From NCBI RefSeq assembly GCF_000316685.1, contig NC_019680.1:373501-437500 (forward strand): 64,000 bases of DNA, given 5' to 3'. The DNA is from Synechococcus sp. PCC 6312 (GTDB taxonomy: Bacteria; Cyanobacteriota; Cyanobacteriia; Thermosynechococcales; Thermosynechococcaceae). A model generated the notes under the pieces. That model was given only the letters and a program-made list of their open reading frames with translations, did no database searches and was not told the origin of the DNA. Below, piece after piece: positions 1 to 64,000 of this stretch; within the stretch, counting starts at the first letter, position 1, and each line of letters starts with the position of its first letter. The position numbers were made by a program, and so were the translations under genes.

Positions 1-396
1 ATTCCCATGACCACCAAACTCACCAACAAATCTTCCCCCTGGTTTTAAGGCTCGCCAAACCCCATCAATCACCTGATCCGGTTTTTGCATCCAGTGTAGA
101 GCCGCATTACTAAACACTGCATCAAACTCGGCCTGGAAGTTCAGGTGATGACCATTGAGGCAGCGAGCATCTAATCCAATGCCTTGGGCGGCATGAATCA
201 GGTTGGGACTGGAATCAACACCGACTACGTCGCAACCAAACTCCTTTATTTTTGCCCCTAGCACCCCATCGCCACAGCCTAGATCAAGAATCTTTTCCCC
301 AGCTTTTGGTGCCAGCCATTCCACAACCGGCAACCCTAAATCAGTGACAAAACGAGCATTCTGGGCATAGGTGTGGGAATTCCAGGCCTGGGTCAT
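1..396 (-). CDS. Class I SAM-dependent methyltransferase, 3' end off window
   Basis: The first 132 residues of a methyltransferase are present; the C-terminus lies beyond the left edge. The SAM-binding motif I is ILDLGCGDGV (residues 36-45), followed by the acidic ribose-contact residue in GVDSS (Asp61), a motif with FDAVFSNAALHWM (91-103) and a post-motif LKPGG (117-121). That order is typical of small-molecule methyltransferases of the trans-aconitate/UbiE-like type, but the substrate cannot be told. The ATG at 394-396 overlaps the TGA of the upstream pseudogene (ATGA), so the two were once translationally coupled. The start codon includes a CCAGGCCTGG palindrome six bases in, encoding Gln-Ala-Trp. 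Confidence 0.85.
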   Translation of the reverse strand, partial: MTQAWNSHTYAQNARFVTDLGLPVVEWLAPKAGEKILDLGCGDGVLGAKIKEFGCDVVGVDSSPNLIHAAQGIGLDARCLNGHHLNFQAEFDAVFSNAALHWMQKPDQVIDGVWRALKPGGRFVGEFGGHGN

Positions 397-788
397 AAGG
401 CATCTCCTCTCAACTTGCTCTCAGTCAAGGCTTCAATCGTAGCAGTTCCTGCCTCTATAGCTTGAATCCGCAACTCGTAGCCGTACAACAACCGCATTGC
501 AGTCAGAGGAATTGTTTCTGATTTATTGATGTAAATCTCGCGATATTGACCATCTCAAACCACAGCTCCCATGTAAACGTCAAATGTGCAAGAAGTCCCA
601 TCAGCTAATGTTGGGGTGTCACGACCTGCCCAAATCATGTCCAACGCCGAGATACCATTAGCTGGTAAGGTTCAATAGCCTGAAAACCCCCTATCAATGA
701 TCGCCGTTACTAACTGATTCATGGTCTTAGTCTTGATGATAATTGATCAGGTTGGCTCGCAATTTTGAGTCAGCATTTCCTGCATCAT
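393..788 (-). pseudogene. Decayed clan AA (retropepsin-like) aspartic protease
   Basis: One reading frame of 132 codons from an ATGATG at 788 to a TGA at 393 matches the small cyanobacterial clan AA aspartic proteases: AIID-x-GFSGY-x-TLP near the active site, then LADG, a DVY strand, and the C-terminal LLYGYELRI block. It is broken by three in-frame TGA codons, at codons 14, 39 and 78, the last falling where the family has Trp in a VVWDG-like stretch. The catalytic Asp-Thr-Gly is also changed to Asp-Arg-Gly. There is no frameshift, so the decay is by point mutation only. It overlaps the downstream methyltransferase by four bases. Family assignment is from motif memory. Confidence 0.7.
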
Positions 789-990
789 TGGAGCATTTCA
801 TCTTCTTTAGGATAGCGGGGGGATCAAACGGCGACAGATCTCTCCGATGACTCAGATGTTATCTCTCTATTCTGAGCTAGACCATTACGCCCTGATCACA
901 GATAGCAAAGTCAATAGCCAGCATTACCCTTGCTCATCCTCTAGTTGACGGCTAAAGTTGCTGTGTGACCATTTCTGCCAGGCCAAGGGG

Positions 991-2109
991 ATGTATCTCC
1001 AGCATCTTTCACTGCGCTACTTTCGGAATTATGTTGAACAACAGGTTAAGTTCCAGGCCCCCAAAATCATTCTAGTGGGTGAAAATGCCCAGGGTAAATC
1101 CAACCTCTTAGAAGCGGTGGAGTGGTTGGCTTGCCTTAGTTCCCATCGCACGGGTCGAGATCGGGATTTAATTCAAACCGAGCAACCCCAGGCCCTGATC
1201 CAAGCAGAGATGGTGCGTGCCAGTGGCCCCTTAGAGTTGGGGGCTGTTTTACGACAAAGTGGGCGGCGGAGTTTATTGGTGAATGGGGAGTTAGTGCCTC
1301 GATCTCTGGACTTTTTGGGACATCTCAATGCCGTGCAATTTTCCAGCTTGGATTTAGACCTGGTGCGGGGGGGGCCAACAGAGCGGCGGGCCTGGTTAGA
1401 TCGGGTCTTGACCCAACTAGAACCCATTTATGCCCATCTTTGGCAGACCTATCAACACATTCTCCGCCAACGCAATGCCCTCCTGAAACAAGTCCTAAAC
1501 CAAACCACGGATGCCAGCCAACTGCCCCTCTGGAATCAACAACTGGCGACAGCGGGAGTTCGGTTAATGCGGCGGCGACATCGGCTGATTGAACGGTTAG
1601 GGCCCCTGTCCCAGGCCTGGCAGGAGAAAATTAGCGATCATCGGGAACACCTGCAATTGAACTATGGGGCAAATGTAACGGCCCCCACCCAGGCCCCAGA
1701 AGACCTCTGGCAAGCCTTTATGGAAAAAATACAAGCTCGGACGTTGGCCGAACAGATCCAAGGCACGACCTTAGTTGGCCCCCATCGGGATGATGTCGAG
1801 TTACTGATCAATGGCACCCCAGCCCGACAATATGGCTCCCAGGGACAGCAGCGCACTCTTGTCTTAGCCTTGAAGCTGGCGGAATTGGAGTTAATTGAGG
1901 TTGTGATTGGAGAGTCGCCCTTATTACTGTTGGATGATGTCTTAGCGGAACTGGATTTACAACGCCAAAATCAACTTCTAGGGACTATTGAAAATCGCTT
2001 CCAAACGATCATCACCACAACTCATTTAGGTGCATTTGACCCGGCCTGGTTAAGTGCTGCCCAAGTGATGACGGTCAAGGCCGGCCGAGTGAATCCAACC
2101 CTCCCATAA
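991..2109 (+). CDS. recF: DNA replication and repair protein RecF
   Basis: RecF is an SMC-like ATPase that helps load RecA through RecOR at single-stranded gaps. The Walker A motif GENAQGKS is at residues 30-37, the ABC-type signature region contains GSQGQQRT near residue 285, and Walker B LLLLDDVLAELD carries Asp315-Asp316. Length 372 residues fits the family. I chose the ATG at 991, preceded by AAGGGG, rather than the upstream TTG at 958, because the protein proper begins MYLQHLSLRYFRNY as in other RecF proteins. A short gap separates it from trmB on the same strand. Confidence 0.95.
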   Translation: MYLQHLSLRYFRNYVEQQVKFQAPKIILVGENAQGKSNLLEAVEWLACLSSHRTGRDRDLIQTEQPQALIQAEMVRASGPLELGAVLRQSGRRSLLVNGELVPRSLDFLGHLNAVQFSSLDLDLVRGGPTERRAWLDRVLTQLEPIYAHLWQTYQHILRQRNALLKQVLNQTTDASQLPLWNQQLATAGVRLMRRRHRLIERLGPLSQAWQEKISDHREHLQLNYGANVTAPTQAPEDLWQAFMEKIQARTLAEQIQGTTLVGPHRDDVELLINGTPARQYGSQGQQRTLVLALKLAELELIEVVIGESPLLLLDDVLAELDLQRQNQLLGTIENRFQTIITTTHLGAFDPAWLSAAQVMTVKAGRVNPTLP

Positions 2110-2165
2110 CTCGACCTCAACCCACTACGCTGGGAAGGTGATCACTCCCGATTTAGCCTAGACTA

Positions 2166-2846
2166 ATGCCCTACATTCGCACTCGCCAGCACGTTAATCC
2201 CCTCAGTCGCCAGTTTCAAACCCCCATCGAAACTCCGGCCTGGGAGACTGTTTTTGCTCATCCGGATCAGCCCTTGCATTTAGATATTGGTTGTGCACGG
2301 GGACGATTTGTTCTGGAGATGGCGGAAATTTGTCCCAACTGGAACTTTATGGGTTTAGAAATTCGGAAAGTCCTCGTGGATGAAGCCAATGGAATCGCCC
2401 AGGCCAGAGGTTTAGGGAATTTATCCTATCTATTTGCCAATGCCAATGTTTCCCTGTCCCAGGTTTTTGCTCCTGCCACTGTGGATTTAGTCACAATTCA
2501 GTTTCCAGATCCCTGGTTCAAACGCCGCCACCAGAAACGCCGCCTGGTTCAGCCAGAATTGGTCGCCGCCTTGGCCCAAATCATCAAACCCGGTGGTTTT
2601 GTCTTTCTGCAATCGGATGTTTTAGAGGTGGCCGTACAAATGCGGGAAACGTTTGCTGAACATTCCCTATTTAAGGTGGGTTGTCCGGCTCGATATGGCC
2701 TAGGCGAGATATGTAGTGATTTGGAGCAGGGGCGCTGGCTAGGGGAAAATCCTTTACCTGTGAAAACAGAACGAGAAAAGCGGGTTGAGTTCTATCAGCT
2801 ACCGATTTACCGTTGCGGTTTCTTGCGCCAAGAGGTTGAGAATTGA
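2166..2846 (+). CDS. trmB: tRNA (guanine-N7-)-methyltransferase
   Basis: TrmB methylates N7 of G46 in the variable loop of tRNAs using SAM. The 226-residue protein shows the SAM motif LDIGCARGRF near residue 38, the family stretch FMGLEIRK, and the hallmark FPDPWFKRRHQKRR (about residues 116-129) that contacts tRNA. The start is an ATG at 2166 giving MPYIRTRQHVNP. Its last 48 bases overlap the end of lpxB on the other strand, so the two mRNAs would be complementary at their 3' ends. Confidence 0.95.
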   Translation: MPYIRTRQHVNPLSRQFQTPIETPAWETVFAHPDQPLHLDIGCARGRFVLEMAEICPNWNFMGLEIRKVLVDEANGIAQARGLGNLSYLFANANVSLSQVFAPATVDLVTIQFPDPWFKRRHQKRRLVQPELVAALAQIIKPGGFVFLQSDVLEVAVQMRETFAEHSLFKVGCPARYGLGEICSDLEQGRWLGENPLPVKTEREKRVEFYQLPIYRCGFLRQEVEN

Positions 2847-3986
2847 TTGGGCGGCACGGTGGACGGCTCCCGGTTCTCCAGCCAGGTGCTTGACCCGATC
2901 ATAGCCCGCCAACATTTGAGCTTTGGTTTGGGGAGTTTGGAGAATATCTAAGCTAGTGGCAGCAATTTTTTCAGGCGTGGCGTTTTCTTGGAGGAGTTCC
3001 GGGACAACTGGCTCCATGGCAATTAAATTAGGTGGGGAAACGTAATCTAAATCAAACTTCAAGAACGTCTGATAGAGCCACAGCCCGAAAGGATTGATCC
3101 GATAAACCACGACTTGCGGAACATTCATTAAGGCAATTTCTAGGTTGACGGTTCCTGACTTGGCCAGGGTCAAATCCGCAGCGGCCATCAACAACAAGGG
3201 ATCCTCTAAAATCGGAATGTCCAGGCCAAACTCTGCAACCGTAGCTGCAATTTCATCTCGATACTGAGCCAATGAGAGGGAAAGCCAAAACCGGGCCTGG
3301 GGGAGTTGGGCTTGAATAATTTTGACGGCCCTTAGAAATAGAGGCAATAGGGACTTAATTTCTTGATAACGGGAGACTGGAAACAGGACAATGGCCAATT
3401 CATCGGCTTTAAGCCCTAACTGTTGCCGGGCCTGGTCACGCTTGGGAGCATTTTTGACCCGATCCACGAGGGGATGCCCGACCCAAGTAATGTTTGCCCC
3501 GTGTTTTTTGTAGTACCGTTCTTCTTCGGGAAAGATGGCAATCATCTGATCGCTAATCTCAATCAGCTTTTGAGTTGTTTTTTGGCTATGAGACCAGATC
3601 CATTCCTGGGGGGCGATGTAATAGACGGTGGGAACTGAGAGATTTTTGCGGATATATTGGCCCAAGGTTAGATTGGCGGCAATGTAATCAATGTAAATCA
3701 CTAAGTCCGGGGGATTGGCCTGGAGATATTTTTTGGCTAGAGTTTGAAACTTCAGCGTGGGGGCCACATAGCGCAGGGCCTCGACAAAACCAATGGAACT
3801 AATTCGGCGGGTGTCGTAAATAATTTTGGCTCCAGCGGTTGCCATCCGTTGTCCCCCCAGGCCGGTGATCTCCAATTCCCACCCCCGTTGCTGGGCCTGG
3901 TCAAAGAGGGCGGCGACTAAGAGACCCCCTTGCAAATCACCAGAAATTTCACCAGTGCTAATGAAAATCTTGAAGTTTTTTGTCAT
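2799..3986 (-). CDS. lpxB: Lipid-A-disaccharide synthase
   Basis: LpxB (GT19) joins UDP-2,3-diacylglucosamine to lipid X to form the lipid A disaccharide at the inner membrane face. The N-terminus reads IFISTGEISGDLQGG, matching the family's GExSGD motif, and later blocks PQEWIWS, IFPEEERYY, WVGHPLVD and KSGTVNLEIAL are all family hallmarks. The 395-residue length is normal. It is the last gene of the bamA-lpxC-fabZ-lpxA-lpxB operon, 13 bases after lpxA. Confidence 0.95.
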   Translation of the reverse strand: MTKNFKIFISTGEISGDLQGGLLVAALFDQAQQRGWELEITGLGGQRMATAGAKIIYDTRRISSIGFVEALRYVAPTLKFQTLAKKYLQANPPDLVIYIDYIAANLTLGQYIRKNLSVPTVYYIAPQEWIWSHSQKTTQKLIEISDQMIAIFPEEERYYKKHGANITWVGHPLVDRVKNAPKRDQARQQLGLKADELAIVLFPVSRYQEIKSLLPLFLRAVKIIQAQLPQARFWLSLSLAQYRDEIAATVAEFGLDIPILEDPLLLMAAADLTLAKSGTVNLEIALMNVPQVVVYRINPFGLWLYQTFLKFDLDYVSPPNLIAMEPVVPELLQENATPEKIAATSLDILQTPQTKAQMLAGYDRVKHLAGEPGAVHRAAQSILNLLAQETATVNR

Positions 3987-3999
3987 ACCCAGCCTGACC

Positions 4000-4824
4000 T
4001 TAAGTGGACTCGCGAGACTCAGAGGGCGTGTTTTTATTCCCTGGAGTTAAGCCGCGCCGACCGGGGGTCTGGGCCTGGTTCAGAAAGCGATTCAGATGAC
4101 CGAGCGATTCACAGGGTTCTAGGGTCTCTAAACTATTTAAGGCTTTTTCTAAGGGTAAGTCATCGCGATAGATGCGCCGAAAGGCTTGCTTGAGGATAGA
4201 CATTTCCCGATCATCCAAGCCGGAACGCCTTAAGCCCACCTGATTCAAGGCACGAATCCGGGCCGGATGCCCTTCAACCAACATAAATGGCGGCACATCC
4301 CGATCCACCCGCGCCATCGCCCCAATCATGGCCAACCGCCCAATCCGGACAAATTGATGAATGCCTACCATGCCGCCAATCCGCGCCTTCGATTCAATCC
4401 AAACATGACCAGCAATGGAACTGGCATTAGTAATCACAACTTGATCTTCAATCACACAGTCATGGGCAATGTGAACGTAGGCCAAAAGCCAATTCCCGTT
4501 GCCAATTTGAGTCACTTCCCCAGGCCCATTGGCACAGTTAATCGTCACATATTCCCGAATGCAGTTATCATCCCCAATCCTGACCCCACTGTCGGCCCCG
4601 GCATACTTTTGATCCTGGGAAATAGTGCCAATCACCGCTCCTGGAAAGATTTGATTGCGTTGTCCAATTTCTGTCCGCCCCGCCAGAACCACATGGGCCC
4701 CAATTTGGGTATCCGCCCCCACTTTCACACCCGCGCCAATCACTGCGTAGGGGCCAACTTGGACAGTTGGGTCAACCTCTGCATCAGGATGAATAACAGC
4801 CGTGGGATGAATCAGGGTTTGCAT
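4000..4824 (-). CDS. lpxA: UDP-N-acetylglucosamine acyltransferase
   Basis: LpxA catalyses the first step of lipid A synthesis, moving a 3-hydroxyacyl chain from ACP to UDP-GlcNAc. The protein is a left-handed beta helix made of hexapeptide repeats (HPTAVI, HPDAEV, GPYAVI, GAHVVL and so on) with the catalytic-histidine region GMVGIHQFVRIGR. I placed the start at the ATG at 4824 (MQTLIHPTAVI, 274 residues); the longer frame to 4878 adds a proline-rich 18-residue leader not seen in LpxA. It follows fabZ by 57 bases. Confidence 0.95.
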   Translation of the reverse strand: MQTLIHPTAVIHPDAEVDPTVQVGPYAVIGAGVKVGADTQIGAHVVLAGRTEIGQRNQIFPGAVIGTISQDQKYAGADSGVRIGDDNCIREYVTINCANGPGEVTQIGNGNWLLAYVHIAHDCVIEDQVVITNASSIAGHVWIESKARIGGMVGIHQFVRIGRLAMIGAMARVDRDVPPFMLVEGHPARIRALNQVGLRRSGLDDREMSILKQAFRRIYRDDLPLEKALNSLETLEPCESLGHLNRFLNQAQTPGRRGLTPGNKNTPSESREST

Positions 4825-4881
4825 GGGTATCCTAAATTCCCGCAGTGGGGGGGACTTGCTCAGGGGGGAAGGGGGCAATAC

Positions 4882-5370
4882 TCAATCCACTAAGGAAAAC
4901 ATCATCTCTCCTTCACAGGCCAGTTGTCCGTTCACCTCTGCCTTCCCTTGCATTTTGCCAAATCGCTGTTGTTTAATGCAGATCAATTCCGCTGTTAAAA
5001 TTAATTGATCCCCTGGGGTAACGGGGCGGCGGAACCTTACCTTGTCAATCCCAGCGAACATGGATAATTTACCCTTTAGATCCCCCATTTGCATGAGAAT
5101 CACGCCACCCACTTGGGCCATGGCTTCGACAATCAACACCCCCGGCATGATCGGTCGCCCCGGAAAATGACCTTGGAAGAAGGGTTCATTCACCGTGACA
5201 TTTTTGAGGCCAACAGCCCGCGACCCTGGGACATAATCAATAATTCGATCCACCAACAAAAATGGATAGCGATGGGGAAGGAGGGCTTGAATTTCAATTA
5301 CCGATAAAACCGAGTGATTAGGGTCGGGTTGGGTCGAGGCCTGGGCCGCAGGGGAGGTCAAGGTGGGCAT
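4882..5370 (-). CDS. fabZ: 3-hydroxyacyl-[acyl-carrier-protein] dehydratase FabZ
   Basis: FabZ dehydrates 3-hydroxyacyl-ACP in fatty acid elongation and draws on the same hydroxyacyl-ACP pool as LpxA and LpxC substrates. Family motifs are [29 protein letters not shown] with the catalytic His, and [10 protein letters not shown] with the catalytic Glu. The ATG at 5370 lies one base after the lpxC stop codon (CCCTAAAATGCCC), so translation is probably coupled. From this start the protein has 162 residues; the first 30 or so are a low-complexity extension before the hot-dog fold begins. Confidence 0.95.
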
Positions 5371-5371
5371 T

Positions 5372-6271
5372 TTAGGGAGACGGGGTAGAAGGGGGAGTAG
5401 CTGCAATGGCCTGGGCTAAACGGGTGTGAAGGGTATGACTCGCTTTGTACGCTACATAATGGGCGACAGGGGGTGTTCCCAACAGGGCTAAATCTCCCCA
5501 AAAGTCCAAGATCTTGTGACGGACTGGCTCATTGATAAAGCGCAAGGGAGGATTTACCCAACCAGAATGGCTACAAACCAAAGCATTTTCTAGGCTACCA
5601 CCTTTGATCAATCCCGCTGCTTGCAGTTGCGCAACTTGTTCGGCCAGGCCAAAGGTACGGGCGGGGGCAATTTCACTGGCCAAATCTCGCACCAGGCAGC
5701 TAAACCACTGTTGGCCAATCGCCGCATAGTCGGAAAAATCAATCCCATAGGTGAGGCGAGTTTCTGGGGCCGGTAACGCGAGGGCAAAACTATCTCCGGC
5801 CTGGACATAGACCGGCTCTGCGAGAAAGGATTGGACTTTGGGGCCATTTTGCTGAATCAGACCCACAGAACTGAGGGCTGTCAACCAGGCCTGGGCCGAG
5901 CCATCCAAAAGGGGGACTTCTGGGCCATCCAAGGCAATAACGAGATTATCCACGCCAGCAATAAGCAACGCCGCTAATAAATGCTCAATCGTCCGGACAG
6001 ACCCCTGCTCGGTGGCTAATTCTGTCGAAAGTTGGGTAGCTCTCACAAACTCTATCTGGGCGGGAATCATGGGGCCATCCCCTAAGTCTATCCGCCTAAA
6101 TTGTCGCCCTTGATCCACCGCGGCGGGTTGCAATTCCACCCTCACCTCCAGGCCGGAATGGAGTCCTACGCCCGTAATCGTGATGGCCTGGGCCAGGGTT
6201 TTTTGGGCTGGAAACAGTTGTCCGTGAGCAGGAACCGCAAACGTGATCCCAGGTAAAGAAGTTTCAGGCAT
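5372..6271 (-). CDS. lpxC: UDP-3-O-acyl-N-acetylglucosamine deacetylase
   Basis: LpxC is the zinc-dependent deacetylase that commits UDP-acyl-GlcNAc to lipid A. The sequence shows [16 protein letters not shown] at the N-terminus, the zinc-ligand helix [11 protein letters not shown], the VPLLDGSAQ loop, and the second metal/active-site segment [15 protein letters not shown]. Length 299 residues is typical. It starts six bases downstream of the bamA stop and ends one base before fabZ, so all three are surely cotranscribed. Confidence 0.95.
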
Positions 6272-6276
6272 TGATT

Positions 6277-8505
6277 TTAGAAACGCTCCCCAATTCCAAA
6301 GCTGATGGCACTCCCACCTTGGTTATTAAAGCCAAAATCAATCCGAATATTACCGAGGGGGGTATTCACCCGTACCCCTGCCCCATAGCCCAGGCCTTCC
6401 CCTGGTTTGCCGCGGACGACCCCTGGAATCCCAAATACGGCACTTTGTGAGTCAAGGGTTGTAGCTGCATCAACAAAGAGCGCGCCGCCAACAATACTAA
6501 CAATGGGGAAACGATACTCCAAAGTCCCTTGGATAAAACTGCGTCCACTGCCCAATTCTCCTTCACCCCAACCCCGGACTGAGTTCACACCACCCAAGGT
6601 AAAGGACTCATAGGGAGGTAAATCGCCCACCACCGTCCCGGCCTGGAGGTTAATGGCAATGGTTTGGGGGCCATCAAAGCGGAGGAACTTCACCGGAATG
6701 AAATAGCTGTAACTGCCCCGAAACTTACTCATAAAAATACTGCCGGAGCCAACCGGAATGGATTGTTCCAGGCCAACTCGGATTACTGAGCCACTGGTTG
6801 GCCGGAGAGGGTCATCGCGTAAATCCCGTAAAATCGCCGCCTGTACTGTTAATAGGTCATCCACCCCCGTACAACTAAAGGTCAAGCAGTCCCCTAGCTC
6901 ATCGGTGGAGACAATGGCCAATGAGGCATCTCGGGAGGAGACGTTTTGATACTGCAAGCCAAGAGAACCCGTCCAGGCCTTGGGCATTAGATCGGGGTCT
7001 GTGGTAAACGGCCGGGTAAAGAAGATACTGGCCCCCAGGCGGTTAATCCGAACCCAGTCTCCATTCGCTAAGGTGACTTCTGTGGGGCCACCGGTAAACA
7101 CATAGGGCACGGTCAAGCGGTTAAAGATATTCGCTGTATAGGATGTCCGATAGGGGTCTCCCTTAATCCAGGGATCCGTAAAGCCAATGTCAAAGAGAAT
7201 GTCCCCCTGAGTCCCGGCCTGGATTTCCGAATTAAACTTATAATTACGTCCAAAAAGATTATTTTGCTGAAAACTGATTGTCCCAAACAAACCCGCCGCA
7301 GAACTATACCCAGCCCCAGCGGAAATACTGCCTGTGTTTCGCTCTTTGATGTTTAGGACCATGACCACCTTACGGGGATCTTCCCCAGGATCCAGGCTGA
7401 CCTTGACATCCTCAAACAGGTTTAAGTCAAACAGGCTCTTCAGATCTTTTTGAACCGTATCTTGATTCAGAACACTGCCAGGTTCGGTGCGTAGTTCCCG
7501 GAGAATGACAAAGTCTTGAGTATTTTGCTTGGTCGGTTCGTCTTCTTTGTTGAGGAACTTGAGACTAATTTTCTCGACTACCCCTTCCGCCACTTGCAAC
7601 GTCACCACCCCATCCGGATCCACTTGCGGCGTACCCACGACTTGGCCAAGGATATAGCCGTTATCCTGGTAGAACTTGTTGATTTGCTCAATGCCTTCTT
7701 GAATTTGGCGCAGGTTAATATTCTTGCCCACTTGGGGAGCAAAGATTTCCGTTACTTTCTCCTGCTTAAGAATTTGATTGCCGGCCACTTGCACACCCCG
7801 TAGGACTGGATAGGGTTGAACCACAAAGGTGACCCGTACCCCCAAGGGTGTATCTGAGGGATCGACTTTGACATCGGCAAAAAAGCCGGTACTAAAAATG
7901 GCGTTGGCATCCTGTTGCAGTTGCGTCCGAGTTGCAGTTCCTCCAGGCCGGGTTGAAATCACTTGATAGACTAATTGCTCCAATTCTGGCGTTTTCGCCC
8001 CTTGGACAACCACCTCAGCAATTAAAACCCGCGGTTCATCAGGGGCAGGGGGTTGGGTGGTCGTTGGGGGGGGTGAAGCGGGAGGTGGGGAGGTAGTTGG
8101 GGCAGGCGGCGTTGCGTCAGAGGGAGTTGGGACTGCTGGGGATGAGGCGGCAGGGGGGGCAGGGGTTTCTGTAGTGGTGGGGGCAGACGGAGGGGCTGGG
8201 GCCTGGGCAATCGGGAACGGGGCTAGGGGTGGCGGTAAACGGGTCTCAAATGGAGTTTCTGCCGAACCGGGCTGGGCCGGGGTCATCCCTGGGGAACTCA
8301 AAGACGGATTATCCCCCCCCTGTCCAAACTCAACCGGATTGGCAACAAGTGCAGAGTTAAGAGGGGAAATATCCGGTTCTGCTTGGGCCGATAACGCCGG
8401 AACCAGCCACCCCCAGGCCAAGACTGTTGGGAGAGCTAAAAGTCCTGAGAAGCCAGACGCACGGCTGAGGAGTAAAAATAGTTTTTCTGTCACGCGGCAC
8501 ACCAC
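6277..8505 (-). CDS. bamA: Outer membrane assembly protein, Omp85/BamA family
   Basis: Omp85 inserts beta-barrel proteins into the outer membrane and is related to chloroplast Toc75. The protein has a signal-peptide-like N-terminus (hydrophobic residues 20-40, cleavage near AQAE), a proline/threonine/serine-rich linker (about 90-158), three POTRA-like modules (about 159-400) and a C-terminal beta-barrel of roughly 340 residues with the VRGWGEGELGSGRS loop and a terminal Phe after GIGER. Start is uncertain: GTG codons at 8505, 8502 and 8493 are all possible and no clear ribosome site is seen. It heads the lpx operon, so barrel assembly and lipid A synthesis are probably co-expressed. Confidence 0.93.
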   Translation of the reverse strand: MVCRVTEKLFLLLSRASGFSGLLALPTVLAWGWLVPALSAQAEPDISPLNSALVANPVEFGQGGDNPSLSSPGMTPAQPGSAETPFETRLPPPLAPFPIAQAPAPPSAPTTTETPAPPAASSPAVPTPSDATPPAPTTSPPPASPPPTTTQPPAPDEPRVLIAEVVVQGAKTPELEQLVYQVISTRPGGTATRTQLQQDANAIFSTGFFADVKVDPSDTPLGVRVTFVVQPYPVLRGVQVAGNQILKQEKVTEIFAPQVGKNINLRQIQEGIEQINKFYQDNGYILGQVVGTPQVDPDGVVTLQVAEGVVEKISLKFLNKEDEPTKQNTQDFVILRELRTEPGSVLNQDTVQKDLKSLFDLNLFEDVKVSLDPGEDPRKVVMVLNIKERNTGSISAGAGYSSAAGLFGTISFQQNNLFGRNYKFNSEIQAGTQGDILFDIGFTDPWIKGDPYRTSYTANIFNRLTVPYVFTGGPTEVTLANGDWVRINRLGASIFFTRPFTTDPDLMPKAWTGSLGLQYQNVSSRDASLAIVSTDELGDCLTFSCTGVDDLLTVQAAILRDLRDDPLRPTSGSVIRVGLEQSIPVGSGSIFMSKFRGSYSYFIPVKFLRFDGPQTIAINLQAGTVVGDLPPYESFTLGGVNSVRGWGEGELGSGRSFIQGTLEYRFPIVSIVGGALFVDAATTLDSQSAVFGIPGVVRGKPGEGLGYGAGVRVNTPLGNIRIDFGFNNQGGSAISFGIGERF

Positions 8506-8827
8506 ACACTAAGAGGTAATAATACCCAGCCATCGGGACGTATTTTACCGCATCCCAGTTCCATGACAAGGAAAGTAACTTGATTAAGATAGGTTTTTAA
8601 CTTACCCCCAATCGTCCCACAAGTCGAATTTATCTGCCGATGATCACCACCATGAGCCTTTGTGACCCTGACTCGGCCGCCAAAAATGGGCCAGATCAGG
8701 TATCTTTACCTTGAGGCTTACGCCTGGGCAGCGGCCCCTATGCACTGATTTTTGATTCCTTCTCCAGTGCTAGCTTGTTGATGGCCCGCCCATGTTCTCA
8801 GCCCCCCATCGGGTTTAAACCTGCCCT
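8506..8827. other. Divergent intergenic region, bamA / nuclease
   Basis: A 322-base spacer between the divergent bamA operon and the SbcD-like nuclease gene. It must hold both promoters. I see no gene, RNA or repeat that I can name. The middle part (about 8670-8760) is richer in G+C than the flanks, with a short inverted pair gaggctta/gcctggg, but no convincing stem-loop. Confidence 0.5.
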
Positions 8828-10102
8828 ATGCCCCGTTTTCTCCATCTGGCCGATGTTCATCTGGGATTTGACAAGTACAACAATCCAGAGCGGACGTTAG
8901 ATTTTTTCTTTGCCTTTCAGGATGCGGTGATCCGTTATGGCCTGGAGGCACAGGTGGACTTTGTGGTGATCGCCGGGGATTTATTTGAGCAACGGCAAAT
9001 TCTTCCCGCCACCTTAAACCAGGCCCAAGTGGTTCTCAATCAACTCAAAGCAGCTAATATTCCCGTGCTGGCCATTGAGGGCAACCATGACTATCGCCCC
9101 TACGGCACAAAAACCAGTTGGCTGAAATATCTCTCGGATTTGGGATTACTCTATTTGCTGGAGCCAGACGAGAATGAAACCCTCCAGGCCTGGGATGAAT
9201 CGGCCAGAACCGGGGGGTATCTGGATCTGGCCTGCGGGGTGCGGGTGATTGGCTCCCGTTGGTATGGGGCGGCTGCGGTAACGGCCATCGAAACTTTAGC
9301 GGCCCAAATTCACCAACTTCCGTCCGGCCCCACGACTACAGTGATGTTGTTTCACCAAGGCCTGGAAGGACAAATCGCCCGTTATGCCGGAGCCTTACGC
9401 TATCAAGACCTGCTGCCCCTGAAAAATGCGGGTGTGGATTACTTGGCCCTTGGGCATATTCACCGCAACTATAGCTACGAGAATTGGATTTTCAATCCGG
9501 GTTCTGTAGAAGCTAACTCCATTGCAGAAAGCCAAGCTCAAACCCCACGGGGAGTTTATCTAGTTGAATTGAAGCGGGGCAAAATTAACGCCCAACTCCA
9601 ACGAGACTACCAGCAACGGCCCATCCTGCGGCTGCACTTGGAGGTCATGCCAGACCAACTGCCAAAGCAGATTGAAGCAGCAGCCCAAGCATTAGTTCTG
9701 TCCCACTCATCAGCAACGCCTGCGGCCATTGTCGAACTACGCATCACGGGTCAAATTGGCTTTGAGCGATCGGAACTCGATGTCCGTCAATTGCGAGATG
9801 AATTACACGCCAAGAGCCAAGCTTTAATTTTCCTACTCAAATATGATGTAACCATCACCACCTACGAAACCGCCTTTTACGGCCCAGAACTACCCAGTCG
9901 CTTGGAGATTGAACAGACTGTTTTTACGGATTTACTCGCTGCCCAGGCCCCCTATCGAGACGTGGCGACAACCTTGGCTAGCGGATTAGCCGATTTAAAA
10001 GCGCGGGTTTTGCAGCAGGATGCCCCCGAAGAGCAGTATGACTATGTTGCGGCTCTGCTAGCAGGGGTAGGCTTGCTTGGGGACACCGGGAGCACGTTCT
10101 AA
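8828..10102 (+). CDS. SbcD/Mre11-like metallophosphoesterase (DNA nuclease)
   Basis: A two-metal phosphoesterase related to SbcD/Mre11, expected to process DNA ends or hairpins. All phosphoesterase signature motifs are present in order: LADVHLGFD (residues 7-15), IAGDLFEQR, EGNHDYRP, and LALGHIHRN. The C-terminal part resembles the capping domain of SbcD homologues. No SbcC partner is found in this window. Length is 424 residues. tlyA begins three bases after its stop, so the two are translated from one message. Confidence 0.85.
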   Translation: MPRFLHLADVHLGFDKYNNPERTLDFFFAFQDAVIRYGLEAQVDFVVIAGDLFEQRQILPATLNQAQVVLNQLKAANIPVLAIEGNHDYRPYGTKTSWLKYLSDLGLLYLLEPDENETLQAWDESARTGGYLDLACGVRVIGSRWYGAAAVTAIETLAAQIHQLPSGPTTTVMLFHQGLEGQIARYAGALRYQDLLPLKNAGVDYLALGHIHRNYSYENWIFNPGSVEANSIAESQAQTPRGVYLVELKRGKINAQLQRDYQQRPILRLHLEVMPDQLPKQIEAAAQALVLSHSSATPAAIVELRITGQIGFERSELDVRQLRDELHAKSQALIFLLKYDVTITTYETAFYGPELPSRLEIEQTVFTDLLAAQAPYRDVATTLASGLADLKARVLQQDAPEEQYDYVAALLAGVGLLGDTGSTF

Positions 10103-10105
10103 ACT

Positions 10106-10939
10106 ATGGCTGCGGGTAAACCTCCTAAACAACGCTTAGACCTGCTGATTGTCCAGCGCCAACTGAGTCTAGACCCTAGCGGCCCCCTCTCCCGCCAACA
10201 GGCCCAGCGGCTGATCCAGGCCGGTCAGGTCAGCGTCAACCAGGAGATCATTGATAAGCCCAGTACCCTCATTTCTCCCCAAGCCGAGATTGAGATCAAG
10301 CAACGCCCACCCTATGTGTCTCGTGGCGGGGAAAAACTGGCCGGAGCCTTGAAAAAATTCCCCATTGCTGTAGCCGGGCGGATCTGTCTGGATGCTGGCA
10401 TTTCCACGGGGGGATTTAGTGATTGTCTGTTCCAGGCCGGGGCAAGTCGGATCTATGGGATTGATGTTGGCTACGGACAAGTAGATTGGGGACTCCGGCA
10501 AAACCCCCACCTCATTCTCAAAGAACGGACTAACATTCGTTATCTGATACCAAGTGATCTTTACAAACCTGATGATCCCCGGCCGGACTTGGCGGTTGCT
10601 GATGTCTCATTTATTTCCCTAACGAAGATCTTGCCCGCCCTTGTAAATCTGTTAATTGCCCCCAAAGAACTGCTACTGCTCGTCAAGCCCCAATTTGAGG
10701 TGGGTCGGGAACTGGTGGGTAAAAATGGCGTGGTCAAAGATGCCAAAGCCCAGGCCCAGGCGATTCAAAAAGTCCTAGAGGCGGCTGAACATCTCGGTTG
10801 GCTGCCCCAAGGCTTAACCCCTTCCCCGTTGCTGGGGCCGGCCGGTAATCGCGAATTTTTCCTGTGGTTAAATACATACGCTCCTCAGCATCCCCTCACC
10901 CTTGCCCAGATTCAAGAGATTTGTCACCAAAATTCTTAG
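10106..10939 (+). CDS. tlyA: TlyA-family rRNA methyltransferase (S4 + FtsJ-like)
   Basis: TlyA proteins methylate 2'-O-ribose positions of rRNA (16S and 23S in mycobacteria) and are often mislabelled hemolysins. An S4 RNA-binding domain (about 8-65, with RQQAQRLIQAGQVSVN) precedes an FtsJ/RrmJ-like methyltransferase domain with the SAM motif CLDAGISTGGFSDCLFQAG, the KxxD-type segment with ADVSFISL, and LVKPQFE. The 277-residue length is normal. It forms a tight pair with the upstream nuclease gene. Confidence 0.92.
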   Translation: MAAGKPPKQRLDLLIVQRQLSLDPSGPLSRQQAQRLIQAGQVSVNQEIIDKPSTLISPQAEIEIKQRPPYVSRGGEKLAGALKKFPIAVAGRICLDAGISTGGFSDCLFQAGASRIYGIDVGYGQVDWGLRQNPHLILKERTNIRYLIPSDLYKPDDPRPDLAVADVSFISLTKILPALVNLLIAPKELLLLVKPQFEVGRELVGKNGVVKDAKAQAQAIQKVLEAAEHLGWLPQGLTPSPLLGPAGNREFFLWLNTYAPQHPLTLAQIQEICHQNS

Positions 10940-10962
10940 GAGACCCAGATCAAAGTTGAACC

Positions 10963-11649
10963 TTATGCCGCTGCTGGCTTTTCCCAAACCACTGAATAAC
11001 GCCAAAACAAATGTTGTCTGACTTTTACTATCCTCAATGAGCTTATGTAAATTTGTTGTGCTTGCGAAATAGTAAGGTACTTGTCTGTGCAGAGATGCTC
11101 TTTCATTGCTGCTGTTGCTTCAGGTGATTGCCGGATATGACTATTCTTGAGTACCTGAAATAGCCAATTGAGAGGAACTGCAACAAAATCGCTTAACTGA
11201 TCTCGCCAACTTTCATGTTCTAACAAATCTAAGATTATCAATCTGCCACCCGGTTTCAAAACAGCTTTCAGATTAGGGAGTAACCTTTCAACTGGCAGAT
11301 GATGAAGGGTGGTAATAGATATAATCGCATCAAATTGTTCGGCTCCTGGCTCCCATTGCAAGACATCAGCAACTTGAAAATCAAGATTTGAAAACCGTCT
11401 TGAACGCTGCTGGGCAACCTGGATCATGTTCGGAGATAGGTCGATTGCAATAACCCTTTCAAAATGTTTTGCCAGAAGACGCGAAAATTCTCCTGTTCCA
11501 CAACCAATATCAAGCGCAACTTGACGTTGAGAGGGTAACTGCTTAAGGAGGAAACGGTGATAGTGATTATTGTGATCCCATCCCTCCTGATCATGCAGAG
11601 CAAGGCAATCGAAGTCATTCCGTATTTTCTGCGTCAGACTCTTGTCCAT
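10963..11649 (-). CDS. Class I SAM-dependent methyltransferase
   Basis: A 228-residue methyltransferase of the UbiE/Methyltransf_11 type. Motif I is VALDIGCGTGEFSRLLA (about 44-60), the ribose-binding acid is in VIAIDLSPNM, and the post-I motif reads FDAIISITTLHHLP. A short C-terminal extension after LKPGGRLIILDLLEHE is helical. The substrate is not clear from sequence. It is convergent with tlyA, 23 bases away, and stands alone on its strand. The A+T content is higher than its neighbours, so recent acquisition is possible. Confidence 0.85.
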   Translation of the reverse strand: MDKSLTQKIRNDFDCLALHDQEGWDHNNHYHRFLLKQLPSQRQVALDIGCGTGEFSRLLAKHFERVIAIDLSPNMIQVAQQRSRRFSNLDFQVADVLQWEPGAEQFDAIISITTLHHLPVERLLPNLKAVLKPGGRLIILDLLEHESWRDQLSDFVAVPLNWLFQVLKNSHIRQSPEATAAMKEHLCTDKYLTISQAQQIYISSLRIVKVRQHLFWRYSVVWEKPAAA

Positions 11650-11789
11650 GTTGATTCAATATTCGACATCTCAGGACTGAATGATAGCCCCGCTGATAGC
11701 CTCAATAGCATAATTTTGAACACCAGCAACTCAGGGGCAAAACTCTTCCCCGCCGAGGACGTGGGGCATAATAATACGAATCACGTTGC

Positions 11790-12581
11790 TTAGTACCCCG
11801 TAGCAGCCGGATCAACCAAGGTTGAGAAATTAACCCGCGTCACTTTCGTTGTCCAGGCCCCATCGGGATATAACCAGACCTGCCGAAATCCTGGCCCCAC
11901 TGGCTCCAAGCCAAAGTCTTGACTTGCTGGTAAAAACTGAATGCAGGTCGAAGGTGTACCAAGATAGGTGATCCCTTGTCGCTCCTGCTGAAACTCCTGA
12001 TGAATATGTCCAAACAGGACTAACTTTACTTGGGGAAAGGCCTCTAGGACTGCAAACAAATCTTCGGGGTTATCCAGACGACTGCCATCTAACCATTGGG
12101 AACCAACCCGGAAGGGAGGATGATGGAGGGCAACCAAGGTGGGTGAATTTGGCGACCTCTGGAGTTGCTGAGTTAAATTTGCTAGGGTTTCCTCGCTCAA
12201 GTGACCGTGAACATGGCCAGGTAGATGGGAACTCAATAAAATAAATTGCCAACCCCTGGCCTGGAATGCTTTGGTGGCATTGAAGGGGGGATGATTTAGT
12301 TCCCTCACCATCAACTCTGGCTGATCATGATTCCCCGGCAGCCAATAAATTGGAGTCGTTAAAGAGGCGGTCAAGGAGCGCAGATATTGATAGGTTTTAG
12401 CTTGGTGATCTTGGGCTAAATCCCCCGTCAGCATTAAAATCTCAGGCGAGGGATCTAGGGCCTGGACAGCTGTCAGTACCGATTGGAAAGAATCAGCCGT
12501 AACCAAGCCCAAAAGTTTTCCAGTGGGTTCGGCAAACAAATGGGTGTCAGTGACTTGCACCAGATGTAGGGCGCGAACCAT
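11790..12581 (-). CDS. CpdA-like metallophosphoesterase (probable 3',5'-cAMP phosphodiesterase)
   Basis: A 263-residue class III cyclic-nucleotide phosphodiesterase-like protein. The metal-binding motifs are VQVTDTHLF (N-terminus), LTGDLAQD, LPGNHDQP, VALHHPPF and LFGHIHQE, the spacing found in CpdA. Such enzymes break down cAMP, which cyanobacteria use for motility and light signalling, but other substrates are possible. It begins 13 bases after the FKBP stop on the same strand, so they likely form an operon. Confidence 0.82.
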   Translation of the reverse strand: MVRALHLVQVTDTHLFAEPTGKLLGLVTADSFQSVLTAVQALDPSPEILMLTGDLAQDHQAKTYQYLRSLTASLTTPIYWLPGNHDQPELMVRELNHPPFNATKAFQARGWQFILLSSHLPGHVHGHLSEETLANLTQQLQRSPNSPTLVALHHPPFRVGSQWLDGSRLDNPEDLFAVLEAFPQVKLVLFGHIHQEFQQERQGITYLGTPSTCIQFLPASQDFGLEPVGPGFRQVWLYPDGAWTTKVTRVNFSTLVDPAATGY

Positions 12582-12594
12582 CTCCAGTCCAGCC

Positions 12595-13146
12595 TCACTT
12601 GACCCCTAAGAGTTCCACATCAAACACCAAGGTAGAGTTTGCCGGAATGACCCCCCCCACAGCCCGAGAGCCATAGGCTAAGTTTGCTGGAATGATCAGT
12701 TCGCGGCGGCCCCCAACCCGCATGGTGCCGACCCCTTCATCCCAACCCTTAATTACTTGTCCCACGCCAATGGTGAACTGAAATGGCTGTCCCCGATCCC
12801 GTGAGCTATCAAAGGTTTTGCCATTGGTCAGGGTACCGGTATAGTCCACTACGACAACTTGCCCTTTCTTGGGTTCAACCCCTGTGCCGACTTTAATATC
12901 GCGATATTTCAAGCCTGAGGGTGTGGTCGTGTAATCAGCGTCAGAAGATTGAGTCATAGGTTGGGTGGGGAAAGAAGGAGCTTGGGCTAGGAGCGGAGTC
13001 GGATCGGTAGAGATGGTTGTACTGGTGGGTTGTCCCTGATCCAGGGGATTCGCATTAACTGGCCCCGTGGGTGTCACCAGTTGAGCAATCACAATAACTA
13101 GGGCACAAACAACGACGACCGCTAGACTGATTATAATATTTCGCAC
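12595..13146 (-). CDS. FKBP-type peptidyl-prolyl isomerase, exported or membrane-anchored
   Basis: The C-terminal 110 residues are an FKBP domain with GTGVEPKKGQVVVVDYTG, FDSSRDRGQPFQF, GVGQVIKGWDEGV and the terminal IPANSTLVFDVELLG block, so a folding catalyst. The first 25 residues are a hydrophobic segment after RNIIIS, acting as a signal anchor or lipid-free signal peptide, and a Ser/Thr/Pro-rich linker joins the two. The start is a GTG at 13146 preceded by GGGGAG eight bases upstream. The likely location is the thylakoid lumen or periplasm. Confidence 0.92.
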   Translation of the reverse strand: MRNIIISLAVVVVCALVIVIAQLVTPTGPVNANPLDQGQPTSTTISTDPTPLLAQAPSFPTQPMTQSSDADYTTTPSGLKYRDIKVGTGVEPKKGQVVVVDYTGTLTNGKTFDSSRDRGQPFQFTIGVGQVIKGWDEGVGTMRVGGRRELIIPANLAYGSRAVGGVIPANSTLVFDVELLGVK

Positions 13147-13212
13147 AGAAAACTCCCCGACAGTTTTGCAAATGATTCGATTGAATTGATCCTAGCCTGT
13201 CAATTGCTTCCC

Positions 13213-13536
13213 CTACTGCCACAAGCGATTTTCTAAATCCCGTAACCGTCGCTCTAAGCGATCAATCCGGCCCCGTAATTCATCCATTTCCGTTTGCTGG
13301 GGAACGCCTAATTCTTCCAAAAACTGCTGAAATTGCCGCTGCAAGCCCCCTTCAATCCCTGAGGCATCGGATTTGAGATGATTCACAATATCATCAATCA
13401 TGGCTTTGGCCTGGTCGGGTTTGAGACGGCCTTCCTGTACCCACTGATCGGTCATCCCCCGGACTTTTTCGGTAATGAGTGACGTTGTCCCGACCCCAAT
13501 TAGGAGGAGTTGCTGAAGTAAATTACTGTTGTCCAT
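13213..13536 (-). CDS. Phasin-like coiled-coil protein
   Basis: A 107-residue acidic protein with no named domain that I can fix. Residues 1-25 are mildly hydrophobic (LLQQLLLIGVGTTSLITEKV), the middle is helical with WVQEGRLKPDQAK, and the C-terminus is a heptad-patterned coiled coil (DELRGRIDRLERRLRDLENR). This layout resembles the phasin-superfamily proteins common in cyanobacteria. It lies just upstream of, and on the same strand as, the FKBP gene (66 bases apart). Function unknown. Confidence 0.7.
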   Translation of the reverse strand: MDNSNLLQQLLLIGVGTTSLITEKVRGMTDQWVQEGRLKPDQAKAMIDDIVNHLKSDASGIEGGLQRQFQQFLEELGVPQQTEMDELRGRIDRLERRLRDLENRLWQ

Positions 13537-13716
13537 TGCAGCTCGGCAAGGTAAATACCTCTATTGTGCCAGGAATATCTAGCTTAGGATGGGTCTTGAA
13601 CTTCAATGAGCTGGGGGCGTTCTGAGAATCTACAGGCCAGCTAGCCGGAGAGACGCATTCCATCCCTTAAACTAGAAAATACGGAAAACCCTCGTTTTAT
13701 CATCGGACGCACCGCT

Positions 13717-14802
13717 TTGACCTCGACGTTGACTTTACCCACAGCCCAGGCCTGGCAGGGATTAATCCACGCTTATCGGAGCTATTTGCCAGTTTCCGAC
13801 ACCACGCCAATTATTACCCTCCACGAAGGCAACACACCTCTGATTCCCGTACCTCGGATTGCTGCCACCATTGGCCGGGGGGTCAAAGTCTATGTCAAAT
13901 ACGATGGTCTTAATCCCACTGGCAGCTTCAAGGATCGGGGGATGACCATGGCCATTTCCAAAGCTAAGGAAGCAGGGGCCAAGGCGGTGATCTGTGCCAG
14001 TACAGGGAACACCTCTGCTGCTGCTGCTGCCTATGCCCGCCGGGGAGGGTTACGGGCCTATGTCCTCATTCCAGAAGGCTATGTAGCCCAAGGTAAACTA
14101 GCCCAGGCCCTACTCTATGGGGCGGAAGTCTTGGCGATTCAGGGGAACTTTGACCGGGCCTTAGAAATTGTCCGAGAAATGGCCGAAACCTACCCGATTA
14201 CCCTAGTCAATTCTGTCAATCCCTATCGTTTAGAAGGGCAAAAAACTGCCGCCTTTGAAGTGGTGGATGCTTTGGGGGATGCCCCGGATTGGCTCTGTAT
14301 CCCCATGGGGAATGCGGGAAATATTACGGCCTATTGGATGGGCTTTTGTCAATATCACGAGCAAAACAAAGGCACACGCTTACCGCGAATGATGGGCTTT
14401 CAAGCGGCGGGTTCGGCTCCCCTAGTGACCGGAGAAATTTGTCGACATCCCGAAACCATTGCTACGGCGATTCGGATTGGGAATCCAGCCAATTGGCAAC
14501 GGGCTTTAGCAGTGCGCGCCGCCAGTCAAGGGGACTTTCAGGCCGTGACCGATAGCGAGATTTTAGTGGCCTATCGCATGTTGGCAGGAGAAGAGGGAAT
14601 TTTCTGCGAACCGGCCAGTGCAGCTTCGGTGGCGGGACTCCTGAAAAATCAGGCCCAAATCCCTAGTGGAGCCACGATTGTTTGCGTCCTCACCGGTAAT
14701 GGCCTCAAGGATCCCGATACGGCTTTGCAACAAGAGACGACCCAGTTTCATCGTAATGTTGTCCCCGAATTGGCCAATGTTGCTGGAATTATGGGGTTTT
14801 AG
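13717..14802 (+). CDS. thrC: Threonine synthase
   Basis: ThrC is a PLP enzyme that makes threonine from O-phosphohomoserine. The cofactor lysine is Lys72 in [22 protein letters not shown] and the phosphate-binding [10 protein letters not shown] loops follow, and TGNGLKDP closes the family pattern. Start codon is TTG at 13717 (protein [15 protein letters not shown]); no in-frame ATG lies nearby upstream. Length 361 residues fits the type found in cyanobacteria. Its 3' end overlaps the convergent coiled-coil gene by 14 bases. Confidence 0.95.
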
Positions 14803-15295
14803 GGGGTTGATTCCGTAAGCGGGTCAGGTTTTCAATCGCATCAGCGAGGGCATTAGTCAGGTTTTGCCGTGTTTTGGTGTGATTGGCTTGTTCTTCGGCG
14901 AGGGCGGCATTCAGTTGGGCGATTTGAGTCTGGGCCTGGGCGAGTTGTCTTTGTAGCTCGGTGACATCTGTGACTTGGCGGATTTCGGCGGGGATTGTCC
15001 GAGTCGTGTCTGGTTGGCTAGAAGGTGGTTCTGGGGGTTGGGAGGGATGACGGGAGACAGGGCTAGAAGACCTTTGGGCCTGGGACTCATACCGTTGTTG
15101 CCACTGGGCGGCTTGCTCCAATGCGGCCTGGAGTTGTTGGCGAATTTGTTGAACATCAGCAGGAAGGTCAGACACAAGAAAATTTTGGCTTTGGGTTAGG
15201 AGAACGGTAATCTGGGCGATTTTCAGGTCATCTTTGCCGGATATTAACCTATATTCTTCAGCTTGGGTAGCACTCCAGGGGATCATCTGCTGCAA
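14789..15295 (-). CDS. Hypothetical coiled-coil protein
   Basis: A 168-residue protein with no recognised domain. Residues 45-75 and 110-165 are rich in Gln, Ala, Glu and Leu and have heptad spacing ([21 protein letters not shown]), so at least two coiled-coil segments flank a Ser/Pro linker. The start is either a TTG at 15295 with GGAG five bases upstream, or an ATG at 15286. Convergent with thrC and overlapping it by 14 bases. Perhaps structural or a septum-associated factor, but this is speculation. Confidence 0.6.
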
Positions 15296-15423
15296 CGGTG
15301 CTCCAGGCCTGGGATCAACCTCTTCTAGATCATTTTTAACAAACCCCTTCCCTATTGTTTGAAAACCATGTTAGTTTGTAGAAGTTCAAATCAATCTTTA
15401 GTCCGTACAGGGAAATGGAGGTG

Positions 15424-15588
15424 ATGCCCATGTCAGATAGTAGTAAACAATTGGGTCATCGTTTTGGGGCTAATTGGCTGTAGGCCGGAGTTGTTCTTTG
15501 ACCCCATGTCGGAGTTCCTTCCGGCAGTCTGATCCAAACAATTGATGACCGCTAGACCGCCTCTGGAGTAACTTCTGGGGGCGGATAG
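15424..15588 (+). pseudogene. Possible decayed small gene, three in-frame stops
   Basis: A good ribosome site (GGAGGTGATG) precedes an ATG at 15424 and another at 15430. The first 19 codons are open (SDSSKQLGHRFGANWL) and after a TAG the same frame continues AGVVL, TGA, PHVGVPSGSLIQTIDDR, TAG, and ends at another TAG. The amino acid composition after the first stop looks protein-like. It could also be an 18-residue small protein followed by unrelated DNA. No homologue comes to mind. Confidence 0.3.
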
Positions 15589-15637
15589 TTTTTGGGAGGA
15601 ATTAACAGACATTGATAGCCTTATGGATCTCAGCAGG

Positions 15638-15754
15638 TATAGTCCTTTCGCTTAGAAATGAAACACGAAAATGCTTGAAACCCTTACGAGTCCTACCCTT
15701 GTTGGCATAGCCTCCCGGAGGGATAATGTCTCACTTTTGGCAGAAATGACTATA
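15638..15754. mobile_element. MITE-like inverted-repeat element
   Basis: The left end TATAGTCCTTTCGCTTAGAAATGA and the reverse complement of the right end TATAGTCATTTC match in 11 of the first 12 bases, with weaker similarity further in. The element spans about 117 bases, carries no gene, and both ends begin with TA, as expected for IS630/Tc1-mariner-type insertion. Only one copy is found in this window. The element is inferred from the ends, not from a family match. Confidence 0.45.
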
Positions 15755-15823
15755 AATTTTGGCCTGGACAAGGATTATGGCAAGGTTCTACAAAATTGAG
15801 ATGAAGGCACCCCCAGATGGACA

Positions 15824-16162
15824 CTAGCCCAGTTCATCCAAATACCCTTGAACATCCTCTAGCATTCGGGTCAGTTCGGCCTCAGTGGTTAGACGCATCC
15901 GGTCGTCACGAACGGTGATCAACACCTTGGCGGCAAAGGGGGTGGGCCAAATGTTCGGGTTGCAAAAGACTTCTAAGAAAATCTCGCCAGTATATTGGTA
16001 TTCCAAGACAGGCCAGGGTTTTTGGGTGCCGGGTTTAGCACTGGCGGCCTGTTTGAGATGGTGGACAAGTTCCCGTAAAGCCTCTTGTAAGTCTTGGGCG
16101 GCCTGGGGAGTAAAGCTAAAACTGACGGCTCCTTCAATTAAGTTCAAGCGCATTGGGGCCAT
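15824..16162 (-). CDS. Conserved hypothetical protein, cyanobacterial
   Basis: A 112-residue protein with no named domain. It has the acidic, helix-rich pattern of small cytosolic proteins: a helix AAQDLQEALRELVHHLKQA, a beta-like middle (PVLEYQYTGEIFLEVF), and a C-terminal helix with LTRMLEDVQGYLDELG. The start at the ATG at 16162 is supported by AAAGGA six bases upstream. No adjacent gene on the same strand within 500 bases, so it is probably monocistronic. Function unknown. Confidence 0.65.
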   Translation of the reverse strand: MAPMRLNLIEGAVSFSFTPQAAQDLQEALRELVHHLKQAASAKPGTQKPWPVLEYQYTGEIFLEVFCNPNIWPTPFAAKVLITVRDDRMRLTTEAELTRMLEDVQGYLDELG

Positions 16163-16406
16163 AGGATTCCTTTGAAGTCATCTACTTTTGATTTTTCAGA
16201 CTGTTTTTAGTCTGCCTTGATTTGGGGAGTGGGCGCGGAAACCGTTGCAAAACTTGGAATTGTAAACTTTGTTACCCGAAAATTTGCAAATTGTAAGGAT
16301 TTCTTTTCTCCTGTAAATCGCCTCTCCTAGACTTGGGATTACGCCTCGGTAAAGGTGTGGTTAAGTCTTGCGTTCCATTGCAGTTTGAGTTTGGGAGTGT
16401 GACCGT

Positions 16407-16763
16407 ATGCAGGCCTGGCATCATCTAATTTTGGGAGTTTCGGCTCTAGCCTCAGTGATTGGATTGGTGATTTTAGTGCGCACTGAAGCCACTCCAAGCG
16501 TAATGAAGTTGGTTGGACAAGGGGCAGAATTAGATGAGTTTACGGCTCACAGTGAAACCCTGCTACGGATGATTTTTGTCTATTGGCTGCTGTTTTGTAT
16601 TAGCTCTACCTTACAAAAACTGACCTGTTTGGCCGGAACAGACCTCCAGGCCATGTGTCAAATTACCCAAGTCATCACCTATTTGCTCACCTTTTCATCC
16701 CTGTTGTGCTATCCGATGCATCTATTCCAGGCCCGCCAGACCCGGCAACAGGTTAAATCCTGA
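16407..16763 (+). CDS. Small integral membrane protein
   Basis: A 118-residue protein with about three hydrophobic segments (near 6-24, 54-72 and 86-104) separated by short polar loops, so an inner or thylakoid membrane protein. The start is an ATG at 16407 with GGGAG nine bases upstream. The C-terminus is Gln/Arg-rich and cytosolic by the positive-inside rule. No homologue or function is recognised. trpD follows on the same strand after 180 bases. Confidence 0.6.
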   Translation: MQAWHHLILGVSALASVIGLVILVRTEATPSVMKLVGQGAELDEFTAHSETLLRMIFVYWLLFCISSTLQKLTCLAGTDLQAMCQITQVITYLLTFSSLLCYPMHLFQARQTRQQVKS

Positions 16764-16943
16764 GGTTCTGAGTCTAGATTTCTCCCGATTGCTAAGGGCA
16801 CAAGCCTAAAACCCAGCGCGGATTTAGCCCATCTTGAGCGACTCTTCTGGAATGAATTGCCTTTCAGACAACTGAGGTCGGGTGATAGTGTTTTGGGGGT
16901 AAAGGGATAACATTAAACTTGTTTCTCCTTCAGTCTGATACCT

Positions 16944-17972
16944 ATGATTGACGCGACCGCACTCTTACGGCAACTCCTTGCAGGTAAATCCCTCAGCCGT
17001 AGCCAAGCCAAAGATCTGATGCAGGGGTGGTTAGAGTCTGTCATTCCACCGGTATTGTCGGGGGCAATTTTAGCTGCGATCCAGGCCAAGGGTGTGAGAG
17101 CCGATGAGCTGGCAGGGATGGCGGAAACTCTCCTAGAACAGTCACCGGGCCAGGCCTGGGATTTGGGTGTGCCCCTCGTGGATACTTGTGGGACAGGGGG
17201 AGATGGCAGTGGGACGTTCAATATTTCTACGGCAGTGGCGTTTGTGGTGGCGGCGGCAGGGGTTAAGGTGGCCAAACATGGGAATCGCTCTATTTCCAGT
17301 CGGGTTGGTTCAGCAGATGTTTTGGAGGCCTTGGGCATTAATCTCCAAACCGATACGGCCCGGGTCAAAGCCGCCCTAAACGAGGTGGGAATTACCTTTC
17401 TATTTGCACCGGGTTGGCATCCAGCTATGAAGGCCGTGGCGGAAATTCGCAAAACTTTGGGGGTGAGAACTGTGTTTAACCTCCTCGGCCCTTTGGTGAA
17501 TCCCTTTCGACCCACAGGCCAGGTGATTGGAGTGTACAGTCCCGCCTATTTAGAACCCATGGCCACCGCCTTACAGCAATTGGGAACCCGCCGGGCGATT
17601 GTCCTCCATGGGCGCGAGGGAGTCGATGAGGCCGGGCTAGGAGAACCTACAGATTTGGCAGTGATCAACCCCACAACCCAAGCCATTGAAACTCAGGTAC
17701 TAGAACCAGAAGCCCTGGGTTTAACGCCGGCATCAATTACTGCAATTCATGGAGGAAGCTTAACGGAAAACGTCACGATTCTCACTCAAGTCCTTCAAGG
17801 CAAAGGCACCCAAGCGCAAATGGATGTTGTGGCCTTGAACGCGGGCCTGGTGTTGCAAGTGGGGGAAGCGGTGGGAGATTTACCCGCGGGCATTAGGTTG
17901 GCTCAAGCAGTATTGGCCAGTGGCGAGGCCTGGGATAAACTCACAACCTTGGTTAAGTTCACCCAGAGCTAG
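16944..17972 (+). CDS. trpD: Anthranilate phosphoribosyltransferase
   Basis: TrpD adds phosphoribose from PRPP to anthranilate in tryptophan synthesis. Markers are [18 protein letters not shown] (PRPP loop, about 78-95), [21 protein letters not shown], and the [11 protein letters not shown] block. Length 342 residues is typical. Start is the ATG at 16944. No other trp genes are in this window, in keeping with scattered trp genes in cyanobacteria. Its last 14 bases overlap the convergent Uma2 gene. Confidence 0.95.
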
Positions 17973-18528
17973 AAAATCCTCTTGCCTGGCCTCGTGCTGG
18001 AGTCATCTCCATCAAGGTCACTACTGCTAGGCCAGGGACACCGATTAACGTTGGAAGAACCTGCTGATCTGCATAGATCAGGGGCAATGATTTGCCTTGC
18101 CAAACCCAGACCTGTTTTTTTTGTAGATCAATTAACCAAGCGAGTTGGGTGTCATGGGATAGGCAATGGAGAATCTTTGTTTGTAAGTCCAGTACATTTT
18201 GATCGGGAGAGCGAATTTCAATCAGCCAATCTGGGGCCCCCATGAACGGCCCATCTGATTCAGGTAATCGCCCCAAGGCAATGACAGAAATGTCGGGTAC
18301 TGGGGAAAATGGTGCCACAAGACAGCGAAGTTCTTGGATCGCTTCGTAATCTGTAGTGTGTTGGTTAATCCAGTTCACCAAATTTCGCTGTAACCGGGAA
18401 TGATAGAGGGTGGGCATTGGCTTTTGTTGGGCTTGTTCGTTGATTAACTCCCAGGCCGGGGATGCCTCAATATTAGGTTGCTTCAGGAACGTATCCAGGC
18501 TGGTGGCAATAGATGATGAGTCAGGCAT
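17959..18528 (-). CDS. Uma2 family (DUF820) putative endonuclease
   Basis: Uma2 proteins are abundant in cyanobacteria and have a restriction-endonuclease-like (PD-(D/E)xK) fold; their function is largely unknown. The 189-residue sequence shows the expected PDISV...[12 protein letters not shown] core, a Lys in [11 protein letters not shown], and the downstream [16 protein letters not shown] strand pair. Convergent with trpD. A second copy is at 39828 and a broken copy at 43623, so the family is repeated in this region. Confidence 0.85.
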
Positions 18529-18583
18529 TTTGAGGATAAAACCCTAGCTTCATTACAATGATCACAGTTTCTCAATCTAAGCG

Positions 18584-18742
18584 ATGGAATGTCCGGTTAA
18601 CGCCAAGAGTCCAGTTAAAGCAGCAATTGATGAGGTGAGAGACTTGTCTGAAAACATGAGCCTAGGGGATTTAATAGTCGAAGAAGTTAAGTTCTCCGAA
18701 AATACTGATCAGTGGTTAGTGGTAGTTGTTTTTCTATGTTAG
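18584..18742 (+). pseudogene. Truncated hypothetical gene, partner of a decayed PIN gene
   Basis: A 52-codon reading frame from an ATG to a TAG. The pattern (SPVKAAIDEVRDL... LGDLIVEEVKFSENTDQWLVVVVF) resembles the N-terminal half of small cyanobacterial proteins that sit just upstream of PIN-domain genes, where such proteins normally run to about 100 residues or more. It ends where a full-length copy would continue. It lies 24 bases before the frameshifted PIN gene, so the pair appears to be a decayed two-gene module. Assignment rests on memory of the pattern. Confidence 0.5.
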
Positions 18743-18766
18743 AGATAAAAAATATCCCCTTCTCTG

Positions 18767-19178
18767 ATGATGCCAAGTCAAGCCAGCCGAGCATTACTAT
18801 CTAATGGGGATGACGGATTCCATATACAGTCACAAGCTCTGCTCTTGGATACAAATCTCCTGCTTCTGTTATTTATGGGTGCTAAAGATAAGTCACTCAT
18901 CCCAAAAGCTAGGACTCTTTCAGCTTTTCTCGAAGATGATAACAACTGGCTTGAGGACATCATCGATAACAATTTCTTTAATTGCCTCATAACACCCCCT
19001 CATAATTATGACTGAGGTAGCTAATTTACTGGGCAAAGAACGTCATGAGATCAGATCACTTGGAAGAGAGGCCACGGCTGAGTTCCTCAATAAATGTATA
19101 GAGTATGCTGATCCTGCTCTAGTTTTGGTGTCTGAGCCAGAGTGCGAGTGGCTTGGGTTAACCGATGTTTGTAAATGA
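18767..19178 (+). pseudogene. Frameshifted PIN-domain gene
   Basis: The frame starting at the ATG at 18767 reads ALLLDTNLLLLLFMGAKDKS with the PIN-domain Asp-Thr-Asn, then NCLITPPH, then hits a TGA at 19013-19015. The frame of an ATG at 19008 continues with MTEVANLLGKERHEI and VSEPECEWLGLTDVCK, finishing at 19178. Removing one A from CATAATTATG would restore TPHIMTEV, which matches the conserved PIN motif. So it is one gene broken by a single-base insertion. It probably was a toxin-like ribonuclease. Confidence 0.65.
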
Positions 19179-19208
19179 AGATGCCCCCTGGGTCAGGTTG
19201 CCAACTGT

Positions 19209-21452
19209 ATGGTGAAATTTCTGCTACCTATTTATGCCTTATCCCTGGGACTGAGTGCGATGCTGCTGTTTTGGGTGCAGTTAATGGTGGCAAAAATGCT
19301 GTTGCCCTTGTTGGGTGGCGCGCCGGCGGTTTGGAATACCTGTTTGTTCTTTTTCCAGGCCCTCTTGCTCTTGGGATATGGCTACAGTGATTGGAGCACC
19401 CAACGATTCTGCCTGAAAAATCAAGTTTGGTTACAAGGCCTGGTGTTGCTAATTCCTCTGGGGGTGCTGCCCTTAAAAATCGCCGTAGATTGGTTGCCCC
19501 CTGTGGATGCCAATCCGATTCCCTGGGTATTGGCCGTACTGCTGTTGGGAGTGGGCGTACCATTTTTTGCCCTCTCGACTCTGGCTCCTCTGCTCCAGGC
19601 CTGGTTTAGCTCCACTTCCCATCCTCAAGCCCAGGATCCGTATTTTCTCTATGGAGCCAGCAACTTTGGGAGCTTAATGGGCCTCTTGGGCTATCCCCTA
19701 GTCTTGGAGCCGCACTTAACCTTGACCCAACAAAACCAGCTTTGGGCCGGATTATACGGTTGTTTAGTCCTCTTGGTTGGTGTTTGTGGGGGTGGGGCGA
19801 TGAGCAGTCAGTTAGGAGAAGAGAGAACAGACAGAGATGATCCCCAGGAGACAGAAACCAGCCAAGGCTCTTATTTGTTAGCAGTCTCGGGTCAAGCTCT
19901 CACTTCTCTACGAATGGGGAAAGCTCTACAACTTCAACTCCGCTGGGTGATGCTGGCCTTTATTCCGGCTAGCTGGCTCTTAAGCGTGACAACCTATATC
20001 ACCACTGATATTGCCGCAATTCCCTTATTTTGGGCTATTCCCCTCAGTTTGTACTTAGTAACATTTATTGTCAGTTTTGCCCGCCCCCAAGCCACCTTAC
20101 CGAAGCTGATAACTGGGGCCTTTCCCTTGGCTGGTGTCGTTTTAGTGATGCTGTTGCTTTTGAAAGTTACCCAACCCTTGGGACTTGTTTTGTCCTTGCA
20201 TTTAATTGTGTTTACCATCGCCGCTTCTCTCTTTCATCAAAAACTGGCTCAATCTCGACCTGATCCCGCCTATTTAACGCGGTTTTATTTGGCGATTGCT
20301 TTGGGCGGAATGTTGGGGGGCCTGGTCAATAGTTTAATTGCACCTCTTGTTTTTACAACGGTCTTGGAATATCCCTGGATTATTGTGGTTAGTTTATTGC
20401 TACTTCCGGATCTGGAATTGGGAACGGTTTTACGCTTAACTTGGCCCTTAGGTATGGGTTTGTTACTCGGTTGTTTATTAATTGGGCTGAACGTCCAGAT
20501 TGCGCAACAGTCAGCCTGGGGGTTTCTGATGGCCTTTGGTTTATTGATTGGCTTGGCCTGGATTTGGGGATTAAAAAAATGGCGAATTGGCCTGGGTCTA
20601 GTCTTAGTTGGCTTGTTAGGGCAGTTTTCCTTGAGTTCGTTGGGGGGCGTTTTAGCCACAGAGCGAAGTTTCTTCGGGGTCTATCAAGTTCTGGCTGATC
20701 CAGATACGGGCGTTCACAGTTTAATTCATGGCACAACCGTCCACGGCCGCCAAAATATGACCCCTGGCCAAACCCAAGTGCCGCTCACCTACTTCACCCC
20801 CACTGGCCCCATTGGTCAGGTTTTTACAGCATTGGGGGATCGCTTAAACAATGTGGCGATTTTGGGATTAGGCGTGGGAACCCTGATGAGTTATGCCCAA
20901 CCCGGCCAGGCCTGGAGTTTCTATGAAATTGATCCCCTCGTGGTTAGCCTGGCCCAAACCCCGCAATACTTTACCTATCTAACCAGTGCTATGACAAAGC
21001 CCCAAATTACCTTAGGGGATGGTCGTTTAAGTTTGGCCCAGGCCCCGGATCACAGTCTTGACTTATTAGTAATGGATGCTTTTAGCTCCGATGCCATTCC
21101 GATTCATTTAATCACCCAGGAAGCGCTGGAACTTTATTTCACAAAATTGACCCCCACTGGCCTGGTGGCCATTAATATTACCAATCGCTTTTTAGACCTT
21201 GAACCCGTCATCGCTGCTTTAAGTAAGCGGTTAAACTTGTTTTCAGTCATTCAATGGGATCAAGAGATCTCTCAAGGGGAACTTCAAGCTGGAAAAACAC
21301 CCTCACGTTGGGTCTTACTGACAAAAGATACGGAAAATTTAGCGGACTTAAGGGCTGATCCCCGCTGGGAAAAATTAACAGGTAATCTCCAGATCTCGGC
21401 CTGGACAGATGACTTCTCCCAGTTATTGCCCTTGATTCGCCCCTTACGATAG
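19209..21452 (+). CDS. Fused membrane protein with spermidine-synthase-like domain
   Basis: A 747-residue protein. Roughly the first 500 residues contain about 12 hydrophobic segments, beginning FLLPIYALSLGLSAMLLFW and resembling a transporter. The C-terminal part, from about 540, is a SpeE-like aminopropyltransferase fold: LGLGVGTLMSYA, FYEIDPLVVSLA, LGDGRLSLA, LLVMDAFSSDAIP and the downstream strand-helix pattern. Such fused MFS/spermidine-synthase proteins are known but of uncertain function. The ATG at 19209 begins the first segment. pcyA starts nine bases after its stop and may be cotranscribed with it. Confidence 0.8.
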   Translation: MVKFLLPIYALSLGLSAMLLFWVQLMVAKMLLPLLGGAPAVWNTCLFFFQALLLLGYGYSDWSTQRFCLKNQVWLQGLVLLIPLGVLPLKIAVDWLPPVDANPIPWVLAVLLLGVGVPFFALSTLAPLLQAWFSSTSHPQAQDPYFLYGASNFGSLMGLLGYPLVLEPHLTLTQQNQLWAGLYGCLVLLVGVCGGGAMSSQLGEERTDRDDPQETETSQGSYLLAVSGQALTSLRMGKALQLQLRWVMLAFIPASWLLSVTTYITTDIAAIPLFWAIPLSLYLVTFIVSFARPQATLPKLITGAFPLAGVVLVMLLLLKVTQPLGLVLSLHLIVFTIAASLFHQKLAQSRPDPAYLTRFYLAIALGGMLGGLVNSLIAPLVFTTVLEYPWIIVVSLLLLPDLELGTVLRLTWPLGMGLLLGCLLIGLNVQIAQQSAWGFLMAFGLLIGLAWIWGLKKWRIGLGLVLVGLLGQFSLSSLGGVLATERSFFGVYQVLADPDTGVHSLIHGTTVHGRQNMTPGQTQVPLTYFTPTGPIGQVFTALGDRLNNVAILGLGVGTLMSYAQPGQAWSFYEIDPLVVSLAQTPQYFTYLTSAMTKPQITLGDGRLSLAQAPDHSLDLLVMDAFSSDAIPIHLITQEALELYFTKLTPTGLVAINITNRFLDLEPVIAALSKRLNLFSVIQWDQEISQGELQAGKTPSRWVLLTKDTENLADLRADPRWEKLTGNLQISAWTDDFSQLLPLIRPLR

Positions 21453-21461
21453 GATCTCTGA

Positions 21462-22187
21462 ATGACTCCTACCTCAATTCGCCACGACCAACATCCCCTA
21501 ATTGCCCGCCTTGCGGATCAAATTGAGCAAATCTGGGCCGAAACCCTAGACCTATCTCCCTATCAACTCCCAGAGGATTTAGGCTATGTGGAAGGGAAAT
21601 TGGAAGGGGAAAAACTCACGATTGAAAACCGTTGCTACCAAACCCCCCAATTTCGCAAACTCCATTTAGAACTCGCTCGGGTCGGGACAGTTTTGGATAT
21701 TTTGCACTGCGTCATGTTTCCGCGTCCCAATAATGCTTTACCGATGTTCGGAACGGATTTGGTCGGGGGGCGGGGGCAAATTTCGGCGGCGATTGTAGAT
21801 TTATCTCCGGTAGAGGCAGATTTACCCCAGGCCTATCAAGACAGCCTCAAAAGTCTCCCAGCGATTCAGTTCAGCCAACAACGGGACTTACCGGAATGGG
21901 GGAGTATTTTCTCCCAGTTTTGTCTTTTTATCCGGCCGGCTGATCCTGGGGAAGAGGATTTATTTCTAGAGCGGGTCGGGGATTACCTCAAGATTCATTG
22001 CCACCAGGCCCAGCAGGCAACTCCCTTAAACCCAGAACAAGCCGAAAAAATTTTGGCCGGTCAGCAACGTTACTGTCTGCAACAACAGCAAAATGACAAA
22101 ACCCGGCGTGTCCTTGAAAAAGCCTTCGGAGAAGCCTGGGCAGACCGTTATATGACGACCGTTCTGTTTGATTTACCCCCTGCTTAA
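21462..22187 (+). CDS. pcyA: Phycocyanobilin:ferredoxin oxidoreductase
   Basis: PcyA reduces biliverdin IXalpha in four electrons to phycocyanobilin, the chromophore of phycobilisomes. The three catalytic residues known from Synechocystis PcyA (Glu76, His88, Asp105) correspond here to Glu70 (LHLELA), His82 (LHCVMFPR) and Asp99 (MFGTDLVG), all at the same offset of six. Length is 241 residues. It follows the spermidine-synthase-like gene by nine bases. Presence of pcyA supports a phycobilisome-containing cyanobacterium. Confidence 0.95.
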
Positions 22188-22216
22188 TCGTCTTAACCCC
22201 AGTTGGGAGACATCCA

Positions 22217-22438
22217 CTAATGGGAAAATGCTGTTCGGCGGGCGAGGAGCGGCAAATTATCAGTTTTCCCGACCAGGCCTGGGGCATAGGCTTCAATAAC
22301 GCGCCCACTATCGAGGCATTGCACCATGAAATAGTCGCAGCTTGGGCATTGAGTCCGGCTAATTCGATCCAAATGGAGGAAATATCGTTCGGCAGGGCGA
22401 CCACAGTTAGGGCAGTGAATAGTATGAAAGGTTTGCAT
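22217..22438 (-). CDS. Small zinc-ribbon protein
   Basis: A 73-residue protein with two CxxC pairs, CPNCG near residue 9 and CPSCDY near 31, 18 to 20 residues apart, forming a zinc ribbon. Database labels for its cyanobacterial relatives often say PriA-like helicase, but only a small zinc-ribbon part is present, so that would be wrong. The start is an ATG at 22438. It is convergent with pcyA. Function unknown. Confidence 0.7.
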   Translation of the reverse strand: MQTFHTIHCPNCGRPAERYFLHLDRISRTQCPSCDYFMVQCLDSGRVIEAYAPGLVGKTDNLPLLARRTAFSH

Positions 22439-23077
22439 CTTAAATAATCCTTAAATTTTCTCGCTTTGGCTTAACCATCTGTTAGGGGATATACGCCTCA
22501 CCTATGCAACAAGTTATCAAGAAATTAGACGTTAATTAAATATAAAGTTGTTGAATGATAAGTCTTTGGTGATTAAGGAACTATCTTTATTATGGACAAC
22601 AAAACTAGAAGTGACAACGATCCCGCAGTAAATCTCCATTAAAAATTGCGACAAACTAGCGGGGATCAAGAAAACCGCTAAGCTCAACCTTGAAATTCTG
22701 TTACTTTGAATACCGTTTCCCCTGAGTGTTGCCATGAATTAATCATGTCTTAATGTTTGGCTCTGCAAATTTTTGTAAGGCAAGTGACATTGGACAATCG
22801 GATTTTTAATTGGTCAGTTAGAAACTATTACCCAATCAAAACCTCTCCTCAGGAACTTCTTTCACCTCAGTGGTTTGACGGAACTTGTCGGGTTTGGGTT
22901 CACTGTTATTGGGCCAGCCAGCCCCAGCCCTGTCGCCCAAAATTAAGCCCGACTCTGGCATCGGTCAAAAATAAAGTTATCCTGATCGTTGAGAGGCCAG
23001 CCAGAAGACCTAAACTCTCAATTGATTTGATGGTGAATCTGGTGGAGTTCTCCCTCAATAACGCCCCTAGTATTGGC
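22439..23077. other. AT-rich upstream region of the kinase-TIR-AAA gene
   Basis: A spacer of about 640 bases if the kinase gene starts at 23078. It includes a near-palindrome GATCCCGC ... GCGGGGATC at 22619-22667 with a 33-base loop, which may be a stem-loop, and an open frame from a TTG at 22757 that joins the kinase frame without a good start. Promoters for both flanking genes are expected here. No gene is called. Confidence 0.5.
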
Positions 23078-25627
23078 ATGATTGGTAAAACCTTTGGTGG
23101 TCGGTATCGGATTCTCAGTGTTCTGGGTGCAGGCAACTTCGGACAAACGTTCCTAGCTGAGGATACCCACCGGCCTGGCCGGGTTAAGTGTGTGGTTAAA
23201 TACCTGCGCCCAGCCCGCACCGATGGCAATTTTCTTCCCTTAGCCCGAGATTTGTTTCTCCGAGAAGCCCAAGTCCTAGAAAAACTCGGCCATCATGATC
23301 AAATTCCTCGGCTCCTGGCCTATTTTGCGGAGGGTGAAGAATTTTATCTGGTTCAGGATTTCATTGAAGGTCATGTTCTACGCACAGAGTTACCCCTTGG
23401 CTGTTGTTGGAGTGAAGCCCAAGTTATCCAAATGCTGACGGATGCTTTGCAGATTCTCAGTTTTGTCCATCGCTGTGGGGTCATCCATCGGGACATTAAG
23501 CCGGATAATCTGATGCGGCGAGTTAGTGATCAAAAGCTGGTCTTAATTGATTTTGGGGCCGTTAAACAAATGGGGATGTCCATTGGGGGCGGGACACTCA
23601 TGGGGGCGGCGGCGGCTCAAACTATTGCCATTGGAACTCCGGGGTATATGCCTCCCGAACAGGCCCAGGGGCGGCCTCGCGCCAATAGTGATCTCTATGC
23701 TTTGGGGATGATCGGCGTTCAGGCCCTCAGTGGTCAGAATCCTCTCCAACTGCCCCAAGATAAATTGGGAAACTGGCAATGGCAAGCCCAAATGGCGGTG
23801 AGTGGGGGCCTGGTGGAAATCCTCTCGCGAATGATCCGGCCTGGGGTCTATGAACGGTATAACTCGGCGGATGAAGTTCTCCAGGCCTTGCACAATCTTG
23901 AGAGCGCGCCCCCGGTCTGGAAACGTCTAGGTAATTTTCTCCGCACCCCAGTTCAGGATCTGCTGCGGCCTAATTCCCCGCCGCCAGTGTCACCCATTCT
24001 TGCCAATCCGCCCCCAACCCGACAACCGACTTCCGCCTCAGAATCAGATTTGCCACCCTTAAAAGCCTATGGTCAGGGCCGGAATGTTTTTATTAGCCAT
24101 TCTAACGGGAGCGAAGAACAAGAACTCGCCGAGGAATTTTTTGCAGCTTTGGTTGCTGCGGGGCATCAGCCCTTCATGGCCAGTCAAAGTATCCAAATGG
24201 GGGAAGGTTGGGCCCAGCGCATTGATCAAGAGTTACAACTGTGCGACTTTTTTCTGCTGTTGCTTTCATCCCAATCCGCCCAAAGTGAGATGGTTTTAGA
24301 GGAAGTTCGCACGGTTCGGAATCTCCAGACCCAGCGACCGGAACGGCGACCCTTTATTTTGCCAATTCGGGTTAATTTTCCCTTGGATTTACCCCTCAAT
24401 TACGAATTGCGCGGTTACTTACACCGTCTCCAGCAGCGATTTTGGCACAGTTCCACCGATACCCCGGCCTTGCTCCAAGAGGTTCTCAGCCTAGTTAATG
24501 CCACTGCTGAACCCACCCAGGCCCCAGAGATTCCCTCTGGTTCTGGAGCAAGCCTCCTCCCGCCGCCACCCACGATTGCCGAAGATGCGCCCCCCTTGCC
24601 TGTGGCTGAACCGGAACTCCCTGAAGGGCAGGTGGAAGTGGCTTCGGCCTTTTATATGGAACGCCCCCCCATTGAAAGCCGCTGTCGAGAAACCCTTTTA
24701 CAACCCGGCTCCCTAATTCGGATTAAAGCTCCGCGCCAAATGGGTAAAACCTCCCTGATGGCCCGCCTCCTCTATCGCGCCACAGAAGAGAACTATGCCA
24801 CCGTTCCCCTCAGTTTTCAGTTAGCGGATGCCGATGTCTTTAGTAACTTGGATAAACTGTTGCGCTGGTTCTGTGCCGGGGTGGGGCGACGGCTGGGCCT
24901 GGACAATAAACTCAAGGACTATTGGGACGATATTTTCGGGAGTAAATATAACTGCACGGCCTATTTTGAAGAATATTTATTGCCCCACTGTGATCGCCCG
25001 TTGACTCTCGGCCTCGATGAGGTGGATCGGGTGTTTGAATATCCGGCCATTGCCAGCGACTTCTTTGGCTTACTCCGGGCCTGGCATGAAGAAGCAAAAA
25101 ACCGAGATGTCTGGCGGAATTTGCGGCTCATTGTTGTGCATGGCACAGAGGTCTATATTCCTCTGGATATTAATCAATCCCCTTTTAACGTTGGCCTGGC
25201 TGTTGACTTGCCGGAATTTACCCTGGCCCAAATCTCAGAACTGAGTCAGTTACACGGCCTGCACTTAAGCCAAAGTCAACTGTCTGAATTGCAACAGTTA
25301 ATTGGGGGGCATGCCTATTTGGTGCGGTTGACCCTGTACCATCTGGCGAAACAGGATTTAAGTTGGCAAGAATTAATCACCCAGGCCGCAACGGAAACCG
25401 GACTCTATCGAGATCATCTCCGGGGACAGTGGTGGCATCTCCATCAACGGGCCGAATTAGTCCCCGCCTTTAGGGAAGTGGTACAAACTTCTCAGGCCGT
25501 AGTCTTAGATTCAACCATTGGCTTTAAGTTACATAGCCTGGGCCTGGTGCATTTGGAAGGCAATGCGGCTTGTGTCCGCTGTGATTTGTACCGACAATAC
25601 TTCAGTCGCCAGCTGGGTGTCACCTGA
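23078..25627 (+). CDS. Ser/Thr protein kinase - TIR - AAA-like ATPase fusion
   Basis: An 849-residue fusion. Residues 1-290 are a Hanks-type kinase: glycine loop LGAGNFGQTF (16-25), ATP Lys41, catalytic HRDIKPDN (from His137), DFG (158) and a PPEQ activation-loop end. A Pro-rich linker precedes a TIR domain (about 335-470) starting NVFISHSNGS, with a candidate NADase glutamate at 408 or 409 in SEMVLEEV. From about 520 follows an AAA-like ATPase (AAA_35 type) with Walker A APRQMGKTS (Lys557) and Walker B LGLDEVDRV (Asp647-Glu648). Kinase signalling plus TIR plus ATPase suggests a stress- or phage-sensing effector. The ATG at 23078 matches the kinase N-terminus; ATG 23030 or TTG 22757 would add residues. 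Confidence 0.85.
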   Translation: MIGKTFGGRYRILSVLGAGNFGQTFLAEDTHRPGRVKCVVKYLRPARTDGNFLPLARDLFLREAQVLEKLGHHDQIPRLLAYFAEGEEFYLVQDFIEGHVLRTELPLGCCWSEAQVIQMLTDALQILSFVHRCGVIHRDIKPDNLMRRVSDQKLVLIDFGAVKQMGMSIGGGTLMGAAAAQTIAIGTPGYMPPEQAQGRPRANSDLYALGMIGVQALSGQNPLQLPQDKLGNWQWQAQMAVSGGLVEILSRMIRPGVYERYNSADEVLQALHNLESAPPVWKRLGNFLRTPVQDLLRPNSPPPVSPILANPPPTRQPTSASESDLPPLKAYGQGRNVFISHSNGSEEQELAEEFFAALVAAGHQPFMASQSIQMGEGWAQRIDQELQLCDFFLLLLSSQSAQSEMVLEEVRTVRNLQTQRPERRPFILPIRVNFPLDLPLNYELRGYLHRLQQRFWHSSTDTPALLQEVLSLVNATAEPTQAPEIPSGSGASLLPPPPTIAEDAPPLPVAEPELPEGQVEVASAFYMERPPIESRCRETLLQPGSLIRIKAPRQMGKTSLMARLLYRATEENYATVPLSFQLADADVFSNLDKLLRWFCAGVGRRLGLDNKLKDYWDDIFGSKYNCTAYFEEYLLPHCDRPLTLGLDEVDRVFEYPAIASDFFGLLRAWHEEAKNRDVWRNLRLIVVHGTEVYIPLDINQSPFNVGLAVDLPEFTLAQISELSQLHGLHLSQSQLSELQQLIGGHAYLVRLTLYHLAKQDLSWQELITQAATETGLYRDHLRGQWWHLHQRAELVPAFREVVQTSQAVVLDSTIGFKLHSLGLVHLEGNAACVRCDLYRQYFSRQLGVT

Positions 25628-25663
25628 CTGGTTTCGTCCTGGTTAAGGATTATGCTGCTTCAG

Positions 25664-26827
25664 CTACAGTAAACCCGCCATATGCAAAGGCCCCTGACCA
25701 CTAATTAATTCTATGAGCAGAGCAATAAATCCAATCATGGCCAACCGCCCATTCCAGACCTCCGCGGCCGATGTCATCCCCCATTCCCAACGCTCTTGGG
25801 GATAGAGCTTGAATTGTTTGCGGGGATGGGTCACTTGGGCAAAGGTATAGGGAGGAGTATCTAGGGCGGTAGTGACTAAATCCCTGAGACCGGCAATAAA
25901 TTCCGGGTGGGTGTTGAGGGCTGGGACGCGCCGAAAGGTATGAATTCCCGACTCCTCCGCCAACTCTCGATATTCCATGTCAATTTCTTGGAGGGTTTCA
26001 ATATGTTCAGAAATAAAACTAATCGGAACCACCACCAGTTCTGTTACTCCAGCCGCTGCCAATTCTGGAATCACATCTTCCGTATAGGGCTTAAGCCACT
26101 CTACTGGGCCAACCCGACTCTGATAGGCCAACACATGGGGGTTTGAGCGTCCGAGGGTCTGCATAATCAAATGGACACAAGCCTCAATCTCGGCCTGGTA
26201 GGGATCCCCTTCCTCGGTGACATAGCTGATTGGTACGCCGTGGGCACTAAAGAAAATGGTGGCTTTTTCTGGTTCTGGCAGTTGATCGAGTTCTTGGCGC
26301 AGTAAGGCTACCATGGCCTGGATATAGCCGCGATTGTTAAACCAGGAGGGAATAATCGTATATTTAATCTTCTGGAGAGCGGGATCTCCCTGCCAAAGAC
26401 TTTCTATGAGTCGAAAGCTGGAACCACTGGTACTAATAGAAAATTGTGGATACAAAGGCAGAATGACTAACTCTTCAATCCCATCCGCTTTAATTTGGGC
26501 CAAGGCTGCCTCGGTGAAGGGATGCCAATACCGCATACCAATATAAATCGTTGCGGTGACTCCGGCCTGGGCTAAGGATTCCTGTAAGGCCTGGGCCTGC
26601 TGTTCGGTAATCTCACGCAGGGGCGAACCACCCCCAATTTGGGCATAATTTGCCTCTGATGTCTTGGCGCGACGAGTGGCGATCAACCAGGCCAGGGGCT
26701 TCTGTAACCACCGAAAGGGCAGGCGAATAATTTCAGGATCGGAAAATAAGTTGTAGAGAAAGGGACGGACATCGGCGAGGCTATCTGGGCCCCCCAAATT
26801 GAGTAGTAATACACCAGTACGCCCCAT
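25664..26827 (-). CDS. hemH: Ferrochelatase with C-terminal chlorophyll-binding (Hlip) domain
   Basis: HemH inserts Fe2+ into protoporphyrin IX to make heme. The catalytic domain covers residues 1-320 with [10 protein letters not shown], the SAHGVPISY active-site His segment and [18 protein letters not shown]. The last 50 residues form one transmembrane helix with the chlorophyll-binding pattern [12 protein letters not shown], as known for cyanobacterial ferrochelatase. That tail may bind pigment or sense chlorophyll supply. The ATG at 26827 starts [14 protein letters not shown]. Convergent with the kinase fusion; no close neighbour on its strand. Confidence 0.95.
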
Positions 26828-26954
26828 AGTCCTAAATATCCCAAATTTTCATCTTTGTTACCGATTTTAACAATATAGCGACTAGCCCCAGACAATCCGG
26901 CATTGTCCATTACAGTTCTTAACAAATATTCAGCCAGATGGTGTTTGGAGTTTT

Positions 26955-27551
26955 TTAAGGAGGAGAAGGGGATGCTGGAGGCGTTGGAGTGGGTTGGGCT
27001 TTCCAGGCCTGTAAGGGTTTGTTGATCGCATCTAAGAATTGCAACGGGACAACAATAATGGTCAGTGGATCTGTGGGGATTATGGGGGGGTCGGCCTGGG
27101 CGTAAAGTTGATTACGATCAAAGGTGAGGCCCCCCAAAACTAACCGATGGCTTCCCTGAGCCAGTGTTGAGATTTCAATCGTGGCTATAGGTTCGGCCAG
27201 GCCAAATTCATCGGCAGTCTGTAGGGGCACGGTAAGACTCTTTTCTGTTTTCGCTGTGGCAATTAAATTTAATAAAAAAACAACAGTTCCGGTTTCTGCC
27301 CTAGCGGCAACAGGTTCTAAAATCTGCCAGGCCCCCTGATCATCCCGCTCCAGCTTGAGGGTTTGCTCTCCCTGCTTAAGAACCAGGCCAGTAATTTGAG
27401 ATTCTTGTAAATTAAAAACGGGCTTTGCGGAGGTGACGGCCTGTTCACTGGCAGGGGGGGGAAGCTTTTGCTGAAATAGGTATAAACTGCCACCGAGAAT
27501 TGCCGCAGTTGCCACTAAGATTAAGGTTTTAGTCTGAATCCCCGTCCCCAT
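26955..27551 (-). CDS. DUF4340-like protein, membrane-anchored
   Basis: A 198-residue protein with one N-terminal transmembrane helix (TKTLILVATAAILGGSLYLF) and an extracytoplasmic DUF4340-like domain, with a repeat-like beta pattern (ITGLVLKQGEQTLKLERDD, AWQILEPVAARAE). DUF4340 proteins sometimes accompany gliding ABC transporters, but none is seen here. A Pro/Thr/Ser-rich tail ends the protein. Start ATG at 27551, with AAGGAT just before it. The stop lies about 130 bases from hemH. Function unknown. Confidence 0.7.
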   Translation of the reverse strand: MGTGIQTKTLILVATAAILGGSLYLFQQKLPPPASEQAVTSAKPVFNLQESQITGLVLKQGEQTLKLERDDQGAWQILEPVAARAETGTVVFLLNLIATAKTEKSLTVPLQTADEFGLAEPIATIEISTLAQGSHRLVLGGLTFDRNQLYAQADPPIIPTDPLTIIVVPLQFLDAINKPLQAWKAQPTPTPPASPSPP

Positions 27552-27614
27552 AATCCTTAGAATACCCTGAGCTAGGAATCTTAAAAAGCTTTTTTGGAAC
27601 GGTGTGGCAACAGA

Positions 27615-28838
27615 TTAGTTCTCCACTGGCATGGGCACAGCATAGGGATCGGGCCCCCGCCCCACGGCAAATCGGCAGGAGTCGGCCACTTTCAAACCAC
27701 TGCCACTGAAAAATAGGCCCAAGGCCAAGATTGTAAAACCACCTCCACAGGCAAATAATGTCCTTAAGCCCCAATCCGCTGCCAAGGCCCCAATGATCGG
27801 CCCGGCGATGGCAATCCCAAAGTCAAAGCCCCCCATGGTTAAACTCAAAACTCGCCCCCGTTCATCGGGTTGAGACCGATCCGCCATCAAGGCCGACATC
27901 ATCGGAATCAAAACACCGCCCCCAAACCCCTCTAAAAATCCAGCCACCAGTAAATCTACCCCGGTCTGGGCCTGGGACAATCCCACCATGGAAGCGGTAT
28001 AGAACAGTAAACTTAGGCTAATAAAAACTCCCCGGCCCCACCGATCTGAAGCACTGCCGGTTGCCACCCGCCCAATAAAACTCGCCAAAGCTGCGGCAGA
28101 ATAAAACAGGCCTGGGCTAAAGTCAATATTTTCTGCCTTGATAAACAGCGGGACAAAGGTTGAAAGCGTCCCAAAGGCTAACCCCACCAATAACATCACT
28201 AGGGTGGGAATTCGTAACCGCCCCGCCCCTAATAGTCGCCAGAATAGGCCTGAGTTTTCAGCTTGGGCGGAGGATGGAGGGCATTCTCGAACATAGAGGA
28301 CACAGACCAGGCCAGCCAGGCCAAAGACCGTTGCGGCTAAAAAGACCCAACCATGGCCCGCCTCTGCTTCTAGCCAACTCCCTAAACTCGGGCCCAAAGC
28401 AACTCCCATGGGATGCACTAAACTTGTGTAGCCTAAAATCTGGCCCCGATGTTCCGGTGGGGCAATATCCACAATCAGGGCCACATACCCCGTGGTAAAA
28501 GCCGCAATACTAATGCCATGGATGCCGCGCAGAGTAAACATTAGGGGCAAGGAATGAAAAAAGAAGAAATCTAGGAGATAGGTCAGGGGAGCCAACACCG
28601 CAACCCCCAAGCCAATCAAGAGGACTCGCTTCCGGCCGTTGCGATCCGCCAACTTCCCCAACCAGGCCCGGGAGGCAATCAAACCAATGGCAAATCCACC
28701 CATGACAATTCCCACCTGATGAGGTGTTCCACCCAAACTTTGGATGTAAAGGGGCAGTGTCGGCAGCGTGATCGCCAAACCTGACCAAAAGCAAAACCCA
28801 GCCACTAAAAGAATCCAGAGGGTTTTTTGTGATTTCAT
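27615..28838 (-). CDS. MFS transporter, drug-efflux type
   Basis: A 407-residue protein with about 12 membrane helices. Family marks include the loop 2-3 motif GKLADRNGRKRVLLIG (the MFS motif A pattern GxLaDrxGrkxxl), a second half copy with GSASDRWGRGV, and the MMSALMADRSQPDERG loop. Such MFS exporters include multidrug and sugar efflux pumps, but the substrate cannot be stated. Start ATG at 28838. The neighbours on the same strand are the DUF4340-like protein downstream and an ABC ATPase upstream, 142 bases away. Confidence 0.85.
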   Translation of the reverse strand: MKSQKTLWILLVAGFCFWSGLAITLPTLPLYIQSLGGTPHQVGIVMGGFAIGLIASRAWLGKLADRNGRKRVLLIGLGVAVLAPLTYLLDFFFFHSLPLMFTLRGIHGISIAAFTTGYVALIVDIAPPEHRGQILGYTSLVHPMGVALGPSLGSWLEAEAGHGWVFLAATVFGLAGLVCVLYVRECPPSSAQAENSGLFWRLLGAGRLRIPTLVMLLVGLAFGTLSTFVPLFIKAENIDFSPGLFYSAAALASFIGRVATGSASDRWGRGVFISLSLLFYTASMVGLSQAQTGVDLLVAGFLEGFGGGVLIPMMSALMADRSQPDERGRVLSLTMGGFDFGIAIAGPIIGALAADWGLRTLFACGGGFTILALGLFFSGSGLKVADSCRFAVGRGPDPYAVPMPVEN

Positions 28839-28980
28839 GAAGACCCGGCTAAAACAGCAGACGCAGCAATAAACAAGCGATGCTTAATAAAAGTTAACTA
28901 CTTCCAGAGTAACGGGTCTGAAATATCTTGGCTAACGGTATCTTAAATAACAGCTAAATTTTGAAAACTTCTTGCTGTGT

Positions 28981-29739
28981 TCAACCTTCCCAATGAATTT
29001 TGCCGTTGATTGACGAACTTGGGGTTGTAATTTGCCCATCCTCCACATAAACCACCCGATCCGCAATATCGACAATGCGGGGATCGTGGGTCACCATCAC
29101 CACCGTACACCCATCCTGTTTGGCCAATTGTCCCAGAATTTCAATCACCCGTCGGCCGCTCTGGGAATCCAAGGCCGCAGTGGGTTCATCCGCCAAAATC
29201 AACTTGGGATGGCCGGCTAAAGCTCTGGCAATGGCGACCCGTTGCTTTTGTCCCCCTGATAAATCCTCTGGCAAGTGATCCGCCCGTTCTGCCAAGCCCA
29301 CCCGCTCCAAAAGTTCCCTAACCTGTGGTTTGGCCCGTTTACGGTGGACTCCCTTGAGTTGGAAAGCGACCCCAACATTCTCCGCCGCAGTCAGGGCAGG
29401 AAATAAATTAAAACCTTGAAAGATAAAACCAATATTTTGGAGCCGAAATTGGGCTAATTGCCGTTTGGGAAGACTGGTGATTTCCTGGCCAAATAAGCGC
29501 ACGTGACCGGCTGTGGGGGTGAGGATACCAGCCATGATTGACAGGAGAGTGGTTTTGCCGGAGCCGGAAGGGCCCATGAGCAGTTCAATATCCCCCGCTT
29601 TCACGTCCAGATCGATCCCCTTCAGCACTGGGGTTGCCTGTCGGCCAGCATAGTAGGTCATCTCCAGGCCCCGCACTGACAGGACAACATTCTCATTGAT
29701 CGCGCCATGGTGGGGCGAGGGAAAGGTGATGGATTGCAT
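28981..29739 (-). CDS. ABC transporter ATP-binding protein, DevA/LolD-like
   Basis: A 252-residue ABC ATPase: Walker A GPSGSGKTT, Q-loop GFIFQGFNLFP, signature LSGGQKQRVAIARAL, Walker B LILADEPTAALD and switch His in VTHD. The order and N-terminal MTYYAGRQATPVLKGIDLDV match the DevA/MacB/LolD group, which serves lipoprotein or glycolipid export. In cyanobacteria, DevBCA exports outer-envelope glycolipid; no DevB or DevC partner is seen here, so it may pair with genes elsewhere. ATG at 29739. Confidence 0.88.
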   Translation of the reverse strand: MQSITFPSPHHGAINENVVLSVRGLEMTYYAGRQATPVLKGIDLDVKAGDIELLMGPSGSGKTTLLSIMAGILTPTAGHVRLFGQEITSLPKRQLAQFRLQNIGFIFQGFNLFPALTAAENVGVAFQLKGVHRKRAKPQVRELLERVGLAERADHLPEDLSGGQKQRVAIARALAGHPKLILADEPTAALDSQSGRRVIEILGQLAKQDGCTVVMVTHDPRIVDIADRVVYVEDGQITTPSSSINGKIHWEG

Positions 29740-29864
29740 AAAGGCCTAGTTCAGGATGGCAAAAACAAAGGGGAAATGACGGGATCTTGCCTAAATTTAG
29801 CATCCTTCTTCAATCTCAGGACAATCCAAGCATGGCGTCTGAGGGGAATTGCACGACTTGGAAC

Positions 29865-31163
29865 CTAGGTCAATTGAGTTAAAACTTCCTTGGCCGCAGC
29901 TAAGGTTTGACTGACTTCGGCCTGGGAGTGGGACAGGGAGGTAAATCCGGCTTCAAATTGGGAGGGGGCTAGATAAATACCCCGCTCTAACATCCCCCGA
30001 TGAAACGAACTGAACTTGGCTAAATCCGACTGTTTCGCGTCCTCGTAGTTTCGCACTGGCCCCTCTGTGAAAAACATCCCAAACATCCCACTGATATGCC
30101 CACCACAGGCCGCGTGGCCGCACTCTTTAGCTACTTGCACCAAACCGCGGGCTAACTCACCTGTCATCTCATCCAAATACTCATAGGTACCGGGGCGGCG
30201 GAGAATTTCCAGGGTTTTAATCCCAGCCGTCATGGCCAACGGATTCCCCGACAGTGTCCCGGCTTGATAGACCGGCCCAGCCGGGGCGACCATGGACATG
30301 ATCTCTTTGCGTCCCCCATAGGCTCCTACGGGTAAGCCCCCCCCAATTACCTTGCCAAGAGTGGTCAAATCTGGGGTAATGCCAAATTTTTCCTGGGCTC
30401 CACCATAGGCAATCCGAAATCCGGTCATCACCTCATCAAAGACCAGTAATGCCCCATCCTGTTGGGTAATTTCCCGCAATCCCGCTAAGAATCCCGCCTC
30501 AGGGACGATAAACCCGGCATTGCCCACCACTGGCTCTAAAATCACCCCCGCAATCTGGCCAGGATATTGAGCAAAGAGAGCTTTGACGGCTTCGAGGTCG
30601 TTGTAGGGGGCAGTCAGCGTTGAGGCTGTGGTCGCTTTGGGCACACCCGGGGAATCCGGTAAACCTAAGGTCGCCACGCCAGAACCAGCTTTGACCAGAA
30701 AGGTATCGGCATGGCCGTGGTAGCAGCCTTCAAACTTGACGATTTTTTCCCGGCCGGTAAAGGCGCGCATGACCCGTAAGACCCCCATACAGGCCTCGGT
30801 GCCAGAATTGACAAACCGCACCATTTCGATACTGGGAACGGCGGCAATCACCATCTCAGCCAAGACGTTTTCGAGGACACAGGGCGCGCCAAAACTGGTT
30901 CCTTTTTCCAGGGCTTCATGGAGCGCAGCAATCACTTCGGGGTGGGTATGACCGACAATGGCTGGGCCCCAGGTTCCCACATAGTCAATATATTGGTTGC
31001 CATCCACATCCCAGATATAGGCCCCCTTGACATGATCGAAGACAATGGGCTGCCCCCCCACAGATTTAAAGGCCCGCACCGGAGAATTAACCCCTCCCGG
31101 CATGAGGTTTTGGGCAGCAGCAAAAATTTCGGCTGATTTAGTTGTGGTGTAAAGGGTACTCAC
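29865..31163 (-). CDS. hemL: Glutamate-1-semialdehyde 2,1-aminomutase
   Basis: HemL makes 5-aminolevulinate, the entry to heme, bilin and chlorophyll. The PLP lysine is Lys271 in LGKVIGGG; the cofactor region [15 protein letters not shown] and [10 protein letters not shown] are present. I start at the GTG at 31163, nine bases after a clean AAGGAG, giving 432 residues, the usual length; an upstream start at 31199 would add 12 odd residues. With hemH and pcyA nearby it puts three tetrapyrrole genes within 10 kb. Confidence 0.95.
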
Positions 31164-31172
31164 CAAAATAAA

Positions 31173-31178
31173 CTCCTT
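31173..31178 (-). promoter_or_regulatory. Ribosome binding site deciding the hemL start
   Basis: AAGGAG on the minus strand lies nine bases upstream of the GTG at 31163. No such site precedes the longer candidate start at 31199. Confidence 0.7.
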
Positions 31179-31199
31179 ATCGCAAACACCTGATCTCAA

Positions 31200-31542
31200 A
31201 CGGTCTCGTTCCCAGGCCCCGACCTATTATCCTTAGTTTTCAAGCCTAACCGGGGAGACTTTCTGTGCAACGGACTAATGTATTTATTCTGACATTCTCG
31301 GCCGCCTTGGCAGCATAACCACCAGCGGTCCCCGACATCATCTGCATGGTTTCTGTGGTTGAACGTATTTTTATATATCAAGTCAAAAATGATTGTTCTA
31401 GGACTACACCATGGTCCAGACTGTTCTAAAGGCATGGAAATCTTTTAGGCAATGGGAATAAAGGGGTTTCTCACTGTTGAGGCAGTTCAGGAAACTTTTT
31501 GGGACTCAGGAGCGTTAAGGGGTCTGTGGTGAGGGGAGTGAG
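31200..31542. other. Divergent intergenic region, hemL / amidase
   Basis: A 343-base spacer between hemL (minus) and the amidase gene (plus). It must contain both promoters. A 33-codon frame on the minus strand starting MQMMSGTAGGYAAKAAENV (about 31249-31350) has no ribosome site and no known relative, so I do not call it. AT-rich tracts near 31370-31390 could belong to a promoter. No repeat is seen. Confidence 0.5.
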
Positions 31543-32556
31543 ATGGGGCGATTAGTTCAAGCAATTCTTGGTTGCACTTGCCTGGGACTGAGTGGGTTGA
31601 GTTGGTTAATTCCCCGGCCGGCCTGGGGCAACCAATTGGATTATTGGCGATTTAATGCCCCCATGAGTCGCCTCGAGATGGTAGCTGAGGGAACGGTTCG
31701 CCCCCAAGTGCAGTTATTGAGCCATCCCACTCGCTTAGTGGTGGATCTCCCTGGTACCCGTTTTGGGCGACCCCTGGTTCAGCGCGCCATTGGTAATTTT
31801 GTTAAGGAAGTCCGGGTCGGGCAGTTTAACCCCAGGACAACTCGGCTGGTGATTGAATTGGGGCCAACCTACACCCTGCGCCCCCAAGAGGTTAAAGTCC
31901 GTGGCCTGGCTCCAAATCGTTGGTTTGTCCAGTTACCCAAGTTTTTGGCCCTTGGTGAAGCTCCCTCTAGTCCGAATCCTGTGGCCATCAGTGTTCCAAA
32001 TCCACCCGCTTATCCCCGGGCGCGAGTGGTGATTGCGGTGGATCCAGGCCATGGTGGGGGCGATCCAGGGGCAGTTGGCATTAATGGCCTTCAGGAAAAA
32101 GTCGTCACCTTGGATATTTCCCAACGTTTAGCCCAGTCCCTCCAACAACGGGGTGTCCAGGCCGTCTTGACCCGGGCCAATGACCAAGAGCTAGACCTAG
32201 CCCCACGCGTCCTACGAGCAGAGCAAATCAAAGCTAGGGCCTTTGTCAGTATTCATGCAAATTCCCTCAGCTTGGCTCATCCAGAAGTCAATGGCCTGGA
32301 GACCTATTACTATGCTAGTGGACTGCCCCTGGCCCAGGCCATTCATCGGAGTATTCTCAGCCAAGTCCAAATTCGAGATCGGGGGGTTAAGCAAGCTCGC
32401 TTTTATGTTCTGCGGAATACTTCAATGCCTGCTGTTTTGGTAGAAGTAGGGTTCTTAACCGGGCGGGAAGATGGAATTCGTTTAGCCCAATCCACCTATC
32501 GCCAAGCAATGGCCAATGCGATTGCCACAGGAATTATGCGCTATTTTCGCCTCTAG
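31543..32556 (+). CDS. N-acetylmuramoyl-L-alanine amidase with AMIN domain
   Basis: A cell-wall amidase that cleaves the amide bond between MurNAc and L-Ala, used in septal splitting. The first 30 residues are a signal peptide ending near PAWG. An AMIN domain (about 40-140, with LVVDLPGTRFG) targets the protein to septa or peptidoglycan. The catalytic domain (Amidase_3, about 163-337) has the zinc ligands in VIAVDPGHGGGDPGA, NGLQEKVVTLDI, SIHANS and VLVEVGFLTG. Length 337 residues. It is an AmiC-type protein by layout. Confidence 0.92.
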   Translation: MGRLVQAILGCTCLGLSGLSWLIPRPAWGNQLDYWRFNAPMSRLEMVAEGTVRPQVQLLSHPTRLVVDLPGTRFGRPLVQRAIGNFVKEVRVGQFNPRTTRLVIELGPTYTLRPQEVKVRGLAPNRWFVQLPKFLALGEAPSSPNPVAISVPNPPAYPRARVVIAVDPGHGGGDPGAVGINGLQEKVVTLDISQRLAQSLQQRGVQAVLTRANDQELDLAPRVLRAEQIKARAFVSIHANSLSLAHPEVNGLETYYYASGLPLAQAIHRSILSQVQIRDRGVKQARFYVLRNTSMPAVLVEVGFLTGREDGIRLAQSTYRQAMANAIATGIMRYFRL

Positions 32557-32626
32557 CGGAGTCGGCCCGTGAGACTAAGCTAAGGTAAATATAAGCTCTC
32601 CTACACAATTTTTTAACTATGGCTTT

Positions 32627-34090
32627 ATGTTGACGCAAGTAACCCCTTGGCAAGCCATTACAACCGCCCTAACTAAGATTGTTGGGACTGACGGAATTGT
32701 GACCCGAGCCGAAGAATTAATAGTCTATGAATGTGATGGCCTGGCCAGCTATCGTCAACAACCCAAGGTTGTGGTTTTGCCCACGTCCACAGAGCAGGTA
32801 GCCGAGGTGGTTAAAGTCTGTGATCACTACCGGATTCCCTTTGTGGCTCGAGGAGCAGGCACCGGATTATCGGGGGGAGCTTTACCTCATCTTGAGGGGG
32901 TGCTGATTGTCACATCCCGGATGAACCAAGTGCTAGAGGTAGATTTAGCAAATCAGCGGGTTGTGGTGCAGCCTGGGGTGATTAATACTTGGGTGACGCA
33001 AGCGGTTACCAATGAGGGGTTGTTTTATGCCCCCGATCCCTCCAGTCAAATTATTTGCTCTGTGGGTGGCAATGTGGCCGAAAACTCCGGGGGAGTCCAT
33101 TGCCTTAAGTATGGGGTAACCACGAATCATGTCTTGGGCTTAACGGTGGTGTTGCCATCAGGGGATGTAATTCAGATCGGCAGTGCTTTACCAGAAGGGC
33201 CAGGCTATGATTTGGTAGGGGTTTTTGTTGGTTCGGAAGGCACACTGGGCATCGCCACGGAAATTACTTTACGAGTTTTGCCCACCCCAGAGGTGATTCA
33301 AGTTCTCTTGGCTGATTTCACAACTATTGAGGCGGCGGCAGTGACGGTTTCCGACATTATTAAAGCTGGGATTATTCCGGCCGGTATGGAAATCATGGAC
33401 AACCTGAGTATCAATGCTGTGGAGGATGTGGTTGCGACCCAATGTTATCCCCGCGATGCTGGAGCCGTTCTCTTGATTGAAGTGGATGGCCTAGCGGCAG
33501 AAGTCCCTTATCTCAGTCAGCGGGTGAGTGAAATTTGCTACCAAAATGGGGCGCGTCATGTTCACATTGCCGAGGATGTGACGGAACGCTTAAAAATGTG
33601 GCAGGGTAGAAAAGCAGCCTTTGCGGCGGCCGGGCGACTCAGCCCTAACTATTTTGTCCAAGATGGGGTAATTCCCCGCACCCAACTCCCTTACGTTTTG
33701 CAGGAAATTAATGCCCTGAGCGAACAGTATGGCTATAAAATCGCTAACGTTTTTCATGCGGGTGATGGTAATCTCCACCCCTTGATTTTGTATAACGAAG
33801 CGATTCCAGGGGAACTTCAGGCGGTTGAAGAACTAGGGGGGGAAATCCTCAAACTTTGTGTGCGGGTTGGGGGAAGCATTTCTGGAGAACATGGCATTGG
33901 CTCTGATAAAAAATGTTTTATGCCGGAGATGTTTAGCCCTGCGGATCTGGAGATGATGTCGAGTTTACGGCGAGCCTTTGATCCAAAATTAATTGCCAAT
34001 CCTGACAAGGTATTTCCAACCCCCAAAACCTGCGGGGAAGCGGCTCATAGCCAACGATTTCTGACCCAGACCGGGGCGGAACTCTTTTAA
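32627..34090 (+). CDS. glcD: Glycolate oxidase subunit GlcD (FAD-linked)
   Basis: GlcD is the FAD-binding catalytic part of glycolate dehydrogenase, used in cyanobacterial photorespiration to oxidise glycolate to glyoxylate. The FAD_binding_4 region contains PFVARGAGTGLSGGALP and VGGNVAENSGGVHCLKYG; the C-terminal FAD-oxidase domain includes NVFHAGDGNLHPLILY and SGEHGIGSDKKCFM. Length 487 residues is normal. GlcE and GlcF are not in this window. ATG at 32627. Confidence 0.93.
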   Translation: MLTQVTPWQAITTALTKIVGTDGIVTRAEELIVYECDGLASYRQQPKVVVLPTSTEQVAEVVKVCDHYRIPFVARGAGTGLSGGALPHLEGVLIVTSRMNQVLEVDLANQRVVVQPGVINTWVTQAVTNEGLFYAPDPSSQIICSVGGNVAENSGGVHCLKYGVTTNHVLGLTVVLPSGDVIQIGSALPEGPGYDLVGVFVGSEGTLGIATEITLRVLPTPEVIQVLLADFTTIEAAAVTVSDIIKAGIIPAGMEIMDNLSINAVEDVVATQCYPRDAGAVLLIEVDGLAAEVPYLSQRVSEICYQNGARHVHIAEDVTERLKMWQGRKAAFAAAGRLSPNYFVQDGVIPRTQLPYVLQEINALSEQYGYKIANVFHAGDGNLHPLILYNEAIPGELQAVEELGGEILKLCVRVGGSISGEHGIGSDKKCFMPEMFSPADLEMMSSLRRAFDPKLIANPDKVFPTPKTCGEAAHSQRFLTQTGAELF

Positions 34091-34252
34091 AGCCTGTTTA
34101 ACCGATATCCCATCTCAGATGGAAGGAGCAAGGCCATACCCAATATTCCTGGGGATCTCTTGGCAGAAGCTATCTTAGAATCTAGTCTTATCAACTCTTT
34201 ATCAGTAACCTGTGCGTGAATCCTGAAAGAGCGATTTAGATTTCTCAAGCGG

Positions 34253-37200
34253 TCACTTACCCTGTTGCCCAGCTTTGACGACATTGATCTGTAGTTTACC
34301 TAACCAATCAATTAGACTTTCTAGCTGTTTATCCGCCGTTTGCATCCCCAGGCCCCGGACGGTGACTTTACCCGGACTATAGACAAACCGAGTTTGGAGA
34401 TGAGTGGGTAAATTACTGGCTAACACATTCCAGGCCGGTTCTGCCATCGGGGTTTCGAGAATCACGTGTTGTTTAGATTCCGGTCTAATGCGCGAGAATC
34501 CAAGTTTTTTGGCCATTTGTTTGAGTTCAACGACGCGAATTAACTGTAAAACCGGGGCAGGCGGCACACCATAGCGATCCGTTAAATCGAGTAATACCTG
34601 TTTCAACGCCAGGCCATCTTGGGAGGCAGAAATAGCGCGATAGGTACTCATCTTTTGTTCCATGTCGGGAATATAGTCAGCCGGGATAAAGGCCGTGACA
34701 CTCAGATCAATTTGGGTGTCTTCCACCGTGGGAATTTCCTGACCCCGAATTTCGGCAATGGCTTCTTCCAACATCTCAACGTATAAATCAAAGCCAATCG
34801 CATCCATTTGCCCGTGTTGTTCCGCCCCCAACAGATTCCCGACGCCGCGAATTTCCATATCCCGCATTGCTAACTGATAGCCAGAACCCAGTTGGGTAAA
34901 CTCCTGAATTGCCCGCAATCTGGCCCTTGCTTCTTCGGTGAGGGATTCTTGACGGGGATAAAATAACCAGGCATGGGCTTGAATTCCGGCCCGCCCCACC
35001 CGTCCCCGGAGTTGATAGAGTTGGGCCAGGCCAAATTTATGGGCATCTTCCACCAAAATTGTATTCACCCGCGGAATATCTAAACCGGATTCAATAATGG
35101 TCGTACACACGAGAATTTCGGCCTCAGCATTAAAAAAGCCCAACATCGTCGATTCCAGTTCCCCTTCCTGCATTTGCCCGTGGGCCACCAATATCCGCGC
35201 GCCAGGCACCATCATCTGTAACTTCCCGGCCACCTCCTCAATCCCGGCCACCCGCGGCACCACATAAAACACCTGCCCACCCCGATCTAACTCCTGTCTA
35301 ATGGCTGAGCGGATCGCTTCCAAGTCATAGGGCGATAAATGAGTTTGAATCGGTCGTCTGGATGGTGGCGGCGTGGTAATTACACTCATTTCCCGAACAC
35401 CGGATAAGGCCATGTAGAGAGTGCGTGGGATGGGGGTCGCACTGAGGGTTAACACATCCAGTTGGGTTTTGAGGGATTTAATTTTTTCCTTTTGATTCAC
35501 GCCAAATCGTTGTTCTTCATCAATCACGAGCAGGCCCAAGTCCCGAAAATTTACGCCTTTCCCTAATAGTTGATGCGTCCCCACCACTACATCGAGTTCC
35601 CCCGTTACCAGTCGTTGGAGAATGTTTTTCCGTTCTTCTCCAGTGCGAAACCGATTGAGTAAACCGACATGAATCGGATACGGAGCAAACCGTTCTTTGA
35701 GGGTGTGGTAATGCTGTTGAGTCAGGATTGTTGTCGGAGCCAAAACCGCGACTTGTTTCCCGGCTGTAATTGCTTTGAAAATTGCCCGAATCGCCACCTC
35801 TGTTTTGCCAAAACCGACATCCCCACAAACCAAGCGATCCATGGGCCGATCCGATTCCATATCCTGTTTGACATCTTGAGTGGCTTTGAGTTGATCCGGT
35901 GTCGGTTGATAGGGGAACGAATCTTCCATTTCCACTTGCCAAGGCTGATCCGGGGGATAGCGAAACCCCTGTTGTTGGGCCCGCTGGGCATAGAGTTGGA
36001 GCAGGTCAACCGCAACTTTTTTGATCGCTTTTCTAACTTTTTGCTTCGTTTTTTCCCAGGCCTGGCCACTGAGTTTATTGAGCTGGGGTGGGGTGTCTTG
36101 TCCAGTGCGTAAGCGGGAGAGCGTATTAAATTGATCGGCGGCAATCCGTAAGACCCCATCAGCATATTGAATAACTAAGTATTCGCGGGTTTCATGGCTG
36201 ATTGACAGGGGTTCGAGTTTGAGAAATCGCCCAATCCCGTGCTGCCGATGAACGACATAATCTCCCGGCTGTAACTTGTTAACATCAACCTGTTTCGAGG
36301 CGGCCCGGCGGCGTTTACGGACATAGCCCATATTGGCCAGACTATGTTGCCCAAAAAATTCCCGGTCGGTAACAACAACGGTGCGCAGAGTCGGTAAAAT
36401 AAAGCCTTCAAGTTCAGCCAACCCCGAATATTTCAAGGCAATGGGGACACGCTGGGCCTGGAGTTTATCAATGGCCGGAAAATCTTTCGGATTGGGGACA
36501 AACTGGGCCGGGCAATCGTGTTCTTGGAGCAATGCCACCGAGCGACTGGGCTGGGCCGAAATGAGCCAAACCGCAAACTTTTTCTCCCGTTCTTGGCGGA
36601 TGGCTTCAGCGAGTTTGCCAAATTGATGGGGGATGGCTGGCACCGGCCGACTGGATAAATTTAACCCCTGATTTACTTCCGCGAGTTCATTCAGCTTGAG
36701 TTGTTGATGGTCACTAATTTGGCTTAAACAGTCTGCAAAGGTTTGATGGGTGGCGGGCATTAACGACCGTTGATTCACCTCTTGCCAATGGCTTTCAATT
36801 TGTTCATACCAGCGATGACTATGTTGACGACACTGCTCTGGCTCATCTAAAACCACCAATGTATTCGGAGCTAGATAATCAATCAAACTGGCCGGCCGTT
36901 CAAACGCTAATCCTAAAAATCGCCGCATGCCTTCGGGTGGATTTCCTGCTTGCCATTGTTCCTGTTCGGGGGGGGGAAGAATGGCTTGAATTTGCTCTTT
37001 TTCGGCTTCACTCAGGGCCTGGGCAATCAGAGGACTAAAACTAGTCGGCGTTAACACTAAGCGGGGAATTGCATCTAGGGAGCGTTGATTGGCTGGATCA
37101 AATTCCCGTAGTTTTTCCAGTTGCTCCCCAAACCATTCCAAGCGCACAGGTAACTCAGCGGACACCGGAAAAATATCGAGAATATCCCCCCGCTGACTCC

Positions 37201-37717
37201 ATTGCCCTTCCGATTCAACCAAAGAAACCCGCTCATAGCCCAAATTGGCCAGGGTTTGACTGAGGGTTTTGAGATTACTTTCCTGACCGACTTCAAGCCG
37301 TAAACAATAGTCTTGAAATAAATCCGGTGGCGGTAAATGGGGCTGGAGGGCGCGCTCGGTGGTGACAATGGCTAAATTTGAGTTTTCCCGACCCAATTCC
37401 GCTAAAACCTGTAACTGTCCCCAGGCCATCTCGGCTTCTAAATCAAAGGGATCATAGGGGGAAGCTTCCGAGGTGGGATAAAACAACACTGCCCCCCAAC
37501 CCATCATTTCCAACTGCGCGGCCCAACGTCCGGCTTCTTCTAAGGTGGCGGTAACGACGAGTAACGGCTGTGATTGGGCCAAAGTCGAAGCAACCAGGCC
37601 CTTGACCAGTCGCGGAATGCCAGTCAGATGCAGGGATTGGTGCTTTTGGAGCTTGGTTGTGAGTTCCGCAATCAGGGGTAATTTTGCCCAACTACGGATA
37701 AGAGCAGCCAGTGTCAT
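34253..37717 (-). CDS. mfd: Transcription-repair coupling factor
   Basis: Mfd displaces stalled RNA polymerase at lesions and brings in UvrA. The 1154-residue length fits. An N-terminal UvrB-homology module is followed by the RNA polymerase interaction domain (with [18 protein letters not shown]) and a RecG-like helicase with Walker [25 protein letters not shown] (DEEQ box), [11 protein letters not shown] and [13 protein letters not shown]. The C-terminal TRCF domain ends the protein. ATG at 37717 starts [15 protein letters not shown]. Confidence 0.95.
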
Positions 37718-37887
37718 AGATGGAAATCAACTCAGTCATGACGTACTGCCAAGCTATCATAGTTGAAAGGATTAGACTTTCTGGTATTTGCCGGTACTAG
37801 CTGGTATTATAAGAAATCATCCCCAGATGGGCTTTTGCTCACTGGCCCCCGTTAGATTACGATCTGGCGGGTTTTAACCATATTAAT

Positions 37888-38004
37888 ATGAACCGAGTTT
37901 CCTTCTTAATTGATGGCTTCAATCTTTACCACTCACTCCGGACTGCGGCCAAAGAACTGACTGACGCATCCGTTAAATGGCTCAATATTAAAACATTGTC
38001 TTGA
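37888..38004 (+). pseudogene. NYN-domain gene remnant, N-terminal only
   Basis: A 38-codon frame reads NRVSFLIDGFNLYHSLRTA, the N-terminal motif of NYN (LabA/DUF88, PIN-like) ribonucleases with the first catalytic Asp, then VKWLNIKTLS and a stop. Full-length proteins of this family run to about 180 residues or more. The downstream 130 bases are AT-rich with no continuation in any frame that I can see, so it looks truncated. It lies between mfd and an AT-rich orphan gene. Confidence 0.55.
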
Positions 38005-38139
38005 GTCTATCTTTAGCTCTTTATAGAGAGGCAAGACAAAATGATAATTGTTGTCTATCAGATATTATCTGACTCTAAACTTAATAAAAAGCTTCCGATT
38101 ATATATAATAAAGGTATTTCGTAATAATGACTGTAATTT

Positions 38140-38580
38140 ATGAATGAAGAAATTTTTGAGGCTTGTGTTCAATATAATGACTTGGTGGGCTCTGTATCTG
38201 CTGATAATTCTGACCAATCATCAATTTATAAATGGCTAGATGATCGCAAGCTAAGAAACTCAAATGAACTAGTGTATGGGATAGAACTCAGTATTCGTGA
38301 GAATGACGGGGAGGAGCTTGTCAACCCAGTTCCAGTAGTGCTGTTGCTAGTTGCAGACGAAACACAAAAGACATTAAGTAAAAAGATTGCTGATGGTCAA
38401 GTACCTATTAATGTAAGACGTATTGAGACATTGATGACACTACCTGAATTCCTTAGTCTATTCAAGAGATTTAATTTAACCCTTTCTCCAAATCAAAACT
38501 GGCAATCACTCAGAGGATCAGAATTTAAAGGAATCTTAGAGGGAGTTAGGTATCAATATCAAGATTCACAAGACTTTTAG
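38140..38580 (+). CDS. Orphan hypothetical protein in AT-rich DNA
   Basis: A 146-residue protein I do not recognise. It is acidic at the N-terminus (NEEIFEACVQYNDLVG), has a hydrophobic strand PVPVVLLLVAD in the middle and an aromatic C-terminal tail (LEGVRYQYQDSQDF). The gene and its flanks are clearly more AT-rich than the surrounding genome, which together with the truncated NYN gene 135 bases upstream suggests transferred DNA. It might belong with the NYN remnant; that is only a suggestion. Confidence 0.55.
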   Translation: MNEEIFEACVQYNDLVGSVSADNSDQSSIYKWLDDRKLRNSNELVYGIELSIRENDGEELVNPVPVVLLLVADETQKTLSKKIADGQVPINVRRIETLMTLPEFLSLFKRFNLTLSPNQNWQSLRGSEFKGILEGVRYQYQDSQDF

Positions 38581-38857
38581 GTGCTACCTTCTCACCTTTC
38601 AGGAATTATGTGGGCACATAATAAAAATTTTATTACTTTATTCATAACTCTGTAGCTATCAACTGATAACATTAAAAATTTCAATTTAGATATGAATAGA
38701 TAAGAAGAGATTCAAATCTAATATCAATGATTCTAATAGTAATGAATAAGTTTTGTGGTTATGAGACTTATTACTGTTATAGACTCTGCTATCAAATCTG
38801 TTCCCAGTTTAACAAAATCACTAAAGATCATTACCAGGCTGAGGAGGAAACCAATCT

Positions 38858-39304
38858 TCATCCAAGGCCTTGGGATAGTGTAAACCAGGGAGTTTCTGGA
38901 ATTATATCCGCTGCTAAATCAAATTGTATTATGACAAGTTCTCGTGCTTCTCGATACGTTTGATCAAATTTTTCTTGGAGATACTCCATCAGACTTGGGC
39001 TATCGTCTAGGATTGATTCAGCTTCAAACCGAAAATTGAGAATATTAGCTTCTAGCTCTGGATAAAATCGGTCATGGCCTGGCCGGGCATATTGATGGGT
39101 GATTAAATGCTCACAAATCGTTCTCAAATAAGTTTGGAGTTTACGCTTTTGTTCTCTGCTAATACCCTCAACTTCATCAATGATATTGATCAGATCAAGA
39201 TTGGCAAAGTCCCGGTTTTTTAGTTGCTCAACCGTTCGATCAATCCAGAGTTGAAAATCTGAATCGTAGAGGTTTTTTTCCGTCGTGTCTGGGCCTGGTG
39301 TCAT
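38858..39304 (-). CDS. DUF29 family protein, C-terminus lost by frameshift
   Basis: DUF29 proteins are short and common in cyanobacteria, with unknown function. The 148-residue protein has the family features YDSDFQLWIDRTVEQLKNRDF and the RKLQTYLRTICEHLI helix. It ends with SQGLG and a TGA, but shifting one base gives the tail QALDEDWFPPQPGNDL and a TAG at 38821-38823. So one extra base in CAAGGCC cut off a conserved end. A related tail remnant is at 40521. A second DUF29 gene lies 26 bases upstream. Confidence 0.75.
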   Translation of the reverse strand: MTPGPDTTEKNLYDSDFQLWIDRTVEQLKNRDFANLDLINIIDEVEGISREQKRKLQTYLRTICEHLITHQYARPGHDRFYPELEANILNFRFEAESILDDSPSLMEYLQEKFDQTYREARELVIIQFDLAADIIPETPWFTLSQGLG

Positions 39305-39330
39305 ATTTTGCTATTTATAGTCACGGGAAG

Positions 39331-39801
39331 TTATTTATTCCAAGGTTGCCAATTTGGATCAAGGGGTTGCTCTAGGGTAAAGGGTGGCGACTTAGGGACA
39401 ATATTGGAGTTGATTTGACTTTCTTTAAGAAAAATCTCGTGACTCTTTTGATATTCTTCTTCAAATGTTTCTAGGCATTGGTTTCGTAGACTTGGGCTTC
39501 TTTTGAGTAGAGATTTAATCTCAGACCTAAAATTTGCAACCTCCACATCCCATCCTCTTAGGCAATAGTCCCGTTCCGATTCCCAATATTGAATCTTGAG
39601 CAAGTGTCGTAGCAGTTGCCGCAAATAACTCGATAGCGCGTGCTTATTACTGTTTCCCAAACTTTCAACTTCCTCAATTAAATTTTCCAAGTCAACTTCA
39701 TTAAATTCATTCGTCTTTAATTTACGAACAGTTTCATCAAGCCAAAGGTTAAAGTCTTGTTCGTAAAGAGATTTAGATTTGATTTGCAGTTGAGATGTCA
39801 T
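39331..39801 (-). CDS. DUF29 family protein
   Basis: A second DUF29 protein of 156 residues: YEQDFNLWLDETVRKLKTNEF at the N-terminus, LIEEVESLGNSNKHALSSYLRQLLRHLL in the middle and a conserved helix before the Pro-rich end. It is a paralogue of the downstream gene rather than a copy, as identity is limited. Start ATG at 39801. It sits between the Uma2 gene and the other DUF29 gene in one orientation, so the three are likely a single transcription unit. Confidence 0.85.
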   Translation of the reverse strand: MTSQLQIKSKSLYEQDFNLWLDETVRKLKTNEFNEVDLENLIEEVESLGNSNKHALSSYLRQLLRHLLKIQYWESERDYCLRGWDVEVANFRSEIKSLLKRSPSLRNQCLETFEEEYQKSHEIFLKESQINSNIVPKSPPFTLEQPLDPNWQPWNK

Positions 39802-39827
39802 AGCTCACTCTCGGTATTTGAGTAGGT

Positions 39828-40484
39828 TTAGTCTTGTTTTATAGATAACTGTTGCATTAACCAATTCGCCGCAGCAGTGTTTGTTCCTTTCTCTAAACGG
39901 GCTAAGGTTTGCGACAGTAACTCAATTTCCAGGCCCCGTAACACTTGAGAAATCGTAATTGGTTCGTAACTTCCTGCCTCAGTTAAGCCAAAGGCCAAGA
40001 CCTGACCCTGCTGCACATCAATCACCCAATACTCAGGAACTCCCAACCGAGCATAAAGCTGTTTTTGTTCTGCTAAATCCAACGTCAAGCTCGTATCGGC
40101 CACTTCTCCAACTAAATCCGGTAATCGCTGCTCAGGTAAGGTAATTCGGCGGGGTGTCCCAGGTTGCCAGCGGGGAATATTGTCACCCCTATAAAGCACT
40201 AAATCGGGAGCACAGGCCTGGGTTTCAGGGTTTTCAATCAGACACCGCCCATAGGATTGATAGGTTTCTTCGGGATGGAGAAAAGCCCAAAAACCAAAAA
40301 TGATCGTGAACAAATCGCTAACTGATGCGTGCCCAGGCCCCTCTTTACCCATTTCTACCCGTAGCCATCCCTGATCAAATGAAATTTTGCGCCACTCTAA
40401 ATTGGGATCATCTCGTAATTCAAGATATTCAGCCCAAGTAGCGATCTTAGATTTAATTATTGATTGAGCAGAAGTCGTGATCAT
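39828..40484 (-). CDS. Uma2 family (DUF820) putative endonuclease
   Basis: A full-length Uma2 protein, 218 residues. The core motifs are present: APDLVLYRG with the catalytic-type Asp, DLVGEVADTSLTLDLAEQKQLYARLGVPEYWVIDV and QVLRGLEIEL. The fold is endonuclease-like; biological targets are not known. It starts with an ATG at 40484 and leads two DUF29 genes. Compared with the copy at 17959, the Lys/Glu region is better conserved. Confidence 0.88.
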   Translation of the reverse strand: MITTSAQSIIKSKIATWAEYLELRDDPNLEWRKISFDQGWLRVEMGKEGPGHASVSDLFTIIFGFWAFLHPEETYQSYGRCLIENPETQACAPDLVLYRGDNIPRWQPGTPRRITLPEQRLPDLVGEVADTSLTLDLAEQKQLYARLGVPEYWVIDVQQGQVLAFGLTEAGSYEPITISQVLRGLEIELLSQTLARLEKGTNTAAANWLMQQLSIKQD

Positions 40485-40520
40485 GAAACATTTACCAGGC
40501 CTGGTCTAAGTTTAACCAAA

Positions 40521-40586
40521 TCACGAAAGATCATCATCGGGCCGGGGCGAAAACCAATCTTCATCTAGGGCCTGGGCAAGGTTTTG
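40521..40586 (-). pseudogene. DUF29-type C-terminal tail remnant
   Basis: Twenty-one codons on the minus strand read QNLAQALDEDWFSPRPDDDLS then a TGA, close to the shifted tail of the DUF29 gene ending at 38821 (QALDEDWFPPQPGNDL). A TAG directly precedes it. It must be what is left of a lost DUF29 or Uma2 gene. The flanking 200 bases hold no further gene. Confidence 0.5.
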
Positions 40587-40757
40587 CTAGATTACCGTAA
40601 TCTTTTTTAAGATTACAGCATGGATTCAATTATACAAAAATTATAAACTTTCAACCCGATCTCGAACTGAGCCGAACGCAATTTAAATAGAACTGTTTGT
40701 AAAACTGATCATTTTCTATCATTTTCGATAAGATCATACAAAGTCATTTAGTCTGCT

Positions 40758-41777
40758 GTGTACGCCTACCCCAGATTTTTCCTTTACCAGGAACCCTTTT
40801 GTCAGCCCCTAAAAACCCATCATGGGACTTGGCGGATTCGGGAAGGGATTTATGTCCGCTTAGAGTCGGAATCCGGGGAAGTGGGGTTTGGCGAAATTGC
40901 TCCATTGCCAGCTTTTGGATCCGAACCCATCGGGGCCGCCTGGACATTTTGTGCTGCACTCCCCAACACCATCACCGCAGAAACAATTGCCGCTATTCCT
41001 GATACCTTACCCGCCTGTCAATTTGGTCTGTCCCAGGCCTGGGCCCAACTTACGGAATTTCCTCACCTACAGCCCGAAACCTTGCCCTACTGTGGTCTAT
41101 TGCCGGCGGGCCGGGATCTACTGACTGTCCCCCAGTTAGCCAAACAGTCCTATGTGGCCTGGAAGTGGAAAATTGCCGTTCTGCCCTATGCCAGAGAGTT
41201 AGAGATTTTCCAGGCCTGGTTACAAACCCTGAACCCTGAAACTCCCCTCAAAATTCGCTTAGATGCCAATGGTGGCCTCAATTTAACGACGGCTCGGGCT
41301 TGGTTAACCGTTTGTGATCGGCTCAATACCCAATTTCAACAAGAGCAAGGCTACATCGCCATTGAATTTCTCGAACAGCCCCTCCCGGCCCAAGATTGGG
41401 TTAATCTCCAAGCCTTGTCCAACGACTTTCAAACCTCCATTGCTTTGGATGAAACCGTAGATAGTCTAACCGCCCTGGAAAATGTCATGGGTTTGGGCTG
41501 GCGGGGCCTAGTAGTCATTAAGCCTGTGTTGATGGGGGCCTGGTCGCGCTTAAAAGTGGTTTTGCCAAAATATCGAGACCAGATTGTTTTGTCCTCTGCC
41601 TTGGAGGGGGCCATTGGTCGTTGGGGAATTTTAGTCCTGGCCCAAGAGTTAAACCTGACCCGCTATGCCTTGGGCCTGGGGGTGGACGCTTGGCGGCCAG
41701 TACCCACTTTGAACACAAAGACGGAACTAGAAGACTTTTGGGAACTCGCCCTTGAGGTATTGCTCCACAAGTCCTAA
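40758..41777 (+). CDS. menC: o-Succinylbenzoate synthase
   Basis: MenC, an enolase-superfamily enzyme, dehydrates SHCHC to o-succinylbenzoate in the phylloquinone pathway (PSI quinone). Expected catalytic residues are seen: WKWKIAV with the acid/base Lys, IRLDANGGLN (metal Asp), FLEQPL (metal Glu), ALDETVD (metal Asp) and VIKPVLMG (second Lys). Length 339 residues. Start is GTG at 40758, giving MYAYPRFFLYQ; the cyanobacterial pattern PLKTHHGTWRIREG follows. Confidence 0.9.
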   Translation: MYAYPRFFLYQEPFCQPLKTHHGTWRIREGIYVRLESESGEVGFGEIAPLPAFGSEPIGAAWTFCAALPNTITAETIAAIPDTLPACQFGLSQAWAQLTEFPHLQPETLPYCGLLPAGRDLLTVPQLAKQSYVAWKWKIAVLPYARELEIFQAWLQTLNPETPLKIRLDANGGLNLTTARAWLTVCDRLNTQFQQEQGYIAIEFLEQPLPAQDWVNLQALSNDFQTSIALDETVDSLTALENVMGLGWRGLVVIKPVLMGAWSRLKVVLPKYRDQIVLSSALEGAIGRWGILVLAQELNLTRYALGLGVDAWRPVPTLNTKTELEDFWELALEVLLHKS

Positions 41778-41801
41778 TCTTCAAATGTTTAGATCTAACT
41801 A

Positions 41802-43580
41802 TCAGGCCGGTGTTGGTTTGCGGGTTCGTTTGGGCTTGGCCGAGACTGGGGCAGCACTCAGGGTTTGGCGCAACTCTTGGGCCTGGTTCACGAGAGCAGT
41901 GGCAAAATCTAACGCGGATCGTTCATTGGCTCCTCCGGCAATTTTGGCCAGTTCGGCGGCGCGTTGCTCGGGGGCGAGAACAGAGAGTTGGACAATGGTT
42001 TGCTGTTCCGGTTCGAGAACTTGTTTTTGCACCCGGAAATGGGTATCGGCCAAGGCGGCAATAATCGGTTGATGAGTAACACAGAGAACCTGTTGATGTT
42101 GGGCCAAATGATAAAGTTTTTCGCCAATGGCCTGGGCTACTCGTCCAGAAACCCCCACATCAATTTCATCAAAAATCAGCGTATTAACCGTTTCCACTGC
42201 TGCAAAACAGGCCCGCAAGGCTAATAAAAACCGACTCATTTCCCCACCCGATGCGGTTTCCCTCAGAGGTTGCAAGGGTTGGCCAGGGTTGGGGCTAAAC
42301 ATAAACGTGATCTGATCTGCACCGTGGCTACTGGGGGGAATTGGCCGGAATTGAACTTCAAACCGCACCCGTTCCATCGCGAGGGGCTGGAGTTGGCTAA
42401 TGAGTTGTTGACTGAGATGGTTGGCGGCCTGCTCCCGGAGTTGTTGGAGTTGCTGACAGGCCTGGTACAGTTGGGCTTCGGCGGCTTGGAGTTGGGCCGT
42501 GAGTTGATCTTGGCTCATGCTGGTGGCCTGGAGGATTTGCCATTCCTGCTCAACTTTGGCCTGGTAGTGGATAGCATCTTGGAGGGTCGGCCCATATTTG
42601 CGGGTAATTTGCTTTAGATGGCCCATGCGATCCGTGATGTCTGCTAAACGTTGCGGTTCCCCTTCCAGGGCATCGGTGTAATTTCGGAGTTGGCGGCTAG
42701 CGGTTTCGATCTGGAGGAGCGCGGATTCCACGAGTTCTTGAATGGGGGCTACCCCTGGATCAAAGGTCTGCATCTCCTGAAGTAAGCTGACGGCTTCCCC
42801 CATTAAGTCCACACTGGCCTGGCCCCTCTCTTGTTCACAAAGGCATTGATAGGCGCGAAATCCCTGGGCTTGGAGTTGCTCGATATGGTTGAGACGGCGA
42901 AATTCGTCTTCTAAATGTTGTAGTTCATCGGCATCTTCTAAATTAGCCAGTCGCAGTTCCTGGAGTTGAAACTTATACAGATCAAGCTGTTGGAGGCGTT
43001 GCTGTTCTCCTTGCAAATAGGATTCTTGGGCCTGGCGGAGTTGTTGATAGGCCGTATAGGCCATGGCCACTTGTTTACGGACTGCCAGCAGTTCACTTCC
43101 CCCAAAGCTATCCAGCCAATCCCGTTGCTGGCCGGCCTGGAGGAGTTGGTTCGCTTGTCCTTGGGCCGTAATGGCGACTAATAACTCTCGTAGGGCCTGG
43201 AGTTGTTGACGATTGACCAAGACTCCATTGATTCGTGAACGACTGCGGAATGCCCCCCCTACTAAAGACAGTTCCCGACTGCAAATGATCGTTTCATCCA
43301 GCGGGTCAATCTCTGCTTCTGTGAGCCAAGTCTGGAGGGCGGGTGTGAGGGAAAAGGTGGCTTCGATTAAGGTACGCGGCGGAATCTGGTTGGACTGAGT
43401 TTCTGGAACGGCCCGAATCACTCGGCTCGACATTTTCCCCCCCAGCACCCCATCAATGGCATCCAAGATAATGGACTTGCCGGCCCCAGTTTCTCCAGTG
43501 AGGACATTCAGACCTGGGCCAAAATTCACATCCAACTGGTCAATCAGGGCAAAGTTTTCAATCCGTAAGCCAATTAACAT
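41802..43580 (-). CDS. recN: DNA repair protein RecN
   Basis: RecN is an SMC-like protein that tethers broken DNA ends. Walker A GETGAGKSIILDA is at residues 29-41; the long coiled coil between about 150 and 370 contains many Gln and Leu; near the C-terminus are the signature TASGGEMSRFLLALR, Walker B TLIFDEIDVGVSG and the D-loop region with VLCVTHQP. Length 592 residues. It is convergent with menC (24 bases). ATG at 43580. Confidence 0.95.
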   Translation of the reverse strand: MLIGLRIENFALIDQLDVNFGPGLNVLTGETGAGKSIILDAIDGVLGGKMSSRVIRAVPETQSNQIPPRTLIEATFSLTPALQTWLTEAEIDPLDETIICSRELSLVGGAFRSRSRINGVLVNRQQLQALRELLVAITAQGQANQLLQAGQQRDWLDSFGGSELLAVRKQVAMAYTAYQQLRQAQESYLQGEQQRLQQLDLYKFQLQELRLANLEDADELQHLEDEFRRLNHIEQLQAQGFRAYQCLCEQERGQASVDLMGEAVSLLQEMQTFDPGVAPIQELVESALLQIETASRQLRNYTDALEGEPQRLADITDRMGHLKQITRKYGPTLQDAIHYQAKVEQEWQILQATSMSQDQLTAQLQAAEAQLYQACQQLQQLREQAANHLSQQLISQLQPLAMERVRFEVQFRPIPPSSHGADQITFMFSPNPGQPLQPLRETASGGEMSRFLLALRACFAAVETVNTLIFDEIDVGVSGRVAQAIGEKLYHLAQHQQVLCVTHQPIIAALADTHFRVQKQVLEPEQQTIVQLSVLAPEQRAAELAKIAGGANERSALDFATALVNQAQELRQTLSAAPVSAKPKRTRKPTPA

Positions 43581-43622
43581 AGCAAGGTGACAAAGGACTC
43601 AGGCCTGCTCTGTCAGGATAAC

Positions 43623-44302
43623 TTAGCTGTTCTCTAAAGTAATGCCCTGGGCCTGTAACTGGGCTTTTAGCTTTGCAAGTTCCTGTTCGGCCTGGTGGGC
43701 GCGATTTTCGGCTTTTTGCCTGGCCTGGTCGAGTTCTTCACTATTTAAGAGCTTTGCCCCTGTATCATCCCGATAAAAAACTAATGTCTGGGCCTGGACT
43801 TCTAGACGCAACTGCAACACGGCACTGTGGGCATTGGTAATTGGCTGATAAAAGTCTCCCAGAAGTTGATAACCCTGAAGTTGGTTGGGAATCCATTCAC
43901 CTTTGGGATCAAACAACCAATATTCTGTTACTCCCAGTTGTTCGTAGAGGTTTTTTTAAAGATCAAGTCTTGTTCTTGGGTGCTGGGAGAGGTAATTTCA
44001 AAGACAGCCTGGGGAATTTGTCCTTCAACCCAAAGTTTGTAATTATCCCGTGGGCCGGGTGGAACATCAAAAATCACCATTACATCGGGGGCAATGCGCA
44101 CTTTCGGATAGCCTTGGGAATAATAGAGAAACTGATTACTCAGGACAATCCCAGCTTCTCCCAGGTAGAGCCGCAACGTTGTGACAATATCGGTAATGGC
44201 ATCAAAATGCACTCAGGTTTCTGCTAAGGGTTTGCCATCCTCACTGGGGTAAAAAATATCCGGTTCAGCAGTGGTGGTCATTGAAGAAAGAGTCGTTGTC
44301 AT
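43623..44302 (-). pseudogene. Broken Uma2 family gene (nonsense plus A7 frameshift)
   Basis: The reading starts at the ATG at 44302 with TTAEPDIFYPSEDGKPLAET, hits a TGA before VHFDAITDIVTTLRLYL, continues through RIAPDVMVIFDVP and QAVFEITSPSTQEQDLIFKK, then loses frame at a run of seven A. With eight A it would continue KNLYEQLGVTEYWLFDPKGEW and run on to the stop at 43623, a coiled-coil tail included. So two separate lesions break one Uma2 gene of about 227 codons. The homopolymer could allow slippage, but the TGA would still block translation. Confidence 0.8.
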
Positions 44303-44406
44303 AGGTCAGACCTTCAAAAATGAGTTCACAGGCCTGGGGGCATAGATAGCTGGATTCTAAAGTTTTTGCTGGTCTCTCCGGCAGAGCATTGGGTCATAAC
44401 TCCCCA

Positions 44407-45591
44407 TTAGTTCTGGATTGCTTCTAATTCTTTTAGCAGTACCCCAGGCCCCTGACTGCCCCCGTGATAGCCCTGTTGAACATGGGTGCGGATAATCTGC
44501 TGAAGCCGTGATAAACCCCAGGCCCAGACCCCCACTTGACTGGCGATCCCCCCTACCCAAACACTGACACCCCAACTCAACTCCCCCAACATCCAGGCCC
44601 AGCCACTTTGCCCCAATAAACCAATCCCCAAGGTGGAGATTAAAATAATTTGCCAGGCCTGGCCGCTAGCAGGTGGGGTTAAGGGGATGCCATAAAATCG
44701 ACAGAGCCATCGAGCCAGGCCAAAACTGCTCCCTAGGCCCAAGACCATATCCCCCAGGCCCCAGGGCAGGAGAACCATTCCCAAACCCGCCAGCGGAATG
44801 AACCAAACTGTTCTCAGAGTGGGCTGGGGTTGATCTAAGAGAGTGGTACCTAGGTGTTGCTCAATGCTCAGGGTTTGTTGGAGAACCTGTTGAGCCCGTG
44901 ATTTAGGGGCAGTTTCGGTCAGCCAGGTTGTTAAGGCCAGGGATAGGGGTTGAATATTGGGTGTTAAGAGTTCCCGCCCAGTTTCTGCCACAGGGGCTGC
45001 ACTAACTAATAAAACTTGGTCTAGGGTAATAAATTGAGCCAGGCCGGCCTGTTGGAGTTGTAGATCTATATCCACTTTTGACCAGGCCAAGTACAAATCC
45101 TGTTTATTGGCTACGAACAAGAGTGAAACTTGTAACTCCTGGAGTTTTTTTAGGGCGTTAATTTCGACTGGATTCAACGGCCCGGCCGTGACAAATAGAA
45201 CTAAATCGGCCTGTTGGGCCACCTCCCAAGCCATAGCCGCCCGTTGTTCACCCGCGAATTCATCCAGGCCAGGGGTATCGGTTAAGTCTATGGCATAGGT
45301 CTGGCCTGCTAATTCCACTTGCCAGCGAACCGAGTGGGGCCAGAGGGTGATGCCGTGGGTGGGGCCAGTGGGAAATTGGGGTTGACCCAGCAGGGCATTA
45401 ATCAGCGCAGATTTACCCCGACTGACCTGACCCAAAACAGCAATTTGCCAGACTGGATAGGCCAGCTTTTCTTCCAGGGCCACCAACTCACTCCAAATTA
45501 TTTCCTGGGCCGGATGATGATGTTGATGCCAGGCGATTAGATGTTGTAAACAAGCCTGCACTCTAGCTGAACAATCCAGTGGCTCTGTCAC
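44407..45591 (-). CDS. Era-like GTPase with C-terminal membrane domain
   Basis: A 394-residue GTPase of the dynamin/Era-like type. The G1 loop is VLGQVSRGKSALINALLG, G3 is LTDTPGLDEF, and G4 is VANKQDLYL. After the G domain, a region with four or more hydrophobic segments (VWFIPLAGLGMVLLPWGLG, QIILISTLGIGLLGQSGW and others) anchors it in a membrane. Start GTG at 45591 with AAGGGG just upstream. It begins 12 bases after the pseudo-GTPase gene, so the two are one operon and probably act together. Confidence 0.8.
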   Translation of the reverse strand: MTEPLDCSARVQACLQHLIAWHQHHHPAQEIIWSELVALEEKLAYPVWQIAVLGQVSRGKSALINALLGQPQFPTGPTHGITLWPHSVRWQVELAGQTYAIDLTDTPGLDEFAGEQRAAMAWEVAQQADLVLFVTAGPLNPVEINALKKLQELQVSLLFVANKQDLYLAWSKVDIDLQLQQAGLAQFITLDQVLLVSAAPVAETGRELLTPNIQPLSLALTTWLTETAPKSRAQQVLQQTLSIEQHLGTTLLDQPQPTLRTVWFIPLAGLGMVLLPWGLGDMVLGLGSSFGLARWLCRFYGIPLTPPASGQAWQIILISTLGIGLLGQSGWAWMLGELSWGVSVWVGGIASQVGVWAWGLSRLQQIIRTHVQQGYHGGSQGPGVLLKELEAIQN

Positions 45592-45603
45592 GATCCCCTT
45601 TCC

Positions 45604-46860
45604 CTAGACCTGAGGCTGGAAACTACGGAAAAAGGCGGATCGGGGGAGTTGAGCGATGGTTTTTTGCAGGCTGGCCTGGAGTTGTGAGCCTAAATTCAGC
45701 TTAGATTCTGGTTGCGCCGCAACGGTTTGCCAATAGTCAATTAAACTCAGTCCTCCCACTCGCAAGAGATAGGCCACACTGGCTCCCTGCAAGCAGCTTC
45801 CGGCCAAGTAAGTCAGGCTATTTCCTTTTAGCCAGTGGCTGAGGGTTTGGGTTGTCACTTCCACCGCGCCGAATTGCACCAGCAAGCGTAAGAGAGTTTC
45901 AGCCAGGGGCCGGGCCTGGGTCAGGTCGAAATTGCGTTGATAGACTTTGCCAATCTCCAGGGTTAACTGCACCAACAGCCCCCCGGTGACGACTAGATCT
46001 AAAATGGGCAGCGGGTTGACGGCGGCCGCTCCGGCTCCTAACCATTGATAGCGGTTAATAATCGGCAAGGCTAGCTCTTTACGAACTTGGTTGAGATGAT
46101 CTTGGGTTTTTTGATGGAGGCAGATCGCAGCTTGCCATGTTTGTTGCCAGATCAGTACTTGTTTTTCGGTTGCAAGAATTTCTGTCAGTCGCAATTGTAA
46201 AGATTCCAGGCCTGGGGGGTTTGCGCTTATTCTGATCCAATCTTGAGGGGGCACAAACTCAGCTAATTTACGGGTTAACTCCTTTTCAAGAATTCCTAAT
46301 TCCCCGATATAGGCCCGGGGGGGTTCCTGCCAAAGGACTAAGAATCGTTGCTGTTGATCTTGAAGAGTTTGTAAGGCCTGGTACTCACTCCTGGTTAAGT
46401 CCCCAGAAATCACAAATAAAATTAAGTCACTGTTGGGGATCGCCCTCAAGTCTTCAGAGACCTGAATTTGCCAGTTTGAAAGCCCGACACCAGCTAATTC
46501 CGCGCCTAAACTAGCCAGACAATTGCCGACATTCCCCCACAATGAAAGGCTTAGGTCTTGTCGTTGTAAGCTCTGTCGGATTGCGGCCAGTTGGTTTTGC
46601 AGGTCGTGATCGGGGGTGTACTGGTTGAGGGTGGTGATCAGGGCCTGGGTAGCCTCCAGTTGGGTCGTAATCTGGCCTGGGGTAATTACCTGAGGCTGGC
46701 TGGTTGGTAGGTTACTTACAGAACTGGGGAAAAGTCCTCGCCACCACCAGGCCCCCGCCGCTGCCAACAGACTAAAACCAATCCCCCAGGCCGGATGTGA
46801 CCCTAACCAGGTGAGACTCCAAAAGACACCGATTAAACCCGCAGCAAACCAGAGAGGCAT
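45604..46860 (-). CDS. Pseudo-GTPase with DUF697-like C-terminal domain
   Basis: A 418-residue protein. After one or two N-terminal membrane segments (LWFAAGLIGVFWSLTWLG), residues 110-240 align by layout with the G domain of the neighbouring GTPase, but the P-loop position reads LWGNVGNCLAS, without GKS, and no DTPG or NKxD is seen. The C-terminal third (RYQWLGAGAAAVNPLPILDLVV) is DUF697-like and membrane-associated. I prefer the ATG at 46860 over the TTG at 46872. It lies immediately upstream of a true GTPase. Confidence 0.75.
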   Translation of the reverse strand: MPLWFAAGLIGVFWSLTWLGSHPAWGIGFSLLAAAGAWWWRGLFPSSVSNLPTSQPQVITPGQITTQLEATQALITTLNQYTPDHDLQNQLAAIRQSLQRQDLSLSLWGNVGNCLASLGAELAGVGLSNWQIQVSEDLRAIPNSDLILFVISGDLTRSEYQALQTLQDQQQRFLVLWQEPPRAYIGELGILEKELTRKLAEFVPPQDWIRISANPPGLESLQLRLTEILATEKQVLIWQQTWQAAICLHQKTQDHLNQVRKELALPIINRYQWLGAGAAAVNPLPILDLVVTGGLLVQLTLEIGKVYQRNFDLTQARPLAETLLRLLVQFGAVEVTTQTLSHWLKGNSLTYLAGSCLQGASVAYLLRVGGLSLIDYWQTVAAQPESKLNLGSQLQASLQKTIAQLPRSAFFRSFQPQV

Positions 46861-47065
46861 GGGACAAAACAAGGGACGCGCAAGATATCACCTAAAAGCC
46901 TACCAACTCCCCGCCCCCTAAAACTGGGATCTGCAAATGTCCGGAACCGAGCCTCAAAAATCAATCCCCAAAAGGATAGGTCTTAACCGATTCATCCCAA
47001 CGAGAAAGAGGTTTTTTAACGGCCCCCGCTCTAATTCTAAAGGGGTCACACCCTATCCACCGGGC

Positions 47066-48124
47066 TTAATTCTTCATGGCATTTTTGACCTTTTGGATAC
47101 CCTCTTTATTCCCTTGGGCCTTATAAAGGGATTCAGAAACCTTTAAGGCCTCCCGAGATTCCCGTTTGCGTCCACTGGCCTTCAGAGCCACGCCCAAGTT
47201 GTAGAAGGCCTCTGGGTTATTGGGGGTTAAGCGGGTGACCGTTTGATAGGGGAGAACGGCTTCATGGGGTTGTTTGAGCATCATCCATGTTTCTCCCAGG
47301 CCAACATAGGCAAGGATTGAATTAGGTAAGAGTTGGGTGGCCCGTTGAAACGCCCGAATTGCCCCTTGATAGTTATTCTGAAGCAGGAAAACTTTGCCCA
47401 CTGTTAATTGGATATTTCCATCCCCTTGCCCTAGAGAGGCCGCTTGTTCGAGGGCTGCGAGTCCTTGCGTTTTATCCCCGCTTTGGAGGAGTGCCTGCCC
47501 TAAATTGAGTTGGACATTGGGGTTATTCGGGACAAATTGGCTGGCCTGGCGGAGGGCGGTGAGAGCCTGGTTCGCATCCCCTTGGTTGAGATACAAAATC
47601 CCCAAGGATTGAAATGCTTCCCAGTTGCGCGGCTCCATGACAATAATTTGCCGATAGGTTTGAATCGCAGTTTGGGTATCCCCCAATCGAGCCAGGATCA
47701 CCGCTAACCCTTGATAGGCCTGGACATAACGGGGATTTAGGCGAATGGCTTGGCGGTAGGCAGCGGCAGCCCCATGATTCTCGCTTGTCATGCCTAAATT
47801 GAAACCGAGAGCATAGTAAAAATCTGGGTTGGTGCCATCTAGGGCAATCGCCTGTTGATAGGCTTGAGCGGCTGGGCCATATTGCTTTTGTTGTGCGTAG
47901 ATAAACCCAATGGCCGAAAATATGCGCGGGTTGCGGGCATCCAACTGGGCGGCTTGTTGATAGAGTTGCAAGGCTTGGTCAAAATTACCCGCAGTGACTA
48001 ATTCCCGCCCTTGCCGGAGTAGATCAGAAAGTTGTTGAGCATTACCCTGGGCAATCGCCAAACTGGGCATCATAGCTAGACAAAATCCGGCAAAAAGGGT
48101 TGAAATTGTGATTCGCAAAGACAT
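47066..48124 (-). CDS. Periplasmic TPR-repeat protein
   Basis: A 352-residue protein with a signal peptide (RITISTLFAGFCLAMMPSLAIA) and about eight tandem TPR units from residue 35 onward (QALQLYQQAAQLDARNPRIF, AAQAYQQAIALDGTNPDFYY, and so on), a scaffold for protein contacts in the periplasm or lumen. Start at the ATG at 48124; a TTG 12 bases upstream would add four residues. Function unknown, though such proteins often help assemble membrane complexes. Confidence 0.85.
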   Translation of the reverse strand: MSLRITISTLFAGFCLAMMPSLAIAQGNAQQLSDLLRQGRELVTAGNFDQALQLYQQAAQLDARNPRIFSAIGFIYAQQKQYGPAAQAYQQAIALDGTNPDFYYALGFNLGMTSENHGAAAAYRQAIRLNPRYVQAYQGLAVILARLGDTQTAIQTYRQIIVMEPRNWEAFQSLGILYLNQGDANQALTALRQASQFVPNNPNVQLNLGQALLQSGDKTQGLAALEQAASLGQGDGNIQLTVGKVFLLQNNYQGAIRAFQRATQLLPNSILAYVGLGETWMMLKQPHEAVLPYQTVTRLTPNNPEAFYNLGVALKASGRKRESREALKVSESLYKAQGNKEGIQKVKNAMKN

Positions 48125-48322
48125 CGCAAGTACCAAATCTAAACATCAAATGCAGCATCCACAGGGCACAAGGTCTAATTCTGGTCAATTCTAACCAACT
48201 TGGCAAACCTCTCCGGGCAAACTCCTGATCGCTCCTCCCCCAATAGCTCCCACCCCGGAAAAGACATCAATTGTTTTGGGTATTCTGTAAAGTATTCCTC
48301 TCCCCCATTCTGGAAATCAGTC

Positions 48323-48697
48323 ATGTCTGAGGTCGCTACTCAAACGGAATTAAGTCAGGTCTTAACCCTTCTCCAGGCCATGCAAACGACCCTCAACACC
48401 GTTCAAACCGATCTCCAAGCCCTCACTCTTGAAGTCAAGGTCAACCAGGCCAAAACCGATGAACGATTCAAAAGCATGGAGGAAAAGATTGATCTCAGAT
48501 TTCAAGCCATGGAAGAAAGAATTGATCTTAGATTTCAGGCTCTAGAGGAAAAATCTATCGGTATCCAAAAGGAAGTTGCTGATCTCCGCATTCAACAACG
48601 GAGCACCGACAATCGGATTCTCACCTTTCTATTTACCGCTTTTATTACCGCTGTGGGACTGTTAACTAAAGTAATTTTTTTTGATGGCCAACGCTAG
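48323..48697 (+). CDS. Coiled-coil protein with C-terminal membrane helix
   Basis: A 124-residue protein that starts at the ATG at 48323 (SEVATQTELSQVLTLLQAM). The N-terminal half is a predicted coiled coil; residues 48-80 hold three near-identical 11-residue units, RFKSMEEKIDL, RFQAMEERIDL, RFQALEEKSIG. A single membrane helix (ILTFLFTAFITAVGLLTKVIFF) ends the protein. This layout resembles tail-anchored structural or phage-lysis-related proteins, but no family is certain. Confidence 0.6.
   Translation: MSEVATQTELSQVLTLLQAMQTTLNTVQTDLQALTLEVKVNQAKTDERFKSMEEKIDLRFQAMEERIDLRFQALEEKSIGIQKEVADLRIQQRSTDNRILTFLFTAFITAVGLLTKVIFFDGQR
48464..48562 (+). repeat. Three tandem 33-base units within a coding region
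   Basis: Each unit encodes an 11-residue segment starting RFxxMEE or RFxxLEE. The third has diverged at its end. The 33-base period fits a hendecad coiled coil. Confidence 0.8.
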
Positions 48698-48978
48698 GGC
48701 TTGTCACCCCCAAATTACAGGGACTGTTCTCACGTCAGAAAAATCTCATAAACATTGCCCCTGAAGCACGTCCTGACTTGTTCTGAGCAGCACAATAAAT
48801 CCATAGAACTATGCTAGGGCAACCCTAATTGTTTTGGGAAATAGAGCGTTTTTTTACTGGGGTTACAGCCTCCTATAATTCTTGACTCCAGTGGGATTGG
48901 AATAGTTTGAACGAAGCCATTATCGGCCAGGGGATATAATCTGGAAGGTCAAGCAAGACGGCCCGACAAACATAGGTT

Positions 48979-50994
48979 ATGGAATTAAAGCGGCGGGATT
49001 TTCTACAGGCGGCTGGGGTCTGGTTGGTAGGGGTAAGCAGCAGTGAATTCATTCTCCAATTGGTAAATTCTCCCGGCCTGGCCGCAACAACGCCTCCCCG
49101 CAAGCGGGCTTTACTCATTGGCATTAATCACTATGGGACTGGGGAGGTTTTACCGTCCTTGCAGGGATGCCTCACCGATGTGGAGCTACAAAAGCAGTTA
49201 TTGCGCTATCGCCTGGCCTGGGCGGCTGGGGATATTCAGGTTTTAACCAATCAAGGCGCGACTCGCACTGCAATTCAGGCCGCTATTGAGGAGTTTTTAC
49301 TGGCCGGGGCCACCAGCGGGGATCGGTTGTTTCTCCATTTCAGTGGCTATGGACGGCAGGTGTCGGGCCTGGGGGAAACCTTAATACCCTACGATGTCCA
49401 GGCCGATGGGAGTGGTGATCTTCCCTTGAGTTGGTTTAGTCAGAAGCATCTACCCGCTGGGGTAACATTTTGGTGTTGTTTTGATGCGGGGTTTCAACCT
49501 AATCCAGGCCTTGCCCAACGCGTCCGTCCGCCCATCGGAACATCCCTGAACCTCTCCCTCAGACCCTCTCCCGGTATGATTTGGCTGCAACCGACCATTG
49601 CCAGAGAAATTCAACTGCTGGGAACCCAGGCCGGGGCCTTGACCCAGAGCATCACAAAACAGCTTTGGAGTAATGCCTCAACCAGCTCCCTCAGCGGATA
49701 TTGGGCGGCCCAGGACTTAGAACGGCAAACCGGCGAACTAACCCATCTCCACTGGCAGGCCGAGGCGGGGGCGCGCATTCCCGGAACCCTAAACCTGAAT
49801 GGGGGGCTAACCTTGTCAGGGCCAGGGGCCGATGCGGCGATCATCACCTCTGCTCAGGACAGTCAGACGGCCCAAATTTGGCTAGGCGGAATGGCCAGTC
49901 CCCTACTGACCCAGGCCGGTTGGCAAAGCTATTTTGAACCAGTTGGGCCAGAGTTACCCAAAACAAACCCAGCCATTTTGGTGCAAAATCCAGTCGGACT
50001 AACGGCCATAGCCCCAATGACAGACCTAAGCACTCTCACCACAGGGACATTATTGCGAGAGCGATTGCGGCTATTACCCCATCATTTAACCTTGACCATT
50101 GGCCTAGCCGAAACCTTGGATAAGGTCACGCGCATTGATGCTGTGAGTGGCTTAGATGGGTTGACGGATTGGGTCAGTTCCACAACGGAGGGGACAGGGG
50201 ATTATCGTGTCATGGCCCAGTCGGACGCTGAACATTGCCTCTATGGATTGGCTTGGCCCGGTGGGACTGTCTTCCCTCAAACCCTGGGCACTCCGGGAGA
50301 AGCAATTAAAGGGGCGATCCGGCGGCTGGGGACTATGTTTCCAGTGTTGCTCGCTAATAAATGGTTGGGTTTAACTTTAAATGGCGAAACCTCCGGCCTG
50401 GGTGTGACCGTGGCCTGGGAAAAATTACTCCCTCAACCAGAGTTATTGCTGCGAGTCCAAACAGAACGGGCCTTGTGGGCCGCCCCAGAAACAGCCATCG
50501 GGAATTTTTCAGCCCAAGCCTGGGAGCGGGGTGTCACCTTCCAAGTGGGGCAGCAATTTTGTTATCGGCTGACAAACTATAGTCCGGCCCCCGTTTATGC
50601 CCTTTGGTTGGCTTGGGATAGTGCTGCGGGCCTCTTGGTTTTACCCACATTGATGGACTCTCCCCAACTCACCTGGCAGCTAACCCTCGCCCCCCAATTA
50701 ACAACCACCTTACCCGTGCGAGAACTGCGTTATACCAGCCCTTGTGTCAATAGCTATCTCCTCCTCAGCCGCACCCCTTTCACCCAGGCCCTTGATTATT
50801 TGGCTCAGCTGCCCACCAGTGGAGACCCCCCTCGTCTCGTTCCCTCCAAGGAAGCTTTGGCTTTAGTCCAGGCCATTCTTCGGGATCTCCATCAAAATAA
50901 TCCAGAGTCACCCCTCAAGCCAGCTACTACCAGTGCATACACCCTTGATCTCCAGGCCTGGGCGACATTTTGCTTCACGTTTCGGGTTGTGTAA
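48979..50994 (+). CDS. Tat-exported orthocaspase-like protein lacking the catalytic dyad
   Basis: A 671-residue protein with a twin-arginine signal (KRRDFLQAAGVWLVGVS) and a caspase-like p20 domain (residues 42-200) beginning RALLIGINHYGT. In active members the catalytic His is in HFSGHG and the Cys in DCCHSG. Here the first reads HFSGYG (Tyr124) and the second CCFDAG (166-171), where the catalytic Cys is replaced by Phe or Asp, depending on alignment. So proteolysis is unlikely. The C-terminal 450 residues have no recognised domain. Cyanobacteria are known to carry orthocaspase variants with altered dyads. Confidence 0.8.
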   Translation: MELKRRDFLQAAGVWLVGVSSSEFILQLVNSPGLAATTPPRKRALLIGINHYGTGEVLPSLQGCLTDVELQKQLLRYRLAWAAGDIQVLTNQGATRTAIQAAIEEFLLAGATSGDRLFLHFSGYGRQVSGLGETLIPYDVQADGSGDLPLSWFSQKHLPAGVTFWCCFDAGFQPNPGLAQRVRPPIGTSLNLSLRPSPGMIWLQPTIAREIQLLGTQAGALTQSITKQLWSNASTSSLSGYWAAQDLERQTGELTHLHWQAEAGARIPGTLNLNGGLTLSGPGADAAIITSAQDSQTAQIWLGGMASPLLTQAGWQSYFEPVGPELPKTNPAILVQNPVGLTAIAPMTDLSTLTTGTLLRERLRLLPHHLTLTIGLAETLDKVTRIDAVSGLDGLTDWVSSTTEGTGDYRVMAQSDAEHCLYGLAWPGGTVFPQTLGTPGEAIKGAIRRLGTMFPVLLANKWLGLTLNGETSGLGVTVAWEKLLPQPELLLRVQTERALWAAPETAIGNFSAQAWERGVTFQVGQQFCYRLTNYSPAPVYALWLAWDSAAGLLVLPTLMDSPQLTWQLTLAPQLTTTLPVRELRYTSPCVNSYLLLSRTPFTQALDYLAQLPTSGDPPRLVPSKEALALVQAILRDLHQNNPESPLKPATTSAYTLDLQAWATFCFTFRVV

Positions 50995-50999
50995 TCTCC

Positions 51000-51470
51000 T
51001 TAGGGGTTTGTTTTTTTCTGATGGCTAAGATGCCACGCTTCCCAGGCAAAGTAAGCAAAAATCACTAAGTTCAGCCCAAAAAGGAGTCCGGTTTCCCACT
51101 TGGGATCATGCTGCAATTCCCAAATTTCCACTGGCAATAATATCCCCACCAGGCCAGCAAAGAGATAATAGCCCCAAATCTTGCCTTCCCATACCGCCCA
51201 GGCCGCCACCGCAATCATCAGGCCATAGACCCCTGTGCCGCGAGAAATTAGTTTCAGTTCATTCACCGGAGCCTGGCTCAGAAAGCTCAAGGTGGACTGG
51301 ACTGCTCGAAATTCTGCCTGGAGAATATGGGACTGAACCCAGAGGGCTACGGTATCATTAAACCGCCATGTCACCCCGGTCACAAAAGAGGTCAACAGAA
51401 GCAAGAGAGCAAAAATTCCCTTCTTGACCACTGCAACCTTAACAATCCATGAGCGTGATCGCCCTGCCAT
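51000..51470 (-). CDS. DUF2127 family membrane protein
   Basis: A 156-residue protein with about four hydrophobic helices (KKGIFALLLLLTSFVTGV, GTGVYGLMIAVAAWAVW, YYLFAGLVGILLPVEIW, LLFGLNLVIFAYFAW), matching DUF2127, a family of unknown function. The start is an ATG at 51470. It is convergent with the orthocaspase gene, five bases apart. Possibly a small transporter or stress protein; that is unproven. Confidence 0.75.
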   Translation of the reverse strand: MAGRSRSWIVKVAVVKKGIFALLLLLTSFVTGVTWRFNDTVALWVQSHILQAEFRAVQSTLSFLSQAPVNELKLISRGTGVYGLMIAVAAWAVWEGKIWGYYLFAGLVGILLPVEIWELQHDPKWETGLLFGLNLVIFAYFAWEAWHLSHQKKTNP

Positions 51471-51646
51471 GTTCTTGATCCTTTCCGCAATTTAGAGAAT
51501 TAACCACATAGACCCCGAAAAAAGGGCCATCCCAAAAGCAGGATAACCCTAATTCAAGCAATCAAGTTTTCCTTAATCTAAGTCAAGAAAGAGGTGAGAC
51601 AAGAAACAAAGGCAGAATGACAAGAGCGTCCCAAGGAACTAAACCT

Positions 51647-52096
51647 CTAGTAGAGGAGTTGCATTTCAGCCCGAATCATATCCGCTTGGACATCGTTACC
51701 AGCTGCTTTGGCTTTTTTCAAGCGATTTTGCAAGTAAGCGAACGCAGTCTGGCGATTTTCCGGCTCCACATCTTGGGCATCGGTGACATGAAAGGCATAG
51801 TCAGATTGGAAACCGGCCACAGAGGGCAAAACGGCATTGACATCAGAGGTGATCGCAGCTTCGGCAATATGCTCATTTAACAAAATGGCATCTTTCATCG
51901 AACGAGCCGCAGGAGATTGCTGGTATTTGACACCCCGATAGGTGAGCATTTGTACGGGTTGTGGCACAGGCAGGCCAGCATTCGTTTCAAAGTTAGGCGT
52001 GGGATCGGGACGTTCAATAACCTGTGTCCGGGCTAGGATTTCTGCGGAAGTTGAATCAACTGTGTAGCTGACACCACGGTAATTGAGGGTATTCAT
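51647..52096 (-). CDS. DUF4278 protein with two YRG motifs
   Basis: A 149-residue protein carrying two short DUF4278 motifs, LNYRGVSY at residue 4 and LTYRGVKY at about 51, then a helical C-terminus. DUF4278 is a cyanobacterial family of unknown function. A clear AAGGAG sits eight bases before the ATG at 52096. The stretch between the two motifs is Pro-rich. No close neighbour on its strand. Confidence 0.85.
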   Translation of the reverse strand: MNTLNYRGVSYTVDSTSAEILARTQVIERPDPTPNFETNAGLPVPQPVQMLTYRGVKYQQSPAARSMKDAILLNEHIAEAAITSDVNAVLPSVAGFQSDYAFHVTDAQDVEPENRQTAFAYLQNRLKKAKAAGNDVQADMIRAEMQLLY

Positions 52097-52545
52097 AGTA
52101 GGCTCCTTGAATGGATCATGGGGGACTCGATGATTCTTAGAGCGGAATTGGCTCTACGGTCAGCGCGTTCCTTCGGGGGATTCCCTACTTCCGTCTCTAC
52201 CGTCAAATATCGACCGCTTCTTAAATGTCACCCGTTAACCCGTTTGGATTGTGAATGAAGCACTTACAGCGGGAGAGCTTGGGAAGAGATGAACGATTAC
52301 TCATCTACATTCTGTATCATAAGATACGGTTTAGTGATTATGAATGATTTTTTACAAAACTTTATAATTAGAGCGGTCAGCCCTAATCCCTTTGCTGGGT
52401 CTGGGTTTTCAGTTTTTGGGATCTCTGGAGCACCAAAAGTTTGGCCTGGAATCCTTGACAGTGACGATTCAAGGCTCTTGAGCTTGCTTTTAATAAGGTT
52501 TCGTGAGCAAAATAGCCACATTGCCCAGTCCAGTGTTTTATCCCT
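52097..52545. other. Divergent intergenic region, DUF4278 / APH-AAA gene
   Basis: A 449-base spacer. Between about 52134 and 52215 is a GC-rich patch in an otherwise AT-rich region, with two near-identical decamers CTCTACGGTC (52152-52161) and CTCTACCGTC (52195-52204) and hairpin-prone sequence between them. This could be the end of a lost mobile element or a structured RNA; I cannot tell. The remainder is AT-rich and must contain both promoters. No gene is called. Confidence 0.45.
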
Positions 52546-54129
52546 ATGACTGCCAGTTTGCCCCCCCTGATTCAAGCTATGCTTCAGCCGCAGTTTTATC
52601 CCCATCCGGTGCAGACTCCAATTCGGTTGTTGCAAACCCACATTTCCTATGTGCTGCTAACAGGGGACTATGCCTATAAGGTGAAGAAACCAGCGGACTT
52701 TGGCTTTTTGAATTTTTCGACCCTAGAGCGGCGACATTTTTTTTGTCAGGAAGAACTACGCCTGAATCAACGCCTCTGCCCGGATTTGTATCTCCAAGTC
52801 CTGGGAATTGAGCAAGATCCTAAAATGTCAACCCAGTCAGCAGGGGCGTATGGCTGGTCACGGGGCGAGGGGACAATTTGCGACTATGCCATTCAAATGT
52901 GCCAGTTTGACCAGGCCCAGTTATTTAGCCACCTCTTTGCCGAGAATGCCCTCACCCCAGAATTAATGGTGCAATTAGGAAAACAACTAGCCCAGTTTCA
53001 TGGCCAGGCCGCGACTAGTCCCGATATTACCAACTTTGGCAGTCCGGCCGCTGTTCAAGAGATTGTCGAAAATTCCTATGGCCTGGGCCAAGGGTTCATC
53101 GGGCGTTCCCAAACAGACGCGCAATATCGAGAAACTAAGGCATTTACGGATCAGTTTTTCCTGCATCATAGTGATTGGCTTCTTGAACGCCAGGCCCAGG
53201 GGAAGATTCGCGAATGTCACGGGGATATTCACCTGAATAATATTTGTCTGTATCACGACTTGATTCAGATTTTTGATTGCATTGAGTTTAATCAGGAATT
53301 TCGCAACATTGATGTGATTTATGATGCGGCGTTTTTGGTCATGGATTTGCAGTTCCGGGGACGGCCGGACTTAGCCAATGCTTTTTTGAATGCGTATTTG
53401 GAATGGAGTAATGATTATCGGGGTGCGGTGTTATTACCCTTGTATTTGAGTATGCGGGCCTATATCCGCGGCAATGTGAATTCCTTAGCTTTGAATGATC
53501 CTGCCATTCCCGACACTGATAAGGTGACGATTGCTCAGACTGCTGCCGCTTACTACCACCAGGCCTGGGGCTATACTCAACCACAAACAGGCGCGCTCTA
53601 TGTCATGGTCGGCGTTTCGGGTTCTGGTAAATCTACGGTGGCCCGTCAATTAGCCCAGCAAACTAATGGGATTCATATTCGCTCCGATGCCGTCAGAAAA
53701 CATTTGGCAGGCCTGGCCTTGGATCAACGGGGGGATCAGGCAGGGGGATTTGGAACAGGCATTTACACGCCAGAAATGACCCATAAAACCTATGACTGTC
53801 TCTTGGATCTGGGAATTTTCCTCGCTGACCAGGGAGCAACGGTGATTCTTGATGCCAAATATGACCACCAAGCCCTGCGGCAAACGCTAATCTCCCAGGC
53901 CAGGGCCAAAGAAATACCCCTAAAATTTATTTACTGCACCGCACCTGTAGAAGTCCTTCATGACCGACTCAATCAACGTCAAGGGGATATTGCTGATGCC
54001 ACAACCAAAATTTTAGCGGCCCAAATGGCTGTCTTTGAACCCTTTAGTCTCGCCGAACAGGCCTGCTTACATACCATTCAGACCACTGACCCACTTGGGC
54101 CGCAATTGAGCCAATATAACTCCCACTAA
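52546..54129 (+). CDS. Fused aminoglycoside-phosphotransferase-like kinase and AAA_33 ATPase
   Basis: A 527-residue fusion. Residues 1-340 are a kinase-like APH fold with HGDIHLNNICL (catalytic HGDxHxxN) and IFDCIEFN (metal site DxxE). Residues 350-520 are a P-loop kinase (AAA_33) with Walker A GVSGSGKSTVARQL and a segment TVILDAKYDHQAL. Cyanobacterial relatives are annotated as bifunctional aminoglycoside phosphotransferase/ATP-binding protein; the natural substrate is unknown and antibiotic resistance is not implied. ATG at 52546 follows the AT-rich spacer. Confidence 0.82.
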   Translation: MTASLPPLIQAMLQPQFYPHPVQTPIRLLQTHISYVLLTGDYAYKVKKPADFGFLNFSTLERRHFFCQEELRLNQRLCPDLYLQVLGIEQDPKMSTQSAGAYGWSRGEGTICDYAIQMCQFDQAQLFSHLFAENALTPELMVQLGKQLAQFHGQAATSPDITNFGSPAAVQEIVENSYGLGQGFIGRSQTDAQYRETKAFTDQFFLHHSDWLLERQAQGKIRECHGDIHLNNICLYHDLIQIFDCIEFNQEFRNIDVIYDAAFLVMDLQFRGRPDLANAFLNAYLEWSNDYRGAVLLPLYLSMRAYIRGNVNSLALNDPAIPDTDKVTIAQTAAAYYHQAWGYTQPQTGALYVMVGVSGSGKSTVARQLAQQTNGIHIRSDAVRKHLAGLALDQRGDQAGGFGTGIYTPEMTHKTYDCLLDLGIFLADQGATVILDAKYDHQALRQTLISQARAKEIPLKFIYCTAPVEVLHDRLNQRQGDIADATTKILAAQMAVFEPFSLAEQACLHTIQTTDPLGPQLSQYNSH

Positions 54130-54141
54130 TCCCAATTAAAC

Positions 54142-54312
54142 CTAGGATACTGCCGCAGCTACTCCAATCAAACCTAGGACTAAAACAACCCCACCAATAC
54201 CCAAAACGAGATAGAGCCGCTTTTGTCCAGGCGTGGGAGGCTGGGCTTCATAGATTTTGGGTTCAATGGCAAAATTATTAAGCCGGCCATCATCATCGGT
54301 GGTATAGGGCAT
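54142..54312 (-). CDS. Small single-helix membrane protein, Psb34-like
   Basis: A 56-residue protein reading PYTTDDDGRLNNFAIEPKIYEAQPPTPGQKRLYL, then one membrane helix (VLGIGGVVLVLGLIGVAAAV). The charged N-terminal arm and the LNNFA-EPK pattern resemble the cyanobacterial photosystem II assembly factor Psb34, which contacts CP47. The ATG at 54312 is preferred over a GTG at 54333. Resemblance is from memory, so the identification needs sequence comparison. Confidence 0.6.
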   Translation of the reverse strand: MPYTTDDDGRLNNFAIEPKIYEAQPPTPGQKRLYLVLGIGGVVLVLGLIGVAAAVS

Positions 54313-54415
54313 AAAACAGTCCAGAACAATCACACAAGTTTGGTCATCTTAGCAACTTCCTTTTATTTCCTTGACAATTGGATAAAGTTCTTAATATTTG
54401 TTGAGTTCTTGAAAC

Positions 54416-54904
54416 TTACCGGCTGGGCCTGGACAATCGCCACCGCCAAAAGGCAAAGCTGGGATAGGCATTCAAGAGGATTCCTAAGACCAGGCCCAAA
54501 TGAGTCACCAGGGTTAAACCAGCCCAGGCCAAAGGAAACCACGTCCAACTGGAATCCGGTAAGGGGGGAAAGGTGTAATAGCCCAACCAGACCAGGCCGG
54601 GGGGTAAAAGAATTAAGGCTACAGCAACCACTGCCAAGGTATAGGTGAAGGGAATATTCTGCTGACTTAACGACTGCCACTTCTGCCCATCCCATTGCCA
54701 CTGAAAGGCCTGGCTACTATCTTCCAGACGGACAGTTTGCCGCTCTAAATTCACCGATAGAATATGCCGACAAAAATTACAGGAAAAAGCCTCCATCAAA
54801 ACCATCTGGCTAATTTGCCCATGCTGACAAACCGGACAAGTATAAACTTCTTCTAGCTGTAGCTGCGATTTGGGGTTAGGACGGTTGACGACTGAATCAC
54901 TCAT
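54416..54904 (-). CDS. Zinc-ribbon membrane protein
   Basis: A 162-residue protein. Two CxxC pairs (CPVCQ at about 23 and CNFCRH at about 42) form an N-terminal zinc ribbon. Two hydrophobic helices follow (LAVVAVALILLPPGLVWLG, WAGLTLVTHLGLVLGILL), and a short Arg-rich tail ends the protein. So it is a membrane-anchored metal-binding protein. Function unknown. It is on the same strand as, and upstream of, the Psb34-like gene. Confidence 0.65.
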   Translation of the reverse strand: MSDSVVNRPNPKSQLQLEEVYTCPVCQHGQISQMVLMEAFSCNFCRHILSVNLERQTVRLEDSSQAFQWQWDGQKWQSLSQQNIPFTYTLAVVAVALILLPPGLVWLGYYTFPPLPDSSWTWFPLAWAGLTLVTHLGLVLGILLNAYPSFAFWRWRLSRPSR

Positions 54905-54962
54905 TGTCTCTCTCGCTTACTCGATCTTTTTCTTAAATCTTTTTCTTAAATCGCGCTAGCGA

Positions 54963-55367
54963 TCACAACTGCGTGATAAATTCCGCAGCGGTCAAAAGGG
55001 TAATATTTTGATACGTTTTTATTTCTAGAAGACGCTTATCACCGGTAATAATATGTGTGGCCTGTCCTATTAGGGCGCATTCTACAACCATGTCATCTTT
55101 GGCATCGGCCACCACTCCTTGAACTGTTCCAGTAATCTCAACTAGTCTAGAAAATTGCCTCACTTCGTTAATAGCTTGTTGGGCCATCATGGGGGAAAAC
55201 TTAAACTTATGCAGTAATTTATCCCTAAACTCTGCCAAAATTTCTGGACAAGTTACAGATTCAATGACACCGATTTTAGCTAAAGCTAGACAACGAAAGG
55301 GATTGCCGTTGACTGTCAGGAGGCCTGAAATGAGGATATTGGTATCCAAGACAACGATAAATGACAT
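54963..55367 (-). CDS. PIN-domain toxin of a type II toxin-antitoxin pair
   Basis: A 134-residue PIN-domain protein, expected to be a Mg2+-dependent ribonuclease. The four acidic positions appear in VLDTNILIS (Asp8), ILAEFRDKL (Glu), DAKDDMVVECAL (two Asp) and ITGDKRLLE. It overlaps the upstream antitoxin gene by one base (TAATG at 55365-55369), the usual sign of coupled expression. Confidence 0.88.
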   Translation of the reverse strand: MSFIVVLDTNILISGLLTVNGNPFRCLALAKIGVIESVTCPEILAEFRDKLLHKFKFSPMMAQQAINEVRQFSRLVEITGTVQGVVADAKDDMVVECALIGQATHIITGDKRLLEIKTYQNITLLTAAEFITQL

Positions 55368-55606
55368 TAAACCTCATGGACTAACTGATTAATCCAGGCC
55401 TCCCGTTCTATTTCAGTCATCCGATCCCAGTCCAGCCCGTCAAGATTGGCAACGGTTCGCGCTTGGTTTGCCCCATACTTGGATAACCCATCCCAACTCG
55501 GCCATTGTTGACTCAGTAAAAATTGAAACACGATGTTTTGCTGCTCGATAGGTAATTGCTTGACGAGTTCAATGACCTGTTCATTACTGAGGGTTAAAAT
55601 CGGCAT
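55367..55606 (-). CDS. Antitoxin of the PIN toxin at 54963
   Basis: A 79-residue protein starting at the ATG at 55606 (PILTLSNEQVIELVKQLP); a longer start at 55627 is possible. It is acidic and helical, with DRMTEIEREAWINQL at the C-terminus, and resembles the short antitoxins that precede PIN toxins. The first part is a DNA-binding or dimerisation module in such proteins, and the tail wraps the toxin. Its stop overlaps the toxin start. Confidence 0.78.
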   Translation of the reverse strand: MPILTLSNEQVIELVKQLPIEQQNIVFQFLLSQQWPSWDGLSKYGANQARTVANLDGLDWDRMTEIEREAWINQLVHEV

Positions 55607-55633
55607 TTTACATTCCCTGAGAGCCATAGTGAA

Positions 55634-57025
55634 TCAAGATTCCAGACGAATACGGGCATTATTTAGAGCCTGACGGACTTGGTCAAATCCGGTTCCCCCG
55701 TAGCTATTTCGGGCTGCCACCACCTGTCGAGGGGCGATGGCTGCGTAAATATCACCTTCAAATCGCTCATGGAGGACTTGCCATTCCCCTAAGGTTAAGT
55801 CTTTGAGTAATTTCCCCTGACTGACACAGGTTTTGACCACTTTTCCGACTAGGTTATAGGCTTCTCGGAAGGGGACACCTTTAGCCGTCAAGTAATCCGC
55901 CACATCGGTTGCATTGGCAAAATCCGATTCCACCGCCGCCGCCAAGCGTTCTGTCCGAAAGACCAGGCCCTCTTGAAATAGGATTGTGGTGGCTGCCAAA
56001 CAGGCCTTGACCGTCGCGACCGCATCAAACAGAGCTTCTTTATCTTCTTGCAAGTCTTTGTTGTAAGCCAACGGTAAGCCCTTCATCAACACCAGCATTC
56101 CCTGCAAATGCCCAAAGACCCGCCCCGCTTTTCCCCGCACCAACTCCGGTACATCAGGGTTTTTTTTCTGGGGCATGATACTAGACCCTGTGGCGCAACT
56201 GTCGGTGAGGGTGACAAAGCCAAATTCTTCCGAGGCCCAAAGAATCACTTCTTCCGAGATGCGCGACAAATGCACCATGATTAAACTAGCGGCACAGAGA
56301 AATTCAATGGCAAAGTCCCGGTCACTCACGCCATCCAAACTATTGCTGTAAACTCCCCCAAAACCTAGTAATTCTGCGCTGTAATGACGATCAATCGGAA
56401 ATGTTGTCCCAGCTAAGGCTCCACTCCCTAAGGGGGAAATATTAACTCGGTCGTAAACTTCAGCCAAACGTTGCCAATCCCGCTCGGCCATCGAAACATA
56501 AGCGAGGAGATGATGGGCTAAACTGAGGGGCTGGGCTCGCTGGAGATGGGTATAGCCAGGAATGAGGGTTTCCACATGGGCTTCAGCTAAATCCAACAAC
56601 ACGGTTTGCCATTGCCGCAATTGGGCCTGGATGTCGCGAATTTGTTGCCGTAGATAAAGCCGAGTATCAGTTCCCACTTGGTCATTGCGGGAGCGAGCGG
56701 TGTGGAGTTTTTTGCCGAGATCCCCAATCAGTTCCGTCAGACGGCGTTCAACAGCAAAATGGACATCTTCAGCTTCAATCCCTGGGTTAAACTCGCCCTG
56801 GCGGTATTCTTGGCGGATTTGCTCCAGGCCTTGGACAATTTCGGTCGCGTCCTCTGGCGTGATAATTCCAGTTTTGCCGAGCATTTGGGCATGGGCCTGG
56901 GAACCCGTCAAATCATATTCAATCAGGGCAATATCAAAGCCAATACTGGCATTGAACTGGGCAATGGCGGGATGGAGGGCGGATTCAAACCGTTGACTCC
57001 AAGGTTGTTGCGGGGATGTGGACAT
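55634..57025 (-). CDS. argH: Argininosuccinate lyase
   Basis: ArgH splits argininosuccinate to arginine and fumarate, the last step of arginine synthesis. The family signature [12 protein letters not shown] is at about 283-294, the SRNDQVGTD block is near residue 114, and TALARSRND-like and HLQRAQPL segments are in order. The 463-residue length is normal. It stands between two PIN toxin-antitoxin modules on the same strand, 7 bases after the first and 27 from the second. Confidence 0.95.
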
Positions 57026-57051
57026 GGGAAACCTATCTCTGACTCCATAAA

Positions 57052-57483
57052 TTATAGGGTGTCCTTTTCGCTGGGCATGAGTACAGGAATCACTTGGTCA
57101 CGGGATTTACGGTAAATTCTGAAATCACGATCTAGGGTAAAAATCGTCCCCTGGGCCATGAGTTCTGACATTCGCACCAAACAAGCATCCGCAAAGGACA
57201 TCGGCACAGAACGATAGCGAGTTATTAGTCGTTGGATTTGTTCTGCCTGGGCCTGGAACGCAAAATCTATCACAATCGAGCCTGACGCAAGCATCGAAAA
57301 AAATGAATCTAAATTAATAGCGTTGCGCCGAACTAAAAAGCAGACCTCACTCAAAACAGCCTCACAGGTAAGTAGGGGTGGTTCAATCCTTAATAATTCT
57401 TCTTGCACCCATTGATGATATTGATCACGGCTATCGAGGGCAGTAATGATGATCCCGGTATCAACAATGATGTTTTGACGCAT
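57052..57483 (-). CDS. PIN-domain toxin (second module)
   Basis: A 143-residue PIN-domain protein. Acidic residues typical of the fold are in [12 protein letters not shown] (Asp8), VLSEVCFL (Glu), MSFADACLV (Asp) and TLDRDFRIY (Asp). It starts three bases after the antitoxin gene, so the two form one unit. It is a different PIN subfamily from the toxin at 54963, so the two modules are not duplicates. Confidence 0.85.
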
Positions 57484-57486
57484 ACC

Positions 57487-57744
57487 TTATTGCCCATAAC
57501 CTTCCATGTGCTCAGGGTTTGTTGATAAATCAGGCGGGTTTTCGTGAGAGCATCCGACCCATTGACCAGCAACGTCTATAAAAGATTTTCCGGCAAATTT
57601 ATTGGTGGTCTCAGGAATACCGTTAGTCGCTGCATCCAGGACTAGAACAATTTTGTAGTGGCCAGCAGGGGGCAGTTTTTCCGGTTCGGCAATGTGAATT
57701 TCACCGTTGGAATTAATGGTGGCAGTGGTCTGAATCACTTTCAT
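57487..57744 (-). CDS. Antitoxin-like protein paired with the PIN toxin at 57052
   Basis: An 85-residue protein. The first 40 residues form a beta-rich module (VIQTTATINSNGEIHIAEPEKLPPAGHYKIVLVLD) similar to the antitoxins found before such PIN genes. The rest is acidic and probably disordered, ending PEHMEGYGQ. ATG at 57744. No DNA-binding motif is clear, so it may act by direct contact with the toxin only. Confidence 0.72.
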   Translation of the reverse strand: MKVIQTTATINSNGEIHIAEPEKLPPAGHYKIVLVLDAATNGIPETTNKFAGKSFIDVAGQWVGCSHENPPDLSTNPEHMEGYGQ

Positions 57745-57805
57745 AGGAGAGTCTAGAGAATATTAAACTGTTTGAATTAGGGGTTTGAGGCTTGAATATA
57801 ACTAC

Positions 57806-58372
57806 TTAACCGAGCCAGTCAACTTCGACTTTATCCATATCCGCTAAATCTTCCGGATCATAGTTTTGAATGTGAGTGTCCATTTGCATCACCGTTCCCC
57901 CTTGGACATAGGTGGCTTGATGCTTTTGTTCTAAGGTTGTCTTAACGCCAGGTTGGGATGTTTTGCCGGGGGTAATGGTGCGTTTCTCAATCCGAACCGA
58001 TTGCTTGGCGACTTGGGGGGCTAAATGATTCAGAAAGAAATCTACGGTTTCCTGCTTGAGCCAACCGTTGAGCACAGCCACAGCCCCAAATCGATAGCCA
58101 GTTTGCCATTGCTCCTGCAAAATTTGGTTGACTTGGTCTTCCGTGAGGAGATGGGCCTTGACAAAGAAATAGCCGATGGGTTCGTTGGGCTGGTTAATTA
58201 ATAGGGAGTGCCATTCTTTGACAAAAAAATCAATGGTTTCTTGTTTTAGCCAGCCGTGAAGGGCAATAATCTCACCAAACTTCAGGCCCTCATAGACTGA
58301 CTGCTCCATGACGACTACCTGAATTTGGCCCGGATGGAGTAACCCGGCCTGGTGCAGGAGAACACCAATCAC
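57806..58372 (-). CDS. Two-repeat protein with conserved GWLKQET motif
   Basis: A 188-residue protein of unknown function. Two repeats, KFGEIIALHGWLKQETIDFFVKE at about 31-53 and RFGAVAVLNGWLKQETVDFFLNH at about 92-114, each follow a helix. The C-terminal 70 residues are polar. The pattern recalls the N-terminal modules of GspE/PilB-type or MshE-like proteins. Start is a GTG at 58372 behind a G-rich ribosome site. Relatives occur in many cyanobacteria but I know no function. Confidence 0.7.
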   Translation of the reverse strand: MIGVLLHQAGLLHPGQIQVVVMEQSVYEGLKFGEIIALHGWLKQETIDFFVKEWHSLLINQPNEPIGYFFVKAHLLTEDQVNQILQEQWQTGYRFGAVAVLNGWLKQETVDFFLNHLAPQVAKQSVRIEKRTITPGKTSQPGVKTTLEQKHQATYVQGGTVMQMDTHIQNYDPEDLADMDKVEVDWLG

Positions 58373-58559
58373 TACTAATCCCCCGATTAGAAATGATTCA
58401 TTCTACCTTAGAAACCACCTTAGAAATTACCTTGGGGAGGAGATGAGCTTGATAAATCTAGATTAATCTTCATAATTTGTATGATGCGCATCTATACCAG
58501 CCCACCAAGGTCAGGCTCATCCGCAACAACGTGGATATAGTTACTTTGAGGTAAGTTCC

Positions 58560-59903
58560 CTAAGTCCAAATTAAAAACCGGAGAGTTATGAAGATTCCCA
58601 GGGCCAAGACTTGGGCAGAGGCAACAGGAAGGCCATACCGCAAAAAGCGATGAAAGGTGATTTTACGGCCGTTTAACTCGGCAACCCCAGCCGCAACAAT
58701 ATTGGCTGAAGCCCCAACCAGTGTGCCATTACCCCCCAATGTCGCGCCAAACATCATGGCATAGAACAGGGGGAGAACCTCCGGTGGATAGGGGCCAGTA
58801 AAGTCTGGAGATAAAACCTCGCTGCCCAGCAAGCCAACTTGAATTAGGTATTTCTTGAGTAATGGCATCATGGCCACAACCAAAGGAATATTGGGAATGA
58901 CGCTGGAAATGGCCGCAACGACGATTAAAAGCATCAGTGAACCGAAAAAGATGTTTTTGCCTAAGACGGCCGCTAGTAAGGTTGAAATGTTTGCAATAAC
59001 CCCTGTCTTTTCCAGGCCCCCAATGAGGACAAAGACACTCATGAAAAAGATTAAAGTACTCCAGTCCACATCTCGCAGAATGTGAGGCACTGTATCAATC
59101 TTGCTTTTGTGGGCTAACAATAAGGCTAATCCGGCCCCAAACAACGCGACTGCCGCGGGTGAAAGTTTGACCGGCAATGAATCCCCAATCACAAAAAAGG
59201 TTAGGACAAAAGCAATGATTACCCCGCCAATTGCCAACACCCGCGGGTGGTTAATTTGGGGATCGGGGAGGTGGGATAGGTCTGCAAGTTCTTTTTGCCA
59301 GGTTTTCCGAAACAGCCAGGGTAACATGACAACAATCACGCCAACAGCAATGGCCCCGCCTAAGCTCAGCCGCATCAGGTATTCGGTAAACGTCATGTTG
59401 ATCCCTTCACCGACAATAAAGGTGGCTGGATCCCCCACGAGGGTCAATAATCCGGCACTATTGGCGACAAACACCATCAGGATCAACAGGGGAACAAAAT
59501 CAATCCCTAGCTCAGCGGCGATAGGGGGCAGGAGAGGGGCCAGTAACATGACCGTGGTGGCATTGGGTAACACGGAGCAAATGATGGTTGTAATGCCAAC
59601 TATAGCTAGGAGGAGACGTTTTCCTTTCCCCTTGGCGAAAAATACAATCTGTGTGCCTAAGTATTCAAAGATCTGGGTCGGCTGAAAGGATCGGACCAAG
59701 ACCATAACGCCGAAAAATAGTCCCAATGTGCCATGACTGCGGGCAATGTAGTTGATTGCTTCGGGGAGAGTCAGGATATTTAGGCCAATGAGCAGTAATG
59801 CCCCTAAAAATGCCGCAACGGTTAGATCAACCCACTCGGCCACAATCGAAACAATAACGGCCACAAAAATCAACGCTGCAACGATGCCCTGCCAATCTGC
59901 CAT
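58560..59903 (-). CDS. Ion permease, ArsB/NhaD-SLC13-like
   Basis: A 447-residue membrane protein with about 11 hydrophobic helices. Two halves share the SVLPNATTVML and SVIPNIPLVVA motifs, typical of the IT superfamily (ArsB, NhaD, SLC13). Helices include ADWQGIVAALIFVAVIVSIVAEW at the N-terminus. The start at the ATG at 59903 (ADWQG) is preferred to 59969, which adds a polar leader with Cys and Arg. Whether it carries arsenite, sodium or a carboxylate is not clear. Confidence 0.82.
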   Translation of the reverse strand: MADWQGIVAALIFVAVIVSIVAEWVDLTVAAFLGALLLIGLNILTLPEAINYIARSHGTLGLFFGVMVLVRSFQPTQIFEYLGTQIVFFAKGKGKRLLLAIVGITTIICSVLPNATTVMLLAPLLPPIAAELGIDFVPLLILMVFVANSAGLLTLVGDPATFIVGEGINMTFTEYLMRLSLGGAIAVGVIVVMLPWLFRKTWQKELADLSHLPDPQINHPRVLAIGGVIIAFVLTFFVIGDSLPVKLSPAAVALFGAGLALLLAHKSKIDTVPHILRDVDWSTLIFFMSVFVLIGGLEKTGVIANISTLLAAVLGKNIFFGSLMLLIVVAAISSVIPNIPLVVAMMPLLKKYLIQVGLLGSEVLSPDFTGPYPPEVLPLFYAMMFGATLGGNGTLVGASANIVAAGVAELNGRKITFHRFLRYGLPVASAQVLALGIFITLRFLIWT

Positions 59904-60407
59904 AACGCGCCTCGGACGGTGTTTTAGACATTCAGAAGAACACTGTCTTGAATTACTATTGCGGATCAACTCTGAAACCCGGAACTAAACTGAGGTAGTT
60001 GGGGCTAGTTGTTATCGCCTTTTCTCATTGCTGACGGGGTTAGCTGACGGGCTAGGACTGAGAGATGTCCACTCCAAGCAGGCCTGGATTCGCCCCGATA
60101 CATTGGTTCCCCCGCTTTTAGTCCTGTGCCGTTTTTATCGCGTCTTTAGGTTCTAGACGGGAATACTCAACTCAGACCTAAAATTAAGCAGACGGTGTTT
60201 GGATGATGGTATCACAGAGGCTCCGAAATAGCTTGTCATGAGACTAAATATCATCTCTGTCGGAAAAAGGGCATTGCGTGAGAACAGGTGCGTTGAGGGG
60301 TGACTGACCCAACTTGCTGGAGGTGATCCCCCTGGCCTGGAATTGAAGCTGGACGTTTCCATAATTGTTGCAGATCATTTCAGACCGATTAACGGGAAAT
60401 GTGGCTC

Positions 60408-60415
60408 TTTACAAT
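60408..60415 (+). promoter_or_regulatory. Possible HLR1 half-site upstream of psaK
   Basis: TTTACAAT matches one half of the HLR1 element bound by RpaB in high-light regulation of photosystem I genes; the second half is poorly matched. It lies 78 bases before the psaK ATG. Confidence 0.3.
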
Positions 60416-60476
60416 CTTGGATATTCTACGGGAACGTAGTTTTATGACTTTTAGTAAATATTTGTCAAATTTGATT

Positions 60477-60482
60477 AAGGAG
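60477..60482 (+). promoter_or_regulatory. psaK ribosome binding site
   Basis: AAGGAG lies ten bases before the ATG at 60493, supporting that start. Confidence 0.7.
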
Positions 60483-60492
60483 AACCTAGCCG

Positions 60493-60753
60493 ATGACGCA
60501 TTTACTCTTGGCAACAATCCCTGATACCAGTTGGACTCCCAGCGTGGGGTTAGTCGTGATCATTTGCAATTTGTTTACGATTGCCATTGGTCGTTATGTG
60601 ATTAAAAATCGCGGACAGGGGCCAAATTTGCCGGTGGCATTACCTGCTTTCTTTGAAGGGTTTGGCCTGCCGGAACTGCTGGGAACCACTAGCCTCGGGC
60701 ATATTTTGGCCGCGGGGGTTGTCAGTGGTTTACAAAATTCTGGTGTCCTCTAG
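60493..60753 (+). CDS. psaK: Photosystem I subunit X
   Basis: PsaK is a small peripheral subunit of photosystem I at the edge of the trimer. The 86-residue protein has two membrane segments (SVGLVVIICNLFTIAIG and LGHILAAGVVSGLQNSG) and the middle hallmark RYVIKNRGQGPNLP, with PAFFEGFGLPELLGTTSLGH. The start is supported by the ribosome site at 60477. The long upstream region suggests regulated expression. Several cyanobacteria carry two psaK genes; only one is seen here. Confidence 0.95.
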   Translation: MTHLLLATIPDTSWTPSVGLVVIICNLFTIAIGRYVIKNRGQGPNLPVALPAFFEGFGLPELLGTTSLGHILAAGVVSGLQNSGVL

Positions 60754-60852
60754 TTAATATCTCGCGCACTGTTCCAGGCCTGGGCGGGGAAATCACCTCA
60801 AGATGCTCCTCAGTCGGGGCCTGGGAAATCACCCTCAAGTAATTTTAAGCTA

Positions 60853-61800
60853 TCAGTGAGATTCGTCCAAGGCTGGAACTCGGGCACAGATTTGTTGAGC
60901 AATAAAGGGCAAGACCGCTTCATTGGTGCTGGCAGGTTTGCTATCTAAAAAGACGACTAGACTAAAGGGGCATTTTCCAGGCAATTCAATATAGGCGGCA
61001 TCATGTCTAACCCAACTGGTTAACCCAGCCTTTGACCAAAGTTTTGCCCCTAAGGGTAATCCGCCGCCTAAAAACCCAGTGACTTGATTTTCGGGATGCG
61101 CGGCTAAATCTTGGGGATCGAGGCTACGGTGCATGAGAGTCAGCATGGCCTGGGAACGTTCAGGACTGACGGCAACGCCTCCGACAATACTGTGGAGCAG
61201 ACGCATTGTGGCATTGACCGAAAGACGATTCCGGTTTTCCCTATTCACCCCAACGAAGACATTTTCCCGACCATAGGGACCATCGCACCAGGTTTTTTGA
61301 TTAACATTAATCTCCGTCAGTTCTGGCCAGGCCAAGGATTGAAAATAGCGATTGACGATGTTCCGTTGATATTGCCACGTTGCAAAGGGGCCGGGGGGAA
61401 GTTCGGGGCCACTGGTGGTTCCAGAGAGTAAATCCATCACCAAGCCGGTGGCATCATTACTGGAATCGACAATCATGTCCTGTAAGGCCCGATCCAATTC
61501 TTGACTGGGTGGCAACATCTCCGATTCTTGCCATTCTTGGGCGGCAACCAGGTAGAACAGTTTAACAACGCTGGCGGGATAGATCTGCACATCCCCTCGA
61601 TAGCTATAGCCCCGGACTGGAGACTGCCAAAATTCTGCTGGACTTAAGGCTCCCCCAGTGTTTACCATCACAGGCGGTGTATAAACTAACCAGGCCAGGG
61701 CTAGATCATCTTTTCCTAACCAATTAAATTGCGACCAGGCCGCGTTTAAGACCTGTTCACCTAATACCGCTAAAGCCGCATCGGCCTGGAAAAATGTCAT
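60853..61800 (-). CDS. Class A beta-lactamase-like serine hydrolase
   Basis: A 315-residue penicillin-binding-type serine hydrolase. The active-site serine tetrad is SVVK in PASVVKLFYL, the SxN motif is SSNDATG, and the KxG motif is in KAGLTS. No N-terminal signal peptide is visible, so it may be cytosolic or exported without one. It might act on peptidoglycan or on small esters; class A beta-lactamase activity is not claimed. I choose the ATG at 61800 with GGTGAG upstream; a longer start reaches 61863. Confidence 0.8.
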   Translation of the reverse strand: MTFFQADAALAVLGEQVLNAAWSQFNWLGKDDLALAWLVYTPPVMVNTGGALSPAEFWQSPVRGYSYRGDVQIYPASVVKLFYLVAAQEWQESEMLPPSQELDRALQDMIVDSSNDATGLVMDLLSGTTSGPELPPGPFATWQYQRNIVNRYFQSLAWPELTEINVNQKTWCDGPYGRENVFVGVNRENRNRLSVNATMRLLHSIVGGVAVSPERSQAMLTLMHRSLDPQDLAAHPENQVTGFLGGGLPLGAKLWSKAGLTSWVRHDAAYIELPGKCPFSLVVFLDSKPASTNEAVLPFIAQQICARVPALDESH

Positions 61801-62084
61801 AGTAAGCTCACCAGGGTATAGATAACAATCCGTCAGGCTTGATCCGGCCAGAATCGAGATCAATCTTCCCGGCTAGGCTCCCTCTCAAATAAACCGGCTG
61901 ATGACGGAATCTTGACAGGTCAAAGCAAGAGAATAAAACTAAGATTCCAAAAGATATAACAATAATCTCCGTAATATCACCCTTGTCTTGTTATTAAGAG
62001 TTACTAGAATAGTCAGGTGTGTAAGGAATTTTTCCAAGAGATTCTGGTCATGTTTTCCCGCCCATTCAAATCCTCGGATAGTCA

Positions 62085-62930
62085 ATGACTCTTTGGCAAG
62101 TAGATTTTTCGGCGCGACCCCTGACGAATCCCCAAGGTCAAACTCTCTGGGAGTTGTTGATTGTTGATCCCCTTGGCCAAATCCTTCACCAGGCCCAATG
62201 TTCCCAAGCCCAGGCCCGCCTTGATTGGCTCATCCGGCAATTGGAAATCTGTATCCAAAGAACCGGGTCATGTCCAGAGCGAATCCAGCTATTCCGCCCC
62301 CAATGCTTAAGCCTATTTGAGGTGGCGGCCAATGAGTTAAATCTAATGGTAGAGCCAACTCGTCATACCCCCGCTTTAAAACGTCTTCTCGCTGCCCAGG
62401 CCGAACATTACCCCACCGCTGCGAATTATACAGGGGAACCCTATCAGCCCTTACACATTACCTCTTTACCCCCGGTGCCGTTGCCAGATTATCTCTGGGG
62501 AGAAGGTTGGCAATTTACTGGACTGATGGCTGAGGAACTAGAAACACATTTAATTACCCAACCTATCCCAATTTTGTCGCTCAGGATGGATCTTCTCCCC
62601 AGCCAACTGGGCCTGGCAGCTAGTGTCGTCATTCCCGGAATCATCATCTACGGTGGCCGCCGTTCCATGGCCTTAGCCCGTTGGTGTCAAGAACAAAATC
62701 CGGCTGAGGTGGAGTTTATTGCCGGACAACCCGATGGTCTAATTATGTCGGCAGGATTGTGGGAACGCTGGGTTTTGGTCACTTTTGATGATCCCCAAGT
62801 CAAGCAGTCAGCCCAGGGATTTATGACTCGGCGAGCCGCTGCCCAAGGGTTACATTTCCTGATGATTCAACCGGACGAATCGGGTGTAACCTATACAGGA
62901 CTCTGGCTGCTGCAACACTCTAGCTCTTGA
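62085..62930 (+). CDS. Tab2/Atab2 (DUF1092) family protein
   Basis: A 281-residue protein of the Tab2/Atab2 family, RNA-binding factors needed for photosystem I translation in algae and plants, with one homologue in most cyanobacteria. Matching features are WQVDFSARPL at the start, WELLIVDPLGQ, IQLFRPQCLSLFEVAANEL, the DYLWGEGWQF turn and VIPGIIIYGGRRSMALARW. In combination with psaK nearby this fits PSI biogenesis. Its end overlaps the convergent TPR gene by 11 bases. Confidence 0.88.
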   Translation: MTLWQVDFSARPLTNPQGQTLWELLIVDPLGQILHQAQCSQAQARLDWLIRQLEICIQRTGSCPERIQLFRPQCLSLFEVAANELNLMVEPTRHTPALKRLLAAQAEHYPTAANYTGEPYQPLHITSLPPVPLPDYLWGEGWQFTGLMAEELETHLITQPIPILSLRMDLLPSQLGLAASVVIPGIIIYGGRRSMALARWCQEQNPAEVEFIAGQPDGLIMSAGLWERWVLVTFDDPQVKQSAQGFMTRRAAAQGLHFLMIQPDESGVTYTGLWLLQHSSS

Positions 62931-64000
62931 TCTGAGCCACTAGGGCCTGGCGGAGGGGTTCTAGGCTCTCATCTAAAGGGGGCAGGTAATAGGCTGTTGG
63001 CCAAATGGCACCGAGGATATTACTGGTCACTGCATTCTGGGCATCCAAATAAAAATCACTTGGTTGAGGCCCGTCAATGTGCCTGCTCAGAACCCCAAAA
63101 CCAGCGCGGATATATTGCACTCCTTGGCTAGGACTTGTTTGCCGCAACCAGGTATCAAAATCTGGAGATTGTTCTATGGAGGTCATGAGTTGGCTTAGTA
63201 GCACTTCTGGGATTACCGTTTGGGTCGCCCGCAACCAGGCCTGGGCTAAAAGGGTTTTCCGATTAACCGGATCAAGCCAAGCTGCAATCAAGGCCTGGGT
63301 GGGATTCATGGCTTCTAGTCCGACTGCTGGGGGTTGGCCGTGCTGAAAGGTTACGAGCGTAAGGAGATCTGGATGGAGCGAATTGGAGGACTCTTTGACC
63401 AGTTGAGTCAGGGCCTCAGGAATACCTTGCCACCAAATTAACGCGGCATAGGCCTGGCGGGCGTATTGACCCATGGGTTCATTGGGCTGGGTCGCTGTCC
63501 GCAGTTGCCCATAAAAATCCAAAGCCTTTTCAAGTACAGGCTGATAAAAGGGAGCCATGAAGGGTTCGCGCCAAATGGTGCTGGTGATAGTAATGGGCTG
63601 GCGCAGGACTTCGAGATAGAAGCTCTGTTCGGCAAGTTGAGGCTGCTGGGCCGCTAATAAACTTAAACCCAGGCCATAAAAATTTCCCGGCCGGGCCGGC
63701 ATTAGCTGAATCGCACGGGTAAAGGAAAATCTAGCCGCGCTTGGATCTTGCCGTAACAGCAACCAACCTAGGCTATTTTGACCAAACTCTAAATTTGGGG
63801 CTAATTGGTTCCCCCGCTGAAAAGCAGCAATGGCCTGATTTAAAAGTTTTTGTTGATTCTTCTGTGGTTCAGGCATCTCTAAACTGTGCCGCCCCAGATT
63901 CCAGCCCAACTGCAAGGGATAATAGGGTTCCCAAGGGGCGAGGGCCTGCGCCTGTTCCAGCTTAGTCACAAATTCCGGCCACTTTGGCGGTTTGCTGAGG
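62920..64000 (-). CDS. TPR-rich protein, 5' end off window
   Basis: The frame is open from the stop at 62920 to the right edge, giving at least 360 residues; a GTG at 63969 may be internal rather than the start, since the frame continues beyond it. TPR-like helices appear at 20-110 (QGN-type AIAAFQRGNQLAPNL, PSAARFSFTRAIQLMPA). The pattern APWEPYYPLQLGWNLG resembles the C-terminal TPR tail of cyanobacterial O-antigen-ligase-like proteins, so the missing part may hold membrane helices; that is inference. Confidence 0.7.
   Translation of the reverse strand, partial: LSKPPKWPEFVTKLEQAQALAPWEPYYPLQLGWNLGRHSLEMPEPQKNQQKLLNQAIAAFQRGNQLAPNLEFGQNSLGWLLLRQDPSAARFSFTRAIQLMPARPGNFYGLGLSLLAAQQPQLAEQSFYLEVLRQPITITSTIWREPFMAPFYQPVLEKALDFYGQLRTATQPNEPMGQYARQAYAALIWWQGIPEALTQLVKESSNSLHPDLLTLVTFQHGQPPAVGLEAMNPTQALIAAWLDPVNRKTLLAQAWLRATQTVIPEVLLSQLMTSIEQSPDFDTWLRQTSPSQGVQYIRAGFGVLSRHIDGPQPSDFYLDAQNAVTSNILGAIWPTAYYLPPLDESLEPLRQALVAQIKS

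Follow-up and report, generated by a model that had tools for sequence, protein, structure and literature searches.

A Tat-type caspase homologue lacking the catalytic dyad, of the cyanobacterial pseudo-orthocaspase family, in Synechococcus sp. PCC 6312

An open reading frame of 671 amino acids plus stop, with an ATG start, lies at 48979..50994 (+) of the 64-kb stretch of Synechococcus sp. PCC 6312 (contig NC_019680.1, positions 373,501 to 437,500) that was analysed, called the window here. The encoded protein has one significant Pfam match, to PF00656 (Peptidase_C14), which covers residues 41-139 (E-value 1.1e-10; 42.1 bits, where the cut-off is 21.4). Across the 3.72 Mb genome (3,697,276 + 23,223 bases), the window protein alone matches PF00656. 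The nearest other homologue, from a neighbouring genus of the same family, is full length with 40% identity. Of the genomes searched, all 29 of the family and 132 in a sample of 386 from the phylum gave a homologue match, indicating that the gene is real and widely conserved. The p20-like caspase core spans residues 41-176 (49099..49506, +), supported by the Pfam match and by metacaspase sequence and fold matches, among them a VIA-align Z of 16.8 to Arabidopsis metacaspase 4; it places the protein among the caspase homologues of peptidase family C14 and bears out the core read from the letters alone in a preliminary description. Pseudo-orthocaspases are defined by a p20 domain with His and/or Cys substituted (PMC6426788), and active orthocaspases by a His-Cys catalytic dyad. 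The window protein carries Tyr124 and Gly171 at these two positions and is a member of the cyanobacterial pseudo-orthocaspase family, of the Tyr-Gly variant. Table 1 of PMC6426788 gives WP_015123192.1 of Synechococcus PCC 6312 as Tyr-Gly, and this may be the window protein itself.

The genes around it in the window encode a TPR protein, GTPase-like proteins, DUF2127 and DUF4278 proteins and a kinase-like protein, and no evident link to a functional partner was seen among these neighbours. At 44407-46872 (-) a dynamin/GTPase-like gene adjoins a DUF697 gene, the latter related to the slr1306 family, and the product of the gene at 52546-54129 (+) combines an APH-type phosphotransferase half with an AAA_33 kinase half. 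Elsewhere in the collection, ATP sulfurylase (sat) was found in the fetched flanks of 69 of the 80 named loci from species genomes (L057-L136). Its usual place is immediately upstream, in the same orientation (66 of 78 sources compared, with sat named by eye from the sequences); L060, L084, L110 and L113 are examples of this upstream position. A putative methylthioadenosine phosphorylase gene, also named by eye, lies downstream in 14 loci. The Nodularia gene M32 is likewise described as adjoined by sat and methylthioadenosine phosphorylase (PMC4933709). The genome of the window and those of three relatives have sat at another place, so the pairing does not account for the window gene.

The register of the active site was established by comparison with Arabidopsis metacaspase 9 (AtMC9), which phmmer aligned with the window protein at an E-value of 5.5e-8. 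In this alignment the H-Y-S-G-H-G of AtMC9 falls on H-F-S-G-Y124-G of the window protein, and its S-D-S-G-H falls on F168-D169-A170-G171-F172. According to the entry titles, the Gly of the aligned AtMC9 chain is the engineered C147G substitution, so Gly171 occupies the catalytic Cys position. Tyr124 (49348..49350, +) stands at the catalytic His position, as first described, and Asp169-Ala170-Gly171 (49483..49491, +) corresponds to the D-x-C motif with Gly in place of Cys. The absence of the catalytic Cys was also read correctly at first, in a register that does not hold: setting CCFDAG against DCCHSG places the motif three residues too early, with F168 in the Cys position that belongs to Gly171. 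Cys166 and Cys167 lie in the strand preceding the motif, at columns that vary among homologues, and the AtMC9 and homologue alignments together rule out C166, C167 and F168 as the catalytic Cys position.

The homologue alignment comprises 118 rows, the window protein and 117 homologues, of which 115 are distinct; three pairs are identical because one contig occurs in two collections, and restriction to the 115 distinct rows leaves the picture unchanged. Column 124 holds Tyr in 107 rows, Cys in 6, Phe in 3, and His and Leu in one each, while column 171 holds Ser in 93, Gly in 13, Arg in 10, and Cys and Ala in one each. Column 169 is Asp throughout (118/118). The pairs formed by 124 and 171 are YS (83 rows), YG (12), YR (10), CS (6) and FS (3), with HG, LS, YC and YA in a single row each; His and Cys occur together in none of the 118 aligned rows. 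These counts bear on the proposal that the protein is a hydrolase of altered chemistry, in which Tyr and/or some other residue would be the nucleophile; the 93 rows with Ser at the Cys position and the 107 with Tyr124 could be taken as support. Position 171 is Gly in the window protein, Arg in 10 homologues and Ala in one, so that it offers no conserved nucleophile; the variation at 124 or 171 (CS, FS, LS, YC, HG) likewise argues that no single new chemistry is conserved, and no replacement dyad was recognised by eye. An altered hydrolase is very improbable on this evidence.

The pairs are not put forward as a new dyad type, as YG, YR, YC, CS, FS and HG are already among the printed variants (PMC8283722, PMC6426788) and YA is printed for cyanobacteria (PMC6426788). 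Tyr combined with Ser, Asn, Gln or Gly was reported in 2010 (PMC2853523), and the Tyr-for-His change of cyanobacterial pseudo-orthocaspases is also in print (PMC6426788). Half-retained dyads occur in Phormidium pseudopriestleyi (L090, Tyr-Cys) and in L051 (His-Gly). In one genus of the same family (g11, L004-L013), all ten aligned homologues carry Arg at the Cys position, within DTRF; three of the ten genomes give no PF00656 match, though each matches the window protein. On a speculative reading, the Arg of these relatives might fill the protein's own pocket. The homologue L015 (genome G020) is spread over two open frames, of 474 and 176 residues, perhaps because the gene is disrupted in that species or because of a sequencing error.

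The extent of the caspase fold was assessed with an AlphaFold2 model built from the window protein and 51 homologues (mean pLDDT 75.2, pTM 0.77). VIA-align superposed residues 41-282 on Arabidopsis metacaspase 4 (6w8r_B; Z 16.8, 212 residues, 3.0 Å) and residues 40-273 on MALT1 (Z 16.0, 205 residues, 3.6 Å), and in both cases the matched span continues beyond p20 into the p10-like half. Residues ~204-256 (49588..49746, +) appear, on the model, to be part of the caspase fold as its p10-like second half, with moderate confidence; pLDDT is low to moderate, about 38-70, over residues ~201-256. The PF00656 match of the window protein itself stops at residue 139, and that of L003, the nearest to it, covers profile positions 2-86 only. 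In two homologues the match covers 1-226 of the 233 profile positions, over residues 41-299. In view of these two matches and the fold spans past p20, the description "lacks p10" may overstate the case for cyanobacterial pseudo-orthocaspases.

Beyond this fold lies a further folded module. Modelled alone, residues 282-671 gave a pLDDT of 87.3 and a pTM of 0.89, and by our own reading of the secondary structure they fall into three domains, the first all-beta, the next alpha/beta and the last again beta-rich. The all-beta domain covers residues ~283-365 (49825..50073, +) in this model, and the alpha/beta domain covers residues ~366-494 (50074..50460, +), which rank with the most conserved parts of the sequence. 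A search with the profile of the C-terminal region gave hits in 122 of 145 class genomes. Nearly all frames among the matches listed exceed 600 residues, the exceptions being 294, 574 and 454 residues, and these lengths fit a C-terminal module that is usually joined to the caspase domain.

Part of the C-terminal region was assigned through relatives. PF14326 (DUF4384) matches 50 of 52 C-terminal sequences (alignment A3) at E ≤ 0.1, with a best E-value of 6.7e-10, and 12 of the 19 members of the first alignment at E ≤ 1. Of the two sequences left unmatched, one is the window protein, which does not count as a DUF4384 protein by the Pfam criterion. In L060 and L044 the match covers 554-646 and scores, in bits, below the curated Pfam cut-off, and their residues 560-645 map onto residues 528-599 of the window protein. 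The region that corresponds to DUF4384 of the relatives, by mapping of the homologue matches, is residues ~521-600 (50539..50778, +). The YS and YN proteins are reported in PMC6426788 without a further domain. The C-terminal region, initially described as unassigned, thus remains so only in part, as residues ~204-256 resemble the caspase fold and residues ~521-600 are the DUF4384 region of relatives.

It was also suggested at the outset that the C-terminal region could carry the real activity. In a fuller form of this idea, the module would be an enzyme that the pseudo-caspase domain regulates or localises. The module is confidently folded in the model. The conservation of residues 366-494 comes close to that of the p20 core, the commonest residue making up a mean fraction of 0.64 there and 0.68 over residues 37-140, and alignment A2 shows no variation at Glu361, Arg364, Asp387, Asp408, Lys461, Asn468 or Asp636. 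Set against this, Pfam and NCBIfam gave no enzyme family in the region (the sole NCBIfam match is a caspase below cut-off), its profile had no sequence match in the PDB, and the model had no Foldseek match at E ≤ 0.001. Only DUF4384 is recognisable, and it is itself a domain of unknown function. With no enzyme family and no confident fold match, we consider a C-terminal enzyme unlikely. For the C-terminal half, the best VIA-align result among the best 1000 Foldseek chains was the likeness of the all-beta domain to an F1-ATPase beta-barrel (Z 8.0, 71 residues); this likeness was rejected, since a Z of 8.0 is within the tool's stated background, at the level of a common arrangement. With the comparison confined to those 1000 chains, a missing match carries little weight.

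The N-terminus reads M-E-L-K-R-R-D-F-L-Q and is followed by a hydrophobic stretch with small residues before about residue 37. This Tat-type signal region covers residues 1-36 (48979..49086, +), with RRDFLQ at 5-10 and a putative cleavage site placed by eye at about Ala35/Ala36; the model gives residues 13-36 a pLDDT below 50. No row of the alignment departs from Arg5 or Arg6 (118 of 118 rows, and all 115 distinct ones), a count slightly favoured by the choice of start codons (ATG, in the first set also GTG or TTG) ahead of [RK]R..[FLWYM]. The loose pattern [AVSTI]xA occurs within residues 16-75 in 117 of the 118 rows. The window protein thus has both the N-terminal RR and the A-x-A of the YS/YG Tat-type group, for which this leader has been described and export to the periplasm or the thylakoid lumen proposed (PMC6426788). 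One tatC match was found in the genome (E-value 3.1e-62). Together with the arginine pair, it upholds the earlier reading of a Tat-type N-terminus.

Published proteomics of another genus point to the lumen. Table 1 of PMC7880944 lists A0101 of PCC 7002 as "ICE-like protease (Caspase) p20 domain protein" with sll0148 as its homologue. The lumenal probe PsbU-APEX2 enriched A0101 at 7.64, compared with 7.31 for PsbO, and A0101 is given there as not found in the cytoplasmic control. By analogy, and with homology taken from the authors' table, this labelling supports a lumenal location for the family. Among the papers listed by a literature text search, no title or abstract links this proteomics entry with the Tat hypothesis.

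The acids of the specificity pocket appear to have been kept along with the fold. Pseudo-orthocaspases are reported to retain both specificity-pocket Asp residues known from TbMC2, whatever the dyad (PMC6426788). By motif correspondence, made by eye from that paper, the pair in the window protein would be Asp67 (49177..49179, +; GC-LT-D motif) and Asp169. Like Asp169, Asp67 is invariant across the 118 aligned rows, and neighbouring Cys64 is kept in 109 of them. The two invariant acids are consistent with a retained basic-residue pocket, putatively for binding, and their presence in p20 suggests that an Arg- or Lys-containing segment is the probable ligand.

Taken together, we hold with moderate confidence that the protein is a Tat-exported pseudo-orthocaspase, most likely lumenal, with a predicted non-catalytic role in pocket binding or as a scaffold. 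After folding in the cytoplasm, the protein would leave it through Tat; the thylakoid lumen is its most likely destination and the periplasm a possible one, and there it would be unable to cleave peptides by the caspase mechanism. The p20 pocket acids Asp67 and Asp169 would probably bind an Arg/Lys-containing segment of a lumenal protein, and the C-terminal module with its DUF4384-like domain would probably serve as a scaffold for partners. The protein may thereby act in the handling of photosynthetic membrane proteins or in oxidative-stress signalling. The gene, its fold family, the dyad loss, the conserved leader and the conserved pocket acids are observed here; for relatives, labelling in the lumen and an altered H2O2 tolerance on knock-out are printed, and for PCC 6312 itself we infer binding, partners and pathway. 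The proposal of a folded, non-proteolytic binding protein made in the preliminary description fits the evidence found, the hypothesis of PMC6426788 and the A0101 labelling; the motif register given with it fails, and the suggested C-terminal activity is not supported.

Phenotypes in print limit the role further. Deletion of sll0148 (SyOC, Tyr-Gly) in Synechocystis is reported to leave growth normal and to improve survival in H2O2, and its transcript drops within 30 min of H2O2 (PMC7889975). An essential assembly role is unlikely, because the deletion causes no growth defect under normal conditions. As the only C14 gene in its genome, the window gene cannot regulate an active C14 relative there. 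The improved survival and the rapid fall of the transcript speak for a pro-death or stress-signalling pseudo-protease that would respond to oxidative damage in the lumen by lowering survival, independently of photosynthetic assembly. The H2O2 phenotype comes from another genus and is possibly indirect, and expression in control conditions is continuous (PMC7889975); the Nodularia gene M32, beside sat, is likewise described as expressed at a fairly constant, near-median level (PMC4933709). We regard such a pro-death function as doubtful, and the non-catalytic binding or scaffold role as the better explanation. A more specific form of the latter, which we put forward as speculation with a low chance of being right, is a lumenal "basic-residue reader": the acidic pocket would hold a photosystem II assembly or repair protein by an Arg/Lys tag or loop and leave it uncut, and the p10-like half and DUF4384 would relay a redox or damage signal.

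The lost dyad, the Tat-type leader and the likely non-catalytic role are all already in print. What is added here is modest: the motif register is corrected, DUF4384 is assigned via relatives, a p10-like half is made likely, and the lumenal proteomics entry is connected with the Tat hypothesis. Across most cyanobacteria a caspase fold is kept without its catalytic pair and is apparently exported to where oxygen is made, and this retention bears on the roles of caspase-like proteins outside cell death.

Among known systems, the YS/YG pseudo-orthocaspases (PMC6426788), including SyOC/sll0148 (PMC7889975), are the closest. As far as they are described there, they share with the window protein the Tyr for His and Gly for Cys in p20, the RR leader, the position as sole C14 gene in a unicellular genome and the pocket acids. 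There is no difference of substance, apart from the DUF4384 found here in relatives where no further domain is printed. PCC 7002 A0101 (PMC7880944) shares the caspase p20 and, by the authors' table, homology to sll0148, and was enriched by the lumenal probe; the PCC 7002 protein is Tyr-Ser (PMC6426788), whereas the window protein is Tyr-Gly. The metacaspases (AtMC9, AtMC4, yeast Yca1 and TbMC2) share the caspase fold, over residues ~40-280 of the model, and the pocket acids; in contrast to them, the window protein has no His-Cys dyad and carries a Tat leader and a C-terminal module of ~390 residues. Bacterial forms lacking p10 have been named orthocaspases (PMC6426788). Finally, TbMC4 of T. 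brucei, a YS pseudo-metacaspase, is likewise non-catalytic with its dyad replaced, but is processed by an active metacaspase (both as cited in PMC6426788), whereas no other C14 gene was found in the genome of the window.
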